This document shows, in pieces, positions 1-64,000 of a stretch of DNA of 64,000 bases. Within the stretch, counting starts at the first letter, position 1; each line of letters opens with the position of its first letter. The notes beneath the pieces are model-generated. The model was not told where the DNA came from. It was given only the letters and a program-made list of their open reading frames with translations, and searched no databases. The position numbers were made by a program, and so were the translations under genes. This stretch comes from Pseudomonadota bacterium (GTDB lineage Bacteria > Desulfobacterota > Desulfovibrionia > Desulfovibrionales > Desulfomicrobiaceae): the NCBI GenBank assembly GCA_018902545.1, contig JAHIQM010000006.1, forward strand, positions 62,001 to 126,000, given 5' to 3'.

Positions 1-537
1 CTGATCGAACTGCTTTTCGATGCGTTGGATATCAAGCCTGACTACAAGATGATGGGCATTGGCGCCAGCGTCGATGCCATGAAGGGCGGCGTGGTTGAGG
101 GATGGATGAAGGCCGGGTTTAAAGACGCGGCAATCATGGATATCGAATCGACCATGGACATCAATGTTCTGACGGTGACTCAGGAAATGATCGACAAGAT
201 GAATGCCAAGTATCCCGCTCATGGTCTAATGATGACTATTCCGACCGGACTTTTCAATGCGGTCACCGCCGAGCAGTTGAGTTTCGCTTATGTGGTCAGC
301 GACTTTGTCCACAAGGATGTCCCGGATGAGGTTGTCGAGAAGATTCTCAAGGCCACTTATGACAAACGTGAGGAATTGGTCAGCAATATCGCAACCCTCC
401 GTGAGGGACGTTTTGCCGAGATGTATGATGTCGCCATCGAATATAATCTGGCGGTGCCCTTTCATCCTGCGGCAGCAAAATTCTACCAAGAGACTTTAGG
501 CGTTACCATTCCGGAAAAACTTCTGCCGCCTAAATGA
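1..537 (+). CDS. TAXI-family TRAP transporter solute-binding protein, C-terminal part (5' end outside window)
   Basis: The frame is open from base 1 (it reads LIELLFDALDIKPDYK) to the stop at 535-537, so only the last 178 residues are present and the start lies upstream. The segment resembles the C-terminal lobe of TAXI (TRAP-associated extracytoplasmic immunogenic) periplasmic binding proteins: a KGGVVEGW-like ligand lobe, a long helical tail, and an ending with 'FHPAAAKFYQE'. This ending is typical of the family. The protein would deliver a small, probably anionic, ligand to the fused permease encoded at 1331-3298. The substrate cannot be deduced. Family assignment is fairly sure. Confidence 0.8.
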   Translation: MIELLFDALDIKPDYKMMGIGASVDAMKGGVVEGWMKAGFKDAAIMDIESTMDINVLTVTQEMIDKMNAKYPAHGLMMTIPTGLFNAVTAEQLSFAYVVSDFVHKDVPDEVVEKILKATYDKREELVSNIATLREGRFAEMYDVAIEYNLAVPFHPAAAKFYQETLGVTIPEKLLPPK

Positions 538-613
538 TGCATCCCTCACGATGTGAGATATGGCAAGTGGTTGAATTGGAGTGCTTTCCTTATGCATACT
601 GGAGGACATAACG

Positions 614-1000
614 ATGATGAAGAAATGGTTGCCTAGGGCCGCTTTAGCGATGATCGCCGCGTCGTTTCTGGTTTTGAGTTTCAGTCTCGTAGAAATTGCC
701 ACAGCGGGGAGTAAGGCTGCGGTTGCCATTGACCCGCCGTCCGGAAAAAAAGCTACAGTTATCACGATAACTGGGACCGGCTTTGCGCCTCAGGAAGAGG
801 TTGACGTCGTTATCACCCTTGGCCCCGGACAAAGAGTCGGTTTGGGAACGGAAAAAGTCGAGATGATCGTGACCGATGACCAAGGTGGGTTTTCCGTCCC
901 GTCGGCCATTCCGATGAACGCCAAGCCGGGTACATACCCTATCGATGTGGAAGGCAGTAAAGGGTCCGTGTTCAGCACGAGCATTGTCGTAACCGAATAG
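614..1000 (+). CDS. Small exported IPT/TIG-like beta-domain protein
   Basis: A 128-residue protein. I chose the ATG at 614 because GGAGG sits at 601-605, 8 nt upstream; ATG 617 is equally possible. The N-terminus (MMKKWLPRAALAMIAASFLV...ATAGS) is a signal peptide, so the product is likely periplasmic or secreted. The mature part, 'IDPPSGKKATVITITGTGF' followed by 'VTDDQGGFSVPSAIP' and 'KPGTYPIDVEG', resembles an IPT/TIG immunoglobulin-like fold. It sits between the TAXI binding protein and the TRAP permease on the same strand, which suggests an accessory role in that uptake system. No enzymatic motif is visible and the function is unknown. Confidence 0.7.
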   Translation: MMKKWLPRAALAMIAASFLVLSFSLVEIATAGSKAAVAIDPPSGKKATVITITGTGFAPQEEVDVVITLGPGQRVGLGTEKVEMIVTDDQGGFSVPSAIPMNAKPGTYPIDVEGSKGSVFSTSIVVTE

Positions 1001-1026
1001 TACGGCAAGCGGATAAGATGGATCAC

Positions 1027-1074
1027 GAGAAGCCCTGGTTGTTCGGTGTGTTGCGCCATCGACCTGGGCTTCTC
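1027..1074 (+). other. Intergenic stem-loop within a 330-nt gap
   Basis: The stretch 1001-1330 has no convincing gene. It contains a perfect 9-bp inverted repeat, GAGAAGCCC (1027-1035) and GGGCTTCTC (1066-1074), with a ~30-nt loop. A second small dyad follows (GCAAAGA ... TCTTTGC, about 1079-1100). No clear U-tract follows, so termination is doubtful. It may be a processing or attenuation element between the binding protein and permease genes. Confidence 0.3.
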
Positions 1075-1330
1075 CATGCAAAGATGTCTATTTCTTTGCC
1101 GGACCGCCGAAAACGATCGGTACATGGTGCGGCCCTTATCTGTCGAACGGAAGAGCCTCGGCCTGTAAGTCCGGGCGTGAGTCGAGCGGCTGTTGCCCGG
1201 GATAAAGGGCGGGCGTTGAGTGCCGCTACAACACGCTTCTCATTGCACTGCCCTTGTGTCTGAATCCGCCTCGATGTTTCGGTTGGCGGTTCGAAACTTC
1301 GATTATCATTTGTTCAAATCAAGGTGGCCC

Positions 1331-3298
1331 ATGCGTAATTTAAAAGGCTGGTCAAAAATTTGTGTAGCAATAATGGCAGGAATATGGAGTGTGTTCCTTG
1401 TCTACACTGCAATAACAATTGCACTGCATCCAATCTTGCAGGGATCTATTTCACTCTGTTTTGGATTAGCTATAGTTTTTCTCATGTATCCATTTTCACA
1501 AAATGCTCGTCTATATGAAAGTTCAGAAAAACACTTGTTGAAAACATTGATTTACGGTTCCAAAACGAGTCCATCGGTTTTGGACGTTGTGTGTATTGTG
1601 TTTAGCGTGTTCCCATGCCTTTATATCATGTTTTCCTGGGAATCGATTGCTCGCAGTGCAGGGTACTACGAAGACTATCAATTGGTTCTTGGCTTTGCTC
1701 TCATTATCGGCTTGCTTGAGGCAACCCGGCGCTCTCTTGGAAACTCCATTCCCATTCTTATGCTTTGTTTCTTGGGCTATGCACTTTTCGGTGAACACAT
1801 CCCCGGCATGTTCGGGCATGCCGGCTTCCAGGGAACCGAAATTCTCTACCAGCTTTTTCTGATGCAGGAAGGCATCTGGGGCTTGCTGACCGACATGACC
1901 AGCAAGCTGATTGCCCTCTTTGTCCTCTTCGGGCCAGTGCTGTTCGCCACCGGGGTCGGCAAGACCTTCATGGACATCGCCATGCTCTTCGGCGGACGCA
2001 TTCGTGGCGGCGCCGGACATGTCGCCGTGGTTGGCAGCTCATTTTTTGGAATGCTGTCCGGTTCCTCTGTGGCCAACGTCGCCACGACCGGTTCCTTCAC
2101 CATCCCCACCATGAAGCGGCTCAAGTTTCCCCCTGCCCTCGCCGGTGCGGTGGAGGCATCCGCCTCCTCTGGAGGACAGATCATGCCGCCGATCATGGGG
2201 GCCGGCTGTTTCATAATGGCAGAATTTCTGAATATCTCCTACGTCTCCGTGATGATTGCCGGGATCATTCCCGGTCTGCTTTATTTTGTCGGGGTGTCCG
2301 CCGGCATATGGGTGGAGGCGGGGCGCTACGGGATCGGCAAGCTCCCCGATGACCTGATGCCCAAGCTCAAAGAGGTCTTCAACTTCAGGCAGATGTTCAC
2401 CTTTCTCGCTCCGGTCGGCATATTGATGGCCATGCTGTTCATGTTCTTCCCCGCAGAGAAGGCTGCCGGCGTCGCGCTGATCGTTGCCATGGTCAACTAT
2501 CTGCTTATTGGAGGACCGCTGACATTGGTGTCGGTCCGTCAAAGGATGAAGACCATCTGGGAAGATGGCTTTTTCCGGGCGGTGGTATCGGCGCTGGCGT
2601 GGCTGATGGTCATGATGAGTTGTGTCCAGATGGCGGTAACCATGATCTCCATGACCGGTTTCGGGGTCAAGGTTTCAGCCGGAATCCTCAGCCTGGCAGG
2701 AACGAGCGTCTTCCTGGCCCTGATCGCAACGATGCTCATCTCCATGATCCTCGGCATGGGCATGACCACAACCGCCGCCTATGTCATTGCTGCTGCGGTT
2801 CTGGTCCCGGCCCTTGAGCAGATCGGACTTCCTGCCCTGGCCAGCCACCTCTTCATCTTTTATTTTGCTATCAAGTCCGGGTTGACGCCCCCGGTATGCA
2901 TCACTGTTTTCACCGCCGCGGCGATCGCAGGCAGTCCCTGGCTCAAGACGGCCTGGTATTCGATGCGCTTGGGTGTCGGCGGTTACATCATTCCCTTTTA
3001 CTTCATCTTCATGCCCGAATACCTGATGCAGGGTGAACCGATCCTGATCGTCTATGCCTTTGTTTCCGGAGTTGCTGCCATGCTGGCCATTGAGGCTGGT
3101 GTGATGGGCTTCTTCACCAAATCATCAACCATACTTGAAAGGATTATCTATATCGCGGCCGGCCTGATGATCCTTGGCCCGTGGACCATCAGCCTCGTCG
3201 GCTATGCCCTGTGGGTCGTCGGCTATCTGCTCGAGCGCTTTGACGTGCAGTTCCCCGTCATTGCCGTGCGTCCGGCGCTCGAAAAGCATTACGTCTAG
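1331..3298 (+). CDS. TRAP transporter permease, fused small and large subunits (TAXI-associated)
   Basis: A 655-residue polytopic membrane protein. An N-terminal group of four helices (small, DctQ-like part) precedes a DctM-like large part. The hallmark 'GSSFFGMLSGSSVANVATTGSFTIP' and 'SASSGGQIMPPIMGAG' stretches of fused TAXI-TRAP permeases are present around residues 230-295. It would carry out sodium- or proton-driven uptake with the binding protein at 1-537. The ATG at 1331 has AAGGTGG just upstream (1321-1327) and begins 'MRNLKGW'. In-frame ATGs at 1274 and 1220 give longer products but lack a good ribosome site. The first 250 bases of the gene are noticeably more AT-rich than the rest. 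Confidence 0.88.
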   Translation: MRNLKGWSKICVAIMAGIWSVFLVYTAITIALHPILQGSISLCFGLAIVFLMYPFSQNARLYESSEKHLLKTLIYGSKTSPSVLDVVCIVFSVFPCLYIMFSWESIARSAGYYEDYQLVLGFALIIGLLEATRRSLGNSIPILMLCFLGYALFGEHIPGMFGHAGFQGTEILYQLFLMQEGIWGLLTDMTSKLIALFVLFGPVLFATGVGKTFMDIAMLFGGRIRGGAGHVAVVGSSFFGMLSGSSVANVATTGSFTIPTMKRLKFPPALAGAVEASASSGGQIMPPIMGAGCFIMAEFLNISYVSVMIAGIIPGLLYFVGVSAGIWVEAGRYGIGKLPDDLMPKLKEVFNFRQMFTFLAPVGILMAMLFMFFPAEKAAGVALIVAMVNYLLIGGPLTLVSVRQRMKTIWEDGFFRAVVSALAWLMVMMSCVQMAVTMISMTGFGVKVSAGILSLAGTSVFLALIATMLISMILGMGMTTTAAYVIAAAVLVPALEQIGLPALASHLFIFYFAIKSGLTPPVCITVFTAAAIAGSPWLKTAWYSMRLGVGGYIIPFYFIFMPEYLMQGEPILIVYAFVSGVAAMLAIEAGVMGFFTKSSTILERIIYIAAGLMILGPWTISLVGYALWVVGYLLERFDVQFPVIAVRPALEKHYV

Positions 3299-3322
3299 GC
3301 TGGATACAATCTGTCTGAAATC

Positions 3323-3361
3323 GAGGCGCCTCATGCCAATGGGGCGCCTCATCTTTTTTTA
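3323..3361 (+). terminator. Rho-independent terminator after TRAP permease
   Basis: Perfect 8-bp stem GAGGCGCC (3323-3330) / GGCGCCTC (3343-3350) followed by ATCTTTTTTT. It lies 25 nt after the permease stop codon. The next 220 bases, up to the convergent phosphatase gene, hold nothing I can name. Confidence 0.85.
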
Positions 3362-3583
3362 TACGGTTCGGGTTTGATCTGTCGTCCGGATGGGATGCTG
3401 TTGCGGTGGCGTGGAAGCAAGGAGGGCCCCCATCTGTCCGATTCCGCGTGCGACAAGGAGAGCGCCAGAGCCGGACGGCAAGTGTGTGGTGCGCGCGCGG
3501 ATGGGGTCAGAGAAGGATGGGGCACTCGTGGCCTAAGGTAATGGGCGTAGTGCTCACGCGGACAGCACCTGAGCGGGCATTTT

Positions 3584-4408
3584 TCAGTCTTCCTGACGAA
3601 GCAGTTCGAGCAATGGGGGCAGTAGATGCGCGTTTGATGCGGCGAGTCGGTTTGTATGGAGCGGCGGTTTAGCCGTGAAGATGTCCGCGACCTGTCCCCC
3701 CGCTTCTGTGACAAGCAGCATTCCCGCTGCAATGTCCCAGGCCTTGAGGCTTTCCACGAAAAAAGCGTCCAGTCTGCCCGCCGCGACGTAGGCCAGGTCG
3801 AGGGCTGCGGCCCCGGACCGGCGGACACCGGCCGCGTGCGAGGCCACCGTGCAAAATCTTTTCAGGTAGGCGTCCCGGCCCGACCAAGATGGCGGCGGGA
3901 ACACCGTGCCCACCAGCGCATTTTCCATCGAACCCACATTCGAGACGGTGATAGGATTGCCATCGAGGAAGGCCCCGCGACCGACCAAGGCCCAGAATGT
4001 TTCACCGCGCAGCGGGTCGGCGACCACGCCCATGACGACCTCGTCGTCTACGGTCAGGGCCAGGGAGACTGCATAGAAGGGAAAGCCGTGCACGTAGTTC
4101 ATGGTTCCGTCGAGAGGGTCGACGATCCAGCGGCAGCGCGAATGGCCGCTCGTGCCGCCTTCTTCGCCGGTGAAGGCGAATTCGGGGAACCTGGCCTGCA
4201 AAAGGTTGCGGATGGCGTCTTCGGCCCGGCGATCAATGATTGTGGTCACGTCGCCCGGACTTTTGGTCTTGACCATGCCTTCGGTGAGTTGGTTCTGCCC
4301 CTGGACAAGGATCGCGCAGGCCTCGCCTGCGGCTTCAAGGGCTGCCGCAAGGGCCGCGTCCAGATCAACCAGCTCTTCAATGCGGGTCAGGTTTTTCGTG
4401 GAGGGCAT
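3584..4408 (-). CDS. Inositol monophosphatase family phosphatase (SuhB/CysQ-like)
   Basis: A 274-residue protein of normal family length. The metal-binding signatures are intact: 'FTGEEGG' (first motif), 'WIVDPLDGTMNYVHG' near residue 95, and 'KAWDIAAGMLLVTEAGG' near residue 222. The enzyme would hydrolyse a sugar- or nucleotide-linked monophosphate (inositol-1-phosphate, PAP or fructose-1,6-bisphosphate) using Mg2+. Which substrate is used cannot be told from sequence. PAP/APS-type substrates would suit a sulfur metaboliser, but that is speculation. It is transcribed in the same direction as the upstream pyruvate carboxylase gene, but a terminator separates them. Confidence 0.88.
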   Translation of the reverse strand: MPSTKNLTRIEELVDLDAALAAALEAAGEACAILVQGQNQLTEGMVKTKSPGDVTTIIDRRAEDAIRNLLQARFPEFAFTGEEGGTSGHSRCRWIVDPLDGTMNYVHGFPFYAVSLALTVDDEVVMGVVADPLRGETFWALVGRGAFLDGNPITVSNVGSMENALVGTVFPPPSWSGRDAYLKRFCTVASHAAGVRRSGAAALDLAYVAAGRLDAFFVESLKAWDIAAGMLLVTEAGGQVADIFTAKPPLHTNRLAASNAHLLPPLLELLRQED

Positions 4409-4465
4409 GATTCAAATCCTTTGCTGGAACCGCGTCCGTAAAATCAACAAACAGTGCGGGTTGCT

Positions 4466-4520
4466 AAAAAAAAGGGGAGCGGAAAGAGCGTTCGGTTGAC
4501 GCCTTTGCGCTCCCCCTTTT
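4466..4520 (-). terminator. Rho-independent terminator after pyruvate carboxylase
   Basis: Read on the minus strand, CGCTCCCC / GGGGAGCG (4508-4515 and 4474-4481) form a stem with outer A/T extension, followed by an eight-U tract (A-run at 4466-4473 on the plus strand). It is placed immediately after the carboxylase stop codon. Confidence 0.8.
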
Positions 4521-4524
4521 GCGT

Positions 4525-7500
4525 TTATACCTTCTGGCCGCAGGAGGTGCAGAACTTGAATTCCTCCCTGGTCACGGGGGCCGCGCAGGTCGGGCATTTG
4601 CGGGGCGCCGGCACAAGCTTGACCAGCAGCTCCCCTTCCTTGACCGGCACCATCTTCTTGTCTTCCTGATAGTCGGCGAATTTGAGCACGCGTTCGACCA
4701 TGCCGTCCACCGGGGCCAGAATCGATTTTTCCTGCTTCATGATGGAGATGTTAAAGAGCTCCTCCCCCTTTTTGACCATGTCGCCCGGTTTGACGAGCAT
4801 GACCCACAGATCTCCGCTGGAAGGCGAGCCGACCTGGTACGGGTCGTTCGGGTCGGCCTTTTCCATCCCGGCCTCGTTCTTGCCCGTGGCTTCGGCCACC
4901 TTGACCTGTTGGGTGAAGGATTCGGAATCGAGCGAATAGGAGACCAGGCTCATGCCCAGGTCGTCCGGGCGGGAGATGTGCTGCAAGGACAGGACGTGAT
5001 GCTTGCCTGCCGAATCCTTGAACATGATCTCCTCCCCGGCGCCCATGCCCTCGAACCAGATGTGCAGGGGCAGGCGGTTGCAGTCGCCGTATTGGCCCAC
5101 GAACTTGATGGTCGTCAGCGCATCGCCGGGGTGGCTCAGATACATGAGTAGCTCTTCTTCCGTAGGAGTGCGCCCGATGTGTTCGGCCAGGCTTTGCAGC
5201 TCCCTCGTTTCGTCCATATCCGAAAGCGTCGTCAGTGGGGAGCATTCCGTCCGCCGGGCAATGGCCTCCCGGTACTCGGGCCCGAAGGCCGATTCATAGA
5301 CCCAGTCTTGCGGGAACCCGAGCGGCAGGCGGCCGAACTTGCCGAGCAGCAGGTTCCTGAAAGCGTCATTGGCGTCCTGGTAGATATTCAGGCGCTCGGC
5401 CCTGATCTCGTCGGTCAGCGCCTCTTCGGGCAGCGTGACCACCTGGTCCAGCACGGACAACAGCTTGCGCAAGCCTCTTCGCCCGCCACGCTTGTAGGCG
5501 CCGGTCACGGCCAGGAAGGCAGTGTTCCAGGTGATCTGGGAGCCGGGCGTGACATCATGGTAGCGCACGATCTTGCGGATTCCGGCCAGAAACTTGAGCA
5601 TGAAGGGCAAGAGGTGGATGTAACCCTGCTTCATGGCCCCTTCCTGGGAGGAAGAGGTCGCGCCGCCGGGCATGCCGTGCTCGATGACGTCGTAGTCGAT
5701 GCCCTGGAAGTAGGGGGCCGTGTAGCGGTCGTAGTAGGGCATGATCTGCTTCAGCACGAAACCGGTGGTGCGGATCATGTCCTTGTTCAGGTTGGTCTTG
5801 AGACCAAGCTCTTCAATATAGGCCGCCGTGGACAGCACCTCACCCTGGCCGTACCAGCGCACCGAGGCGCCGATGACCGTGTCCACGATGTGCGCCCCGG
5901 CCTTGGCCGCCGCTGCCACGGCCGGAACAAAGAGGCCGTCGGTGTAGTGCCGGTGGTAGTGCAGGACCAGTTCAGGGTGGGTCTTGCGGATGGCCGTGAC
6001 CAGATTTGTCATGAAGATCGGCGGGCATGATCCGGCCATGTCTTTCAAACCCAGGATGAACGTCTTTTCCGCCGCGTCCTTGGAGCAGCCCTGGACCTCG
6101 GCGTTCATGTCGATGATCTCACGTACCACGCCCAGATAATGCGCCACGTCAAAGTCCTTGGCAAAGGACAGGGAGATGGCCGGTTCCCAGATGTTCTTGC
6201 GGGAAGCCAGGGCCATCTCGGCGAAGGGGCGCATGTTTTCGATGTGGTTCAGGAAATCGAAACAGCGGATGACGTCGTAGTGCTCGCAAATCATCTTGCC
6301 GGTACGGCGCATGATGTTGCGCGGCTGGGGCTTGTAGCCGAGCACGTTGGTGGAGCGGATGAGCAGCTGCTTCAGGGTCTTGGGCGCGAACTCGTTCCAC
6401 TCCCTGGCCTCGGAGAAGGGGTAGGTCATGTTGGCCAGCATGGCCACGTGGAAATGCGCGCCGCCGCCGTTCTCCAGGGAGAAGAACCCGCAGTTGTCCA
6501 GATAGGGGCCGATGATGCGGTCTTCGGCCAGCCGGAACCGGTTCCCTGAATTGGACTGGGTGATATCGCGGGCGGTGGTGTCGGTGAAATGGACGTGGCC
6601 GGAATCGCGAACGTACGACAGGAGCGCGTCCCGGTCCCCACGCGGGTAGGGGTACTGATAGTATTCGGGCTCCACGCCGGGCAGGGACGGCCTGAAGGGG
6701 TCCATGCGCTTGCTTTCCCGGGTGCGGTAGTCCCCGAGCTTGACGTGCGGGTTGTAGCCGTGGGCCGAAATCTCGGCCACCAGCCGGGACAGGCGCACGG
6801 CCTCGGACTCCTTGTCCATGTAATGCATGAGCTCAGGAGTATTGGCCACGAAATTGGTGTCGTAGTCGCCGCTGCGGAAGCGGGGGTGCGCAATGATCTG
6901 GCGGTGGAACTGGATCGTGGTCTTGATGCCGCCGATGACGTATTCACCCAGGGCGCGCTTCATGATCCCGAGCACCTTGCTCCACTCCGGGCCGTAGGCG
7001 ATGAGCAGGGCAGCGGCCGAATCATATTGCGACGGGAATTCATACCCTGCGCAGACGCAGGAATCCACGCGTACGCCGGGGCCGCCCGGAGACATGTAGC
7101 GGGTGATGCGCCCGGCGTTGGGGTTGAAGTCCTGCTGCGGGTCTTCGCAGTTGATGCGGACCTGCATGACATGGCTCTGGGGCGTGCAGTTCTCGTCGGT
7201 CAGACGAAGCCTGGCCCCGAAGGCCACGGCGATCTGCTCCTCGACCAGGTCGATGCCGTAGCGGCATTCGGTGATGCCGTGCTCGACCTGAAGACGGGTG
7301 TTGACCTCGATGAGATAGGCCCGACCCGTCGCGTCGACCAGAAATTCAACGGTGCACAGTGAGTAGTAGCCTACTGCGCGGACCAGCTGGCGCGAGTAGT
7401 CCTTGAGCTGGTCGCGTAGCTCCTCGGTCATGCCCGGCCAGGGGGAGGGAGTGATCTCGACCAGCTTCTGGTGGTTGCGCTGCACCGTGCAGTCGCGTTC

Positions 7501-8214
7501 GTCGAAGGCGAAGACGTTGCCGTACTTGTCGGCGATGACCTGGATTTCGATGTGCCGGATCGAGGTCAGCAGGCGCTCCACATACAGGCGCGGATTGCCG
7601 AAAGAGGCCTGGGCCAGGGTCGATGCCTTGACGAAGGCGTCGGCCAGCTGATCCTCGCTGAACACTTCGTAAATCCCCCGGCCACCGCCGCCGCCTTCCG
7701 CCTTGAGCATGACCGGCAGGCCGATCTGCGCGGTCACGGCTTTGGCCTCCTCCACGGAGACGGCTCCTGCTGATCCCGGCACCACGGGGATGCCCAGCTT
7801 TTGGGCCAGGGCTCGAACCTGCACCTTGTTGCCCAGAAGACGCATGGCCTCGGAGGTGGGGCCGATGAAGATGATGCCCGCATCGGCGCATTTGGAGGGG
7901 AAGGACTCGTCCTCGGAGGCAAAGCCCCAGCCGGGATGGATGGCCGCCACGCCCCTGGCCTTGGCCATGGCGATGACCTTGTCGATGTCCAGGTAGGCTC
8001 GCGGGTTCTCTCCAAGATGCAGGAGCTCCTGCGCGCCGGCGGTGAAGGGCGCGGTTTTGTCCACATCCGTGGCCGTGATCATGGGCACGGCCTGGAACAC
8101 TTCCTTGATGGAGCGGACGATGCGCCTGGCCGGGATGCCGCGGTTGGCCACAAGGATTTTTTTGCCCCGGATCTCCCGGGCGACTTCCTCAAAACTGCGG
8201 GGACGAGACGACAT
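4525..8214 (-). CDS. pyc: Pyruvate carboxylase, divergent long form with C-terminal zinc ribbon
   Basis: 1229 residues. The order is biotin carboxylase with ATP-grasp ('AEGGGGGRGIYEV', 'EVNTRLQVEH'), then a carboxyltransferase TIM barrel from about residue 530 ('FTDTTARDITQSN', 'GLKDMAGSCPP' with the lysine usually carboxylated, 'HYHRHYTDG'), and a PC tetramerisation region. A biotinyl domain has the acceptor lysine about residue 1160 in 'SIMKQEKS'. The last 25 residues form a two-CxxC zinc ribbon (CPTC...CTSC) that standard pyruvate carboxylases lack. Several barrel motifs are altered: RDAHQS is RDITQS and the GGATFD-like element is GGAHFH. Long carboxylases of this type are known in Desulfovibrio, so pyruvate to oxaloacetate is the best call; another 2-oxoacid substrate is possible. 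Confidence 0.87.
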   Translation of the reverse strand: MSSRPRSFEEVAREIRGKKILVANRGIPARRIVRSIKEVFQAVPMITATDVDKTAPFTAGAQELLHLGENPRAYLDIDKVIAMAKARGVAAIHPGWGFASEDESFPSKCADAGIIFIGPTSEAMRLLGNKVQVRALAQKLGIPVVPGSAGAVSVEEAKAVTAQIGLPVMLKAEGGGGGRGIYEVFSEDQLADAFVKASTLAQASFGNPRLYVERLLTSIRHIEIQVIADKYGNVFAFDERDCTVQRNHQKLVEITPSPWPGMTEELRDQLKDYSRQLVRAVGYYSLCTVEFLVDATGRAYLIEVNTRLQVEHGITECRYGIDLVEEQIAVAFGARLRLTDENCTPQSHVMQVRINCEDPQQDFNPNAGRITRYMSPGGPGVRVDSCVCAGYEFPSQYDSAAALLIAYGPEWSKVLGIMKRALGEYVIGGIKTTIQFHRQIIAHPRFRSGDYDTNFVANTPELMHYMDKESEAVRLSRLVAEISAHGYNPHVKLGDYRTRESKRMDPFRPSLPGVEPEYYQYPYPRGDRDALLSYVRDSGHVHFTDTTARDITQSNSGNRFRLAEDRIIGPYLDNCGFFSLENGGGAHFHVAMLANMTYPFSEAREWNEFAPKTLKQLLIRSTNVLGYKPQPRNIMRRTGKMICEHYDVIRCFDFLNHIENMRPFAEMALASRKNIWEPAISLSFAKDFDVAHYLGVVREIIDMNAEVQGCSKDAAEKTFILGLKDMAGSCPPIFMTNLVTAIRKTHPELVLHYHRHYTDGLFVPAVAAAAKAGAHIVDTVIGASVRWYGQGEVLSTAAYIEELGLKTNLNKDMIRTTGFVLKQIMPYYDRYTAPYFQGIDYDVIEHGMPGGATSSSQEGAMKQGYIHLLPFMLKFLAGIRKIVRYHDVTPGSQITWNTAFLAVTGAYKRGGRRGLRKLLSVLDQVVTLPEEALTDEIRAERLNIYQDANDAFRNLLLGKFGRLPLGFPQDWVYESAFGPEYREAIARRTECSPLTTLSDMDETRELQSLAEHIGRTPTEEELLMYLSHPGDALTTIKFVGQYGDCNRLPLHIWFEGMGAGEEIMFKDSAGKHHVLSLQHISRPDDLGMSLVSYSLDSESFTQQVKVAEATGKNEAGMEKADPNDPYQVGSPSSGDLWVMLVKPGDMVKKGEELFNISIMKQEKSILAPVDGMVERVLKFADYQEDKKMVPVKEGELLVKLVPAPRKCPTCAAPVTREEFKFCTSCGQKV

Positions 8215-8353
8215 AAGTTTTACTCCATTAGGTGCTGCAGGCAGGTGTGCCCGGGCTAGGCGCCATTTTAAACTTGAGTTGATCTGCGTTGCTGCCGAAA
8301 ACGAAGTCCCCTCCCTGCGACCTTTCAGAAGGTTGTGGGGGAGGGGGCAGGGT

Positions 8354-8383
8354 GCATTCGGAAGTTGTGCGAAGAGCGAATGC
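8354..8383. promoter_or_regulatory. Inverted repeat upstream of pyruvate carboxylase (possible operator)
   Basis: GCATTCG (8354-8360) and CGAATGC (8377-8383) form a 7-bp dyad in the 260-nt gap between the sulfo-lyase operon and the carboxylase start at 8214. A T-run follows on the plus strand, so it could also be a weak terminator in that direction, although no plus-strand gene precedes it. No other feature is visible between 8215 and 8430. Confidence 0.25.
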
Positions 8384-8429
8384 GATGTTTTTTTCAGGCG
8401 CGCAAGACAGTTTTGATCTGCGCGTAGAA

Positions 8430-8466
8430 ACAGCCCCTTCCCTGGCGGAAAGCCAGGGAAGGGGCT
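8430..8466 (-). terminator. Strong hairpin terminator of the suyAB-like operon
   Basis: Perfect 15-bp stem AGCCCCTTCCCTGGC (8432-8446) / complement (8452-8466) with a 5-nt loop. It lies 10 nt after the stop codon of the large subunit. Only a short U-tract (GUUUC) follows on the minus strand, but the stem is very stable. Confidence 0.7.
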
Positions 8467-8475
8467 TCGAGGATG

Positions 8476-9636
8476 CTATGCGCTCTCGTACAGACGGGTC
8501 ATGATGAATTCACGGTGACCCAGGGCCTCCGCAGAGGTCAGGCGACCGTTGCATGTACGGATCATCATGTCCAGAAGCATGTCGCCAGCCTGGTCCATGT
8601 TGATCTCGCGGCGCAGCAGGCCGGAGACGTTGACGTCGAAGTGCTCTTCCATGGTCCGCAGGGTGCGGGGGTTGGAGCACAGCTTGATGACGGGCAGAAT
8701 CGGGTTGCCGATGATGTTGCCCTGGCCGGTGGGGAACAGATGCACCACGAAGCCGGAAGCGGCGCACAAGGTGACCTGTTCGGCCGCGGCCGAGGAGGAA
8801 TCCTGGAACCACAGGCCGGGGCCGGTGGGGGCGACGGCCTTTTCCAGGCAACCAACGATGGGAGCCTTGCGGCCGATCTTCTGGATGTTGCCGAGGGCCT
8901 TTTCCTCGATAGTGGTCAGTCCGCCTTCGATGTTGCCCTTGGTTGGCTGGGAGTCGGACAGGTCGCTGGTCTTGTGGTCGTCGACGACCTTGGCGTAGCG
9001 GTCGAAGTAGAACTGGAAGTCCTTGCGCACCTGGTCATTGATGCAGCGCTCGAGCACGAGGTGTTCGCCGCCGGTCAGTTCCGTGGTTTCACCGAAGAGC
9101 AGCGTGGAGCCTTTTTCATACAGTTTGTCGTAGGCGTTGCCGACGGTGGGGTTGGTGGCGATTCCGGAGGTGGTATCGGACTCGCCGCACTTGGTGGCGA
9201 CCCACAACTCATTCATGTCGCATTCGGTGCGCTGCAGTTCGGTGGCCCACTGCAGGTATTCCTTGGCCTTGCGGGAGGCGGCGCAGATGGTGTTCAGGTC
9301 GCCGTTCTTCTCGATGGCGAAGCCAGCCACGGGCTTGCCGGTGGCGGCGATACCTTCGACAATGCGGCTGGTCCACACGGGCTCGATGCCGATGACCACG
9401 ACGGCGGCAACGTTAGGGTTGCTGCCCGCGCCAATCAGGGTGCGGAAGTGCAGGTCCAGGTCGTCGCCGAACTGCAGACGGCCGTAGGCATGGGGAATGG
9501 CCAGCACGCCTTTGACGTTGTTGGCCACGGCTTCGCAGGCCGCGTTGGACAAGTCATCCAGCGGCAGGATGACGACATGGTTGCGGATGCCGACACGGCC
9601 ATTTTCACGACGATATCCGAAAAATTTGGTCTGCAT
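8476..9636 (-). CDS. suyB: UxaA-family lyase large subunit, probable (2R)-sulfolactate sulfo-lyase beta subunit
   Basis: 386 residues, beginning '[19 protein letters not shown]', the classic N-terminus of the altronate/galactarate dehydratase C-terminal (UxaA) family, with '[19 protein letters not shown]' and '[16 protein letters not shown]' further on. A separate ~390-residue large subunit paired with a ~95-residue SAF subunit is the arrangement of sulfolactate sulfo-lyase (SuyAB), which splits (R)-sulfolactate into pyruvate and sulfite. In sulfite-respiring Desulfovibrio relatives the sulfite serves as electron acceptor. Sugar-acid dehydratases share the fold, so the substrate is inferred from subunit sizes and the surrounding genes. 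It follows the small-subunit gene by 3 nt. Confidence 0.72.
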
Positions 9637-9639
9637 GGA

Positions 9640-9924
9640 TTACCACCTCTTGGTTTTAACGTTGTGGACGTGCAAGTGTTCGCCTTTCTTGATGGGAGCC
9701 ACGACCTTGCCGATGTCGGTGTTGTATTTGATGACGGTGTCGCCAGCGGCGAAATCCTTCATGGCGACTTTGTGGCCGATCGGGATGTCATTGAGAATTT
9801 TGATCTTGATGGTCTGGTCTTCTTTCATGACCCAGCCGGTGATTTCCTGATTGGCCTTCAAGCCCTCAACAACCACTACTCCAACGCCATCAGCGGCTTC
9901 GTGTACCAAAAAATCGATAGCCAT
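9640..9924 (-). CDS. suyA: SAF-domain small subunit, probable (2R)-sulfolactate sulfo-lyase alpha subunit
   Basis: 94 residues: one SAF domain with 'NDIPIGHKVAMKDFAAGDTVIKYN' and the C-terminal 'GEHLHVHNVKTKRW' seen in small subunits of two-component UxaA-type lyases. A strong ribosome site (TAGGAGG, 5 nt before ATG) is present on the minus strand. It is co-transcribed with the large subunit downstream. Together they would form the C-S lyase complex. A two-subunit sugar-acid dehydratase is the alternative. Confidence 0.72.
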   Translation of the reverse strand: MAIDFLVHEAADGVGVVVVEGLKANQEITGWVMKEDQTIKIKILNDIPIGHKVAMKDFAAGDTVIKYNTDIGKVVAPIKKGEHLHVHNVKTKRW

Positions 9925-10129
9925 GTACGCCTCCTAAAACGGTTAAATTGTAGAATCGAGGGATGCAGAAGTATTCTTGACTGCATCATGCCGAAATAAC
10001 GGCCTCGATCTGCCTCAATAAATAAAAATAAAGTATTTACAATTTCCTGTTATCTCAGACTAGAAAAAGCCTTGATGAAACAAGAATTGATCAATTAAAA
10101 TAATTTTCGAAAATACATTTTAAAATAAA

Positions 10130-10158
10130 ATTATACTACGGAGTTACATAAATGTCGA
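10130..10158 (-). promoter_or_regulatory. Candidate sigma-70 promoter for suyAB
   Basis: On the minus strand TCGACA (10158-10153) and a perfect TATAAT (10135-10130) are separated by exactly 17 nt. It lies 205 nt upstream of suyA in an AT-rich stretch (10015-10150) that contains no gene. It could supply basal expression beside the sigma-54 promoter further upstream. Confidence 0.4.
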
Positions 10159-10187
10159 ATGTTCTCGAGGCATCCTTTTCTCTGTTT

Positions 10188-10204
10188 AGCAAGGAGCATT
10201 CCAA
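10188..10204 (-). promoter_or_regulatory. Sigma-54 promoter for suyAB
   Basis: The minus strand reads TTGGAATGCTCCTTGCT. The GG and GC doublets of the -24/-12 elements are separated by exactly 10 nt (CC at 10201-10202, GC at 10189-10190 on the plus strand). The same sequence with two base changes lies upstream of the dehydrogenase-TRAP-AOR operon at 20282-20298. The 5' leader to suyA would be about 250 nt. Confidence 0.7.
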
Positions 10205-10275
10205 AAAAAATGCTCTGTGGGGGGCTGCTTAAACAGATGAAATCCAAGGATTTTTAAATATAAGTGCAGGCGGTA

Positions 10276-10291
10276 TGGTACTGGTTTTGCG
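10276..10291 (+). promoter_or_regulatory. Candidate sigma-54 promoter for the activator gene
   Basis: TGGTACTGGTTTTGCG fits TGGCAC-N5-TTGCA with correct 10-nt GG/GC spacing. Transcription would begin near 10303, about 75 nt before the activator start codon. The TGCCC-N6-GGGCA operator lies just downstream of this start point, which would suit autoregulation. Confidence 0.45.
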
Positions 10292-10306
10292 CGGAACTAG
10301 ACAGAG

Positions 10307-10322
10307 TGCCCGATTTCGGGCA
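10307..10322. promoter_or_regulatory. Inverted-repeat operator, likely upstream activating sequence
   Basis: TGCCCGATTTCGGGCA, a perfect 6-bp dyad (TGCCCG-N4-CGGGCA), with an extra half-site TTGGGCAA at 10327-10334. A matching element TGCCCGATAGAGGGCA lies at 20383-20398. Its centre is about 112 bp upstream of the suyAB -24 element, a usual distance for a sigma-54 activator. The protein encoded at 10376 is the obvious candidate to bind it. Confidence 0.65.
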
Positions 10323-10375
10323 ACATTTGGGCAATTCAGCTCGATTTGAGCATACGGCCACCAAGGACAATAAAA

Positions 10376-11962
10376 ATGGAATCCGCAAAAATCTCCAAAG
10401 CTCAGGCCCTGCGTATGCCCAATGCGCAGGCCATGAGCCGGGAGCTGGTTTCTTCTCTGGGCCAAGTGTCTTCAAGAAATGTGTTCCTGCAGACCCTTGC
10501 GCGTTTGTTCCGGCAGCAATTCGACTTTGATCGGTTGTGCATCAATCTCTACGACCCCAACAGCGAGCTGCTCAGCTATTTCACTGCCGCTGAAGGCGCC
10601 GTGATCAATTCGCTTTCCCCAATCCGCAAGGCGGAGAAGACGACCGTGGCCGGACATGTCATCGCTTCGCGCAAGCCGGTCGTGATTACGGATATTTCCC
10701 AGCATTTCGCCGAGTCCATGCTCCACCCGATGGCCGAAGCGGGCCTGACGACCACGATGGCCTTCCCGCTTACACTCAATGACAAGATAATCGGCACCCT
10801 GCACTGTTCTTTCCGGCAAAAGCCGGACAATCTCTACGAGATCATGGAGTTTCTTCTGGAACTCTCGCCCTATGTTGCCGTGGGGCTGGGGTCTCTCTTG
10901 GCCATGGAATTCCTTGAGCAGGGCTCGAACCTCAATCAGGTCCAGTTTTCAGGCGAAAATTTCGCTTGCGAGACTTTTTTTTACGAAAGCCCGCTTATGC
11001 GTCAGTTCATGGCCAAGGTGCACGCCGTGGCGGTGCTGGACATACCCGTCCTCATCCTCGGCGAGACGGGGACTGGAAAAACCCGTCTGGCGCATTACAT
11101 TCACTGTCACAGCCAGCGTCGCAAGATGCAGTTTGTGAAGGTCAACTGTCCGGCCATGGCCTCAACCCTTTTTGAAAGCGAGCTCTTCGGCCATGCCAAG
11201 GGCGCGTTCACGGGGGCCGCAACAAAGCGAGTCGGCCGTTTTGAGCTTGCCCATCAGGGAACGCTCTTTTTGGATGAGATTGCGGAGCTCAATCAGGAAA
11301 TGCAGAGCAAGCTGCTCCACGTTTTGGATGACAGTTGTTTTGAACGAGTAGGGGAGAGCGTTTCGTTATCCGTTGACGCGCGGTTGATAGCGGCTACAAA
11401 TGTCAAAATGCAGGACGCTGTGGGCAAAGGAAAGGTGCGGAGCGATTTTTATTACAGGCTCTCTTCATGCACTTTGGAAATACCGCCGCTGCGAGAGCGG
11501 ATTGATGACATTCCCGCGCTTTCAAGTTTTTTCGTGACGCAGCTCTCTAAACAATATTCACTTCCGCAGATTCAGCTCTCACAGGATATCCTGCATCGAC
11601 TTGAGCAACACTGTTGGCCTGGAAACGTCCGGGAGTTGCGAAACGTCATCAATGCCCTGCTCATAAAGAAAAGCATTTCCGGAAAATTGACTCGGGATGA
11701 TATTGAAGAAGCAGTGCGCACGGATTCAATATTCAGCGATGAATCAAAAGAGTCAAAGAGTGTACTGCCGAAAAACATGCCTGGCTGCAGTCTCGAAGAC
11801 GTTGAGCGGGAGCATATTATTCAGGCCTTGGCGCGATCTCGCGGGGTCATCTCCGGTCCAAAGGGCGCCGCAAAAATGCTGGGATTGTCGCGATCGACCC
11901 TGCAGCGGCGCATGAGCAAATTGGGGATAGACGATATGGCGAATAAAAGAAGTGCTGAATGA
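10376..11962 (+). CDS. GAF-domain sigma-54-dependent transcriptional activator
   Basis: 528 residues. The order is an N-terminal GAF-like sensor (about 30-175), an AAA+ domain (about 205-430) with Walker A 'GETGTGKT', the sigma-54 contact 'GAFTGA' and 'GTLFLDEIAE', and a C-terminal Fis-type helix-turn-helix ('GAAKMLGLSRSTLQRRMSKLG'). The ATG at 10376 is preceded by AAGGA at 10363-10367; an upstream TTG is less likely. It lies between the suyAB-like operon and the AOR/TRAP operon. It probably senses the pathway substrate or an intermediate through the GAF domain and turns on both operons through the shared dyads. Confidence 0.9.
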   Translation: MESAKISKAQALRMPNAQAMSRELVSSLGQVSSRNVFLQTLARLFRQQFDFDRLCINLYDPNSELLSYFTAAEGAVINSLSPIRKAEKTTVAGHVIASRKPVVITDISQHFAESMLHPMAEAGLTTTMAFPLTLNDKIIGTLHCSFRQKPDNLYEIMEFLLELSPYVAVGLGSLLAMEFLEQGSNLNQVQFSGENFACETFFYESPLMRQFMAKVHAVAVLDIPVLILGETGTGKTRLAHYIHCHSQRRKMQFVKVNCPAMASTLFESELFGHAKGAFTGAATKRVGRFELAHQGTLFLDEIAELNQEMQSKLLHVLDDSCFERVGESVSLSVDARLIAATNVKMQDAVGKGKVRSDFYYRLSSCTLEIPPLRERIDDIPALSSFFVTQLSKQYSLPQIQLSQDILHRLEQHCWPGNVRELRNVINALLIKKSISGKLTRDDIEEAVRTDSIFSDESKESKSVLPKNMPGCSLEDVEREHIIQALARSRGVISGPKGAAKMLGLSRSTLQRRMSKLGIDDMANKRSAE

Positions 11963-12047
11963 GCAGGATTGCGAATGCTCGCATGAAAAGTACGCATCTC
12001 TCGCTGTTTATGCGGTATTCTCAGAGGATGGTCCGGACAAGTTGAGG

Positions 12048-12845
12048 TTACTGCGGTATTATTGTTTGCAAACTTACTGTCGAGAAGCGCATTTCAGCAA
12101 TATCAGCCACCAGAAGATTTCCTCGCAGCGCTGATGGCGCACCGATCAAAATACGTATCACTTCCGTCGCTTGCAGCGATGCGGCAAATCCAACGACTGT
12201 GCTGGGAATTCCCTGCACAAGTTCGCAGCTGTCACCTTTCCCGCCCATGAATTCAGCCAGCCCCGTCTCATTCGGCCAGGTGGTGCTTACAAGCGCAGTC
12301 CATCCCGAAACCCCGGCAGAAACGAGCGGAATGTTCGCCGCGGATGAGATGTTCTGCAGTTCCTTTCGATGCGAAATACCTCCCAGGCAGTCAACCGCGA
12401 TGTCCGCCCCCCGGAATATTTCTGCGTGAAATTCGGCCGTTACCGGCTCCACGCTGACCAGCGGGTTGATCTCCATGGCGCGCAAGCAGGCAGCCTGCGC
12501 CTTGAATTGTCCGACGCTAGCGGTTGTCGCCAAGATCTGGCGGTTGGCGTTGTGCAGTTCGATGGTGTCCGGGTCGCAGGCCACAATGGTTCCAATCCCG
12601 GCCCGCACCAGAAACTCGAGCACGTGTCCTCCGAGCCCGCCGCAGCCGACCAGGACCACTCGTGCCATGGCCAGGCGGGCCTGGTCGCACGGAAACATGG
12701 TCTGGGCGTTGCGCCGATAGCGTGACGGCATTTCACCGAGTTCGATGCTGATCGCCACTTCCTGTTGAATCGACCTGCCGGACAGGAGCGCCCGGTCCTG
12801 AAATACATGATCGGGAAGGAAGGAGCATGCTGCGCTGGCGTTCAT
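12048..12845 (-). CDS. ThiF/MoeB-like E1-type adenylyltransferase
   Basis: 265 residues. The nucleotide-binding core 'VVLVGCGGLGGHVLEFLVRAGIG' and 'DPDTIELHNANRQIL' fit the E1/ThiF/MoeB superfamily, which adenylates the C-terminal Gly-Gly of ubiquitin-like sulfur carriers. The paired CxxC zinc ligands of MoeB and ThiF are absent. The gene overlaps the upstream racemase gene by 4 nt (ATGA) and is in the same operon as a MoaD-like carrier and a tungsten-type AOR. It most likely activates that carrier for metallopterin synthesis, as with AOR-linked MoeB-like genes elsewhere. It ends 85 nt from the convergent activator gene. Confidence 0.85.
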   Translation of the reverse strand: MNASAACSFLPDHVFQDRALLSGRSIQQEVAISIELGEMPSRYRRNAQTMFPCDQARLAMARVVLVGCGGLGGHVLEFLVRAGIGTIVACDPDTIELHNANRQILATTASVGQFKAQAACLRAMEINPLVSVEPVTAEFHAEIFRGADIAVDCLGGISHRKELQNISSAANIPLVSAGVSGWTALVSTTWPNETGLAEFMGGKGDSCELVQGIPSTVVGFAASLQATEVIRILIGAPSALRGNLLVADIAEMRFSTVSLQTIIPQ

Positions 12846-14107
12846 CGGGCCTGCCGGTAGAAATAGGTCGTATTGGCGTTGGGAACGACCGCGATACGCG
12901 GGGATTTACCCGCCGGAGCATCCCTTAGCCACAGGTCCACGGTTGTCTGGGCATCACCTTTGGGCAGATGGCATTCGGCCAGGGTCTCTTTGTCCATTTC
13001 CGAATCCACGACCACCGTGAAGCGGGTCAGGGTTCTGCTGAAAAGGAAGGCCTTGTGGGCGCCCATCCGAAAGCCCAGTTCCTCGAACTCGCGCATTTGC
13101 TCGGTCGGGTTTGAAAACTGGCGAACATAGTTCTGATAATGATCGTCGCCGACCCCCTGGCGACATGCGGCCAAAAGAAGGATTTTTCCTCCCTCCACGG
13201 CGCATTGCGAGGCGAGGTTGAGACCCTTTTGCGCCTGATAGAGACAGATGTCCTTCGGGTCTCCGCCGCATGAAGCGATGACGATGTCAAAAGGCTCTTC
13301 AAGCGGCAGCCCGTAAACCTGTTCGGAAAACGCGGCGCCCGCGCGCAGCACCGCCTCGGGTTCGCCGGCGAGAAGCGCGACGGCTTTCTTGGCCGGGTTC
13401 AGGCTGACGTTGATGGCCAGGTCCACCCCGATCATCCGTCCGGCCTCGTTGATGTCGAGGCGAGTGGGATTGTCGTGGATGTTGCCGACCCTGGCCGCCG
13501 GGTCCGACATCAGGCTGTGGTTGTGCTGGATCAGCGCCTTGGACGCGCAGCCGATGGCCACGCCCTTGGCCCCGCCGGTCATGCCCTGGAACTGGTGCGG
13601 GTCGATCATGCCGATCACGAGCTTGAGCTCGGCTTCGCCGTAAGCGGCATTGATCTCAACGGGCGTGCCACGGCTGGTCAGGCCGAAATGCGTCATTGGG
13701 GATGCCAGCGCGTCGTGGGAGACCACGGTGCAGCCGCGCAGATCGTCGGGCAGGATGCGCCCCAGCTGGGCTTCGTCCGGGGCGGGGTGTAGCCCGCCAC
13801 CGACAACGATGCGAATGTTTTTCGGGTCAAGTTTTGGCCAGATGCGCAGGAGCCTGTCCACAAGCACCGGCAGGAGAATTTTTAAGGGGGCCGGTCTGGT
13901 CTCATCCGGGACCGCGATGGCAACGCTGGAGGGCTGGGGCCTGCCCTCCAGTTTTGCACATTCCAAAGGATTGTCGAGAGCCGCTTCCAGCGCGCCCCCG
14001 ATGTCGGATAATACGGGCAGTTCTCGCGGCTTCATGATTGTGACATCTGCGTCATCCGGGATCGTGAGCGTTTTGTATTCATGACCGAATTTGAGTTCAA
14101 TGTTCAC
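12842..14107 (-). CDS. LarA-family nickel-dependent 2-hydroxyacid racemase/epimerase
   Basis: 421 residues from a GTG start at 14107 (ribosome site GGAGG 8 nt upstream); a longer frame to 14230 is unsupported. The catalytic set of lactate racemase LarA is present in the right spacing: His107 in 'GGGLHPAP', His171 and Lys181 in 'DPHQFQGMTGGAKGVAIG', and His197 in 'QHNHSLM'. Lys181 matches the residue that anchors the nickel-pincer nucleotide. Family members invert or epimerise various 2-hydroxyacids. In this operon sulfolactate is the attractive substrate, but lactate, malate or another hydroxyacid is possible. The LarB, LarC and LarE cofactor genes are not in the window. Confidence 0.85.
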   Translation of the reverse strand: MNIELKFGHEYKTLTIPDDADVTIMKPRELPVLSDIGGALEAALDNPLECAKLEGRPQPSSVAIAVPDETRPAPLKILLPVLVDRLLRIWPKLDPKNIRIVVGGGLHPAPDEAQLGRILPDDLRGCTVVSHDALASPMTHFGLTSRGTPVEINAAYGEAELKLVIGMIDPHQFQGMTGGAKGVAIGCASKALIQHNHSLMSDPAARVGNIHDNPTRLDINEAGRMIGVDLAINVSLNPAKKAVALLAGEPEAVLRAGAAFSEQVYGLPLEEPFDIVIASCGGDPKDICLYQAQKGLNLASQCAVEGGKILLLAACRQGVGDDHYQNYVRQFSNPTEQMREFEELGFRMGAHKAFLFSRTLTRFTVVVDSEMDKETLAECHLPKGDAQTTVDLWLRDAPAGKSPRIAVVPNANTTYFYRQAR

Positions 14108-14111
14108 AATC

Positions 14112-14351
14112 CTAACCTCCGCATATATATGGACATAAAGAAACTGATGCGTTATCTTGAAGGATCGTGTCCAGTGTCGCCATTTGTCCGTTGACGATGA
14201 CAAACATGACAAGATGCTCCGGTATGCCAAGCTTGGCTATGAGTTCTCCAACATTCATCCCAAAAGGAACTTCATACGCGTCCGGGTTATCTGGAACATA
14301 TTTTCCGAGGATTGCTTCCAGTGTCAACTTTATCAGCATATGATCTTCCAT
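14112..14351 (-). CDS. MoaD/ThiS-type ubiquitin-like sulfur carrier
   Basis: 79 residues ending in 'CPYICGG', the C-terminal Gly-Gly required for adenylation and thiocarboxylation. The body fits a beta-grasp fold ('VPFGMNVGELIAKLGIPEH', 'FVIVNGQMATLDTIL'). It is placed directly after the AOR gene and 4 nt before the racemase. A second ATG at 14339 has a better ribosome site (GGAAG) and would remove four residues. Dedicated MoaD-like proteins accompany tungsten AORs in several anaerobes and probably supply sulfur for the tungstopterin dithiolene. Confidence 0.85.
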   Translation of the reverse strand: MEDHMLIKLTLEAILGKYVPDNPDAYEVPFGMNVGELIAKLGIPEHLVMFVIVNGQMATLDTILQDNASVSLCPYICGG

Positions 14352-14361
14352 TGCAGGTGAA

Positions 14362-16221
14362 CTAGCTCAGCCATTCCAGACTCAGATTATAGAGAGCACC
14401 TTCACGCGGGATGCCTTTTTCATTCCAGTTCATCATGGCATAGTACATGTCGAGCATGTTCTGGAATTCCTTTGGATCGATGGTCGTGCCCTTGAGGGGA
14501 CCATCCGAGAGCGGTTCGAACATGCGGCGGAACAGTGTGTCGTCCTTGCTGTCCATGCCTTCCCGTACGTTGAACATGCGGGCCAGGACCATGGAGCGCT
14601 CCGCGACGAGCATGAGTTCGTGCAGGCTGGTCGACCAGCCCGTAACCGCTTCGATGACCTCGCACAGCTTGGTGTAGCTCAGGGCGAAGAGGGGCGCGAC
14701 CACGAAATTGCAGATGCCGAGCGTGTTGTTCATGGCCCAGGTCTTTTCACCCGCGATGAAGTAGCGCACCTTGCCCGGGCCATTGTCCAGAGCCTTGGGG
14801 GCCACGATGATGCCGAGCGGGTTGACGAGCTTCACGCCCTCGCCCTGGAAGGGGACCTCATGCGGGGCCTCAATATGGTCCGCGCCCGTGGGGGACAGCG
14901 CAAAACCAAGGCCGACACCGGTCTTGCCGCGCGGGTCATGGAAGGCCGGTTCCTGTCCCTTTACGTGGAAGGCGTATTCCTCGGAACCCTTGCCGATGCG
15001 CTCGGCCGCAAGCTTGACTCCATCGGCGAGGACATCACCAAGTCCTTCACGGCGAGCGATCTTGCCCAGCAGTTCGAGCATGCCCGCGCCGTCACCGAAC
15101 GTGATCAGCCGTCCGCCCATGTCCTTGGCGTCGAGGATGCCCTTTTCCGCCAGTTCCATGGCAAAGGCCACGGCGGCTCCGGCTCCTACCGTATCAAGGC
15201 CCATCGCGTTACAGAGTTCGTGACCCAGGCAAACCGCGTCCAGATCGCCCACACCGCACATGGAACCCAGGGCGGCCAGGGTTTCGTATTCGGGTCCGCC
15301 GTAGCGCTTCTCGGCAATGTTGTTGACTTTGCGCTTGCAGGCCACGGTGCATTTGTAGCAGGTGTGGTTGCCGTCAGAGACCTTCTCGTAGCCTTCCCAG
15401 CCAAGCTTGGCCGCGTCTTCGAACTGGCAGTCCTTCCAGTTGCGCGTAGGCAGGATGCCGGAATTTTGCTGGGCCATCATATGCTGCACCGTGCCGAACT
15501 TGCGCATGCCGACGTTTGGCATGTGTTCACCCAGGCGCTTGCGGTGGAACAGATTGAGTTCCTTGAAGACCTCGGGGTTGGCGAGTTCGATGCTGCCATC
15601 CTCACCGCGCGCGATGACGGCTTTCAAATTCTTGGAGCCCATGACTGCGCCCATGCCGCTGCGGCCGTTGGCATGCGCCAGCTCGTTGATGATGCAGGCC
15701 AGGCGGCTCATCTTTTCACCGGCAGGACCGATGGAGGCGATGCGGATCTTCTTGTCGCCCAGTTCCTCGCGGACGGCGTCTAGGAAAGGCGCGTTCTCCA
15801 TGCCCCAAAGCTGACCGGCGGGGCGCAGTTCGACCTGCCCCTTGTTGATCCACAGATAGACGGGCCTCGACGATTTGCCCTTGAAGACAACGGCGTCAAA
15901 GCCGGCGTGCTTCATCTCCGGGCCGAAATATCCGGCGGCTTCGGATTCGCCAAAGCCCCCCGTCAGGGGATTCATGGCCGCCACCGTGTAGCGGTTGAAG
16001 CCCGACATGCCGCAGCCGCACAGCACGGAAGCCGCGAAGATCAAGACATTGTCCGCCCCGAGCGGGTCGGCCTTTTTGGGGATGAACTTGTGCATGTACC
16101 AACTGGCCATGGACCCGCCGCCCCAGTAGGTACGGTACCAGGTCGCGTCATGTTCATCGACGGACCACGTGCCAGCGGTCAGGTCCACCACCAAGATTTT
16201 TCCATTATAACCATATGGCAT
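14362..16221 (-). CDS. Aldehyde:ferredoxin oxidoreductase (tungsten AOR family)
   Basis: 619 residues, normal family length. The 4Fe-4S ligands are visible as Cys288, Cys291, Cys295 ('CYKCTVAC') and Cys504 ('GICNF'). The active-site acid region is 'GGPEYETLAALG' near 311 and the Asp-His pair is near 448-449 in 'TGADHIEAP'. The enzyme oxidises an aldehyde to the acid and reduces ferredoxin at a tungsten-bis-pterin. Its place with a hydroxyacid dehydrogenase and sulfo-lyase genes suggests 3-sulfolactaldehyde as substrate. That is inference; AORs are often promiscuous. Confidence 0.88.
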   Translation of the reverse strand: MPYGYNGKILVVDLTAGTWSVDEHDATWYRTYWGGGSMASWYMHKFIPKKADPLGADNVLIFAASVLCGCGMSGFNRYTVAAMNPLTGGFGESEAAGYFGPEMKHAGFDAVVFKGKSSRPVYLWINKGQVELRPAGQLWGMENAPFLDAVREELGDKKIRIASIGPAGEKMSRLACIINELAHANGRSGMGAVMGSKNLKAVIARGEDGSIELANPEVFKELNLFHRKRLGEHMPNVGMRKFGTVQHMMAQQNSGILPTRNWKDCQFEDAAKLGWEGYEKVSDGNHTCYKCTVACKRKVNNIAEKRYGGPEYETLAALGSMCGVGDLDAVCLGHELCNAMGLDTVGAGAAVAFAMELAEKGILDAKDMGGRLITFGDGAGMLELLGKIARREGLGDVLADGVKLAAERIGKGSEEYAFHVKGQEPAFHDPRGKTGVGLGFALSPTGADHIEAPHEVPFQGEGVKLVNPLGIIVAPKALDNGPGKVRYFIAGEKTWAMNNTLGICNFVVAPLFALSYTKLCEVIEAVTGWSTSLHELMLVAERSMVLARMFNVREGMDSKDDTLFRRMFEPLSDGPLKGTTIDPKEFQNMLDMYYAMMNWNEKGIPREGALYNLSLEWLS

Positions 16222-16254
16222 TTTTCGCTCTCCTTGGAATTTTATGTATGCAAT

Positions 16255-16283
16255 TTCCGACGACGGAATGCTCGTCGTCGGAA
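16255..16283 (-). other. Intercistronic stem-loop between dctM and AOR
   Basis: Perfect 10-bp stem TTCCGACGAC / GTCGTCGGAA with a 9-nt loop in the 70-nt gap between the permease and the oxidoreductase. No U-tract follows, so it may act as an mRNA-stability or processing element that sets transporter and enzyme levels apart. Confidence 0.5.
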
Positions 16284-16291
16284 GTATCTGT

Positions 16292-17596
16292 TTATTGTCC
16301 CATACCCAGCGTGTACGGTAGCCAGGTGGATATGTCCGGGAAGAATGTCAGGATCAGGATGCAGGCCAGAAGCGCGGCGAGAAAGGGGAGCACGCTGACG
16401 GCGATGCGCTCCACCGAGATGTTCGCCAATCGTGACGCCACGAACAGGTTGACCCCAAGGGGTGGCGTGAGCAGGGCCATTTCGTTGGTCACCACCAGGA
16501 TGATGCCGAAGTGAATGGGGTCAATGCCGACCATGTGCAGCACGGGCATGAGGACCGGCACCAGGATGATGATGGTGGAAAGGGTCTCCATGAACATGCC
16601 GAGGATGAGTAGCACGCCGATGATGAGCAGCAGAACGATCGTGGGGTCCTGGGAGATGCTCATGACGCCTGCAGCCAGGCGCTGGGGGGCTTCCTCGAAT
16701 GTCAGAATCTTGCCGAACAGGGTTGACGTGCCAACAATGAGCAGCACCGCACCGCATAGCAGGGCACCTTGGAGCAGGGCGAGGTAGATGTGATTGGGCC
16801 GCAGGGCGCGATTAATAACGATGCCGACGAAGAGCGCGTAGGCGATGGCCAAGACGGCCGCTTCGACAGGGGTGCACAGCCCTGAATAGATTGAGCCCAG
16901 GATGACGAAGGGGGTCATCAGCGAGAAAAAGCTTTTCCGGAGGGTTTTCAGAAAAGTGACCAGGTTGAACGGCGGGGTGTTCTCGTCGCCTCGGAATCCT
17001 TTCCTCCTCGCCATGGACCAGGCCGTGAGACACATGACCAGACCGACCATGAAGCCGGGGATGAAGCCGGCGGTGAACATGGCCGTGACGGATACGTTGC
17101 CGAGGATGGAATAGATGATCATGGGGTTGCTCGGCGGGATGAGCAGCCCGATGGTGCCGCCGGAAGAGGACACAGCCGCCGCGTAATCCTTGCTGTAACC
17201 GCTGCGGATCATGGCTGGGATCAGGATGGTTCCCACTGCGGCAACGGTGCCCGGGCCCGAGCCCGAGATGGCCGCGAAGAAGGTGCAGGCCAGAATGGTG
17301 GTGATTCCTAGGCCGCCGTGCATGCGGCCGACCATCTGTTTGACCACGTCCACAATTTGGTTCGTGATGTTGCCGTGTTCCATGAGGGTTCCGGCTATGA
17401 CGAAGCAGGGAATGGCCAGGAGCGGAAAGATGTTCAGCCCGTCGAAAATCGAGTTGTGGATGACGGACATGGGGAGATAGCCGCCGAAGGTCAGGGCCAC
17501 TACGGCCGAGATGGCTAGGCTCATGAAGACCGGCATCCCGAGCAGGAAGAATACGCCCAGGGTGATCAGGACCATTTGCAAGACAGAGAGTTCCAT
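16292..17596 (-). CDS. dctM: TRAP transporter large permease subunit (DctM type)
   Basis: 434 residues with about 12-13 hydrophobic segments. Family motifs are clear: 'CFVIAGTLMEHGNI', 'AAISGSGPGTVAAVGTILIPAMI', 'SSGGTIGLLIPPSNPMI' and 'NEMALLTPPLGVNLFVAS'. It is the ion-coupled translocation subunit, working with DctQ and the DctP-type binding protein encoded upstream. The start ATG shares its last base with the end of dctQ. The import substrate is likely the same compound handled by the operon's enzymes. Confidence 0.93.
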   Translation of the reverse strand: MELSVLQMVLITLGVFFLLGMPVFMSLAISAVVALTFGGYLPMSVIHNSIFDGLNIFPLLAIPCFVIAGTLMEHGNITNQIVDVVKQMVGRMHGGLGITTILACTFFAAISGSGPGTVAAVGTILIPAMIRSGYSKDYAAAVSSSGGTIGLLIPPSNPMIIYSILGNVSVTAMFTAGFIPGFMVGLVMCLTAWSMARRKGFRGDENTPPFNLVTFLKTLRKSFFSLMTPFVILGSIYSGLCTPVEAAVLAIAYALFVGIVINRALRPNHIYLALLQGALLCGAVLLIVGTSTLFGKILTFEEAPQRLAAGVMSISQDPTIVLLLIIGVLLILGMFMETLSTIIILVPVLMPVLHMVGIDPIHFGIILVVTNEMALLTPPLGVNLFVASRLANISVERIAVSVLPFLAALLACILILTFFPDISTWLPYTLGMGQ

Positions 17597-18126
17597 TATT
17601 TGTCCCCCTTTTCAAATTCTTCTTGCACAAGTTCGATCAGAGTTCCGTTCCTGAACCTGATGACGTAGATTTCCACGATTCGCCAGCTCATGAGCACGAA
17701 GCCGAACGGGATGATCATTTCGACATAGCCCCTGACAATATTCAGGGTGGGTGAAAGCTCCGGGAATTCGAGCCCGCTGCTGACGACCTGCCAGCTTGTC
17801 CAGGCGATGTAGATGTTGAAGATTATCCAGATGGTGTCGGTGAACATCCGGAAGCCCAGCCGGTATTTCGGTGGCATGAGCAGATACTGGGCGGTGATGC
17901 GGACATGGGACCCGTGCTTGGCCACGAGGGCCGCTGCGGAAAAGACGGCCCACAGGAAGGCGAAGCGACTGAGCTCCTCCGTCCATGGTAGGCCGTGCCC
18001 GCCTATCCAGCGGGCCCCGACCTGAAGCATGAGGCAGGCAACCATGACGCCGACGCACACCACGCTTAGGATTTCCTCGAAATTATCGTACAGCTTGCGA
18101 ATGATAGACGTCGCCTGCATCGACAT
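17596..18126 (-). CDS. dctQ: TRAP transporter small permease subunit (DctQ type)
   Basis: 176 residues with four hydrophobic segments and the family pattern 'WTEELSRFAFLWAVFSAAALVAKHGSHVRI'. The ATG at 18126 has GGAGG 9 nt upstream (18136-18140 on the plus strand); an in-frame TTG at 18135 is less likely. It forms the membrane complex with DctM. Confidence 0.92.
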   Translation of the reverse strand: MSMQATSIIRKLYDNFEEILSVVCVGVMVACLMLQVGARWIGGHGLPWTEELSRFAFLWAVFSAAALVAKHGSHVRITAQYLLMPPKYRLGFRMFTDTIWIIFNIYIAWTSWQVVSSGLEFPELSPTLNIVRGYVEMIIPFGFVLMSWRIVEIYVIRFRNGTLIELVQEEFEKGDK

Positions 18127-18153
18127 GGTTGCCAACCTCCTTCAGCGTTTCGT

Positions 18154-19149
18154 TTAGTTCATGAGAGAGAGGGCCTCGTCGATCATGGCCTTGCCGCCGA
18201 CCTGCTCCTCGAACTGGGGCCATACGGTGCGGGCTTTTTCCTGCCACACGGTTTCGTCGGTCAGTTCCGTTACTACCATGTTCTTATCGATGCACTGCTG
18301 CTTGGCTACGGCGTCCTGTTCTGCGGCCCACTTCCATTCGTGCTGCGCAGCTTCCTTGGCGGCCTTGTCCACGAGGGCCTTGGTGTCGGGGTCAAGCTTG
18401 GCGTACCATGCTTCGCTGACCAGCATGGGGCCGACCCAGAGCATGTAATGCAGTTCGGTGATGTGCTTCTGGACTTCCCAGAACTTCTGGTCGCGGTTGA
18501 CGGTATGCGGATTTTCCTGGCCGTCGATGACACCCTGCTGCAGGGCATTGAAGGTTTCGGACCAAGCCAGGGGGTGAGGTTCTACGCCCCAGGACTTGAA
18601 GGCTTCGAGCTGCACGGCCACGGGGGGCACGCGGATTTTGAGGCCCTGCAGGTCGTCGATCTTGGTGATGGGATGCTTGGAGTTTGTGATGTGACGGTAT
18701 CCGCCGATGAGCCAGGACAAGGGGCGGGTGCCGCTCTGCTCGACGACCTTGTCGGCGACCTTGGCGGTGAAGTCGTCATGACCCAGCAGTTTGTAGGCCG
18801 AGTCGATCTTGGGGAACATGTAGGGCAGGTAGAAGATGTTGGCCTGGGAGGCGAAGGGGGTCAGGTTGCCCACGGCCAGAACGGCCAAGTGAATTTCCTG
18901 GCTGCGCAGCTGGCGGACATTGGACTGCTCATCGCCCATGGAGCCGCCGTAGAAGGTCTGGACCGTGATTTGTCCTCCGGATTCTTTTTCGACGATCTCC
19001 TTGAACTTGTTGATCGCCGTGGTGTGCAGGCTGCCTTCAGGGTTGGCCGTGGCCGCCCTGATGGTCATTTTCTTGTACTCGGCGGCGGAAGCCGTCGTCA
19101 CGCTGAACAGAAAAACTAGGGCCGTGATGGCGTACAGAACTCGTCTCAT
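18154..19149 (-). CDS. dctP: TRAP transporter substrate-binding protein (DctP type)
   Basis: 331 residues from the ATG at 19149, preceded by a GGAGAG ribosome site. The signal peptide 'RRVLYAITALVFLFSVTTASA' predicts periplasmic location. Family marks include 'QEIHLAVLAVGNLTPFASQANIFYLPYMF', 'GLKIRVPPVAVQLEAFKSWG' (with the Arg that binds a ligand carboxylate or other anion) and 'GVIDGQENP'. The conserved Arg fits an anionic ligand such as a sulfonate or hydroxyacid. It is the first transporter gene of the operon. Confidence 0.93.
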   Translation of the reverse strand: MRRVLYAITALVFLFSVTTASAAEYKKMTIRAATANPEGSLHTTAINKFKEIVEKESGGQITVQTFYGGSMGDEQSNVRQLRSQEIHLAVLAVGNLTPFASQANIFYLPYMFPKIDSAYKLLGHDDFTAKVADKVVEQSGTRPLSWLIGGYRHITNSKHPITKIDDLQGLKIRVPPVAVQLEAFKSWGVEPHPLAWSETFNALQQGVIDGQENPHTVNRDQKFWEVQKHITELHYMLWVGPMLVSEAWYAKLDPDTKALVDKAAKEAAQHEWKWAAEQDAVAKQQCIDKNMVVTELTDETVWQEKARTVWPQFEEQVGGKAMIDEALSLMN

Positions 19150-19235
19150 GCGGTCTCTCCTTTGATCTCTGGCTGGGTTATATCTCCGCCTGCACGGGAT
19201 ATCCATGCAGGGCACTCACCGTATCTTAAGGATAT

Positions 19236-19258
19236 GGGAAGCGGGTTTGCCGCTTCCC
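19236..19258 (-). other. Hairpin between dehydrogenase and dctP
   Basis: GGGAAGCGG / CCGCTTCCC, a perfect 9-bp stem with a 5-nt loop in the 176-nt gap. There is no U-tract in the direction of transcription. It may protect or process the mRNA upstream of the highly needed binding-protein cistron. Confidence 0.45.
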
Positions 19259-19325
19259 GCAGGACTCATGGTAAGGCGTTTCTCACTGCGTTATCGCGAA
19301 AACCCTCGAGCTTGAGAAAGAACGG

Positions 19326-20186
19326 TTATTTGCCGACGACCTTGGCGACTGCGTTGCAGTCTTCCTTGCCGTAGCCTTCGGCGCTGGCGTTTTTGTAGTA
19401 GACTAGGGCGGCTTCCATGGCCTTGAGATCAAGATCCCAGGCGCGGGCCATTTCCAGTCCGAGGCGCACGTCCTTCAGCGCCAGATCGAGTCCGAAACGA
19501 GGCTTGTAGTCATCGGCCGCGATCCACGGACCGCGTACGTCCATCTGGAAGCTGCGGGCACCGGTATCGGTCAAAAGTTCAAGCAGCAGGGTCCGATCCA
19601 GGCCAGCCTTGTCGCCAACCTTGATTCCTTCGGCGAGCACAGCGAGGTTGGTCATTCCGATCATGTTGGAGATGAGCTTGACGGCGCAGGACGCGTCAAC
19701 GGTTCCGACATGGCTGGGGATGCCGATGACCTTGAACAGGTCCTCGTTGGCTGCATAGAGGGCCTTGTCACCACCGATGAACATGGGCTCTTCGGCCTTT
19801 TCCGCATGGGCCGGAGTCTTGCCCAGGGTGCACTGCAGATAGCCTAGGCCCGCTTTTTCAGCAGCGTCCCGCATCTCGTTTGCAGCGCCCGGATCGATGG
19901 TGGAGAGTTCAATGTGCAGCGCGCCCTTGCGCATCTGGGCATACAGTCCGGTTTCACCCAGGACGACGCCCTTGATGTGCTGCGGCAGGGGCAGGCTGGT
20001 GAAGACGATGTCACAGGAGGCGAGATCAGAGACTGCGGCCACTGCCTTGCCGGATGTTCCGGCGGCCAGGGCGCGGTTGACGGCTTCGGCGCTGAGGTCG
20101 AACACAAGCACATTTTTTCCGGCCCGAATAAGATTGCGGGCCAAGGGGCCACCCATGAGCCCAACTCCGATGAATCCAATCTGCAT
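19326..20186 (-). CDS. NAD-dependent 3-hydroxyisobutyrate/beta-hydroxyacid dehydrogenase family
   Basis: 286 residues. Rossmann motif 'GFIGVGLMGGPLARNLI' at the N-terminus, 'IELSTIDPG', and the catalytic Lys at about 170 in 'CAVKLISNMIG'. Where many relatives have a Gly-Gly substrate loop, this protein has 'LGKTPAHAEKA' (122-131). This resembles, from memory, the 'VGRTSANA' loop of E. coli YihU, the sulfolactaldehyde reductase. It could therefore interconvert dihydroxypropanesulfonate and sulfolactaldehyde. Tartronate-semialdehyde or succinate-semialdehyde reductase-like roles are alternatives. It is the first gene of the eight-gene leftward operon. Confidence 0.83.
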   Translation of the reverse strand: MQIGFIGVGLMGGPLARNLIRAGKNVLVFDLSAEAVNRALAAGTSGKAVAAVSDLASCDIVFTSLPLPQHIKGVVLGETGLYAQMRKGALHIELSTIDPGAANEMRDAAEKAGLGYLQCTLGKTPAHAEKAEEPMFIGGDKALYAANEDLFKVIGIPSHVGTVDASCAVKLISNMIGMTNLAVLAEGIKVGDKAGLDRTLLLELLTDTGARSFQMDVRGPWIAADDYKPRFGLDLALKDVRLGLEMARAWDLDLKAMEAALVYYKNASAEGYGKEDCNAVAKVVGK

Positions 20187-20281
20187 ACGTCTACTCCTCT
20201 TAAAATTGTCTTTTAATTACAAAATGTTGTGAAAATTTACGGATACATGGATTGCGACCGTGTCACTATTTATTCGCAAAG

Positions 20282-20298
20282 AGCAAAGAGCGTTCCAA
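20282..20298 (-). promoter_or_regulatory. Sigma-54 promoter for the dehydrogenase-dctPQM-AOR-larA operon
   Basis: The minus strand reads TTGGAACGCTCTTTGCT, with GG and GC 10 nt apart (CC at 20295-20296, GC at 20283-20284 on the plus strand). It is near-identical to the suyAB promoter at 10188-10204. Transcription would start near 20271, about 85 nt before the dehydrogenase ATG. Confidence 0.72.
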
Positions 20299-20382
20299 TA
20301 TGCTTCGAAGTTTTGGAATGCTCTTATGTGCCCAATCTACAGGACATTTTTGTACCTTGCGACACTGTTTTTCAATATATAT

Positions 20383-20398
20383 TGCCCGATAGAGGGCA
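20383..20398. promoter_or_regulatory. Inverted-repeat operator matching the one at 10307
   Basis: TGCCCGATAGAGGGCA (TGCCC-N6-GGGCA). It shares its first eight bases and the GGGCA arm with the element at 10307-10322. Its centre is about 95 bp upstream of the operon's -24 element. Further half-sites (TGCCCAAT near 20329, TGGGCAAC near 20422) flank it. The remaining gap, 20399-20617, shows no gene. Confidence 0.65.
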
Positions 20399-20617
20399 GC
20401 TTGTCTGTTTTTGAGCAATTCTGGGCAACGTGCGGGCACGACCGATGCGATTTTTTTAAGTTTCGAGAGCAGAGGAGGGCAACCGCCTGAATTGGAACGC
20501 GTGATCGGGCGGATTTTATATCTTATTTCGGTCAGAAGCGTTCGGCCTCACCCATGTGGCGCAGTGGCGGGAGCGGCATGAGCAAGACCGCGTATTGTGC
20601 AAAGCACAGCCTTAATC

Positions 20618-20830
20618 TCAGTTCATTCCGTTACTGGCGGAGAGTTCGGTGCTCTTAGCGCAGCCAATACCACTGGCCACGGAAAGACCGATCCTGACGG
20701 GCAGCGTTACGAAGTCGATGGACAGGTTGACGACCATGCAGGGTAGCAGCGCCGAGGCGAGGATGTAAATGGCCGCGAAAGCTACCATGAATGTGGTCCC
20801 ATGACCAGTCGTATGTGGGACCGTACGCAT
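20618..20830 (-). CDS. Possible small membrane protein or gene remnant
   Basis: An open frame of 70 codons whose middle ('MVAFAAIYILASALLPCMVVNLSIDFVTLPVRIGLSV' region, residues 15-51) is strongly hydrophobic and could span the membrane once or twice. No ribosome site is obvious before either ATG (20830 or 20788). I cannot place it in a family. It lies 94 nt downstream of the Fur-family gene on the same strand. It may be a degraded permease fragment or a chance frame. Confidence 0.2.
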   Translation of the reverse strand: MRTVPHTTGHGTTFMVAFAAIYILASALLPCMVVNLSIDFVTLPVRIGLSVASGIGCAKSTELSASNGMN

Positions 20831-20924
20831 GGTGGTGTGGGAGGAAGCAGGGCGTGCCGCTGCCTTTTACTTGATGCTCAATGGCTGGACTGCGAAGGAA
20901 TGGAAACGCCCGAAAGGGGCAGGA

Positions 20925-21371
20925 TCAAAAGCGGTCGGATTTATCCTGGCAGGCCAGGCAAACCCCTTCCAGACGGATATCTACATGCCGGACATCCAGG
21001 GACAGACCATCCAGTACCTTCTGGTCCAGGGACAGCGTCTTGACGTGCAGGCACAGGTAGGAGTCGCAGCGCGTGCAGTGGAAGTGCGGGTGCTCGTCCT
21101 CCCGGGCGTTTCGCAGGCAGAAGCGCTGGGATTTTTCGCCCAGACTCAGGCGGTTTAAGACCGCGTGTTCCACCAGCAAATCGAGGATGCGGTACACCGT
21201 GACCCGGTTGATGTCCTTTTTGGTGCTGATTATCTCCAGAATTTCCGGTGCGCTGGATGGGTGAGCAGTGTTGCCGACTGCCATGAGCACCTGCAGTCGG
21301 TGGTCGGTGACCTCAAGACCGGCCTCTTTCAAGCGGTTCTCGGCCGTTTTTGCGGACATGCGCGCCTTCAT
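20925..21371 (-). CDS. Fur-family metalloregulator, probably Zur
   Basis: 148 residues from the ATG at 21371, which overlaps the end of the permease gene (ATGA). N-terminal winged helix ('LKEAGLEVTDHRLQVLMAV', 'DINRVTVYRILDLLVEHAVLNRL') and a metal-binding C-terminal half with 'EHPHFHCTRCDSYLCLHVK' and a late 'CLACQ' (structural zinc CxxC pairs). Its position behind zinc/manganese-type ABC genes points to zinc sensing and to control of its own operon, although other Fur-family metals cannot be excluded. Confidence 0.88.
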   Translation of the reverse strand: MKARMSAKTAENRLKEAGLEVTDHRLQVLMAVGNTAHPSSAPEILEIISTKKDINRVTVYRILDLLVEHAVLNRLSLGEKSQRFCLRNAREDEHPHFHCTRCDSYLCLHVKTLSLDQKVLDGLSLDVRHVDIRLEGVCLACQDKSDRF

Positions 21372-22177
21372 GACCTGCCTCGCACGGACTTGAATCCCCA
21401 GGCCAAAACATACCCGGCCGTGGCCACGGCGATGATGGACGCTCCGGAGGTGAGGTCCAGGTGATAGGACAGCGCCAGACCACAGAGGCAGAAGATGAGG
21501 CTTGCGAGAGTGGCCAGGGTCATGGTCTTCCAAAGGGAATCGGTGAACAGTTCGGCCAGCATGGGCGGGATGGTCAAAAGCGCGATGACCAGGATGAGCC
21601 CCGCGATCTGGATGACCATGACCACGGTCACGGCGGTCAGAACTTGCATCAGGGCGTAGAGCAGACGCACGGGCACACCTGTGGAGCGGGCGAATTCCAT
21701 GTCAAAAGACAGGGACAGAAAGTCCTTGTACCAGAACAGGACCACACCCAGGATAAGAACGTCGAGCAGGAGCATGAACCAGATGTCGCTCCTGGGCACG
21801 GCCAGAAGGCTCCCGAAGAGGTAGCTCATGAGGTCCACGTTGTAGCCCGGAGTCAGGTCCATGAGGAGGATGCCAAAAGCCATGCCTGCGGCCCACATGA
21901 TGCCGATAATGCCGTCACTGCGTTCGCTGCGCCCGAAAGAGGCCATGGCCATGATCAGCGCGGCCAGAACCGTGAACCCCACGGCGCAGGGCAGTACCGG
22001 CAGGCCGAGGTAGAAGGCCAGGCCCACTCCGCCGTAAGCCGTGTGCGCCACTCCTCCGGCCATGAAGACCTGACGGTTGACGACCACCAAAGACCCGATG
22101 ATGCCGCAGGCCATACTGGCCAGCAGCCCGGCCAGCAGTGCGTTCTGCATGAATTCCATGCCCAGCAGGTCGATCAT
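21368..22177 (-). CDS. znuB: ABC-3 family metal ABC transporter permease (ZnuB-like)
   Basis: 269 residues, mostly hydrophobic (about 8 segments), with the ABC-3 family features 'MACGIIGSLVVVNRQVFMAGGVAHTAYGGVGLAFYLG' and 'GLILVIALLTIPPMLAELF'. It forms the inner-membrane channel for Zn2+ (or Mn2+). The gene overlaps the ATPase gene by 4 nt and the regulator gene by 4 nt, so the three are translationally coupled. No periplasmic ZnuA binding protein is encoded in the window. Confidence 0.88.
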   Translation of the reverse strand: MIDLLGMEFMQNALLAGLLASMACGIIGSLVVVNRQVFMAGGVAHTAYGGVGLAFYLGLPVLPCAVGFTVLAALIMAMASFGRSERSDGIIGIMWAAGMAFGILLMDLTPGYNVDLMSYLFGSLLAVPRSDIWFMLLLDVLILGVVLFWYKDFLSLSFDMEFARSTGVPVRLLYALMQVLTAVTVVMVIQIAGLILVIALLTIPPMLAELFTDSLWKTMTLATLASLIFCLCGLALSYHLDLTSGASIIAVATAGYVLAWGFKSVRGRS

Positions 22178-23058
22178 GGGGTATTCCTTGGTCCGGCCTG
22201 GCCGAAGATGGAGGACACGCCCCTGATATATTCGTCCAGGGGACAGGACGCGTCGTGGGTGCCATAGATGAGTTCGAGCATGGCCGGGGTGAGTTCCCGG
22301 CTGCGATTCTGGATGAGTTTGCGGTTGACCACGGCTACACTTGAGATGCGCGTGGAAGCGGAAATGAGATCGTGGCTGACCATGACGATGGTGATAGAAG
22401 AACTTAAAGCCGAGAGCAGGTCGAAGAGGCAGATCTTGCCCTGGGGGTCGATGTTGGAAGTGGGCTCGTCAAAGAGCAACAGGGCCGGGTCCGAGACCAT
22501 GGCCCGGGCCACCAGGACGCGTTGCTTCTGTCCACCGGAGAGGGCGTCGAAGCGGCGGGTGGAGAGGTCGGCCATATCGACCATGCGCAGGGCCTCCATG
22601 GCCTTGTCCTTTTCGTGGCGACGGTAGCCGGGCCAGCGCCCGATGGACAGCATCCCGCCCGCGCGGCGCAGCCCCAGCAATACCACCTCATGGACCGTGA
22701 CCGGAAAACTCGGTTGGACCTGGGCGTGTTGCGGCACATAGCCCACCGCAGGGCGCGAGGAGAGGGGATCGGCTCCAAGGACGCGCACCGTTCCCTCCTT
22801 GGGCGCAAGAAGTCCCAGGATGAGCTTGACCAGGGTGGTCTTGCCTCCGCCATTGGGGCCGATGACGGCCAGAAAGTCGCCCATGGCCACCGTCAGATCC
22901 ACTTCCGAGAGGACCTCGCGCTCCGCAAAGGAGAAGCTCACCCCGCGCAGTTCAATGACCGGCGTTCCGGTTCCGGGCAGGGGCCTGAAATGCGGTTCCG
23001 GGTTGAACGGGAGGCCGTGTCCGGAGCAGGTCGGGCAGGATTGGTCGTGCGGCTTCAT
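22174..23058 (-). CDS. znuC: Metal ABC transporter ATP-binding protein (ZnuC-like)
   Basis: 294 residues from the ATG at 23058. Walker A 'GPNGGGKTTL', signature 'LSGGQKQRVLVARAM' and Walker B 'LLLFDEPTSNID' are intact. An N-terminal extension 'DQSCPTCSGHGLPFNPEPH' precedes the ATPase core and carries a CxxC plus histidines that might bind the metal. The C-terminus also contains His and Cys ('YGTHDASCP'). It energises zinc uptake with the ZnuB-like permease. Confidence 0.87.
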   Translation of the reverse strand: MKPHDQSCPTCSGHGLPFNPEPHFRPLPGTGTPVIELRGVSFSFAEREVLSEVDLTVAMGDFLAVIGPNGGGKTTLVKLILGLLAPKEGTVRVLGADPLSSRPAVGYVPQHAQVQPSFPVTVHEVVLLGLRRAGGMLSIGRWPGYRRHEKDKAMEALRMVDMADLSTRRFDALSGGQKQRVLVARAMVSDPALLLFDEPTSNIDPQGKICLFDLLSALSSSITIVMVSHDLISASTRISSVAVVNRKLIQNRSRELTPAMLELIYGTHDASCPLDEYIRGVSSIFGQAGPRNTP

Positions 23059-23143
23059 GGGGTTCCTGGTAGGGGTGGTGCGGGTCGTCAGCAAAGACGC
23101 TGTTCATCCAGCGCGGGGGATGACGGCTTTTCGCAGTGAAATT

Positions 23144-23226
23144 TTGCGTGAACTCCCCGCGATTCAAACAGGATGAATATGCAAGAGGGTTGCGTGAAGT
23201 CAAGGTTCGTGCAACACAGTTGCGTG
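23144..23226. promoter_or_regulatory. Repeated TTGCGTGAA motif in the znuC/nitroreductase divergent promoter region
   Basis: TTGCGTGAA occurs at 23144-23152 and 23190-23198. GTTGCGTGAA (23189-23198) and TTCGTGCAAC (23206-23215) form an imperfect dyad with a 7-nt spacer, and another GTTGCGTG follows at 23219. These repeats sit between divergently transcribed genes and are good candidates for the Fur/Zur protein's binding site. Confidence 0.4.
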
Positions 23227-23301
23227 TTTTCGCCGTGCTTGTGCATCCAGCGTTCGCGCCGTAGGAGGAATCTTCTGCCGCGCATGGCTATTGGAGGAAA
23301 A

Positions 23302-24147
23302 ATGCTCAATTTCACCATTGACGAGACCCGTTGCGTACAGTGCGCAGAGTGCGTCGCCGACTGTCCCGTGTCCATCATCGACATGGGCGGGGAGAACGGC
23401 TTGCCGCGCATTCCCGAACACAAGGAATCCCATTGCATTCGCTGCCAGCATTGCCTGGCCGTCTGTCCCACCGCAGCCCTTTCCATCCTGGGCCAGGACC
23501 CGGACCTGTGCATGCCGGTCATGCCCCCGGCCCCGGAGGCGCTTGAAAATCTGATCAAAAGCCGCCGCTCCGTGCGCCGCTTCAGTCCCGAGGCCGTGGA
23601 TCAGGTCACCCTGAACCGGCTCATGGACGTGACCGCCTACGCGCCCACGGGCAAGAACCAGCGGCTGGTTCGCTTCACGCTGGTCGACGACCCGGAAGTG
23701 ATGGAACAGATCCGCGTGCGCACCATGGAGGGCATCCGCAAGGCCGCCATGGAGGACACCCTGCCCGACGGTATGGAATTTTTCGCAAAGTTTCTTGATC
23801 CCTATGAGCAGGGCCGCGACATCATCTATCGCCAGGCCCCGCATATGCTCATCGCCTCCGCGCCCCAAGACGCGGCCGCGCCGGAGGCGGATCCTTTCAT
23901 CGCCCTGTCCTATTTCGAGGTCATGGCCCAGAGCCTGGGGCTCGGCACGCTCTGGTGCGGCTTTGCGCGCTGGGCATTGCAGAGCGTGGTGCCTCAACTG
24001 GGCCGGGCGCTGGGCATCCCGGCGGAGCACCGCTCCATGTACGCCATGATGTTTGGCCATCCGGCGGTGCGTTACGCCCGTACAGTGCAGCGTGAGGCCG
24101 GCAACGTGCACAGAGTCAGGCTGGCCGATTTTGGGGGCGTGCGGTGA
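23302..24147 (+). CDS. Ferredoxin-nitroreductase fusion protein
   Basis: 281 residues. The N-terminal 2x[4Fe-4S] ferredoxin has 'CVQCAECVADCP' and 'CIRCQHCLAVCP'; a nitroreductase-family FMN domain follows ('LIKSRRSVRRFSPEAV', 'YAPTGKNQRLVRF', 'LGLGTLWCGFARWA'). The ATG at 23302 follows a strong TTGGAGGA ribosome site. Such fusions are common in anaerobes and are thought to pass electrons from ferredoxin to an FMN-bound substrate that is usually unknown. The gene is joined to the methyltransferase/MetF fusion by a GTGA overlap, which hints at a role in that pathway, such as electron delivery for methylene-THF reduction. Confidence 0.88.
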   Translation: MLNFTIDETRCVQCAECVADCPVSIIDMGGENGLPRIPEHKESHCIRCQHCLAVCPTAALSILGQDPDLCMPVMPPAPEALENLIKSRRSVRRFSPEAVDQVTLNRLMDVTAYAPTGKNQRLVRFTLVDDPEVMEQIRVRTMEGIRKAAMEDTLPDGMEFFAKFLDPYEQGRDIIYRQAPHMLIASAPQDAAAPEADPFIALSYFEVMAQSLGLGTLWCGFARWALQSVVPQLGRALGIPAEHRSMYAMMFGHPAVRYARTVQREAGNVHRVRLADFGGVR

Positions 24148-25943
24148 GAAAGGATATCCTGACGGTTCTCGGTGAGCGGGTGGTCGTGGCCGACGGAGCC
24201 ATGGGCTCGCTCCTGTTTGATCGCGGCGTGGATGGCGCGTCCTGTTACGACGCCTTGAATCTCACCGACGCCACCCTGGTGCAGTCCATCCATCAGGCCT
24301 ACGTGGCCGCAGGGGCGGAGGTCATCGAGAGCAACACCTTTGGGGCCAACAGGGTCAAGCTCGGCCGTTTCGACCTGGCGCACAAAACCCGTGAGATTAA
24401 CCTGCGCGGTGCGGACTTGGCGCGCAGTCAGGCCGGCGGGACGCGCTGGGTAGCCGGAGCCATGGGCCCACTGGGGCGCATGGGCGAGGAGCAGCCGTCC
24501 CAGGAGGAGCTGGAGGATGTGTTCGCCGAGCAGGCCCTCGCGCTGGTGGAGGGTGGCGCGGATTTCATTATGCTGGAGACCTTCGCCAGTCTCTCCCTGC
24601 TCCTGACCGCCCTGCGCGGGGTCAAGGCCGCTGTAGGCGTGCCCGTGGCCGCGCAGATGGTCTTCACTCAGCGTGGCCGGACCCATTCGGGGCGCACGGC
24701 CCGTGAATGTTTTGAGGCGCTCATCCTGGCCGGGGCGGGTATGGTGGGCCTCAATTGCGGCATCGGCCCTGGCAACGCTTTTGAGGTGGTGCAGGGACTT
24801 GGGCCCATCTCTGCTCCGCTCTCGGTGCTGCCCAACGCCGGTTTTCCCGAATCCCTGGGTGACCGGCTCATCTATGCCTCTTCCCCCGAATATTTCGCCG
24901 GGCGCACGGCGGCCTGCGCAGCGCACGGGGCGCGATTGCTGGGCGGGTGCTGCGGCACCACCCCGGAACATATCGCGGCCCTGGTGCGGGCACTGGATGC
25001 TGGCGGGGCCGAGAAGAGGATCATTTCAGCCTCCCCGGCCGAGGCCAGGCCGCAGTCGGCTGAGCCTACGCGGCTGGCGCGGCGTCTGCGCGAAGGCAAG
25101 GTCATTCTGGTGGAGCTCGACCCGCCCAAGCATCTGGACGTGGAGCCGGTGCTGGCTGCGGCCGAGGCCCTGGCCGCCGCCGGCGTGGACGCCATCACCA
25201 TTGCCGAGAACCCTCTGGCCGTGCCGCGCCTGTCCAATATCGTGCTGGCGGGCATGGTCCGGGCCAGGACCGGGACCGACGTGGTGGTGCACCTCACCGG
25301 CCGCGACCGCAACCTGGTCGGCATGCAGTCGACCATCATGGGCCTTGCGGCCTCTGGTCTGCACAACGTGCTGGCTGTGACCGGGGACCCGCCCTCCGCC
25401 GGGAGTGCGGAGCGGGTTTCTGGCGTGTACGACCTGCGCTCTCTGGAGCTCATGCGACTCCTGGCCGGGTTCAATCAGGGCCGCAACCATTACGGCGACG
25501 CCATGCGCCTGCCGGTCAATTTTTGCATCGGCGGGGCCTTCAACCCCAATACCCGCAACCTCGCCCTGCAGGTCGGGCGCATGGAGAAGAAGATCGCGTC
25601 CGGTGCGGGCTATTTCCTGACTCAGCCCGTGTATTCCCGCCAGCGGGTGGACGAGATGCTGGCTGCGACCAGGCACATCACCGCGCCCATTGTGCTCGGC
25701 ATCATGCCTCTGGCCAGCAGCCGCAACGCCGAGTTCCTGCACAACGAGTTTCCGGGCATCGAGATTCCCCCCGAAACACGCGAGCGCATGGCCCGGGCCG
25801 GAGAGCGTGGCCAGGAAGAGGGCGTGGACATCGCCTGGGAGCTGCTTGAATACGCCTGGCCCCATTTTGCGGGGGTCTACATCATCCCGCCCTTCAACCG
25901 GCACGCCATGGCCCTTGAGCTGATGCGCCGCCTCGGGCGCTAG
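24144..25943 (+). CDS. Bifunctional homocysteine S-methyltransferase / methylenetetrahydrofolate reductase
   Basis: 599 residues starting at GTG 24144. Residues 1-290 are a homocysteine-binding barrel with the zinc cysteines in 'GLNCGIGPGN' and 'LLGGCCGTTPEH'. Residues about 310-599 are a MetF-type barrel ('VELDPPKHLD', 'LTGRDRNLVG', 'AVTGDPP', 'FLTQPVYS'). The product would form methyl-THF and/or move a methyl group to homocysteine to give methionine. This BhmT/MetF fusion architecture is known in bacteria. No cobalamin-binding module is present in the polypeptide. Confidence 0.9.
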   Translation: MRKDILTVLGERVVVADGAMGSLLFDRGVDGASCYDALNLTDATLVQSIHQAYVAAGAEVIESNTFGANRVKLGRFDLAHKTREINLRGADLARSQAGGTRWVAGAMGPLGRMGEEQPSQEELEDVFAEQALALVEGGADFIMLETFASLSLLLTALRGVKAAVGVPVAAQMVFTQRGRTHSGRTARECFEALILAGAGMVGLNCGIGPGNAFEVVQGLGPISAPLSVLPNAGFPESLGDRLIYASSPEYFAGRTAACAAHGARLLGGCCGTTPEHIAALVRALDAGGAEKRIISASPAEARPQSAEPTRLARRLREGKVILVELDPPKHLDVEPVLAAAEALAAAGVDAITIAENPLAVPRLSNIVLAGMVRARTGTDVVVHLTGRDRNLVGMQSTIMGLAASGLHNVLAVTGDPPSAGSAERVSGVYDLRSLELMRLLAGFNQGRNHYGDAMRLPVNFCIGGAFNPNTRNLALQVGRMEKKIASGAGYFLTQPVYSRQRVDEMLAATRHITAPIVLGIMPLASSRNAEFLHNEFPGIEIPPETRERMARAGERGQEEGVDIAWELLEYAWPHFAGVYIIPPFNRHAMALELMRRLGR

Positions 25944-25949
25944 AACAAA

Positions 25950-25985
25950 AATGGCCGGGACTCACGCTCCCGGCCATTGTTTTTA
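25950..25985. terminator. Bidirectional rho-independent terminator
   Basis: AATGGCCGGG (25950-25959) pairs with CCCGGCCATT (25969-25978) around a 9-nt loop, with U-tracts on both sides (GTTTTTA after; A-run before). It serves the methyltransferase operon on the plus strand and the SH3-like protein gene on the minus strand. Confidence 0.85.
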
Positions 25986-26002
25986 GTTGCAACCAAGGCC
26001 CC

Positions 26003-27142
26003 TTAGCCACCCGCCATGTTGACGGCGACGTAGCGCTCCATGACCCAGCCGCGTAGATCCTCTCCCTCGACCTCCACGTACAGCCATCCGGGCGCGCTGC
26101 CGAGAACCCTTAAGGTCGTGTAGCGGTTGACCTGGGCGATGACTGCCTCGCTTGCCTCCGGGCCGTAGCGCAGGTTCAGCGAATCGATGATCACCTCCAC
26201 CCTGTCCGGCCGGTAGGGGGCATGGCTGCGTATCGGGTCCACAACCTGATATCCAGCGGGCACCCGGCGGTAGTAGACATCGCCGAAAACGTGGTAGGAA
26301 ATGCCGGCTGAGACGATCATGCGGCTGCCAAAGGGGATGTTCAACACTACCAGGCCGATGGGCGGGCGCACGAGGACGAATCCGCTGTTCCATGGACGAT
26401 AGAACCTCCCGGAATGATAATGGTATCTATCCCGGCCGTGCAGGATGACCGCATGGCGCGTAGGAATGGTGTGCACGACGTGCTTGACCACGGAGCGGTG
26501 TTTCCTGTCGTGCCTGAACTGCGACGAGGGCTTGCGGTGGTCGCCTGCGGGCCGGTAGTCCCGGCGATAATTGTCCCGCATCCAGTCCTGATCGCGGCGG
26601 TCAGTGCGCCTGTCGGCGTCGCGGGCGGCAAATCCGCTTTTTTGCACGGCGCTTTGCTGCCGCGGGGAGGCGGCATGACCGTCTCGGCGTTCCCTGTCTT
26701 TTTGCCTGACTGAAGAGTCGCGTTTACGCGGCTCGGGCGTTGTGTCCAGGCGCATGAGGTGCGCCGGGGGAGTCACGGAGCCGAGGTCTGCGGAGGTGGG
26801 GATGCGGCCGGGCGCGGAGTGCTTTTCATTGAACGAACCCCGTCGGTCGCGGTCCCCTTTTTCGGCGCGTGAAGCGGGGCGGCGCTCCCCCTCAGACCGG
26901 AAGTCTCCCTTTGTCACCGTGTGTTCGGTGGACCTTTGCTTGCCCCGACCCTCATTATTGGCGCGCGAACCGGTGCGGCGTTCGCCGTCTGTCCGCAAGT
27001 CCGTTTTCGTCATCGCCTGCTCGGGGGGCCTTTCCCGCTTCTTGTGCCCCCTTTCTTCGCCTTGGGCCGGTGTGGCCAGGAACTGAAAACACAGCACGGT
27101 CGCAAGCAGCACAAGATGCGTATTTTTCGACAGAATGTTCAT
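26003..27142 (-). CDS. Exported basic repeat protein with DUF6515-like core and SH3 domain
   Basis: 379 residues from the ATG at 27142 (AGGAGGA ribosome site). A signal peptide (ends 'FLATPAQG') is followed by a long Arg/Lys/Glu/Asp-rich low-complexity part. Two near-repeats of a 'TKxDxRxxGERRxxSRA' unit lie about residues 42-95. Then comes a Tyr/His/Gly-rich stretch ('HGRDRYHYHSGRFY', 'VFGDVYYRRVPAGYQVV') typical of DUF6515. The C-terminal ~60 residues look like a bacterial SH3 ('LNLRYGPEASEAVIAQVNRYTTLRVLG', 'GWVMERYV'). It is probably periplasmic and cell-wall- or polymer-binding. The function is unknown. Confidence 0.75.
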   Translation of the reverse strand: MNILSKNTHLVLLATVLCFQFLATPAQGEERGHKKRERPPEQAMTKTDLRTDGERRTGSRANNEGRGKQRSTEHTVTKGDFRSEGERRPASRAEKGDRDRRGSFNEKHSAPGRIPTSADLGSVTPPAHLMRLDTTPEPRKRDSSVRQKDRERRDGHAASPRQQSAVQKSGFAARDADRRTDRRDQDWMRDNYRRDYRPAGDHRKPSSQFRHDRKHRSVVKHVVHTIPTRHAVILHGRDRYHYHSGRFYRPWNSGFVLVRPPIGLVVLNIPFGSRMIVSAGISYHVFGDVYYRRVPAGYQVVDPIRSHAPYRPDRVEVIIDSLNLRYGPEASEAVIAQVNRYTTLRVLGSAPGWLYVEVEGEDLRGWVMERYVAVNMAGG

Positions 27143-27311
27143 GATTCCTCCTGGGATTATTGAGTTTCCCAGGCAAGGGGCGTGCCAGGTGAAGGAAGTG
27201 GCGTGTGGCATGGCTTGCATCATCGGCGAGGAGGGTGTTTTTTGTGCCGGACGGATAAAATCTGTACAGATCAGGCCCCAATGAGCAGTCTTTTCACATC
27301 GGTATCTGTCG

Positions 27312-28646
27312 CTACTCAAGTCCCAGACGTTTGAGCTTGTAGATCAGGCCGCGGCGGGTGATACCCAGAAGCTGGGCCGCGTGGGTGCGGTTGCCGCCGG
27401 TCTGCTTCAGGGCGGCGGTCACGGCCTCGATTTCGTGCTGTTCGAGGGTCTTGGTTTCAACCCCCTGTTTGGCGGTGGGCTGCGATTCGGGCGCGGTCCT
27501 GCCTGCGGCCTTGCGTACGGCCGGGGGCAGGTGTTCGGGCAAAATGACGTCGGTCTGGCTGAGGAGGCGCACATGGGCCATGGCGTTGGCCAGTTCGCGC
27601 ACATTGCCGGGCCACTGGTGGCTGGTCAGGGTCTGCAGGGCGGCGCGGGAGAGGCGTCTGTTTTCCGCGCTGTCCCTGTTCAGGAAGAGACGCGCCAGGG
27701 GAGGAATGTCCTCGGGGCGCTCGCGCAGGGGCGGAATATAGATGGTGATGACGTTCAGGCGGTAGTAGAGATCCTGGCGGAAGCGACCCTCGGCCACGTC
27801 TGTTTCCAGGTCGTGGTTGGAGGCGGCGATGAGCCTGCAATCGACGACGGCCTCCTTGTCCGAGCCCACGGGGGTGATGCGGCCTGTCTCCGTGGCCCGT
27901 AACAGGGAGGGTTGCAGCTCCAGAGGCATGTCGCCGATCTCGTCGAGAAAGAGGGTTCCTTCGTGGGCCTCGCGGAAATATCCCTTGCGCTTGTTCACGG
28001 CCCCGGTGAAGGCCCCCTTTTCGTGGCCGAACAGTTCGCTGGCCAGCAGGGTGGGGGCGATGGCCGCGCAGTTGACCGGGACCAGCGGCTTGTCGCGGCG
28101 GAGGCTGTGGCGGTGGATGAACTGTGCGATGACCTCTTTTCCGCTGCCACTCTCGCCGGTCAGAAGGACCGTGGCATCGCTTTGCGCCACGCGGTAGGCG
28201 TCGCGCAGCACGGAGCGCATCGCCGGGCTTTCGGCCACGATACCTGTGAGTGATCCGGCGGGCAGTTCCGCGTCTTTGCTCGCCCCGACTCCCAAGGTGT
28301 CGCGCACGGCCGCGAGCAGTTCGTCAAGGTCCACGGGTTTGGCCAGGTAGTCCACGGCTCCGAGCTTCAGGGCGTCCACGGCCTCGCGCACGTCGGCGTA
28401 GGCGGTGACCAGGAGAAAGGGCAGCTCCGGCCTTTCTTCGCGCACCCGGCGCAGCAGATCGAGCCCGCTCTCTCCGGGCATGCGCACGTCGCTGACGATC
28501 ATGTCCGGGGGCGCGCCTTCCAGAAATTGCAGCGCCTCGGCCGCGCTCCCGGCCTCCTGCACGGTAAAGCCCGCATGCCGCAGCACGCGGGCATAAAGTT
28601 CACGGTAGCGGATCTCGTCGTCGACGACCAGGATGGTTCTTGTCAT
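27312..28646 (-). CDS. NtrC-family response regulator
   Basis: 444 residues: a receiver domain ('ILVVDDEIRYR', phospho-Asp in 'MIVSDVRMPGESG', 'YLAKPVD'), an AAA+ domain with 'GESGSGKEV', 'GAFTGA' and 'GTLFLDEIGD', and a Fis-type C-terminal helix-turn-helix ('NRTHAAQLLGITRRGLIYKLKRLG'). It activates sigma-54 promoters when phosphorylated by the sensor kinase encoded directly upstream (4-bp ATGA overlap). Target genes are not evident; the kinase pair could serve another locus. Confidence 0.93.
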   Translation of the reverse strand: MTRTILVVDDEIRYRELYARVLRHAGFTVQEAGSAAEALQFLEGAPPDMIVSDVRMPGESGLDLLRRVREERPELPFLLVTAYADVREAVDALKLGAVDYLAKPVDLDELLAAVRDTLGVGASKDAELPAGSLTGIVAESPAMRSVLRDAYRVAQSDATVLLTGESGSGKEVIAQFIHRHSLRRDKPLVPVNCAAIAPTLLASELFGHEKGAFTGAVNKRKGYFREAHEGTLFLDEIGDMPLELQPSLLRATETGRITPVGSDKEAVVDCRLIAASNHDLETDVAEGRFRQDLYYRLNVITIYIPPLRERPEDIPPLARLFLNRDSAENRRLSRAALQTLTSHQWPGNVRELANAMAHVRLLSQTDVILPEHLPPAVRKAAGRTAPESQPTAKQGVETKTLEQHEIEAVTAALKQTGGNRTHAAQLLGITRRGLIYKLKRLGLE

Positions 28647-29950
28647 GGGGTCTCTCTTGCGGGTTTAATGCCTGTGATGGTCATGACGGTGCCCTGGCCG
28701 AGGACAGACCGGGCGCTGATCTTCCAGCCGTGAGCTTCGACCATGCGCTTGACAATGGCAAGCCCCAGCCCATGCCCACCGGCGGAGCCGCTTACATAGG
28801 GCTTGAAGATGTCCGGGAGCAGTTCGGCGGGGATGCCGCGCCCCTGATCTTCCACGGCCAGGGTCAGCCTGCGGTCCTGCCTGCGCAGTTCCATGCGCAC
28901 CGTGGTGCCAGCGGGAGAGGCGTGCAGGCTGTTCAAGAGCAGGTTGACCAGCACCTGGCGCAGCATGGTCTCGTCGGCAAAGATGACCTGGTGCTTGACT
29001 TCGGCGAGCAGTTCCACCCCGGCGACCTCGAAGTCGGGGCCGAGGATCCGGGCCACTTCATGACAGAGTCTGTCGATGCGCACGGGGGCCTGGCTCGGTT
29101 TGCGCTGGCGGGCGAAGTTCATGAACGTTCCGAGGCGGGAAGAGGCCTTGTCCACCTCATCCGTGATGTGCCCGAGCATGGCCCGGCTCTCGGCCGGAAT
29201 GTCGTGGCGCGCCTCGATCTGCTGGGCCATGCCCATAATGATGCCGAGCGGGTTCTTGGTTTCGTGGGCGAGTCCGGCGGCGGCCAGGCCCAGCTCTTCC
29301 AGGTGGGCGCTGCGGATGCGTTCGGCGGCCAGTTCCTCGGCCAGGATGCGGCGGCGGATACCCGTGATCCAGACGGCGGTGACGGCCAGGATGCAGACCA
29401 GGGCGGAGGCGAAGATGGGGGCCTGGCGCTGCCAGAACCAGGAAGAGGTGAAATTTTCGGCGTTGCTGCGAAAGCCCAGGTACATGACCGGGTTGCTGCG
29501 CGGCCACAGGCCCAGCCCCAGGTGACTTGATTCCAGGGCCTCGGCCCAGTTGGAAGGGATCTGGGCCGGTTGCAGAGGGGCCCACATGACGTAGATGTCG
29601 TTCGTGTCCATCTCCCCCCTGGTGCTGTTGGTCATCAGAAATTCCGGCATGGTCCCGGTCTGCACCAAGCGTCCGTGACGGCCCTGAACCACGACGAAGA
29701 GCGTGCGCGAGCCGCGGATGATGCTTGAGAGCACCGTCTCGACCTGTTTCCAATCCGTCAGCTCACCATTGCTCATCGAGGCGATGACCGCGTTCAGGGT
29801 GGCGAAGCTGTCCTGGGCGCGCTGTCGCCGCCAATCAAGGGAGCGCTCGGAATATCCCTGCCAGGACCACAGAATCCAGACCCCCAGCGCCAGGATCAGG
29901 GTCAGGGCCGTCAAAAGCGGGATTCGGTACAGGCGTGAGTCGTGGTTCAT
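28643..29950 (-). CDS. Membrane sensor histidine kinase paired with NtrC-type regulator
   Basis: 435 residues from the ATG at 29950 (AAGGAGGG ribosome site). Two membrane segments (about 10-28 and 180-200) enclose a periplasmic sensor of ~150 residues. Cytoplasmic HisKA 'LAHETKNPLGIIMG' with the phospho-His and an HATPase domain ('GRGIPAELLPDIFKPYVS', 'GGHGLGLAIVKRMVEAHGW') follow. The HETKNP version of the H-box is typical of NtrB/ZraS-type kinases. The ligand is unknown. Confidence 0.92.
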   Translation of the reverse strand: MNHDSRLYRIPLLTALTLILALGVWILWSWQGYSERSLDWRRQRAQDSFATLNAVIASMSNGELTDWKQVETVLSSIIRGSRTLFVVVQGRHGRLVQTGTMPEFLMTNSTRGEMDTNDIYVMWAPLQPAQIPSNWAEALESSHLGLGLWPRSNPVMYLGFRSNAENFTSSWFWQRQAPIFASALVCILAVTAVWITGIRRRILAEELAAERIRSAHLEELGLAAAGLAHETKNPLGIIMGMAQQIEARHDIPAESRAMLGHITDEVDKASSRLGTFMNFARQRKPSQAPVRIDRLCHEVARILGPDFEVAGVELLAEVKHQVIFADETMLRQVLVNLLLNSLHASPAGTTVRMELRRQDRRLTLAVEDQGRGIPAELLPDIFKPYVSGSAGGHGLGLAIVKRMVEAHGWKISARSVLGQGTVMTITGIKPARETP

Positions 29951-29996
29951 GTTCCCTCCTTGCGGGCTTTTAGCTAGCAAAGAGCGTGCTTAAAGA

Positions 29997-30165
29997 TCAG
30001 CCGAGCAGCATCCGGTCCGACACTTCCGCGTCCGCCTGGCTCTGGAACTTGTTCAGCAGGGTCTCCACGGTGAGCCCCGCCTTGTCCTTCCCGCGCACGT
30101 CGAACCTTGTCCTTCCCGCGCACGTGGAAGATGATACGCTGCTGCTGTGCACTTCATTCACACTG
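29997..30165 (-). pseudogene. Decayed gene fragment (C-terminal remnant)
   Basis: On the minus strand a coding-like stretch ending at the stop 29997-29999 reads 'KAGLTVETLLNKFQSQADAE' then 'VSDRMLLG'. It is preceded, in a shifted frame, by 'QQQRIIFHVRGKDK'. A 25-bp-period duplication (30080-30125) has broken the frame between the two parts, and upstream codons contain a stop. It looks like the tail of a lost gene. The parent family is not recognised. The rest of 29951-30268 contains nothing else I can name. Confidence 0.35.
30080..30125. repeat. Tandem direct repeat, 21-bp unit at 25-bp period
   Basis: The 21 bases at 30080-30100 (starting CCTTGTCC, ending GCACGT) are repeated exactly at 30105-30125, separated by CGAA. 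The 25-nt period is not a multiple of three, so the duplication causes a frameshift in the minus-strand gene remnant. Confidence 0.85.
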
Positions 30166-30268
30166 CCTGGTGGCCTGCAGCCTCAGGGACGGGCGGTTAC
30201 CGGATGGGCGGGACATACATGCGGCCGCAGAGAAGGACAAGCGGCGGACGTGAAGCTTTGCTGCGGCG

Positions 30269-32233
30269 TCAGTCGAAGCGGGTGCTGATCTCCCGGAATT
30301 CTTCGGCGGATTCCAGAAAGGCGTCGACCACATCCGGATCGAAATGGGAGCCGCGTCCGTCGAGGATGATCTTGACGGCCTCTTCATGGGGCATGGCCTC
30401 TTTGTAAACCCGCTTGGTCACCAGCGCGTCGTAGACATCGGCCAGGGCCATGAGTCTGCCGCCCAGAGGGATGTCTTCGCCTTTGAGGCCGCCGGGGTAT
30501 CCCGAGCCGTCCCATTTTTCGTGGTGGGAAAGGGCGATTTCGCGCGCAAGAGCCAGAAATGAGCGATCGCCCTTGTCCATGCTCAAACGTTCGGCCTCGG
30601 CCAGGGTTTCGGCGCCGAGCAGCGTGTGGCGTTTCATCTCGTCGAATTCGCGCGAGCTGAGCTTGCCTGGCTTGAGCAGGATGCAGTCGGCGATGCCGAC
30701 CTTGCCGATGTCGTGCAGGGGGGCGGATTTGTAGAGCAGTTCGACGGTGTCGCGGTCGAGTTGCCGTTTAAATTTAGGTTTTCGGGCCAGGCAGCGGGCC
30801 AGAACGAGGACGTATTCGCGAGTCCGCCGGATGTGTCCGCCGGTTTCGGGGTCACGGGTTTCGGCCAGGGCCGTGAGGCTCAGAATCGTCGCGTCCTGGG
30901 CCTGCACGAGTTGCTGACTGCGGATGCGCAGCTCGCGCTCCTCCATCCCGTATTTGATGAGGCTGAGGAGAGCCATGTTCACCACCAGGACCAGCATGGG
31001 GGACAGTGGGGAGATCCAGTAACCGGGTCCGTCCAGGAGCCAAAGACCGGCGCTCCACAGGCCGGTCCCGGCCAGCACCATCCCAACTGCGCAGGCCAAA
31101 GGGCCGGCGGACATCATCAGCAGTGTTGCCAGGATGCCGACGAGCATGATGGCGCTCGCCTCGGCCCCGACGCCCCAGGCCGGACGGATCAGGGCATCGC
31201 TCTGGAGCAGGTTGTCAAGCGCGGTGGCATGGATTTCCATGCCGGGAAAGACGCGGTCCGTCGGTGTGACGTGGTTGTCGCCAAGCCCCGAGGCCGTGGG
31301 TCCGACAATGGCCACGCGGCCACGTAGGTCAGGCAGAGGTCCGTTTAGGATGTCAGCGGCGGAATATGTTGCAAACGTGCCTCTGGGCCCCCGATACCTG
31401 AGTAGCAGGTTACCTTGCGGGTCCGTATGTACGCGGCTCGGGCCCAGTTGTATGAAGCCTCCGTCCGCATCCTGTCCCAGACCGAAGGCTGCTTTTTCCC
31501 GGGTCATGACCGTGGCCAGGGTCAGACTCGGCAGCAGCGCGTCAGCGTGCATGGCGATGATCGGAATCCGCCGGATGACCCCGTCCGAGTCCGGCAGGGC
31601 ATTGATGAAGCCCGAACTCGCGCCCGCCTCGCCGAGGCTTGGCAGGGAACAGACGGCGTCCTGTGCCGCATGCAGCGAAAACGCAGCAGGGATTTTTTGG
31701 CCGGTCAGGAGCGGGTGCACGCTACAGAAGGACTCTTCTTCGCGAAGGGGGGAAAAAAGCAGCTTGTATCCCAGAACGGAAGGGTGCTTGCGCAAGGCCT
31801 CGCCCAGAATCTGGTCATGGTCCAGTCTGGCCAGCGGTAGCCCCCCAAGATCAAGGGTCAGGCCCGAATCGCGGCGCAGGCTTTCCAGGATCAGGATGGG
31901 GGAGGTTCTGTCGCGGGTGGAAAGGATCAGGTCCAGAGTCACTATGTCCGCACCGGCTTCATGCAACCGCGTGATCAGGCGGGCCAGGATGTTTCTCGGC
32001 CAGGGCCACTGGCCGAGCTGGTTCAGGGATTTGTCGTCGATGGCGATAAGCGCCGGGACGGAACTTGGAGGGCGCTGCTCCGTCTGGGACAGCAGCACAT
32101 CGTAGACCTTGTGCTCGAAATGAATGAGCAGTTCAGGTCGCGCGATATGCACGAACACCACGCAGAGCGTGATGACGCATCCGGTGCCAAACAGGCGCAT
32201 AAAGTCCCGGTGACGGTATCGTGAGTGTTTCAT
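30269..32233 (-). CDS. CHASE2-domain HD-GYP phosphodiesterase
   Basis: 654 residues. An N-terminal anchor and a large extracytoplasmic CHASE2 sensor ('ALIAIDDKSLNQLGQWPWPR', 'VAIVGPTASGLGDNHVTP'), three membrane helices (about 345-420), then an HD-GYP domain with 'HDIGKVGI', 'HHEKWDGSGYPGGL' and 'MALADVYDALVTKRVYKEA'. HD-GYP enzymes hydrolyse cyclic di-GMP. CHASE2 is more often joined to adenylate cyclases or kinases. The gene follows FecR- and OmpA-like genes on the same strand, so it may read an envelope signal. Confidence 0.9.
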   Translation of the reverse strand: MKHSRYRHRDFMRLFGTGCVITLCVVFVHIARPELLIHFEHKVYDVLLSQTEQRPPSSVPALIAIDDKSLNQLGQWPWPRNILARLITRLHEAGADIVTLDLILSTRDRTSPILILESLRRDSGLTLDLGGLPLARLDHDQILGEALRKHPSVLGYKLLFSPLREEESFCSVHPLLTGQKIPAAFSLHAAQDAVCSLPSLGEAGASSGFINALPDSDGVIRRIPIIAMHADALLPSLTLATVMTREKAAFGLGQDADGGFIQLGPSRVHTDPQGNLLLRYRGPRGTFATYSAADILNGPLPDLRGRVAIVGPTASGLGDNHVTPTDRVFPGMEIHATALDNLLQSDALIRPAWGVGAEASAIMLVGILATLLMMSAGPLACAVGMVLAGTGLWSAGLWLLDGPGYWISPLSPMLVLVVNMALLSLIKYGMEERELRIRSQQLVQAQDATILSLTALAETRDPETGGHIRRTREYVLVLARCLARKPKFKRQLDRDTVELLYKSAPLHDIGKVGIADCILLKPGKLSSREFDEMKRHTLLGAETLAEAERLSMDKGDRSFLALAREIALSHHEKWDGSGYPGGLKGEDIPLGGRLMALADVYDALVTKRVYKEAMPHEEAVKIILDGRGSHFDPDVVDAFLESAEEFREISTRFD

Positions 32234-32261
32234 TGAGTTGCGTCATCCGGCTACGGGACGG

Positions 32262-32855
32262 TCAGCGCACCAGCACCTCCACGCGGCGGTTCCTGGGCTC
32301 GGGCGTTTCGTCCGGCGTGGGGATGAGGGGGTTGCCCTCGCCGTGGGAGAAGATCTGGACGATGGACGGATCCACGCCCTTGTTCACCAAAATGTCGCGC
32401 GCTCCTTTTGCCCGCTCCAGGGACAGTCGCGCGTTGTCCTCGCGCGTGCCGACCGTGTCCGAGTGGCCGTTGATGCGCACGTCGCGGGAACTCCTGCGCA
32501 GGATGGTTTCAAGAATCGTGGCTGGCTCGGGCTTCGATTCGGCGGTCAGCTCGGTGCGGCCATATTCGAAATACAGCAGAAAAGTTTCCGGCGGCTCCGG
32601 CCTGGCCTGGAGGGCCTGGCCAAAGTCCTTCTCGATTGTCGCCTGGTCAAGAGTGCGCAAAGGGCCCGGGGCAGTCGAGGAGTCTTTGACCGAAGTGCTC
32701 TGACCTGCTGTGCTAAGCCTCTGCGCACCGGCGGCGGTGCTGACCTCTACCTGGCCGACGGAGCCGTCCGGGTCTTCGATCAGAACCACCATCGTACCTT
32801 TGGCCGCGCAGCCTGCAAAGGCAAGACAGAGAATGAGAAGCAGGGCGCGGATCAT
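32262..32855 (-). CDS. OmpA-family lipoprotein
   Basis: 197 residues. The lipobox 'LAFAGC' places the lipidated Cys at residue 15-16. The C-terminal half is an OmpA-like peptidoglycan-binding domain ('FLLYFEYGRTEL', 'INGHSDTVGTREDNARLSLERA', 'NRRVEVLV'). It would anchor the outer membrane to the cell wall. It overlaps the FecR-domain gene by 4 nt and precedes the CHASE2 gene. Confidence 0.88.
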   Translation of the reverse strand: MIRALLLILCLAFAGCAAKGTMVVLIEDPDGSVGQVEVSTAAGAQRLSTAGQSTSVKDSSTAPGPLRTLDQATIEKDFGQALQARPEPPETFLLYFEYGRTELTAESKPEPATILETILRRSSRDVRINGHSDTVGTREDNARLSLERAKGARDILVNKGVDPSIVQIFSHGEGNPLIPTPDETPEPRNRRVEVLVR

Positions 32856-33295
32856 TTTTCTTCCACCTTGATCAGAAAACTGGTGCCGTGGACCGCAATG
32901 ACCGCGTCCGGCGTCTCGATGCGGATCTTTTCGGGCGCGAGCCGGGCGATGACACCGGACATATAGGTAAAGGAGCCTTTAATCAGCCGGATGGCAACGG
33001 CGAAGTTTTCTTCCTGGGGCGCGAAGGCGAAGTCAGCGAGTTCTAGACGGCTGTTCGGACCGAGGGATAGGATGGTGTCGTCCTCCAGCATGATGCCGAT
33101 CGAACTTTTCTCCTCTGTCGTGACCGCGTCGCTGACGTGCAGGGCGTCCCCGACTCGGGCGGGCATGGTCGCTTCAGCGCGCACTATTTGGCCGCTTCCC
33201 TCGAGGGTTTTGATGAATCCCGCCACGGGCGTCTGTGCCTGGGCTGTGCTTGTGAGCACGACAAGGCTCAGCATGAGTAATGGTAAAAAACGCAT
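32852..33295 (-). CDS. Exported FecR-domain protein
   Basis: 147 residues from the ATG at 33295 (GGAGG ribosome site). The signal peptide ends 'TSTAQA'. The mature part fits a FecR domain ('SSIGIMLEDDTILSLGPNSRLEL', 'RIETPDAVIAVHGTSF'). These periplasmic beta proteins are commonly encoded next to OmpA and CHASE2 proteins and may bind a polymer or pass on an envelope signal. Confidence 0.85.
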   Translation of the reverse strand: MRFLPLLMLSLVVLTSTAQAQTPVAGFIKTLEGSGQIVRAEATMPARVGDALHVSDAVTTEEKSSIGIMLEDDTILSLGPNSRLELADFAFAPQEENFAVAIRLIKGSFTYMSGVIARLAPEKIRIETPDAVIAVHGTSFLIKVEEK

Positions 33296-33649
33296 GTTTT
33301 CCTCCAGAATTGAGAGGGTGATAGAGTTCGTCATACGTACTTACGGGACTAATTAATATTGTTCAAGTGGGTGATATGTTGCCACTGAATGCGTACGGTC
33401 GTCCCGGCAGGCTTCTTGCCTTGAGCCGCTTGCGGGTCTAGACTTCCGATCCGAAGCGTCGGGCCGGGGATGGTCCTGACCGGGGCGAGCGGATCACGGA
33501 AAGGCCGTGCCGGGCGGTATTTACTTGGGTATGGCTGTTTTTTGAGTCCGCGCAACTGCGGAGGCCTTGCCTGTACGGCCTAAGTACTTTGACAGAAGCT
33601 TCGCAGGTTCAGTAGGGCAGAGTCCAAATCATGAACGACAGAGGTCTAT
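33296..33649. other. Divergent intergenic region between fecR-like gene and recQ
   Basis: 354 nt without a supported gene. It must hold the promoters of both divergent operons. A perfect TTGACA at 33589-33594 faces recQ but has only a poor -10 partner. The recQ start has GAGG about 6 nt upstream. A short minus-strand frame at 33349-33555 has no coding character. Confidence 0.4.
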
Positions 33650-35884
33650 ATGCCCACCCCACTTGATATTCTGAGCACGGTTTTCGGCTACGACGGATTC
33701 GTCGGGCCGCAGGAAGCCGTCATCGATACCCTCCTGGCCGGTCGTGACGCCGTGGTGCTCATGCCCACAGGCGGCGGCAAGTCCCTGTGCTACCAGATTC
33801 CCGCCTTGCTCCGGCCCGGCACTGCCGTGGTCGTCTCCCCGCTCATCGCGCTCATGCGCGACCAAGTTCAGAGCCTGACCCAGAACGGGGTGCGCGCGGC
33901 CTATCTCAACTCCTCCCTTTCGGTCATGGAGGCGCGACAGGTAGAAGCCGAACTTCTGGCCGGGCGACTTGATCTGATCTATGTCGCTCCGGAACGCCTT
34001 TTTTTGCCTGGTTTTCTCGAACAGCTCCAGCGTGTCCCGCTGGCACTTTTTGCCATCGACGAGGCGCACTGCGTGTCGCAATGGGGACACGACTTTCGGC
34101 CCGAATACACCCGCCTGGGGGTGCTTTGCGAACAATTTCCGGGTGTGCCGCGCGTGGCGCTGACCGCCACGGCCGATGACCTGACCCGGGCGGACATCAT
34201 CCGTCAGCTGCGCCTGGAATCGGCGCGGATATTTGCCTCAGGGTTTGACCGGCCGGGCATCCGCTATCTTGTCACCCTCAAAGACCATCCCGAACAACAG
34301 CTCACCAATTTTCTGCGTTCCCAGCCACTCGGCGAAGCGGGCATCGTTTACCGCATGTCGCGCAAGAAGGTCGAGGCCACGGCCGCGAGCCTTTGCAAAC
34401 AGGGATTCACGGCTTTGCCCTATCATGCCGGGCTGGACGGGGGGACGCGTGAGCGCAATCAGGAGCGCTTCATGCGCGAGGACGGGGTGATCATGGTCGC
34501 CACCGTGGCTTTCGGCATGGGCGTGGACAAGCCCAACGTGCGCTTCGTGGTCCATCTCGACCCGCCGACCAGCCTTGAGGCCTATCATCAGGAAACCGGC
34601 CGCGCGGGACGCGACGGACTGCCCGCCTTGGCCTGGATGACCTACGGCCTCGGTGACATCGCCATGCTGCGCCGACTGGTGGCCATGGACGGGGGGCAGG
34701 TGTCTCTTGCCGCCGACACAGGGGAGGGGCGCGGGGAAGGCCGGGTGCGGCATGAGCGGCTCAAGCAGCAGAAGCTGACCGCCCTGCTCGGGTACTGCGA
34801 GACGACCAATTGCCGGCGGCAGGTGCTGCTGCGTTATTTCGGCCAGGAACTCCCCGAGCCTTGCGGCAACTGCGACATCTGCCTGAATCCTGTGGAGTCC
34901 TGGGACGGGACGGTGGCGGTTCAGAAGGCGCTGTCCGCCATTTTTCGGGTCAAGGAAGGGTTCGGGGCCGGGCATCTGGCCGACGTGCTGGTCGGCAAGC
35001 AGACCCGGGCCATCGAACGCTGGGGGCACCAGAGTGTTTCGACCTTCGGCATCGGCACGGAACTGTCCAGGCCGGAGTGGTTGAGCGTCTATCGCCAGCT
35101 GGTGGCGGCGGGGCTGGCTGATGTGGACATGGAAGGGTACGGGGCTTTAAAGCTCAATGCCCGAAGCTGGGAGGTCATGAAAGGCGGGCAGAGCGTGTCT
35201 CTGCGCCGCGATCCGGTGCCAGTGAAGGGGAAGGCGCTGCAGCCGAGGGTAACCGAAACAGCTTCACCCGAGGCCCTGGAGCTGTGGGAAAGCCTGCGTC
35301 ATCTGCGGCTTGAGATCTCCCGGGAGCAGGGCGTGCCGCCCTATGCGGTCTTTTCGGACCGGACCCTGCAGGAACTGGTGCGTTACCGGCCCCGTACGGT
35401 AGAAGAGCTCCCGGGCATCAGCGGGGTGGGGCGCATGAAGCTTGCGGCGTACGGGGAAAGCTTCGTGCAGGTCCTGCAACGGCACGAGGCCGAGCACGGT
35501 CGCCCGGTTGACCTGCCTGATGCTCCCGCGCCGCGCGTGGAAAAAGTCAGGCCCATGCCGCAAGATTTGTCCGGCACTGAACAGGCCAGCCTCGATTTGT
35601 TCAGGGAAAAGGGCAGTGTCGAAGATGTGGCCGCCGAACGGGGCCTCAAGTCCGCCACAATTTATGGGCACCTGACCAAAGCCATCGTCTTGGGGCATGT
35701 CTCGGCGGCCGACGTCACGGGCCTGAGCCGAGGGCAGCTCTCACGCATCGCGGAATGCCTGGGGTCCGGGCGCGGGCGGGCCTCCCTGGGCGCGGCCGTG
35801 GAGGCTCTGGACGGCGAATTCGGATATGAAATCCTGCGCTGTGTTCAGGCCCAGATGATGCGGGAGCAGACGGAGCAGGCATGA
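33650..35884 (+). CDS. recQ: ATP-dependent DNA helicase RecQ
   Basis: 744 residues, longer than E. coli RecQ (~610). Helicase motifs: '[12 protein letters not shown]' (I), '[17 protein letters not shown]' (II), '[18 protein letters not shown]' and '[10 protein letters not shown]' (VI). The zinc site is 'CETTNCRR' with 'CGNCDIC', then RQC and an HRDC domain ('[22 protein letters not shown]'). The extra C-terminal ~120 residues contain a helix-turn-helix ('[22 protein letters not shown]') as in long RecQ forms. It unwinds DNA 3'-5' for recombination and repair. It overlaps the next gene by 4 nt. Confidence 0.95.
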
Positions 35885-37002
35885 AAATCTATCTTGTCGG
35901 CGGGGCGGTGCGGGATCAGTTGCGAGGCGTTACGCCTGTGGATTTCGATTATGTCGCCGTCGGCGGGGATGAGCATGAGCTGCGAGGCAGGGTGCCGGGA
36001 CTGAACAGGGTCGGGCAGGGCATCCCTGTTTTTGTGCGCGGAGCCGCCCAGTACACGCTCTCGGAGTACCCGACCATCGAGGAGGATCTCGGCTCCCGCG
36101 ATATGACCGTGAACGCCCTGGCTCGGGACGAGTCCGGCGAGGTTGTCGCGCACCCCCTGGCCCTTTCGGACCTGCGTGAGAAGATTTTGCGGCCTGTTGC
36201 CGCGGAGAATTTTCTGGCCGATCCCTTGCGGGCCATCCGTGCGGCCCGGTTCGCCGCCGTTTTTCCTGATTTTGCGGTGCATCCGGGCCTGCTGTCGGCC
36301 ATGCGGGAGGTCTCGACCGAGGCTGTGGCGCGCGTGGCGGCGGAGCGGGTCGGTCAGGAAGTGCTCAAAGCCTGCGCGGCTCCCGCGCCGGGCAATTTTT
36401 TGAGGATTTTGCAGGCCGGGCACAAGCTTGCCCCGTGGCTGGCGGAGTTTCGCGGGGCGCACCTGGTGCCCGCCGGGCCACCCCTGTTTCACGAGGCCAG
36501 CGTACTGGAACACACCGCCAGGGTCATGGACCGCTGCGCTGGCGACGCGCTGGGGTGCTGGATGGCCTTGTGTCATGATCTGGGCAAGACCGCGACGAGC
36601 CCGGAACTTCTGCCGCACCATCACGGGCATGAGGAGGTCGGCGCGGACATGGCGCAGGCCCTGGCCCTGCGCCTGCGCCTCCCGAACCGCCACCGCGCCG
36701 CGGGCCGTCTGGCCGCACGGTGGCACATGGCCGCAGGGCGCTACGCGGAGCTTAGGCCTTCGACCAGGGTGCGCCTGCTGCTGGAACTCGACAAGGCGGG
36801 ATTGACGAGGAGTTTCTTTCGCCTGGTGGCGGCGGATCAGGGCGGCGAAAATCTGGAGCGGGCCCTGCGGGAGCTTTCTGTGATCAAATCCGTGCGCTTG
36901 CCGGAAAAGTATCGCGATCAGGGGCCAAAAAGCGCGGACATCCTGCTGCAGATGCGTTGCGAGGCGCTCGCCCGCCAGCACCAGGCGGGCGCAGAGACGT
37001 AA
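35881..37002 (+). CDS. cca: CCA-adding/tRNA nucleotidyltransferase
   Basis: 373 residues. The class II nucleotidyltransferase signature '[13 protein letters not shown]' with catalytic 'DFDYVAVGG', then '[12 protein letters not shown]' and '[13 protein letters not shown]'. A C-terminal HD region ('[17 protein letters not shown]', 'LCHDLGK') is as in multifunctional Cca of E. coli. It adds or repairs the 3' CCA of tRNA. The ATG overlaps the recQ stop (ATGA). Confidence 0.9.
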
Positions 37003-37021
37003 ACTGTTTCGGGGAGGTAAC

Positions 37022-38011
37022 ATGAGAAGCTCCTGCTTAGGCCTAGCCGCAGTGTTGGTTCTGTTTTTTTGTCTTTTTCCACCGGCGGTTCGGGCCGCGT
37101 CCGATGGCGCGGCCCCCCCATACCGTGGCGCGGCGGACGATGTCCTGGTCTATGAGCGGCAGGGCTGGGTCTGGACCTGCGATGGGGACGGCAAGGGGGA
37201 AAGGCGGCTGGTGCAGGGCGTAAGGCCAGAAGTCGATGCCCGCGGGCGCCTGATAGCATTTTTCCGGCCGACCCGGGGCGACGCGTCCGGGGACATGTCC
37301 GACTTGTGGGTTTACGATCTGGAGCGCGGGAGCGAGGCGATGGTCCTGGTGTCGTTTTTCGCCGCTTCTTCTCCGGTGTGGTCCGCCGACGCAAAATCGA
37401 TCGCCTTTCTGGTCCGCGACGCCGAGTCCTTGACCAGCCTCATCGTGGTGAAGGCCGACGGGGGGGCGGTGAGAACCGTCTTGCGCGAGGGCGAAGGGGG
37501 CACGGGGTTTCTCTGCGCCTTGTCCGCTACGCCTGAAGGCGCGCTGTTGACCCACGACATGGTCAACGCCTACTGGGTAAATCCTGACGGGGGCGTGCTG
37601 AAAGCGGTTGCGCTGACAAAAATCATGGGCTCAAAAGCCGAAAGCATCACCAGTTTCGACAAACTCGCGGTTTGCCCCACGGACCCGGCAGTGCTCGTCT
37701 TCAGCCACTCCATTCCCGGCACCCCGCGATTCGAGAAGGTCATGCACGAACCCAGTTCCGCCCTGTCCCTGCACGACAGTTGGGTCGGGGTGGGCAAGAA
37801 CATGCGGATCACGCCCCATGAAATCACCGCCTTCGACCCGGTTTGGTCCGGGGACGGCAGGCGCGTCTACTTCATTGGCTACAAGGACACCCAGGCCGCC
37901 GACGATGATCTGTTCCGCGTTTTACGCATCGATCGTTTCGGTTCGGGCCTCAAAGAGCTGGTGTTGGGCGAGAGCGTGAGTGTGGGAGTCAGGGCTGCGG
38001 CAGGGCAGTGA
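37022..38011 (+). CDS. Exported TolB-like beta-propeller protein
   Basis: 329 residues with a ribosome site GGGGAGG. The signal peptide 'AAVLVLFFCLFPPAVRA' is followed by repeats of a WD40-like/TolB pattern such as 'ASSPVWSADAKSIAFLVRD' and 'AFDPVWSGDGRRVYFIGYKD'. It lies 19 nt after cca, in the same direction. It is probably periplasmic and binds a protein or ligand; no enzyme motif is seen. A short palindrome (GGCCG/CGGCC, 38021-38044) separates it from the convergent gene and may help end both transcripts. Confidence 0.72.
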   Translation: MRSSCLGLAAVLVLFFCLFPPAVRAASDGAAPPYRGAADDVLVYERQGWVWTCDGDGKGERRLVQGVRPEVDARGRLIAFFRPTRGDASGDMSDLWVYDLERGSEAMVLVSFFAASSPVWSADAKSIAFLVRDAESLTSLIVVKADGGAVRTVLREGEGGTGFLCALSATPEGALLTHDMVNAYWVNPDGGVLKAVALTKIMGSKAESITSFDKLAVCPTDPAVLVFSHSIPGTPRFEKVMHEPSSALSLHDSWVGVGKNMRITPHEITAFDPVWSGDGRRVYFIGYKDTQAADDDLFRVLRIDRFGSGLKELVLGESVSVGVRAAAGQ

Positions 38012-38044
38012 GGGGGAAATGGCCGGTTTTTTTTGGAATCGGCC

Positions 38045-38794
38045 CTATTGCTGGTACGTCCTTGGCATGGGCAGGTCCCATTTTTCATAGATCTGCGCCA
38101 ACTTGCCCTGATCGGACAGATTGCGCATGCCCTGCTCGAAGGTCTCAAGCAGTTCCCGTCCACGCGGCGAGTCGGTGAAAGCCGGGAAGTATTGCCTGAA
38201 GCCTACGGATTCGATGCGAAACTCGTTTTCGTCGAGCGGCGTTTTACTGGACCTGATGCTCTCGTTGATGAGGTGCAGGTCGTCGACGTAAAAATCCGCC
38301 CCTCCGCGAACGACCCGCTCCAGGGCTTCGACTCCGCTGTGCGTCTCGCTGGGCTGGATGGGGACGGAAAAATCCCGCGCGGCGTAGTATCCGAGCCTCC
38401 ACACCACGCGTTTGTTCGCCATGGAATTGGTGCCGTCCCAGTAAGGAAAAGCGCTTTTGCGGAAGATCGCGTGGTATTCACCTTCGTACATCGGTTCCGC
38501 AGCCAGTCGCATTCCGGCCAAGGCTAGAGGGAGGCACATGTAGATGTCGACTGTGCCTTCGCGGACCATGATACGGCCCCGCTTGGCCGGAACTTCCAGA
38601 TGACGGACCGTTTTACCGTCGGGCGCGTAGATGGCCTGCATGAGGTCGTGGTAGAGCCCCTGCCCGTCGGCGCTGGTGAATCCCTGCCAATACGGGGACG
38701 CGGTGATGACCTCGTCCGCGCGGACGGCAGCGGGGACAAGAAGCATGATGATGGCGGCAAGCAGAAGCATGTGCGGTTTTAGACTACTGGTCAT
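38045..38794 (-). CDS. Periplasmic solute-binding protein family 3 (amino-acid-type)
   Basis: 249 residues from the ATG at 38794; a TTG two codons earlier is possible. Signal peptide 'MLLLAAIIMLLVPAAVRA'. The remainder fits a small family-3 binding fold ('YWQGFTSADGQGLYHDLMQAIY', 'VPAKRGRIMVREGTVDIYMCLP', 'MRNLSDQGKLAQIYEKW'). No permease or ATPase neighbours it, so it may serve as a sensor or orphan binding protein rather than in transport. Confidence 0.78.
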   Translation of the reverse strand: MTSSLKPHMLLLAAIIMLLVPAAVRADEVITASPYWQGFTSADGQGLYHDLMQAIYAPDGKTVRHLEVPAKRGRIMVREGTVDIYMCLPLALAGMRLAAEPMYEGEYHAIFRKSAFPYWDGTNSMANKRVVWRLGYYAARDFSVPIQPSETHSGVEALERVVRGGADFYVDDLHLINESIRSSKTPLDENEFRIESVGFRQYFPAFTDSPRGRELLETFEQGMRNLSDQGKLAQIYEKWDLPMPRTYQQ

Positions 38795-38984
38795 GAACAA
38801 CGCATCTAGCGCACCCCGGGTTCGCGAACAAGTGGAATCTGATGTTTTTTATGATCGCTCCATCTGCGGGCTTGCGTCCGGGGTCCTGACGTGATTTGTT
38901 CGGTCCCTGACTTTTATGGAACCATCATCCCCGACGCGCCAGCGGCAGGGATGTTTTTTTCATTCTGTAACCGGGTAGGATTTC

Positions 38985-39734
38985 ATGCAGAATATTTTGG
39001 ATCGAGCCGCACGGATAGTGTCCCTTCTGGACCTGACCTCCCTGTCTGGCACCGAAACCGTGGACGAGATCGAGCGGCTCTGCGCCCGGGCCGAGGGGCC
39101 GTGCGGCCGGGTCGCCGCGATCTGTGTTTTTCCCGGCCACCTGCCCCAGGTTCGCGCCAGCCTGGCCGGGCTTTCCCTGGAGCAGGTCGAGTTGGCTACG
39201 GTGGTCAATTTTCCCGCAGGGGACCTGGATGCGGACGGGAGTGTCCGCGAGATACGGGAGGCTCTGGCTCTAGGGGCCACGGAAGTGGATCTGGTCTTTC
39301 CCTACCGGGCCTTTCTGGACGGATTGACGGAGCAAACAGGAAAATATCTGGATGCCTGCCGTCAGGCCTGTCCTGTGCGGCTCAAGGTCATCCTCGAAAC
39401 AGGGGAGCTTGGCAGCCGGGACTCCATTCGCGCGGCAAGTCTCCTGGCCGTGGAGCGGGGCGCGGATTTCCTGAAGACCTCCACCGGGAAATCTCTGGTT
39501 CACGCCACTCCCGAAGCGGCCACGATTATGCTCGAGGTCATCGCCCAGGGCGGCGGCAGGGTCGGTTTCAAGGCTTCGGGCGGGTTGCGCACCATGGACG
39601 ACGCCCTGGTCTACCTCGCGCTGGCCGACAGGATCATGGGCCGGGACTGGGTCAGCCCACGGACGTTCCGGTTCGGGGCCAGCAGCCTGCTGGACGACGT
39701 GCAGGCGAGGGCCTTCGACAGGGGCCGTCCGTGA
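38985..39734 (+). CDS. deoC: Deoxyribose-phosphate aldolase
   Basis: 249 residues. TIM-barrel motifs: 'AAICVFPGHLPQVRASL', 'VVNFPAGDLDADGSVREI', 'RLKVILETGEL', and the Schiff-base lysine region 'GADFLKTSTG' plus 'VGFKASGGLRT'. It cleaves 2-deoxyribose-5-phosphate to glyceraldehyde-3-phosphate and acetaldehyde. TAGGA lies upstream of the ATG. The stop overlaps the GTG start of deoB. The pair degrades nucleoside sugars. Confidence 0.93.
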   Translation: MQNILDRAARIVSLLDLTSLSGTETVDEIERLCARAEGPCGRVAAICVFPGHLPQVRASLAGLSLEQVELATVVNFPAGDLDADGSVREIREALALGATEVDLVFPYRAFLDGLTEQTGKYLDACRQACPVRLKVILETGELGSRDSIRAASLLAVERGADFLKTSTGKSLVHATPEAATIMLEVIAQGGGRVGFKASGGLRTMDDALVYLALADRIMGRDWVSPRTFRFGASSLLDDVQARAFDRGRP

Positions 39735-40972
39735 GCCGGATCTGTCTGCTGGTACTCGATTCGCTGGGGATCGGCGGAGCGCCGGACGCGGATCTGTTCG
39801 GAGATCTCGGAGCCGACACCCTGGGGCACATCGCCGAGGCCTGCGCCCAGGGGCTTGCTGATGAAGGCCGGAGCGGGCCACTGCGCATCCCGGTCCTCTC
39901 GTCCCTGGGACTCGGACTGGCGGCGGCCCTGTCCACGGGCCGGATTCCTCCCGGTCTTGAGTCGCCCGGTCCTGCTTTGGGCCGGTACGGCTGCGCTACG
40001 GAGATCAGCCTGGGCAAGGATACCCCCAGCGGCCATTTTGAAATGACCGGCGCACCGGTGCTCTTTGACTGGGGCTATTTCACCGGGGCCACCGATTCCA
40101 TACCTGCCGCGCTGCTGGACGAGCTTGTGGCCCGCGCCGGTCTGCCCGGTGTGCTGGGCAACTGCAAGGCCTCGGGCACCGAGATTCTGAGGCGTCTGGG
40201 CGAGGAGCATCTTCGGAGCGGCTGTCCCATCGTCTACACTTCGGTGGATTCGGTGCTGCAGATTGCCGCCCATGAGCAGGCCTTCGGCTTAAAGCGTCTG
40301 CTGGAGGTCTGCGCCATCGCCCGGGAGCTGGCCGACACGTACCACATAGCAAGGATCATCGCCCGCCCCTTCACGGGCCGGGACCCAGGCACATTTGTGC
40401 GGACCGGGAACCGGCGTGACTTCTCCATTCCGGCCCCTTCGCCCACGATTCTCGATCTGTTGACGGAGACAGGCGGAACCGTCTTGTGCGTTGGCAAGGT
40501 CGGAGATATTTTCGCGCATCGCGGGGTGACGAAAAACATCCGCGTCTTTGGCCATGACCGCCTCATGGATGCGACCCTGGGGGCCTTTGAAAGCGCCGCG
40601 GACAGGACTCTGGTCATGACGAATTTCGTTGATTTTGATTCCGTTCATGGACATCGTCGGGACGTGGCCGGATATGCAAGAGCGCTTGAATCCCTGGACG
40701 CGCGACTGCCCGAGTTGCTGGCACGGCTCACGCCGGGAGATCTGTGCATCTTGACCGCTGATCACGGATGCGATCCGACCTGGAGCGGCACGGATCACAC
40801 GCGCGAGCGGGTGCCTGTCCTGGCCGTGGGGCCGGGGATCAGGTCCGGGAGCATCGGCATTCGCGATACGCTCAGCGATATCGGAGCCTCGGCAGCGCAT
40901 TTTTTGGGCATGGCGGGAACCGGGCATGGCCGGTCGTTTTTTGTCGAGGATGAGCTCACAACCCTTCGTTAA
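39731..40972 (+). CDS. deoB: Phosphopentomutase
   Basis: 413 residues starting at GTG 39731 (GTGA overlap with deoC). Alkaline-phosphatase-superfamily metal motifs: 'LLVLDSLGIGGAPDADLFG', 'GKDTPSGHFEMTG', 'NFVDFDSVHGHRRD' and 'ADHGCDPTWSGTDHTRE'. It converts (deoxy)ribose-1-phosphate to the 5-phosphate, feeding DeoC. The open frame extends back to 38891 in phase, but that upstream part lies across deoC in another frame and is not coding. Confidence 0.93.
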   Translation: MSRICLLVLDSLGIGGAPDADLFGDLGADTLGHIAEACAQGLADEGRSGPLRIPVLSSLGLGLAAALSTGRIPPGLESPGPALGRYGCATEISLGKDTPSGHFEMTGAPVLFDWGYFTGATDSIPAALLDELVARAGLPGVLGNCKASGTEILRRLGEEHLRSGCPIVYTSVDSVLQIAAHEQAFGLKRLLEVCAIARELADTYHIARIIARPFTGRDPGTFVRTGNRRDFSIPAPSPTILDLLTETGGTVLCVGKVGDIFAHRGVTKNIRVFGHDRLMDATLGAFESAADRTLVMTNFVDFDSVHGHRRDVAGYARALESLDARLPELLARLTPGDLCILTADHGCDPTWSGTDHTRERVPVLAVGPGIRSGSIGIRDTLSDIGASAAHFLGMAGTGHGRSFFVEDELTTLR

Positions 40973-40982
40973 AGGAATACTC

Positions 40983-42188
40983 ATGACCCCCGATTACGGC
41001 CAAGGGCCGAAAAGTTTGAACGAACGGATCATCGCTGCGCTGCTCAGGCTCATGGTCTGGGGCGGCGTGTTCGCCGTCGTCTACATCCTGCGTTCCTTTT
41101 TTCTGCTGCTCTTTTTGACCTTTGTGTTCGGCTATATCCAGAACCGCGGAGTCAACAGACTACAGGGCCTGATCCCCAACCGGCCGCTGCGGGTCGTGCT
41201 GGTGGCGAGCATATTTCTGGGTGTCCTCGTTGCGGTGGGCGTCTTTCTGGTGCCCCGGGCCAAGGACCAGACCGTCCTTTTCGTCACCCAGTTGCCGCAG
41301 TACGTGGAACGGCTGGACCAGGAACTCGGCGCCCTGGGGGAGCGCTACCCCATGATCGCCAACGCCATCCCTGAACTCGGCGCTGTCTCAGACCACCCGG
41401 CCGGCCATGGAACATCGAGGGTTGCGGCCCTGGTGCAGCAGATTTTCGGTATGTCCGATCACCCCGTCGGGCAGAACAAGGTCAACCAGTTGCTGGATCT
41501 GGTGCGCGGGGTGGGAGGGCAGATTGCGGCCATCGCCTCGGCCTTTCTGCTGGCCTTGCTGTTTTCCTTTCTCATCGTGCTCGACCTGCCACGCCTTTCG
41601 GCCAGCGTATGCTCCCTTGAAAATTCCAAGCTCGATTTCGTCTATCGGGAGGTGGCGGCCAGCATACGGGATTTCGCCATGGTGCTTGGCAAGGCGCTGG
41701 AGGCGCAGTTCGTCATCGCCGTGGTCAACTCCCTGCTCACGGCCATCGGCGTGGCCTTGCTTGGACTGGGCTCGACCATGGCTTTTTTGATGGTCATAGT
41801 TTTTCTGTGCAGCTTCATTCCCGTTCTGGGCGTTTTCATCAGTACGGTGCCCATCTGCCTCATCGCCCTGCAGAGCTCGGGGATGACGACCATGCTGCTG
41901 GCCATCGTCATGATCACGGTCATCCACCTGCTCGAAGGGTACGTGCTCAATCCCAGGATCTACGGCTCCTACATGCGCATCAATCCCGTCATCGTGCTCG
42001 TCATTCTGACCGTCGGGGCCAAGCTGTTTCAAATCTGGGGGCTGGTGCTGGGTGTGCCGATCTGCACCTATATCTTCGGGCATGTCATTCAGCGCAAGGA
42101 AGGGCCCGCTCCGTTCGAATGCCCTGTGGACACCGGCCGGGATAAAGCCGCCTCACCTTCCGTGGCCGTTGATGGACCTCAATCGTAA
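40983..42188 (+). CDS. AI-2E (PerM/TqsA-like) family membrane transporter
   Basis: 401 residues from the ATG at 40983 (AAAGGA ribosome site). About eight membrane segments; typical family stretches 'LVASIFLGVLVAVGVFLVPRA' and 'AFLMVIVFLCSFIPVLGVFISTVP' and 'LEGYVLNPRIYGSYMRINPVIVLVILTVGA'. Members export or exchange small molecules (AI-2, Na+/H+); the substrate here is unknown. It lies 10 nt after deoB. Confidence 0.88.
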   Translation: MTPDYGQGPKSLNERIIAALLRLMVWGGVFAVVYILRSFFLLLFLTFVFGYIQNRGVNRLQGLIPNRPLRVVLVASIFLGVLVAVGVFLVPRAKDQTVLFVTQLPQYVERLDQELGALGERYPMIANAIPELGAVSDHPAGHGTSRVAALVQQIFGMSDHPVGQNKVNQLLDLVRGVGGQIAAIASAFLLALLFSFLIVLDLPRLSASVCSLENSKLDFVYREVAASIRDFAMVLGKALEAQFVIAVVNSLLTAIGVALLGLGSTMAFLMVIVFLCSFIPVLGVFISTVPICLIALQSSGMTTMLLAIVMITVIHLLEGYVLNPRIYGSYMRINPVIVLVILTVGAKLFQIWGLVLGVPICTYIFGHVIQRKEGPAPFECPVDTGRDKAASPSVAVDGPQS

Positions 42189-42195
42189 ACGCCTG

Positions 42196-42621
42196 ATGGA
42201 GCCAAGAGTGGAAAAAAACCTGAGCATCGTCATTGTCGAGGAGCCCTGCCTGTCGCGCAACGTCATGTCCAAGGCCCTTGGTGTGTGGGGGTACCCGTGC
42301 GCCATTGCCGAGGACGAAGACGCCGCCTGGAAGGCCGTTATGATCGCGCAGGCTCCGGTTCTGGTCCTGGCGGACTGGCACGCGGACTTCATGGGATGTG
42401 ATGAGTTTTTCTGGAAAGTTCGCGCCACGCCATCGTTGCAAGATGTTTATCTGATGGGTGGAATTCCGCGTGGGGCCGTGGGGGCGATCCGGCACTGCAT
42501 GGCCTCCGGGGCCAACGACTTCGTGTATCGCCCTTACGACCTCGATGAAATGCGCGTGCGCCTGCATGTGGCTTGCAAGGTTATGGGCCTGGATCCGGAT
42601 GGCTTCATTTTTCCGGACTGA
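42196..42621 (+). CDS. Stand-alone atypical receiver-domain protein
   Basis: 141 residues if the ATG at 42196 is used; GTG 42208 has a better-spaced GGAG, and ATG 42172 overlaps the previous gene. The sequence follows a response-regulator receiver ('LSIVIVEEPCLSRNVMSKAL', 'LVLADWHADFMGCDEF', 'GANDFVYRPYDLDEMRVRLHVACKVMG'). The phospho-acceptor Asp is kept in 'LADW', but the conserved Lys before the cis-Pro is Arg and the acidic pair is Glu-Glu. It may be an unconventional CheY-like output protein. Confidence 0.75.
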   Translation: MEPRVEKNLSIVIVEEPCLSRNVMSKALGVWGYPCAIAEDEDAAWKAVMIAQAPVLVLADWHADFMGCDEFFWKVRATPSLQDVYLMGGIPRGAVGAIRHCMASGANDFVYRPYDLDEMRVRLHVACKVMGLDPDGFIFPD

Positions 42622-42649
42622 CAGAGATCTCTTCTCGTCCCTTTTTTCG

Positions 42650-42690
42650 CGGAATTTGCCCGTTTTCAAAACGGCAGATTCCGTTTTTTT
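42650..42690 (+). terminator. Rho-independent terminator after receiver gene
   Basis: CGGAAT (42650-42655) / ATTCCG (42678-42683) and inner GCC...GGC arms form an interrupted stem, followed by seven Ts (42684-42690). It ends the deoC-deoB-permease-receiver transcript. Confidence 0.8.
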
Positions 42691-42703
42691 GCGTCGCCAG
42701 TTT

Positions 42704-43921
42704 TTAGAGCGTGGTGGACCAGTGCAGGGCGTTTTTCTGGATGGCCATGTTCATCTCGGGCTGTATGAACTCCCTGGGGCCTTCGACAAAGGGCAGGTAT
42801 TCGATGCTCGCCTCAACCATGCGCAGTGACCCGCCCTGAATTATGGGAAAAAGATTCTTGCGGGCCGGAGTCAGGCGGCCGAGAACCACGGGCAGGGCTT
42901 CGAAGGCTTCATTCCGGGGCAGGGTCGCCGGGTGCAGGGGCGTGCGCGGCAGGGTTTCAAGTTCGGGGGCATGGGGCTGATACAGGCTGACCTGGGCGGC
43001 CATGTTCAGAAACAGCTCGGGCCTGATCTTGAAAGCCGGGACGCGAAAGGAAAAGGCCGTGGATTCCATCCAGGGCAAAAGGACGCGGGGCAGGTTGGTC
43101 AGGCGGATGAGATCGGCCCAGGTCTGGAGCCGAAAGCCCCGAGCCTTGGCACGCAGATTCCAGAAGGGCAGGTAGATGTCCGGCTTTTCCCGGGTGTGCA
43201 GGAAATGCGGGGTGATGGGCGTCCCGCCATCAGGGCCCGGTTCCCAGGCCGTGTCGCAATGCAGACAGGTCTGTACCAGGCTCTGGCGGTCGCCGGTCAG
43301 GTCCCAGCCGCAGTTGGGGCACAGGGTGGACGAGAAATTCAGGTGGCTGCCTGCTTTTCCCCCTTTTTCCGTGTCGATGCAGGCCGGACCCAGGTGTTCC
43401 CCGGTGATGGCGTCCACCAGTTCGTGGCTTTGGAAAACGGGCTGGTAGATGAGCGAGAGGGTGTCGCCCACGCAGGCCGTAAGCTTTGGTCCGGTCTGGG
43501 AAGGAAGTCCCGGGATGAGGCGCAGCAGGCGCGCCTTGAAATCGGAGCTGGGCATGGTCGGTGGCAGGAAGAGTCCGTCGGTGGCCGGCTCCACGAAAGA
43601 CAGGTTCATGGCCTGTGTGCGCAAACCAAGGGACGGCGGCATGGCCGGATTGTCCACCGCCAGCAGGCTTGAATCGAGGATCCTGTGCAGGGTTGACTGC
43701 AGCCCCAGCGCAAAGGCGTTGCCCCTGAAGCGCCAGTACGGGACATGGATGAGCGTGCCCGGATGCGCGATGCGGGGCCTTAGATGGTACTGAAACGGAC
43801 CCTGCGCATGGATGAAGAGACGGACCTGACAAAACGGACAGGAAAAAATCCTGTCCGTTTCGTCAAGCTCCACCGGAGCCCCGCATTGCGGGCATTGATG
43901 GGAGAGATGGAGCCCGTTCAT
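42704..43921 (-). CDS. Zinc-ribbon protein of unknown function
   Basis: 405 residues from the ATG at 43921, 2 nt after the SPFH gene's stop. Two zinc-ribbon pairs: 'CPQCGAPVELDETDRIFSCPFC' near the N-terminus and 'CPNCGWDLTGDRQSLVQTCLHC' near residue 220. The remainder repeats a pattern of 'IHVPYWRFRG' and 'IYLPFWNLRAKARGF', suggesting two related beta domains. No signal peptide or enzyme motif. Tight linkage to the SPFH/zinc-ribbon gene suggests that the two proteins act together, perhaps at a membrane microdomain. Confidence 0.75.
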   Translation of the reverse strand: MNGLHLSHQCPQCGAPVELDETDRIFSCPFCQVRLFIHAQGPFQYHLRPRIAHPGTLIHVPYWRFRGNAFALGLQSTLHRILDSSLLAVDNPAMPPSLGLRTQAMNLSFVEPATDGLFLPPTMPSSDFKARLLRLIPGLPSQTGPKLTACVGDTLSLIYQPVFQSHELVDAITGEHLGPACIDTEKGGKAGSHLNFSSTLCPNCGWDLTGDRQSLVQTCLHCDTAWEPGPDGGTPITPHFLHTREKPDIYLPFWNLRAKARGFRLQTWADLIRLTNLPRVLLPWMESTAFSFRVPAFKIRPELFLNMAAQVSLYQPHAPELETLPRTPLHPATLPRNEAFEALPVVLGRLTPARKNLFPIIQGGSLRMVEASIEYLPFVEGPREFIQPEMNMAIQKNALHWSTTL

Positions 43922-43923
43922 GG

Positions 43924-45057
43924 TCAGGCCATGCGCTCCCCGCAATGGTTGCAGAACGTGGAAGAGGCCAGGTTGTCCTGAGCGCAGGAGGGACATTTGG
44001 CCGTTTCGCGCACGCTGCCCGCCTGGCGGCCGCAACGGGGGCAGAAGCGCGTGCCCGGGGCAAGGTTTTTTCCACAGCCCTTGCATTGCTCGAAGATGAC
44101 CAGTTGGTGCCCGCAGGAGGCGCAGAATTTGTCATCCTCGCGGATGGGCTGGCGGCATTCCGGGCATGCGAGGGCCCCGGCCGGGGCCGTGGCCATGGTG
44201 GATTGTCCCGCCATCTGCATGGCCTGAGCCATGAGGGTGGGCATCATGAAGCCGACCCCAAGACCCATGGAGTCGCCTGCGCTGCCCGGGTTGGAGGCCG
44301 CCTTTTCCATGGCCGTCGCGGCCTTGAGCTGCATGAGCTTGTTCATGTCGTTGAACATGCCGAGCTTGGTCTTGTCGTCCATGGCCTTCTGGACTTCTGG
44401 CGGCGGGGTGATGGCATTGATGAAAAGCTGGTTCAGAGACAGCCCGAAATGGCGAAAATCCTCCTGCAGCCGTTCGCGCAGCCCGTGCGACCATTCCTCG
44501 TAGAGGCTTGGCAGGTTCAGGATGGTGTCCATGTTTTCGCCAAGGTAGTCGTTGAAACGGGAAACGATGACCTTGCCCAGGTAGTCGCTGAGGTCGGTCA
44601 CCGAAAAGGAAGCCATGGTGCCCACCAGGGAATTGATGAAGAGCAGGGGCTGGATGATCTGGACATTGAACATGCCGTAGGCGCGCAGGCGGATGAGTCC
44701 GAGTTCGGAATCTTTGAAGGCCACGGGCTCTCTCGTGCCCCACTTGAGGTTGGGGAAGACCTTGGTGTTGACCATGTAGGCTTCGGCGCGCAGCGGGCTC
44801 TCAAGGCCCCATGGGATGCCCATGATCTTGTTTAAAATCGGGATGTTGGCTGTTTTTAGCGTGTGCCTGCCCGGTCCGAAGACGTGCACGGCCTTGCCGT
44901 TGTAAAAGAAGATGCCGGCCTGGGTTTCGCGTACGATCATCTGCGCGCCGTACTTGATTTCGCCGGAGCCCTCCTGGGGGAAGCGTCTTGCGAATTCCTG
45001 GCCGCTGTCGTCAAACCATTCGATGAGTTCCAGAAAGAAAAGATTGTTGGCTCCCAT
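43924..45057 (-). CDS. SPFH-domain protein with C-terminal double zinc ribbon
   Basis: 377 residues. N-terminal SPFH/band-7-like part of the 'virion core protein-like' (YdjI) type ('QMIVRETQAGIFFYNGKAVHVFGPGRHTL', 'RLRAYGMFNVQI'), a helical middle, then three CxxC-rich zinc ribbons in the last 80 residues ('CPECRQP...CASCG', 'CKGCGKN...CPRCG', 'CPSCAQD...CNHCG'). SPFH proteins assemble on membranes; the ribbons could bind partners or nucleic acid. It is followed by the zinc-ribbon gene at 42704. Confidence 0.85.
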   Translation of the reverse strand: MGANNLFFLELIEWFDDSGQEFARRFPQEGSGEIKYGAQMIVRETQAGIFFYNGKAVHVFGPGRHTLKTANIPILNKIMGIPWGLESPLRAEAYMVNTKVFPNLKWGTREPVAFKDSELGLIRLRAYGMFNVQIIQPLLFINSLVGTMASFSVTDLSDYLGKVIVSRFNDYLGENMDTILNLPSLYEEWSHGLRERLQEDFRHFGLSLNQLFINAITPPPEVQKAMDDKTKLGMFNDMNKLMQLKAATAMEKAASNPGSAGDSMGLGVGFMMPTLMAQAMQMAGQSTMATAPAGALACPECRQPIREDDKFCASCGHQLVIFEQCKGCGKNLAPGTRFCPRCGRQAGSVRETAKCPSCAQDNLASSTFCNHCGERMA

Positions 45058-45167
45058 GCGTCCTCCGTGGCCCGGTTATTGTTGTCGGCCCTATAGGACG
45101 ATTCGCTTGCAATTACAACTTGAGGTCCTTAGTGAACAGGACTTGTCACCTGAAATGGAGGAGCACC

Positions 45168-45698
45168 ATGGACCGCACCAAGGAAATCATGACCGCGCGC
45201 GACATCGCGCGCACTCTCGACCGCCTGGCCTGCCAGATACTGGAGCAGATCCCGGACCACGAATCCATCGCCCTGGTCGGCATCCAGCGGCGTGGCGCGG
45301 ATCTCGCGGCACGGCTGTGCGGGCTTCTCGCGGCGCGCACCGGCCGGAGTCACCCCTGCGGCGAGCTTGATATCAACCTGTACCGCGACGACTGGACCTC
45401 CTCCACCGCCACGCCGAACATCAACGCCACGCGCATAGATTTTTCCGTAGAGGACAAGGCCATCATCCTCATCGACGATGTGCTCTTCACCGGCCGCACC
45501 ATCCGCTGCGCCCTGGAGGCCATCCTGGACTTCGGCAGGCCGCAGTCCGTCAAGCTCCTGGTCCTTGTTGACCGGGGGCATCGCGAGCTGCCCATCCAGG
45601 CTGATTTCGTCGGCAAGACCGTGGCTACCGAGCGCGGTCAGCAGATCAACGTGTTCCTGCAGGAGCGCGATGGCAGGGACCAGGTGTTGCTGGGCTGA
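45168..45698 (+). CDS. pyrR: PyrR bifunctional regulator / uracil phosphoribosyltransferase
   Basis: 176 residues, ATG at 45168 preceded by GGAGGAG. PRTase motif 'AIILIDDVLFTGRTIRCALEAI' and PyrR-type stretches 'ALVGIQRRGADLAARL', 'DINLYRDDW' and 'LVDRGHRELPIQADFVGKTV'. In other bacteria PyrR binds pyr mRNA and/or makes UMP from uracil and PRPP. No pyr genes adjoin it here. Confidence 0.92.
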   Translation: MDRTKEIMTARDIARTLDRLACQILEQIPDHESIALVGIQRRGADLAARLCGLLAARTGRSHPCGELDINLYRDDWTSSTATPNINATRIDFSVEDKAIILIDDVLFTGRTIRCALEAILDFGRPQSVKLLVLVDRGHRELPIQADFVGKTVATERGQQINVFLQERDGRDQVLLG

Positions 45699-45719
45699 TT
45701 TTTTTTTGCCGCAAAAAAA

Positions 45720-45753
45720 GGCCGCCTCCCCATCGGGGACAGCGGCCTTTTTT
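45720..45753. terminator. Bidirectional terminator between pyrR and dapA
   Basis: GGCCGC (45720-45725) / GCGGCC (45742-45747) with an inner CCCC-GGGG stem, followed by six Ts on the plus strand and preceded by seven As (U-tract for the minus strand). It ends pyrR and the long dapA-terminated operon. Confidence 0.88.
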
Positions 45754-45771
45754 CATGATCAAGGGTACGGG

Positions 45772-46650
45772 TCAGATCAGGCCCTTGGCGGCCAGAAACT
45801 TCTGCAGTGCTTCGGCGTTGGCCGGACCAAGCGGGGTCAGGGGCAGGCGCATCTCAAGCTTGATGCGGCCCATGAGGGAGAGAGCCGTCTTGACCGGGAT
45901 GGGGTTGGTTTCGACAAACATCATGCGCGAAAACGCGGCCAGGAAGAAGTGCAGCTCCTGCGCCTTGGGCAGATCTCCCTCGAACCAGGCCGAGCAAAGG
46001 CCGCTCATCTTGTCAGGCAGGATGTTGGAGACCACGGAGATGACCCCGCAGCCGCCCACGGACAGAAGCGGCAGCACCGTGAAGTCATCCCCGGACAGGA
46101 CCTGAAAATCCGGCCCGCAGTATTCGAGCACCTGGGAAACCTGGGTCAGGTCTCCGGTGGCCTCCTTGATGCCGATGACGTCCGGGATGTCCTTGTTCAG
46201 CCTGGCCACCGTGGCCGGAAGCAGGTTGACGCTGGTGCGGCCAGGCACGTTGTAGACGATGAAGGGCATGGACACTTCGGAGGCGATGCGCTTGAAGTGC
46301 TGGTAGAGGCCTTCCTGGGTCGGCTTGTTGTAGTAGGGCGTGATGAGCAGCGCCCCGTCTGCCCCGGCTTCCTTGGCGAAGCGGGTCAGTTCCACCGCCT
46401 CGGCCGTGTTGTTTGACCCGGCCCCGGCCAGAACCGGCACCCTGCCCTTGACCTGGTCCACGCAAATCCGGATCACCCGTTTGTGTTCGTCGTGGCTCAT
46501 GGTCGCGGATTCTCCGGTGGTGCCGCAGGGCACGACGCCGTTGATCCCGCTTTGAATCTGCCATTCGATCAGTTCTCGATAGGCTTTTTCGTCAAGCTGG
46601 CCGTTTGAAAACGGGGTGACCAGGGCTGTGAACGCTCCTTTGAATTGCAT
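45772..46650 (-). CDS. dapA: 4-hydroxy-tetrahydrodipicolinate synthase
   Basis: 292 residues, normal length. '[18 protein letters not shown]', '[20 protein letters not shown]' with the catalytic Tyr, '[12 protein letters not shown]' with the Arg for the substrate, and the Schiff-base Lys in '[11 protein letters not shown]'. It condenses pyruvate with aspartate semialdehyde in lysine and diaminopimelate synthesis. It is the last gene of the leftward operon, 50 nt after dapF. Confidence 0.95.
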
Positions 46651-46700
46651 CGTTTCCTCCCGGGTTGGGGGCTGTGGTTGATACGCTGGCCGTCTGGGAT

Positions 46701-47540
46701 CTAAAGGCCCAGGGCGGATGGGCAGAACTCGCCCTGGTAGACGAGCTGGGCCTTGCCGCGCAGGAAAATATCCGTGCCGTGAACGCCGATCTCAAGCACC
46801 TCGCCACCCGAGGTGGTCACCCTGGCCCTGGGTTCGCAAAGACCAAGGGCGTGGGCCACGGCCACGGAGGCCGCAGCGCCCGTGCCGCAGGCATAGGTCT
46901 CGTTCTCCACGCCGCGCTCGTAGGTGCGCAGCAGAAGTTCGCTCCGGCTTACGACCTGGATGAAATTGGCGTTGGTGCCAGCCGGGGCGAAATGCGCGTG
47001 ATAGCGGACCTTGGCCCCGAGATCCTTGATATCGAGGGCCTTGACGTCTGCGGAGACGATGACCGCATGTGGCACGCCGGTGTTGGCGAAATGGGCCGTG
47101 AAGTTTTCGCCGCCAAGATCAAGGGAAAAGTTCAGGGTCAGGTCCCTGGCCGGGGTCAACTGCACTTCGACCTCGCCTGCATCACGGAAGACGCGGGCGT
47201 GGACCTTGCCTGCGTCCGTGAGCATGAGATGCTCCGCCGGGGCCATGCCGAGCATGTGGGCCAGCAGGGTAGCGCAGCGTGAGCCGTTGCCGCACATCTC
47301 GGCCCGGGAGCCATCGGCGTTGAAGAAGTGCCAGCGTGTAGCGGCCTGCCCGGAATCATCGGATTCCAGAAAGATGATGCCGTCAGCGCCGATGCTGAAG
47401 GCATGGGGGCACAAGGTTTTGGCCCAGTTATGCATATCGGCGGGGGATATGGTCTTGGCGCTGTTGTCGATAACGATGAAATCGTTGCCGCTGCCTTGCA
47501 TTTTGTAAAATGGCTGGGTCGGTGCGCTGAAAATGGACAT
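46701..47540 (-). CDS. dapF: Diaminopimelate epimerase
   Basis: 279 residues from the ATG at 47540 (AGGAAC upstream; the frame is open further, but the N-terminus '[15 protein letters not shown]' fixes the start). The two catalytic cysteines lie in 'EMCGNGSRC' and 'YACGTGAAA'. It converts LL- to meso-diaminopimelate. It is co-transcribed with dapA. Confidence 0.95.
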
Positions 47541-47611
47541 GCGGGTTCCTTGAAAAAGATATATTATGTGCCTTGAGTTATGGGGAATTGGGCCAAAATG
47601 CAAGGAACTCG

Positions 47612-48469
47612 CTAAGGATTGAAGATGGCGTTTATTTCCGGGTCCGAGGGCACGCCTCCTCCCATGGACATGGCTTCCGTGAAAATGGAAACCTGCGGCT
47701 CCCACACGGTTTTTTGTCCGGGCGCGGGCAGTTCGGGAATGGTCACCTTGTTCACGCTCCTGCCCTTGGTGAAGGGCCGCGCCCACAGCAGTCGACCCTC
47801 GCGCATGTAGAGGCCCGTATACCCGGGGCCTGGTCCCGAGCCGAGGATGATGTCGAACGCGTCCCCGCTGCGGTCGATGAAATCATTCTCCCGGTTTCCG
47901 CCCCAGGTGCTGACCCCAATGATCAGATTGTACTTGCCTTCACTGCGCAGTGACTCGGCGAGGCGGGCGACCTCTTTTTCCATGTCAGGGTCATGCTGGC
48001 CGCTGTCGGGGAAGAGGATAAAGGCGAGGCTGCCGCCCGGCACGTCCCGGACGAGCAGTTGCGGCTTGGTGAACGGACCGCTCCAGGTCGGGCCCGCGTC
48101 CATGCCCGCGTGCGAGAACACCAGCGCATCGGCCGGGGACATGAGGGCGATGTCGTACCCCAGCAGATCGTAGGCCCTCTTCAGGTTGCCGATGACGGAA
48201 GGGTGCCTGTCCGTCTCCAGGCCGAAGGGGGAGAGCTCGTATCCGCCGCTGACAATGATGATGTCCGCATTCTCGCGTGCGGTTTTGAAAAGGGTGGCCC
48301 GCCGGGCCAACCCGCCATAAGTTTTACTCCCTCAGCTGGGGCAGGGGTTGAACTCCCCGAGGCTGTTGCCGGTGAAGAGGATGGTCGTTTCAGCACTGGC
48401 ACGGGGGGCCGGGCAGAGAAGCAGGACCAGAAGAATCCAAATGGCGCGTCTAAGAAGTGTCAGTTTCAC
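47612..48469 (-). CDS. UshA-like secreted metallophosphoesterase-family protein, probable selenoprotein (UGA = Sec at codon 46)
   Basis: Read from GTG 48469 (GAGG 5 nt upstream, 7 nt after the MinD-like stop) the gene is 286 codons in one frame with a single internal UGA at 48334-48332. The N-terminus is a signal peptide ('LTLLRRAIWILLVLLLCPAP', cleavage after 'RASA'), then 'TTILFTGNSLGEFNPCPS', UGA, 'GSKTYGGLARRATLF'. Relatives, as I recall them, carry CPxCG at this spot, so UGA replaces the second Cys of a CxxC. Both sides of the UGA continue the same domain. The C-terminal part ('ADIIIVSGGYEL', 'DIALMSPADALVF') fits a divergent 5'-nucleotidase/UshA N-domain with poor metal ligands. A short 232-residue version from TTG 48310 would lack the export signal. 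Selenocysteine is inferred; a nonsense mutation is the alternative. Confidence 0.75.
48292..48313 (-). promoter_or_regulatory. Candidate bacterial SECIS element
   Basis: On the minus strand, 18 nt after the UGA, GGG-U-TGGCCC-GGC-GGGCCA-CCC forms a hairpin: 6-bp upper stem, 3-nt loop starting with G, one bulged U, and a 3-bp lower stem. This matches the known bacterial SECIS layout of a short stem-loop about 16-37 nt after UGA with a G at the start of the apical loop. It lies within the coding sequence, as bacterial SECIS elements do. Confidence 0.7.
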
Positions 48470-48476
48470 GAAGACC

Positions 48477-49283
48477 TCAGATCAGGGGTTTGAGAATGGG
48501 GCTGCGGGCGATGAGATCCTTGAGCCTGGTCCGGCGTTCGAGGATTTTTTTCGCAATCTCGCGGATGTCCTGCGCGGCTTGGCAGTTCGGCGCGAATTTG
48601 AGCAGCGGGACCTGATGACGCACGGATTCCGTGACCATGGGGTCCCGGGCTACCGTGCCGAGCAGGCTGATGGGCAGATTCAGGAAACGCTCACAGGCCT
48701 GGGCCAGACGGGTGAAGGCGTTTTTCGCCTCCTTCTCCGAGTCGGCCATGTTGACGATGACCTGGAAATTCTTGATCTGACGCTGGGTGAAGAGCACCTT
48801 GATCAGGGCGTAGCTGTCGGTCAGGGACGTGGGTTCGGGGGTGATGACCACGATCCGCTCCTGGGGCATGGCCGCAAAAGACAGCACCGTGGGGCTGATC
48901 CCGGCGCCAAGGTCGAGGACCAGAAAATCGTATTGCCGGAACAGGGTGTCGAGTTTGCCCAGCAGCAGGCCCTGTACCTCTTCGTCCATCTCCACCAGTT
49001 CGGCCACGCCGGAAGCGGATGGCAAGAGAACGAAGCCTTCTCCGGCCAGTGGAATGACCACGTTCTCGGCGGTGGCGTCTCCGATGAGATCCTGCAGGTT
49101 TTTTTCCGGGGACAGGCCCAGGAGCACGTCCAGATTGGCCAGCCCCAGGTCTGCGTCGAGCAGGATCAGGGAGCTGCCAAGCTCATGCAGGGCGAAGCAC
49201 AGGTTCAGGGCGAGGTTTGTCTTGCCCACGCCGCCTTTGCCGCTGGCGATGGCGATGCTGAGTGTCGTGTTGGCTTCGGTCAT
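48477..49283 (-). CDS. MinD/FlhG-like P-loop ATPase
   Basis: 268 residues. Deviant Walker A 'ASGKGGVGKTNLALNLCFAL', 'LLDADLGLANLDVLLGL' and Walker B-like 'YDFLVLDLGAGIS' match the MinD/ParA class, closest to FlhG/YlxH types ('PEKNLQDLI'). Such ATPases position flagella, division sites or other cell-pole structures. No flagellar gene lies nearby. It is separated by 1 nt from the upstream diguanylate cyclase gene. Confidence 0.88.
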   Translation of the reverse strand: MTEANTTLSIAIASGKGGVGKTNLALNLCFALHELGSSLILLDADLGLANLDVLLGLSPEKNLQDLIGDATAENVVIPLAGEGFVLLPSASGVAELVEMDEEVQGLLLGKLDTLFRQYDFLVLDLGAGISPTVLSFAAMPQERIVVITPEPTSLTDSYALIKVLFTQRQIKNFQVIVNMADSEKEAKNAFTRLAQACERFLNLPISLLGTVARDPMVTESVRHQVPLLKFAPNCQAAQDIREIAKKILERRTRLKDLIARSPILKPLI

Positions 49284-49284
49284 G

Positions 49285-50139
49285 TCAGTCCTTGTTCTGC
49301 TCCGTGCTCAAAGACGCATCGGAGAATGAGGAAAAAAGAAAGCGTTTTTCGTTATGGTGCACCAGTGACAGCTCCTCTCCATGGGGGAGGTCCAGGATGG
49401 GCGAGGTCTCGATCCTGTTTTTTCCGTTCTGCTTGGCGCGGTACAAGGCCTTGTCCGCCTCGGCCATCAGCTTGGCCGGGTCAGGGGTCAGTTTGCCCCG
49501 ATAGCTCGCCACACCCATGGACATGGTCATGCTGAGTCGTGCGTCGCCACAGGTGATTCTGGTTGTCTGAATGATCGACTGGATGCGCTGCAGGAGCATC
49601 AAGGCCCGAGCCTGCCCTGTGCCGGGCAGCAGCAAGACGAACTCCTCGCCTCCGATGCGCGCCGCCGTGTCAATCATTCTCATTTCGTTTAGCAAGATTG
49701 ACGCCATGGCTTTGATGACATTGTCTCCACAGGCGTGCCCGTAGGTGTCGTTGACGGCCTTGAAGTTGTCCAGATCCATGATGCACAACGTCAGCGGTGT
49801 CTTGAAGCGCGAGGAGCGTTCGACCTCCATGGCCATGGTCTGGTCAAATCCCCGGCGGTTGGCCAGACCGGTCAATGAATCCTGACCTTGCAAAACGTGC
49901 AGGTGCTCAATGTGCTCCTTGAGTCTCACCAGCGCCGGGAATTTGTCGCCGTGCAGGGGTACAACGACCCAGTGTCCCAAATTTTTTTGTCGCAGCCGTT
50001 CGGGCCAGGACGGATCGGAGCGGATCAATCGAACCAGGGCCGCCACCCCGGAGATGACCGGGGAAAGCCTCAATTCCTGTTCCAGGATCTCGAGTTCGTC
50101 CAGCAGGGTCTCGTCAGGAGGGAGGTTACGATTTTCCAT
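49285..50139 (-). CDS. GGDEF diguanylate cyclase
   Basis: 284 residues from the ATG at 50139, which overlaps the end of prfB by 14 nt. The C-terminal GGDEF domain has 'DSLTGLANRRGFDQTMAMEVER', 'MDLDNFKAVNDTYGHACGD' and the active-site 'RIGGEEFVLLLPG'. The N-terminal ~100 residues have no named domain. The predicted soluble enzyme makes cyclic di-GMP from GTP. An RxxD inhibitory site is not obvious. It could be read together with the neighbouring MinD-like ATPase. Confidence 0.9.
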   Translation of the reverse strand: MENRNLPPDETLLDELEILEQELRLSPVISGVAALVRLIRSDPSWPERLRQKNLGHWVVVPLHGDKFPALVRLKEHIEHLHVLQGQDSLTGLANRRGFDQTMAMEVERSSRFKTPLTLCIMDLDNFKAVNDTYGHACGDNVIKAMASILLNEMRMIDTAARIGGEEFVLLLPGTGQARALMLLQRIQSIIQTTRITCGDARLSMTMSMGVASYRGKLTPDPAKLMAEADKALYRAKQNGKNRIETSPILDLPHGEELSLVHHNEKRFLFSSFSDASLSTEQNKD

Positions 50140-51236
50140 GCAGGTACAGGAGGTAGTTGTGGATGAATGCGTCGATGTTGCCGTCGAGCACTGAGTCCAC
50201 ATTGCTGGTTTCCGTGCCGGTGCGGTGATCCTTGACCAGGCGGTACGGCTGCAGGGTGTAGGTCCGGATCTGCGATCCGAAGGCTATCGCCCCCTTGGCC
50301 ACATATTCGGCCTGCCGCTCGCTGGCGATCTTCTGCAGTTCAAGTTCATAGAGGCGGGCTTTAAGCACCTTCATGGCCGCTTCCTTGTTCTTGTGCTGTG
50401 ATTTTTCGTTCTGGCACTGGGCCACCAGACCGGTTGGGATGTGCGTGATGCGTACCGCCGAGTCTGTGGTGTTTACCGACTGCCCACCGGGGCCGCTGGA
50501 GCGGAAAATGTCGACCCGGATGTCTTCATCCCGAACCTCGATTTCGATGTCCTCGCCTGCGTCGGGGTAGATATCGACGGAAGCGAAGGAGGTGTGTCGC
50601 CGCCCGCTGGAGTCGAAGGGAGATATGCGGATCAGGCGGTGCGTTCCCTTTTCGCCCTTGAGTTGCCCGTAGGCGTAGGGGCCGTGGATGTGCAGGGTCA
50701 CGCTTTTCACCCCGGCCTCGTCGCCAGGGAGGAGGTCCAGCAGTTCGACCTTGAAGCCCGTGCGTTCAGCGAAGCGGCGGTACATGCGCAGGAGCATCTC
50801 GGCCCAGTCCTGGGACTCGGTTCCCCCGGCTCCGGGATGGATTTCTAGGATGGCCTCGCTTATGTCCTCGGGGTCGCTCAGCAGGGTGCGCATCTGGGCG
50901 GCCTCCAGTTTGGCGCTCAGCTCCTCCAGGGATTCTTTCAGAGCCTGCAGCATTTCCTCGGTCTGCTCGGTGGCGGCCATCTCGACCCACTCCAGGGCGT
51001 TGTCCCTGGCGAGGGCAAGGGCCTCCCATTCTTCAACCTGACTCGCGACCTGGGTCTTTTCCTGCAATACCGGGGTCAGCAGGTCGGGTTTGTCCCACGC
51101 TCCGGGCGCGGAGAGCTGCTTCTCGATTTCATTGAGACGTTCCCTGTGCCGGCGCAGGTCAAAGTCGCCTCCAGAAGTCGGAGAAACGTTCGTCGAGGTG
51201 CGCGGCCCTGGCCTTTAATTCTGAATATTGCAGCAT
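50126..51236 (-). CDS. prfB: Peptide chain release factor 2 with programmed +1 frameshift
   Basis: The gene starts at ATG 51236 ('MLQYSELKARAAHLDERFSD'), reads 25 codons to CUU, meets an in-frame UGA at 51161-51159, and continues in the +1 frame (DLRRHRERLNEIEKQL...) to 50126, giving 369 residues. Codon recognition 'SPF' ('IRISPFDSSGRR') and the catalytic 'GPGGQSVNTTDS' are present. RF2 ends translation at UGA and UAA. The frameshift makes its synthesis fall when RF2 is plentiful. It follows lnt by 11 nt. Confidence 0.95.
51159..51177 (-). promoter_or_regulatory. prfB programmed frameshift site
   Basis: Minus strand: TGGAGG-CGA-CTT-TGA-C. The slippery CUU codon is followed by UGA-C (a poor stop context), and an internal Shine-Dalgarno-like GGAGG lies just upstream, as in E. 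coli prfB. UGA is codon 26, also as in E. coli. Confidence 0.93.
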
Positions 51237-51247
51237 GATGTATCCGG

Positions 51248-52813
51248 TTATGTATGATTTTTCCGGCCATTTCTCCAGAGAGTCCCCAGCAGGGCGACAG
51301 CCAGGATGGGAAAGGCCGCGTGAATGAAGTAAAAATGTTCGTGGTAAAAGGTCGTCTCTGTCAAGAGTTCTATGGCCGGATCATGGGCGATTTCGGCGAC
51401 GAAAAGGGGTGTTTTTCCCCGCAGGCTGCCGTCGGGAGCGATAAAGGCGCTTATGCCGGAGTTGGTCGCGCGGATGATGGACCGGTTCTGTTCCACGGCG
51501 CGCAGGATGGAGAGGTGCAGATGCTGCAAGGGTGCCGACGACCGGCCAAACCACGCGTCGTTGCTGATGTTGACCAGCACGTTTGCCCCAAGCTTCACCT
51601 GTTTCTGGGCCAGTTCGGGAAAGATGGCTTCATAGCAGATCAAGAGGCCCATGGCCAGGCTGCCCGTTTTGAGCGGCGCGGCGTTGCGGCCGGGACGGAA
51701 TTCGAACTGTCCGGGGACCAACTTGGTGATGAACGGCAGCCACTGTCCCAGGGGCACGTATTCGCCAAAGGGGACGAGGTGCTCCTTGTCGTACCAGGAC
51801 AGGGTTTCGCCCGCCCCGCCCAGCAGATAGGCGCGGTTGTGCAGGACGTACTGGGGCGCGCCCGGTTCCATGGGGGCGGAATAGGCCGGGGCTCCGGCAA
51901 GGACCGGGATCCCGAGGCGCGCCACGCCCAGGCGCATTCCTGTGGTCAGGTCGGAGGGGTCCTGGAAATAGAAGGGCATGGCTGTTTCCGGCCAGATGAG
52001 GATCTCCGGGGCGTTTTTGTCCACGGCCTTGAAAGAGAGGTCCAGATAGGCAGCCAGGATTTCCGACTGCATGGCCTCGTCCCATTTGAGGCTCTGGTCG
52101 ATGTTGCCCTGGATCATGGAGACCGAAGCCGTGGCTGCGGGAGCGCGGGGTTCGCGCATCAGGGCGGGGAGCAGACACAAGAGGATCAGGGCCGGGGCAA
52201 CGGCGCGGGTCCATCCCCGTCCCGCAAGCAGGCTGTGGCTCAGACTCACCAGCACTGCGGACAGGCCGAAGCCTCCGATCCAGGCGGCCAGTCCCAGGGT
52301 CTGCGGCCACGGAGCCATGGATTGGGCCAGGGTCAGCCAGGAGAAACCGGTCAGAAAATGATTGCGGGCCAGTTCCAGACTGGCCCACAACAGGCCCGTG
52401 GCGAGCATGGCCAGAGGATGGGCGGATCTGGATCTGATCAAATGCACGCCCATGCAAAAAAGGCCCGCATAGGCGGCGAGCAGGGCGCCGACCAGAACCG
52501 GGCAGGGCAGAGCCAGGGCCCAGGGCAGCCCGCCGTGATCATGGACCGGGATGGCCAGCCAATAGAGGCTCGCGGCATAACCAGGCAGGGCGGTTAGAAA
52601 GCCGCTGCGAAAGGCGTGGGTGAGACTTGTGGCCCGCAGCGACGTCAGGATGAGCGCTGCGGGCAGGAGCAGGATCGCGGGCGGAAAATGCAGCAGCGGG
52701 TTGGCAAAGCCGAACCAGGCCCCAACGAGGGCCATGCCCATGGGGCCAAGGAGGCGCACGAGCGCGTCAGGATGTTGGCTTTGAGATGATAACCCACTGG
52801 ATTTGTTTGACAT
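51248..52813 (-). CDS. lnt: Apolipoprotein N-acyltransferase
   Basis: 521 residues from the ATG at 52813 (AGGAAG ribosome site). Multiple N-terminal membrane helices precede a nitrilase-fold domain with the catalytic Glu in 'ILIWPETAMPF', Lys in 'WYDKEHLVPFGEYVP' and Cys in 'GLLICYEAIFPE'. It adds the N-terminal acyl chain to outer-membrane lipoproteins. It overlaps the corC-like gene by 47 nt, the usual corC-lnt arrangement. Confidence 0.94.
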   Translation of the reverse strand: MSNKSSGLSSQSQHPDALVRLLGPMGMALVGAWFGFANPLLHFPPAILLLPAALILTSLRATSLTHAFRSGFLTALPGYAASLYWLAIPVHDHGGLPWALALPCPVLVGALLAAYAGLFCMGVHLIRSRSAHPLAMLATGLLWASLELARNHFLTGFSWLTLAQSMAPWPQTLGLAAWIGGFGLSAVLVSLSHSLLAGRGWTRAVAPALILLCLLPALMREPRAPAATASVSMIQGNIDQSLKWDEAMQSEILAAYLDLSFKAVDKNAPEILIWPETAMPFYFQDPSDLTTGMRLGVARLGIPVLAGAPAYSAPMEPGAPQYVLHNRAYLLGGAGETLSWYDKEHLVPFGEYVPLGQWLPFITKLVPGQFEFRPGRNAAPLKTGSLAMGLLICYEAIFPELAQKQVKLGANVLVNISNDAWFGRSSAPLQHLHLSILRAVEQNRSIIRATNSGISAFIAPDGSLRGKTPLFVAEIAHDPAIELLTETTFYHEHFYFIHAAFPILAVALLGTLWRNGRKNHT

Positions 52814-53606
52814 CTGCTTCCTTGATAAGAAACGTGTAGCCCTGCAAGTCCAGGGATTCGTCGGTCTCCGGGACGCGGCCGAGTTGTTCGCTGATGTAGC
52901 CGCCCACGGTTTCGACCTGTTCGGATTCAAGTTCGATGCCGCATTCCTCATGCAGGTCGTCGAGGATGGTTCGCCCGGAGACGAGGAAGGTGCTCTCGTC
53001 GATGGGCTGAATCTCCTCGGGACGGATGGGGTCGTATTCGTCCTCAATGTCGCCGACGATCTCTTCCAGAACGTCCTCCAGGGTCACCAGGCCAGCAGTT
53101 CCGCCGTATTCGTCAAGGACGATGGCCATGTGCTGCTTGTTGGTCTGAAAATCAAGCAGGATGTTTTTGACGTTCTTGGTTTCGGGAATGAAATAGGGTG
53201 GCCGCAGCACGGAAGCTAGTTCCGCCGGGGCCTCTTCGTCGCCGACAAAAAAGCGCAGCAGCTCCTTGCAGTGCAGGACGCCGACGATCTGATCCTTGGT
53301 TTCTTTGTAGATGGGCAGGCGCGAGTGTCCGCTTTCAAAGAATTTTCTGGCGACATCGGTGATGGTTTCGTCGATCTCGGCGCAGACGATGTCCGTGCGC
53401 GGGATCATGATTTCGTATGCCTGCTTGTCATCAAGCTGCAGGACGTTCAAAAGCATGGACATTTCGTCGTTCTGCAGTTCTCCGCCGTCTTTGGCCTCTT
53501 GGATGGCTTCTTCCAGATGGCATTCGCCCTTGCGGGAAAAAAAGCGTCGCAGTGTAATCCAGAGTCGACTGTCAGGGCCCTCATCCATAAATACGTTGTC
53601 CTCCAT
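52767..53606 (-). CDS. CorC/HlyC-type CBS-domain protein
   Basis: 279 residues. An N-terminal helical part, two CBS domains ('VMIPRTDIVCAEIDET'-like 'YEIMIPRTDIV', 'HSRLPIYKETKDQIVGVLHCKELL', 'HMAIVLDEYGGTAGLVTLEDVLEEIVGDIEDE') and a C-terminal transporter-associated (CorC_HlyC) domain ('GRTILDDLHEECG'). It lacks the membrane DUF21 domain. The soluble type is linked to magnesium or cobalt efflux and is typically found beside lnt. Confidence 0.9.
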   Translation of the reverse strand: MEDNVFMDEGPDSRLWITLRRFFSRKGECHLEEAIQEAKDGGELQNDEMSMLLNVLQLDDKQAYEIMIPRTDIVCAEIDETITDVARKFFESGHSRLPIYKETKDQIVGVLHCKELLRFFVGDEEAPAELASVLRPPYFIPETKNVKNILLDFQTNKQHMAIVLDEYGGTAGLVTLEDVLEEIVGDIEDEYDPIRPEEIQPIDESTFLVSGRTILDDLHEECGIELESEQVETVGGYISEQLGRVPETDESLDLQGYTFLIKEADVKQIQWVIISKPTS

Positions 53607-53639
53607 TGGAAGGGTTACAGGTTGAAAAACGCATGCCGT

Positions 53640-54683
53640 CTAAACGATTTCCCTTTCCCGGTAAAGCTCAAGGTGGCGTTTGAAAACCCAGGTCACCAGT
53701 TCGTCGATGCCGCGCTCGGCGTCGACCTTGACCCAGTCGATGGTTTCCATGCCCTGCTCCGCGCAGCATTCCACGAATTCGTAGCCGAGCATCACCGCCT
53801 TGTGATCGGGGTCTTGCACTTTGGTGCGCAGCCGGGCCGCCATGTAGTAGGGCGTAAAAACCATCTCGCCCGCATCTTCGAGTTCCAGGCGCATGAACAG
53901 GATCGGATGTCTGGCCACGAAATCATCCAGTCCGTCATAGACCTGCGGGTCGAAGGACAGCTTGATGCCGCCGCCGGACAGGTCGAGGACGCGCAAACCC
54001 TCGTGTTCTTCCCGGGTATAGACGGCCAGGGGTTTTGGCCAGCTGTTCGAGTCGGCCTCGAAATGAAAGGTTCCGTCCTCGGCGGCTGGCCAGACTCGGA
54101 AGTCCTTGATGTCCCTGGGCGGAAGCTGCAGACGCAGGTGTTTGCGCTTCTGCCCGAGTTCCACCTTGGAGGGGACGGTAAGAACAACGTAGGAGATGTC
54201 TCCTTTTTTCCATACCCCGGCCACGGAGGAGGTGAAGGTGTAGAAATAGGGGGGCTTGTTTTCCCGGGGGATACGGAAGTAGCAGACCATGAGCTTGTCC
54301 ATCCAGTTCTCGGAAGGGGTCACTCCGAGGGGCATCTCCAGGGTGATGCCCGTATCGGCCAGCTCGAAGAGCGTGCACGAGATGGTCTGGCGGGAGGTGG
54401 TGATGGGATGAAAGCTCATGTCGATGCGGCTGCGCAGGAGCATGGCCTGTTCCAGGATGGAGGAGATCTCCCTGGGCAGCACGGTGGAGCCGGATTGACG
54501 GTTCCAGGACGTTCCGCCGCCAAAGCGTCGCCAGATGATGTACGCCAGGATGACAGCGCCGACCAGCACCGCCGTGGTGACGATGCGGCTGCCTTCCGGC
54601 TGGTGGCCGCCGGAATTGAAGAAGGCCAGGGATATCTGCCGCAGCGGGCTGTCTGAGGCCTGGAAGGCAAAGAGGTCGATCAT
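53640..54683 (-). CDS. Membrane-anchored PilZ-like protein
   Basis: 347 residues with one N-terminal membrane helix ('TTAVLVGAVILAYIIWRRF'). The C-terminal half has the c-di-GMP-binding pattern 'KRKHLRLQLP' (RxxxR) followed by 'LDLSGGGIKLSFDP' (DxSxxG), spaced as in YcgR-type PilZ proteins. It is probably a cyclic di-GMP effector, matching the GGDEF and HD-GYP genes in the window. It is 33 nt upstream of the corC-like gene. Confidence 0.82.
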   Translation of the reverse strand: MIDLFAFQASDSPLRQISLAFFNSGGHQPEGSRIVTTAVLVGAVILAYIIWRRFGGGTSWNRQSGSTVLPREISSILEQAMLLRSRIDMSFHPITTSRQTISCTLFELADTGITLEMPLGVTPSENWMDKLMVCYFRIPRENKPPYFYTFTSSVAGVWKKGDISYVVLTVPSKVELGQKRKHLRLQLPPRDIKDFRVWPAAEDGTFHFEADSNSWPKPLAVYTREEHEGLRVLDLSGGGIKLSFDPQVYDGLDDFVARHPILFMRLELEDAGEMVFTPYYMAARLRTKVQDPDHKAVMLGYEFVECCAEQGMETIDWVKVDAERGIDELVTWVFKRHLELYREREIV

Positions 54684-54913
54684 CTTCGGTCTCGTTCAGG
54701 ATTCGTTCGGGGTTGAGGGGCTGTGGCCGAGATGGTCCGGGTTGCCTCCGTGAACGCGCAGCAGGCATGGGACAGACCTGTTCCGGGCATCCCTGCGCTC
54801 TTTGTCGGCGCTCGGGCACGGGTCCTTTTGCATGTCTGCATATGCGAAAAAAAGCAAGAATTGAAGCTGGGGCCTGATTCGTCAATCGTGAACGGATGCT
54901 CGTATGTAAGCTC

Positions 54914-55774
54914 TCAGAGCATTGCCGGCATTGGTCCGGGCCCGTCTTTGTCCAGCACCCCGCACTGTAGCAGTTCGCCCAGTTCCTGGAGAAGCCTGTC
55001 CGCGTCGCGGGGCAGCCGGCCGGAAAGAGACAGGACGTTGGAACTGTGATCGGCCCGGAAGACCGTGCGCGCAAGCTCGAGCCCAGCGAGGATCTCGCGC
55101 AGTTCCAGCACGGATTGCTCCTGCGTGAGCGGAATGAAGCTCCCATCCGCGATGCGGCGCGCCAGAGGGGTGCCGGGAACGGGAACCAGACGCAGGCAGG
55201 ACAGCAAGGCCGGCTGCATGGCGTTCAGCGCCACCGCTGTCTGCCGCGCATGCGTGGCGGAAAGTTCCCGGCCGCCGATACCGACGAGGACCATGACCGA
55301 CACGGACAGTCCTGCGTTCTGGGCGCGGACGCAGCCGTCAACCATGTCGCGGACGGTTCCGCTCTTGCCCATGCGGCGCAGCACTTCGTCAGATCCGCTT
55401 TCCAGACCCAGGTAGAGCGTGTGCAGGCCTTGTCGACGTAGCGTCCTGAACTGCGCGTCGCTTTTTTGCGCCATGGCCTGCCCCGAGGCATAGCAGTTGA
55501 CCCTTGCCAGCAGAGGAAAGGCCTGGCGCAGCCGGGTCAGGATGTCCTCCAGGGACGATGCGGGAAGCGCCAGGACGTCTCCGTCGGCCAGAAACACGCG
55601 TCTGGAGTCCGGGCGTGCTGCTGCGGCCAGCTTGATGCTTTGTTCAACCGCCGCCGGGTCATGCACGCGGTAGGGGACTCTACGGTACATGGCGCAGAAT
55701 GCGCAGGCATTGTGCGGGCATCCGTCGGCCACCCGGATCAGCACGCTGTCCGCTTCCGCCGGGGGGCGAAACAT
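54914..55774 (-). CDS. Radical SAM protein
   Basis: 286 residues from ATG 55774, which has a strong AGGAGG; an ATG at 55795 overlapping the kinase stop is the alternative. The cluster motif is 'GCPHNACAFCAMYRR' (CxxxxCxxC spacing, as in a known subgroup with CPYNxCxFC), followed by 'LADGDVLALP' and 'LYLGLESGSDEVLRRMGK'. It binds a 4Fe-4S cluster and S-adenosylmethionine. The reaction is unknown. A 230-nt gap precedes the PilZ-like gene. Confidence 0.87.
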   Translation of the reverse strand: MFRPPAEADSVLIRVADGCPHNACAFCAMYRRVPYRVHDPAAVEQSIKLAAAARPDSRRVFLADGDVLALPASSLEDILTRLRQAFPLLARVNCYASGQAMAQKSDAQFRTLRRQGLHTLYLGLESGSDEVLRRMGKSGTVRDMVDGCVRAQNAGLSVSVMVLVGIGGRELSATHARQTAVALNAMQPALLSCLRLVPVPGTPLARRIADGSFIPLTQEQSVLELREILAGLELARTVFRADHSSNVLSLSGRLPRDADRLLQELGELLQCGVLDKDGPGPMPAML

Positions 55775-55791
55775 GGTGTGTCCCTCCTGGG

Positions 55792-57672
55792 TCATGGCTG
55801 CCGCTCGTACATGGTCAACAGAAACTGTTCCAGCTCTTTGCGCGAAATGGGTTTGGGCAGGTGCCCATTCATGCCCGCTGCTCTGAAACGATCGGCGTCC
55901 GATGCAAAAGCGTGGGCGGTCATGGCCACGATGGGCGTCTCCCCGCCCTCCGAGCTTGGCCAGGAGCGGATGATGCGGGTCGCCTCCAGACCGTCCATCT
56001 CCGGCATCTGAATGTCCATGAGCACCAGATCAAAAGATTCCCGGCGCATGCGTTCGATGACTTCCTGGCCGGTTGTGGCCAGGGAGGGAGTATGCCCCAT
56101 GCCTTCCAGAAATTTCATGGCGATGAGGCTGTTGACGGGGTTGTCTTCGGCTACGAGCACTTTGAGGGAAGGCATGGGGCGGCTGTCTTGGGATTTTGCC
56201 GTGACCGCGCACTTCGGCGGTTGTTCAGGCGCATGAAGCAGCGGCAGGCAGACGGCGAAGAGCGAACCGCCGGAGTCGGACTCGAAAGCCAGGGAGCCGC
56301 CCAACAACACGACAAGATGCTGGGTGATGCTCAGACCAAGGCCCGACCCCTCGAATTTGCGGGTCTGGGTGGTGTCGCCCTGGGCAAAGGGGGCGAACAG
56401 GCCCGCTTGAGCCTTGTCTGGAATGCCAACGCCCGAGTCTTCAACCTCGATGTAGATGCGGTGCACCCCGGGCTTGATGGGTGCGAGGCAAAATACGCGA
56501 ATATCGACCCGGCCACGGAGGGTGAATTTGACCGCGTTGCCGATGAGGTTGGTCAGGATCTGGCGGATGCGCACCGTGTCCCCGAGCAGGTGCGCGGGAA
56601 CGGCATCGTCGACAGTGCTGTGCAGCGTCAGGCCCCGGTCCAGCACCACGGCCTGGAAGCTGTCCGTCAGATCTTCCATGAGTTCGCGTATGTTGAAGGG
56701 TTCCTCCACCACGGGCATGCGCGATGCCTCCAGGCGGGACAGGTCGAGGATGTCGTTCAAAAGGCGCAACAGGCTGCGCGAAGAGCGCATGGCGGTCTGC
56801 AGATACTGCCGGGTGACGGTCGGGTCCGGGTTGTCCATGGCCAGTTCGAGCATGCCCATGACTCCGTTCATGGGCGTGCGGATTTCATGGCTCATGTTGG
56901 CCAGGAACTGGGTCTTGGCCTGGGTCGCGCTTTCGGCCTGTTCCTTGGCCAGGGACAGCCGCACCTCGGCCATGCGCCGTTCCTCGATCTCCAGATTCAG
57001 CTTGGTGAAGGCTTCCAGCAGGCCGCGGCGCATTTTTTCCAGGGACGCCGTGACCTGATCGAGCTCGTCGTCGCGGTATTTCTTGTCCAGCGCGATGGGT
57101 CGTTCCAGATTGGCGGGGGAAATGTCCCGGACCTGGGCGGCCAGGAGGCGCAGGTGCATGCCCACCTGCCGGTGGAAAAGAAAGAGCAGGGTCGAGGCCA
57201 GGATCAGGGCGACAATGGCCTGGCCGATGAGAATTTCCATGAACTCCCGGCCAACCTGCTCCCTGATTCTGTCCAGTGAGGCGACCAGCACCAGGGTGCC
57301 CAGGTCGTAAGGCTGATCGTTGAATGAAAAAGTAAGGTCGAATTGACGCCGTATGGATCTTTTGGCTTCGACCCGACCCGCTTCGGCAATGGCCTTGCCG
57401 GACTGGATGATGGCGGCGTGCACGAAGTTGGGTCGCGCGATGAGAGCGTGCAACTGGATATCCAGCAAGTTGGTGTCGAGCTGCCACAGGCTGGCGGAGA
57501 TGCTTTTGAGGTCGCCGGAGGCCACATGGTTCAAGGATTCGTGTACAGCGGAGATATTGCTTTCGTATTTGAAATGAAACTGGATCGCCGCCAGAACGGC
57601 GCTGGCCACAAGGCTCAGAAGGCCCATGGAGATGATCAGGCGCAGGCTGAGGCTGTGTCGTGTTTCAAACAT
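55792..57672 (-). CDS. Hybrid sensor histidine kinase with C-terminal receiver
   Basis: 626 residues. Two membrane helices (about 12-31 and 145-165) around a periplasmic sensor, an HAMP-like region, HisKA with 'FLANMSHEIRTPMNGVMGMLE', HATPase ('DSGVGIPDKAQAGLFAPFAQGD', 'GSGLGLSITQHLV') and a receiver ('KVLVAEDNPVNSLIAMKFLEG', phospho-Asp in 'LVLMDIQMPEMDG', 'LPKPIS'). No Hpt domain is present, so an external phosphotransfer protein is expected. The signal is unknown. Confidence 0.92.
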   Translation of the reverse strand: MFETRHSLSLRLIISMGLLSLVASAVLAAIQFHFKYESNISAVHESLNHVASGDLKSISASLWQLDTNLLDIQLHALIARPNFVHAAIIQSGKAIAEAGRVEAKRSIRRQFDLTFSFNDQPYDLGTLVLVASLDRIREQVGREFMEILIGQAIVALILASTLLFLFHRQVGMHLRLLAAQVRDISPANLERPIALDKKYRDDELDQVTASLEKMRRGLLEAFTKLNLEIEERRMAEVRLSLAKEQAESATQAKTQFLANMSHEIRTPMNGVMGMLELAMDNPDPTVTRQYLQTAMRSSRSLLRLLNDILDLSRLEASRMPVVEEPFNIRELMEDLTDSFQAVVLDRGLTLHSTVDDAVPAHLLGDTVRIRQILTNLIGNAVKFTLRGRVDIRVFCLAPIKPGVHRIYIEVEDSGVGIPDKAQAGLFAPFAQGDTTQTRKFEGSGLGLSITQHLVVLLGGSLAFESDSGGSLFAVCLPLLHAPEQPPKCAVTAKSQDSRPMPSLKVLVAEDNPVNSLIAMKFLEGMGHTPSLATTGQEVIERMRRESFDLVLMDIQMPEMDGLEATRIIRSWPSSEGGETPIVAMTAHAFASDADRFRAAGMNGHLPKPISRKELEQFLLTMYERQP

Positions 57673-57840
57673 ATGAAATCCTGAGATTTATTCTCCAAAA
57701 AATGAGAAAAACGGGTATGCCGGGAGTACCGGTCAAGCGAAGGTGCACGCTAGCGTTTCGAGAATTGTTTTACAAGAGTGCAAATTTTGTCCGCTTCTCT
57801 CTTTTGCCAACACGCCCGTGTACTGGTAAGACCATCGGTC

Positions 57841-59334
57841 ATGAAACACGGCATGCGGCTTGGCGACTATCTCGACCTGGAATGGTTTCTGGAAAAGGAC
57901 AGGGTCCTGGAAGCGGAAGCGATCCTGGACCGGGACCGGGGCATAGGTCTGGCTGCCCAGGCCCTCTCGGTTCCTGCGGAGCGACAGGCATCGTTCTGGC
58001 TGGAGCGGCGGCGCGAAGCAGAAGAGGGGGGGGTGCCTTCAAGCTCGCTGCGCTCGATCCTGATCATCCTGCGCCTGGTCTTGGGGCTCGGCGGCTTTTT
58101 GGCCGGGGTCTCCCTGGTGCGTGCGCTGCTCCTCTATTCCGGAGTCGAACCGGTCAATGTCTCCGTTTTTCTGCTGCTCGCTGTGCTGCCCCAGGCCGGG
58201 CTCTGCTTTCTCGGGGCCGGGTTGCTGGTGCTCAGAGGGCTGCGGCGGAAGGAATTCGGCATCCCGTTGCGCCCGCTGTTCGACCTTTTTTGGCGCAGAC
58301 CCGGAGGTTTGTCGCCCCAGGCCGGATTCGTCCGCGCCCTTTTTCTGCGCAGAGGCCGCCCTGTGCGGATGCTCGGCTGGGAGAGCCTGCGTCTGGCGCA
58401 TCTGGGCGGGCTTTGTCTGGCGCTCGGTTCCCTGGCGGGGATGACCGTCAGTGTCGCGGTCACGGATCTGGCCTTCGGGTGGCAATCGACCCTGCAGGTC
58501 GGGGCGCAAGGCATGCATTCCCTGGTTTCGGCCCTGGCCGCGCCATGGTCCTGGCTGCCTGCCCAGTGGGGAATGACGCCGACTCTGACCCAGATCGAGG
58601 GCAGCCGCATCATCCTCAAGGATGGCATGCAGGCCCTGGCCAGCGCGGATCTTGCCGCGTGGTGGCCGTTTCTGTGCATGTGCCTGCTGGTCTACGCCCT
58701 GCTGCCAAGGCTGGTGCTGTTGCTTGGCGCGCACTGGATGCTGCGCAGGGTGGAAGGGGAGCTTGCTCATCCCGACCTTGGCCGCATCGTCGACCGCATG
58801 CGCTCTCCACTGCTCGGTTCGGCAAGGATGGGGGAGGCCCCGTCCTCGCCGTTGCCTCTTGATGGACAATCGGCCCCGGAGGCGCTGCGCGCGTCCGGGC
58901 AGGCTCAGGAGGGAGTGGGCTGCGTCCTGCTTCTGCCGCCGGAGCTTGTGGACCGGATCGACGAGGAGCGTCTCCTGGATCTGACCGTGCGTGTTTGCGG
59001 TTACCCAGCCCATCGCATAATTCCGGCCACCCTCGACCCGCAGGATGTACGGCAGGCGCTGGACGAATGCGCCGATTTTGACTGGATTGGAGGGCATGAG
59101 CGTTTCGTGGCCCTCATTGAGGCGTGGCAGCCGCCGATCCGGGAAAACCTGCAAGCCTTAAAGCTCCTCGGACAAGAAGAGAAGCGGGGCCGGAGCCTGG
59201 TGCTGGTGCTGTGCGGCCGTCCCTCGGGAAAAGACTGGCTGACCGCTCCCGACGAGGACTCGCGGGAAGCCTGGAACGATGCCGTGGCCCGCCTGGCCCC
59301 GTTGCGTGTGGACATTTTTGGAGCCTCATCATGA
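57841..59334 (+). CDS. DUF2868-family membrane protein
   Basis: 497 residues from ATG 57841. At least four or five membrane helices (about 75-105, 125-150, 195-225 and 285-310). The final ~120 residues are soluble ('EGVGCVLLLPPELVDRIDEERL', 'LVLVLCGRPSGKDWL'). It fits DUF2868, which in other genomes is encoded with the DUF3482 GTPase, as here (ATGA overlap at 59331). The pair's role is unknown; membrane coupling to the GTPase is likely. Confidence 0.78.
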   Translation: MKHGMRLGDYLDLEWFLEKDRVLEAEAILDRDRGIGLAAQALSVPAERQASFWLERRREAEEGGVPSSSLRSILIILRLVLGLGGFLAGVSLVRALLLYSGVEPVNVSVFLLLAVLPQAGLCFLGAGLLVLRGLRRKEFGIPLRPLFDLFWRRPGGLSPQAGFVRALFLRRGRPVRMLGWESLRLAHLGGLCLALGSLAGMTVSVAVTDLAFGWQSTLQVGAQGMHSLVSALAAPWSWLPAQWGMTPTLTQIEGSRIILKDGMQALASADLAAWWPFLCMCLLVYALLPRLVLLLGAHWMLRRVEGELAHPDLGRIVDRMRSPLLGSARMGEAPSSPLPLDGQSAPEALRASGQAQEGVGCVLLLPPELVDRIDEERLLDLTVRVCGYPAHRIIPATLDPQDVRQALDECADFDWIGGHERFVALIEAWQPPIRENLQALKLLGQEEKRGRSLVLVLCGRPSGKDWLTAPDEDSREAWNDAVARLAPLRVDIFGASS

Positions 59335-60737
59335 ACAGCATGCCCGTTTTTGCCGTCATCGGCCATCCTAACGAAGGAAAATCCTCCGTGGTCGCCACGC
59401 TGGTCGAAAACGACCGGATTCGCATCAGTCCCCGGCCCGGCGAGACCGTACAGTCCATGACCTACCCGGTGAGCATTGACGGTCAGGACGTCATCGCCTT
59501 TGTGGACACCCCCGGATTTCAGAACCCGGTGCAGACCCTGGGCTGGATGCGAAAATTCAAAGGTCCGGAGAGTGAGGTGATCGCTGCTTTTCTGGTCGAA
59601 TTCAAGGACGATCCGGGCATGGCGCACGAGTGCGAGTTGCTGACCCCGGTGCACGACGGGGCGGGGATCATCTATGTCCTCGATGCGTCGCGACCCTTGC
59701 GGCAGGTGGACAAGGCCGAGATGGAGATTCTGCGTCTGACCGGTAGGCCGCGCATGGCCATCCTCAACTGCAAAACCGGCGAAGAGCAGTTTCTGGAGGA
59801 ATGGAAAGCGGAGCTGCGCAGACATTTCAACATGGTGCGTACTTTCAACGCCCTGCGCGCAACTTTCGCCGAGCGCATGCGTCTGCTTGAAAGTCTGCGG
59901 GCCCTTGAACAGGATTGGGAGAGCGCTCTGGGCCAGGTGGTGGATGTCTTTGCCCGTGACTGGCAGCGCAGAAACGCGGAATGCGCGGCCATGACCTGCG
60001 ATTTTCTCAGAACGGCGCTGGGCATGGCGGAGACTGCGGAGCTTTTCGACACGGCGCGCAAGGCCGAGGTGGAGGCCATGCTCGCCGCGCGTCTGGAGGC
60101 GGGGCTCCGCAACCTGGAAGAGCGACTGCACGAGCAGATCTGCCAGCAGTTTCGCCATGACCGGCGTTCCTTTGAACTGCCGGAACACTCTGTGCTGCGG
60201 CAGGATCTTTTTTCACGCACCACCTGGACCGTGTTCGGTCTCAGCAGAGGCAAGCTCGTAGCCGCCGCCGTGGCCGCCGGAGGCGCGGCCGGGGTGGCTC
60301 TGGACCTGGCCACACTGGGCAGCAGCCTGGGGCTTTTTGCCACGATGGGCGGGGCCGCCGCAGGACTCGCGGCTCTGTTCAAGGGTGAGGGCTTGGTGCG
60401 GGGCAAGGTTCTGGGGCTGGGCATCGGGCGGCGCAGCGTGCAGGTCGGTCCTCTGGACACGGTGCAGTGGATTTTCGTTTTGCTGGACCGCGTTCTGCTG
60501 CACTATTGGTATGTTATCCACTGGTCCCACGCCTGGCGGGGCGGGGATTTCCTGCCCGCGATGGTGGATGAGGGCGGCAAGCAGGGCTTCTCCAGCGCCT
60601 GGAGCCGGGAAGCCCGTGGACTCTGCGCGGAATATTTCAAGGCCGCGACATCTGGTGATGATTCCAAAACCATGGCCCTGGAGCTGGAATTGCGCCGTTT
60701 TCTGGAAGAGGAACTGGAGCGGATGTCGCGGCTGTAG
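59331..60737 (+). CDS. DUF3482-family GTPase
   Basis: 468 residues. The N-terminal Era-like G domain has 'AVIGHPNEGKSSVVATL' (G1), 'PRPGETVQSMTYPV', 'DTPGFQNPVQTLGWM' (G3) and 'LNCKTGEE' in place of NKxD (G4). The C-terminal part has a hydrophobic Gly/Ala-rich segment ('AAAVAAGGAAGVALDLATLGS', split here at 20) and a long helical tail. It probably binds a membrane through the DUF2868 partner encoded just upstream. The cellular function is not established. Confidence 0.82.
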   Translation: MNSMPVFAVIGHPNEGKSSVVATLVENDRIRISPRPGETVQSMTYPVSIDGQDVIAFVDTPGFQNPVQTLGWMRKFKGPESEVIAAFLVEFKDDPGMAHECELLTPVHDGAGIIYVLDASRPLRQVDKAEMEILRLTGRPRMAILNCKTGEEQFLEEWKAELRRHFNMVRTFNALRATFAERMRLLESLRALEQDWESALGQVVDVFARDWQRRNAECAAMTCDFLRTALGMAETAELFDTARKAEVEAMLAARLEAGLRNLEERLHEQICQQFRHDRRSFELPEHSVLRQDLFSRTTWTVFGLSRGKLVAAAVAAGGAAGVALDLATLGSSLGLFATMGGAAAGLAALFKGEGLVRGKVLGLGIGRRSVQVGPLDTVQWIFVLLDRVLLHYWYVIHWSHAWRGGDFLPAMVDEGGKQGFSSAWSREARGLCAEYFKAATSGDDSKTMALELELRRFLEEELERMSRL

Positions 60738-60765
60738 ACGCAAGCGCGAGGCTCAAGGATAAAAG

Positions 60766-61488
60766 TTATTTCCTGGACGCGGCCCAGAGATGCAGCGAGA
60801 GGACAACGGTGGCGGCGGTCTCGAAGCGCAGGATGCTTTGGCCCAGGGTGACCGGGGCAAAGCCCTGTTCCAGAAAGAGGCGCGCCTCTGCGTCGTCCAG
60901 CCCTCCTTCCGGCCCGAGCACCGCCACGCAGCCCTGCGCATGCCCCAGCATGTCCGGGTCCAGCAGGCGGGCGTCTTCCTTTTCCCAGCACAGCACCTTC
61001 GAGCCCGTCTCCCCGGTGGCACGGATTACGTCCAGCGGTCCTGCGAAAGTTCGGATTTCCGGCAGCCAGACGGCCCCGCATTGCTTGGCCGCCTCCGAAA
61101 GCTGACGGTCCCACCCTTCCTTGCCCTGCTCCGGGACCTCGCCCTGCGATCTTACGGCCTGCCAGAACCAGACGGCGGAAGCGCCGAGTTCCACTGCCTT
61201 TTCCAGCAGAAATCCGCGCCGCACAGCCTTGGACCAGCCCACGGCCAGGGTCAGGGGAAGGGCGGGCCGCGGCGCGATATGCTCCTCCATCAGTTCCAGG
61301 GCAGCGTCACGCTTGCTTATCAGGACGATGCGAAAAAGCCCCCATCTTCCCCGGCCATCGAAGAGGCGGACCGTATCGCCGGGTTTTGAACGCAGCACGC
61401 GGGTCAGGTGGTGGAACTCGTCCCCCTGGACCGAAAAAGGCTCCCGCCACAGGGCGGGAGCCAGATAAAAGGAATTGAGCCGGGCCAT
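60766..61488 (-). CDS. rsmE: 16S rRNA (uracil1498-N3)-methyltransferase
   Basis: 240 residues. N-terminal PUA-like part ('EFHHLTRVLRSKPGDTVRLFDGRG') and SPOUT knot with 'VGWSKAVRRGFLLEKAVELG', 'VAVLGPEGGLDDAEA' and 'VTLGQSILRFETAATVVLS'. It methylates U1498 of 16S rRNA. It starts one base after the gcvT stop, in the same operon. Confidence 0.92.
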   Translation of the reverse strand: MARLNSFYLAPALWREPFSVQGDEFHHLTRVLRSKPGDTVRLFDGRGRWGLFRIVLISKRDAALELMEEHIAPRPALPLTLAVGWSKAVRRGFLLEKAVELGASAVWFWQAVRSQGEVPEQGKEGWDRQLSEAAKQCGAVWLPEIRTFAGPLDVIRATGETGSKVLCWEKEDARLLDPDMLGHAQGCVAVLGPEGGLDDAEARLFLEQGFAPVTLGQSILRFETAATVVLSLHLWAASRK

Positions 61489-62571
61489 CTAGGCCAGTTT
61501 CCTGCGGGCCGTTCCGGCGGTGTAAAAGGGCATGTCAACGCGCACGGCTTCGAGGGCGGTTCGGGGGCCTTTGACCGTGAAGGCCGTGGCTTCGGCCGCG
61601 TCCGCCCGCACGTAGGCCATGGCCACACAGTAGCCGAGGCTCGGGGCGATGGAGCCGCTGGTGACTGCGCCGACCAACTCGTCGCCCACATAGACTGCGT
61701 CATGGTGGCGGGCGCTGCGGCGGCCGTCGATGCGCAGGCCGATGAGCTTCTCGCGCACCTCGGCCAGTCCGGCCTTGCCGATGAAATCCGCCTCGCTCTT
61801 AAGCATGCCGCCGTAGCCCGCTTCCACCGGGGTGTGCTCCGGATCCAGGTCCTGGCCGTAGAGCGGCAGGCCGACTTCAAGGCGCAGGGTGTCCCGAGCG
61901 CCAAGGCCCGCCGGGCGGACGCGCTCGTCGGCCATGAGCCCATCCCAGAGCACCTGCGCCTTGTTCCAGGGCAGATAGAACTCGTAGCCCAGTTCTCCGG
62001 TGTAGCCGGTGCGACTGACAATGAGTTTGAACCCCTTGAATTCCACCTCGCGGAATCCGAAATAGCCCAGGCTTGACCAGTCTCCGGGCATGATCCGGCT
62101 GAGTACGTCATAGGAAGCCGGTCCCTGCAGATCGATCTTGGCGATGTCGAAGCTCTGGTTGCCCATGGTCAGGTTGGACGGGATGCGGCTTTGTATCCAG
62201 GCGAAGTCGGTGTCGATGCATGCCCCGTTGACCACGAGCATGAATTTTTCCTCTCCCAGGCGGTAGACGATGAGGTCATCGAGTACGCCGCCCTTGTCAT
62301 TGAGGAGAAAGCCGTAACGGCATTTTCCCGGAGCCAGGGTGGCCAGGTTGTGGGTCACGATGAGGGACAGGGCCTGGCTCGCGCCGTCGCCTTCAAGCAG
62401 AAATTCTCCCATGTGGGAGATGTCGAAAATGGAGGCGCTGGTTCTGGTCTGCTTGTGTTCCTCAAGAATCCCTGCGTATTGCACAGGCATGTCCCAACCC
62501 GCGAAAGGGACCATTCTGGCTCCGTTGTTCTTGTGCCAGGCGTGGAGGGGGGTGGTCAGCAATTCGGACAT
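61489..62571 (-). CDS. gcvT: Glycine cleavage system T protein (aminomethyltransferase)
   Basis: 360 residues. 'MVPFAGWDMPVQY', 'ASIFDISHMGEFLLEG', 'ISRTGYTGELGYEFYLP'-like 'SRTGYTGELGYE' and 'RDTLRLEVGLPLYGQDLDPEHTPVEAG' are standard GcvT motifs. It moves the methylene group from the H-protein to tetrahydrofolate. The gcvH and gcvP genes are not in the window and would lie elsewhere. Confidence 0.94.
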   Translation of the reverse strand: MSELLTTPLHAWHKNNGARMVPFAGWDMPVQYAGILEEHKQTRTSASIFDISHMGEFLLEGDGASQALSLIVTHNLATLAPGKCRYGFLLNDKGGVLDDLIVYRLGEEKFMLVVNGACIDTDFAWIQSRIPSNLTMGNQSFDIAKIDLQGPASYDVLSRIMPGDWSSLGYFGFREVEFKGFKLIVSRTGYTGELGYEFYLPWNKAQVLWDGLMADERVRPAGLGARDTLRLEVGLPLYGQDLDPEHTPVEAGYGGMLKSEADFIGKAGLAEVREKLIGLRIDGRRSARHHDAVYVGDELVGAVTSGSIAPSLGYCVAMAYVRADAAEATAFTVKGPRTALEAVRVDMPFYTAGTARRKLA

Positions 62572-62602
62572 AGGTGTTTCCCGCCGTTAAATGGTGATGG
62601 GC

Positions 62603-64000
62603 TTACGCTTCGGCCTTTGTCTTGCGTATGGCTTTAAGTTCGTCAACAAGTGAAACCAGCCTGCGGTAAAGCTTTCTGATTCTCAGCCCGTTTTCGGTCA
62701 GTTGGTCTTCCCGGGGCGTGAGGTAGGTTCTGATCAGGTAGCGGTCGTTGAGCATGGCCTCGGAAAAAAAGATGGCCTTGGAGACCAGTATGTCGAAATA
62801 ATTGGAAAACTCGAATTTTAGGTCGGCCAGGATGGCGGTGCTCAGGTGCAGCATGGTCAGGTACGAAATTTTTTTTCCCTTGTGGATTCTGCCCTTCAAA
62901 TCTTCGAGTTCTTTGATTTTTCTGGCCTGTCTGATGTAGCTGAAAGTGGTCCAGACTTCCTGGTGGAGGTCGTAGAGTTCGCCGAACTCCTCGGCCAGTC
63001 CGGGGTCGGTCAGGTAACCGTCCAGGACGCGCACGATTTCGGCGTAGAATTCGTCGGAGTAGCCAATCATGCGCCGCTGGTGCTTGGTCAGCCAAGCGTG
63101 CAGGAATTTGAGTCGCTTGTCGTGGCTGTCCGTGTTTTCGACGATGTCGTTTTTCTTGTAGACCACCCGTCCGATGAACTCGCCGCGCACGATGTCGTTG
63201 AGTTTGAGGCTCATGGTGTAGGTATCTTTGAGCAGGTTGACGGAGGTGCAGACCTCTGCCGTCAGGGGATGGACGATTTCCTGCCGCCAGACGGACAGGG
63301 CGCGATCCTGGCGCACGTTGTTGAGGTCGAATTTGTGCTGCCGGTAAATCACCCGCAGGATGACGATGCGCCGCTTGCGATCGACAAAGAACCCGCCCCG
63401 GTCCAGGAAATCGATGACATCCATGCCCCGGAGTTCCACTGGGACAAGGGCAATCTTCTCCACGCACGGGTAGGCGCGCCCCGTCTGGGTACTGAAGATG
63501 GAGGTCAGGGTGCGATCCGACTGCCCCAGCGCCTTGACCAGGAAATTCTCCCCCGTCTTGTGCAGGCGGCGGGCGAAAATGGCGGCCGAGGTCTTGCGTT
63601 CCGAGGAGATGGGGTAGCCGTAAAGCTCCATCAGGAACTGGTACACGAACTCGCGGTTTTGTTCGTAGAGGCGGTTGTCGCCGGACCTGAATTTTCGGGC
63701 CCGCAGGCCGAAGCGTTTGAGTTCGGTGTCCAGGTCCGAGGGCAGGGACGCGTAGATGCCGGACAGATAGAACAGCCCGTCGCGGTCCAGGGACATCACA
63801 TGGGCCCGGTCCATGCGGCTAAGGAAACCGATGAGCAGGGAATAGGAGGCGATGTCGGAGATGTGGTGATCGCTGACGGCCTCTTTGAATTCCTCGCGCA
63901 TGTCCTTGGGCATGTGGGCCAGGAAGCACTCCTGGTTCTTGCCCTGCAGCGTGGCTTCCAGTACGCAGCTGTCGCCCTGGACCCTGATGTCGGGGTCGCG
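62603..64000 (-). CDS. Conserved protein of unknown function (5' end outside window)
   Basis: The frame is open from the right edge of the window (reading RDPDIRVQGDSCVLEATLQG) to the stop at 62603, at least 465 residues. It is a soluble, charged, mostly helical protein with no cysteine motif, signal peptide or membrane helix. Features include 'SLLIGFLSRMDRAHVMSLDRD', 'FLDRGGFFVDRKRRIVILRVIYR' and a C-terminal coiled-coil-like segment. I do not recognise the family. It lies 31 nt upstream of gcvT on the same strand. Confidence 0.7.
   Translation of the reverse strand, partial: RDPDIRVQGDSCVLEATLQGKNQECFLAHMPKDMREEFKEAVSDHHISDIASYSLLIGFLSRMDRAHVMSLDRDGLFYLSGIYASLPSDLDTELKRFGLRARKFRSGDNRLYEQNREFVYQFLMELYGYPISSERKTSAAIFARRLHKTGENFLVKALGQSDRTLTSIFSTQTGRAYPCVEKIALVPVELRGMDVIDFLDRGGFFVDRKRRIVILRVIYRQHKFDLNNVRQDRALSVWRQEIVHPLTAEVCTSVNLLKDTYTMSLKLNDIVRGEFIGRVVYKKNDIVENTDSHDKRLKFLHAWLTKHQRRMIGYSDEFYAEIVRVLDGYLTDPGLAEEFGELYDLHQEVWTTFSYIRQARKIKELEDLKGRIHKGKKISYLTMLHLSTAILADLKFEFSNYFDILVSKAIFFSEAMLNDRYLIRTYLTPREDQLTENGLRIRKLYRRLVSLVDELKAIRKTKAEA

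Follow-up and report, generated by a model that had tools for sequence, protein, structure and literature searches.

UshA-like selenoproteins carrying a CxU motif have been known at least since an ocean survey of 2008 (PMC2398784), and a further family, NCBIfam NF049981 ("UshA-like (seleno)protein family 2"), is already listed among the selenoproteins, with the motif CxxU and the example WP_420705249.1, in a 2026 review (PMC13188914) whose table gives no function for it. No functional description of the NF049981 family was found in the papers searched. Selenoproteins are often mis-annotated, the UGA being taken as a stop, and here we describe a well-supported case in a stretch of 64,000 nucleotides from a Desulfomicrobiaceae genome (the window).

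The gene occupies positions 47612..48469 of the window on the minus strand and comprises 286 codons with the stop, running from GTG at 48469 to TAG at 47612 with a single interruption, a TGA at 48334-48332 (codon 46). A Shine-Dalgarno-like GAGGT lies about 6 nt ahead of the GTG, and a scan for promoters and terminators returned no more of them than expected by chance. Translation through the UGA would give a Sec-type signal peptide (MKLTLLRRAIWILLVLLLCPAPRASA; 48392..48469, minus strand; probable cleavage after ASA26, read from the sequence by eye), the stretch ILFTGNSLGEFNPCPSUGSKTYGGLARRAT and then 226 further residues. The UGA (48332..48334, minus strand) falls within ...NPC43-P-S-U46-GSKTYGGLARRAT, in which Cys43, the first residue of the CPSU motif, is encoded at 48341..48343 (minus strand), and C43 and U46 are the sole Cys/Sec residues of the mature protein. 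Re-reading the frame bore out what the initial annotation had described, namely one UGA at a CPxC-like site in an otherwise open frame, a signal peptide ahead of it and a GGLARRAT stretch after it.

Searched with U read as Cys, the protein matched NF049981 at 3.8e-77 and 259.2 bits against a curated cut-off of 140 bits, over residues 29-283 and positions 2-261 of the 262 in the model, and it carries the CxxU motif of that family as C43-P-S-U46. The related model NF041198 (UshA-like (seleno)protein PCGU) matched weakly over residues 21-76 (32 bits, cut-off 275), and a Pfam search with the read-through protein gave no match, so the naming of the domain rests on NCBIfam and on the fold search. 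The protein is therefore a member of the catalogued NF049981 family, and as a kind of selenoprotein it is not new. The initial view of a hidden and unusual selenoprotein does not survive the earlier listing of its family (NF049981; PMC13188914).

An AlphaFold2 model of the protein (mean pLDDT 96, pTM 0.93) and a fold search (VIA; Z 24.9 to 3ivd, 24.6 to SoxB 2wdc and about 24 to CD73) revealed a metallophosphoesterase fold equal to the N-terminal catalytic domain of 5'-nucleotidases and SoxB, encoded at 47615..48394 (minus strand). The C-terminal nucleotidase domain is absent, the protein ending at residue 285 and the PDB chains matching over their N-terminal domain alone. Using a profile aligned to solved nucleotidases, we located the columns of the dinuclear metal ligands (DxH, D, N-H, H, HxH), which we take from general knowledge of UshA, at residues 35, 37, 77, 112/113, 188, 212 and 214. 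None of the ligands is present, the residues being 35 N, 37 L, 77 Y, 112 P, 113 A, 188 T, 212 G and 214 G. Among 77 aligned members of the family, these columns hold N35 in 74, mostly Y or F at 37, mostly an aromatic residue at 77, G212 in all 77 and G214 in 72, so that all seven UshA/SoxB ligands are replaced both here and in nearly all of the members. The usual metal site is gone, with other conserved residues occupying its place. Since the fold is kept but every metal ligand is lost, the alignment rules out a conventional metallophosphatase, and we read the protein as what remains of the catalytic domain without its metals, with a predicted Sec among its most conserved residues.

Directly upstream lies a gene for a MinD/ParA-like ATPase (48477..49283, minus strand; PF10609/PF01656 and MinD models, below the MinD equivalog cut-offs), whose stop is separated by a 7-nt gap from the GTG of the selenoprotein gene; judged by this spacing, the two are likely to be translationally coupled. 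A GGDEF diguanylate cyclase gene (49285..50202, minus strand) comes next and occupies the same place in the loci parsed, and an lnt-like gene (51248-53047, read from the sequence) stands further upstream, while dapF (46701..47540, minus strand; TIGR00652) and then dapA (45772-46650; TIGR00674) follow downstream. The order prfB - GGDEF - MinD/ParA-like - selenoprotein gene - (dapF) - dapA is conserved across Desulfovibrionales: of 39 loci from this order, 37-38 have the upstream neighbours again, on the same strand. Such conservation supports an old gene that was probably kept vertically and says little about function; the neighbours, mostly housekeeping genes, give no hint of a substrate or partner. 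The prfB gene (release factor 2, a UGA reader; 51236-51159, minus strand) itself has the classic programmed +1 frameshift site, CTT-TGA-C, with CTT at 51164-51162 and TGA at 51161-51159. The two UGA recoding sites, in prfB and in the selenoprotein gene, lie about 2.8 kb apart, probably by coincidence within a conserved cluster.

The source genome encodes the machinery for selenocysteine whose presence had been proposed as a check, with selA at 618 bits, selB at 361 bits, selD at 332 bits and a tRNA-Sec at 87 bits with the anticodon UCA (tca). Its selD (G000:C17:16043-16963) contains one in-frame TGA and probably encodes a selenoprotein too. An order-wide scan found the gene in 183 of 348 Desulfovibrionales genomes, making the NF049981 family a common one in this order, and among the matches listed nearly all have exactly one TGA. 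A DNA pattern spanning the UGA and the stem matched 39 contigs, which are assigned to Desulfovibrionales lineages or to unclassified proteobacterial MAGs. A phylum scan recovered wider relatives in 153 of 395 genomes, most with one TGA, and several genomes gave 3-6 matches. All 77 distinct aligned family-2 sequences have Sec or Cys at residue 46, with no other residue occurring there, and this position is one of just four invariant columns across 87 wider relatives; residue 43 is Cys in 76 of the 77. A position that swaps Sec with Cys and nothing else behaves as catalytic chalcogens usually do, and we would interpret residue 46 accordingly.

To relate the UGA to the machinery, we compared by hand the list of genomes with selA, which was detected in 276 of the 348 genomes of the order, with the list of genomes having the gene, and re-examined those with the gene but without selA. 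One genus (g278) has UGA in all three genomes that possess both selA and the gene and Cys in eight genomes without selA, and four other genomes without selA (G557, G556, G416 and G719) have Cys at position 46 as well. Genomes with UGA but no detected selA are mostly incomplete; three of them, drafts of 93-96% completeness (G449, G474 and G707), count against the selenocysteine reading unless, as we tentatively suppose, they reflect assembly gaps. A quick tree of 128 rows requires at least seven exchanges between Sec and Cys, at least four of them forced by well-supported branches, indicating that the exchange has been repeated. A tandem pair, the Cys form followed directly by the Sec form of the same gene, occurs at six loci of Solidesulfovibrio and relatives (L108, L109, L110, L111, L112 and L121), and the Cys copies of these pairs form one clade. 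A genus-mate of the source organism carries a second, divergent Sec copy (L083, G396:C9) outside the conserved gene order.

The putative SECIS hairpin (GGGUUGGCCCGGCGGGCCACCC; 48292..48313, minus strand; GGG-U-UGGCCC-GGC-GGGCCA-CCC) begins after 18 nt from the UGA and consists of a 6-bp core stem (48309-48304 with 48300-48295) extended by 3 bp, with a 3-nt loop, GGC (48303-48301), that starts with G and lies 28 nt past the UGA. Its minimum free energy is -15.0 kcal/mol for the 22 nt and -9.5 kcal/mol for the core. The bSECIS model demands a loop of 3-9 nt with G in the first two positions, a spacing of 16-37 nt, a stem of 4-16 bp and an MFE of -7.5 or lower (PMC13188914), and the hairpin that had been pointed out as SECIS-like agrees with it in every respect. 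Within one gene alone it is modest evidence: on synonymous re-coding with local codon usage, 17% of samples produced the 6-bp stem, while the complete -15 kcal/mol hairpin came up in 0.9%. Because the 61-nt window around it folded no better than shuffled sequences (z -0.25), single-gene folding was dropped as evidence and the comparison across genes used instead. All six stem pairs are kept in 64 of 67 Sec genes versus one of eight Cys genes (Fisher p 5e-7, relatedness ignored), and two of the three Sec genes off register (L100 and L101) fold a displaced hairpin whose loop starts with G. In the common register, 97.7% of pair cells are formed, compared with at most 54% after a shift of one to three bases. 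At the two Arg positions inside the stem, 81% and 82% of Sec genes use CGG, a codon that makes up 22% of the Arg codons elsewhere in these genes. Strict covariation is weak, with one pair showing a double change and the variation being mostly from G-C to G-U, and for this reason we relied on pair retention and codon choice. Retention of the stem across genes is decisive in placing the predicted SECIS beyond chance.

The UGA might nevertheless be a real stop, or else an error of sequencing, in which case the 232-aa frame beyond it would be a gene of its own or a dead one. An ORF of 232 aa starting with TTG does exist downstream of the UGA, and the hairpin alone is not rare in one gene, as the re-coding showed; but the same UGA recurs in most of the 183 gene-bearing genomes of the order, which excludes a sequencing error, Cys takes its place in genomes where selA is missing, and the SECIS stem is conserved across Sec genes. 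On these comparative grounds the stop reading is already very unlikely, to the point of being hardly credible. The initial proposal that the UGA encodes selenocysteine therefore holds with strong comparative support, drawn from the sel genes, the restriction of position 46 to Sec and Cys, the SECIS comparison and the selA-linked distribution of UGA and Cys, and we regard the locus as a genuine selenoprotein gene.

With the phosphatase metal site wholly lost and Sec strictly retained, the gene poses a sharp question about selenol chemistry on a nucleotidase fold. We lean towards a periplasmic selenol oxidoreductase, built on a dead metallophosphatase domain and working through a C43-U46 selenenylsulfide, with Sec46 supplied by SelB and the hairpin. 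By binding the hairpin 28 nt past the UGA, SelB would deliver Sec-tRNA(UCA) and U46 would be inserted; U46 might then attack a substrate that sits in the former active-site cleft and is oxidised or carries sulfur, C43 would resolve the product as a C43-U46 selenenylsulfide, and an external thiol or cytochrome system could reduce this bond. Selenol chemistry is favoured because the protein has no metal site, an invariant Sec/Cys position, an exported domain and a CPxU motif, and a thiol or selenol role in the periplasm, which the initial annotation had hinted at, is plausible from these features.

One weakness of this reading lies in the pairing of the two residues. The first Cys is lost and Sec kept in three of 90 Sec sequences, whose motifs read PIKAU (L089:4004-4774), AVHSU (L046:1504-2208) and ADSGU (L044:1504-2358). 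These three relatives suggest that Sec alone can suffice and would speak against a compulsory C43-U46 pair, so the CxxU may not always act as one. Sec46 could accordingly be a lone nucleophile or a sulfur acceptor, in a SoxB-like transfer of sulfur or S-sulfonate onto the selenol with no selenenylsulfide to C43. The three exceptional motifs fit such a role, as do a SoxB fold match (Z 24.6) about equal to that of any nucleotidase, the scores of wider-family relatives on the SoxB model (L044 at 1.3e-31) and hosts belonging to the Desulfovibrionales, an order of sulfate reducers. We consider it unlikely, if far from negligible, given that 76 of 77 family-2 members have C43 and that SoxB hydrolysis needs a dinuclear metal site, which the window protein lacks. 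It is less probable still that Sec46 and Cys43 bind metal or serve a non-catalytic purpose, whether as a metal or selenium store or as an envelope sensor tied to the upstream ATPase and diguanylate cyclase. The conserved order with the GGDEF and MinD/ParA-like genes, the 7-nt gap and the absence of any remaining catalytic metal site would suit that explanation, but an exported protein and a cytoplasmic ATPase are in different compartments, and prfB and dapA share the cluster, so that gene order by itself is a poor guide to function. Returning to the selenol oxidoreductase, a formulation that leaves C43 optional would hold that the old phosphatase cleft of this metal-free 5'-nucleotidase/SoxB relic now works via one catalytic selenol, C43 being an optional resolver, and that the result is a periplasmic enzyme for redox or sulfur-transfer reactions, present in about half of the searched Desulfovibrionales genomes; to this we give a little less than even weight.

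Compared with the known systems, the window protein shares its fold with the SoxB thiosulfohydrolase (Z 24.6 to 2wdc) but is without the dinuclear metal site and the C-terminal domain and has an added selenol, the SoxB metal site being judged here by the nucleotidase-alignment columns; the SoxB sequence itself aligned over its middle part only. The 5'-nucleotidases UshA and CD73 likewise have the same catalytic-domain fold (Z 22-25), whereas the window protein lacks their C-terminal nucleotidase domain and has their metal ligands replaced. The PCGU proteins of NF041198 (COG0737 UshA-like; PMC2398784, PMC9312934) have a related N-terminal domain and a Cys-Sec motif before GGLAR[RK], but with CxU where the window protein has CxxU and with a model of 519 positions. 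With NF049981 family 2 (PMC13188914), the full-length match, the CPxU motif and the exported single domain of about 260 aa are all shared, and we see no essential difference; to what is recorded for that family, the present analysis adds the loss of the metal ligands, the conserved gene order and the switching between Sec and Cys.
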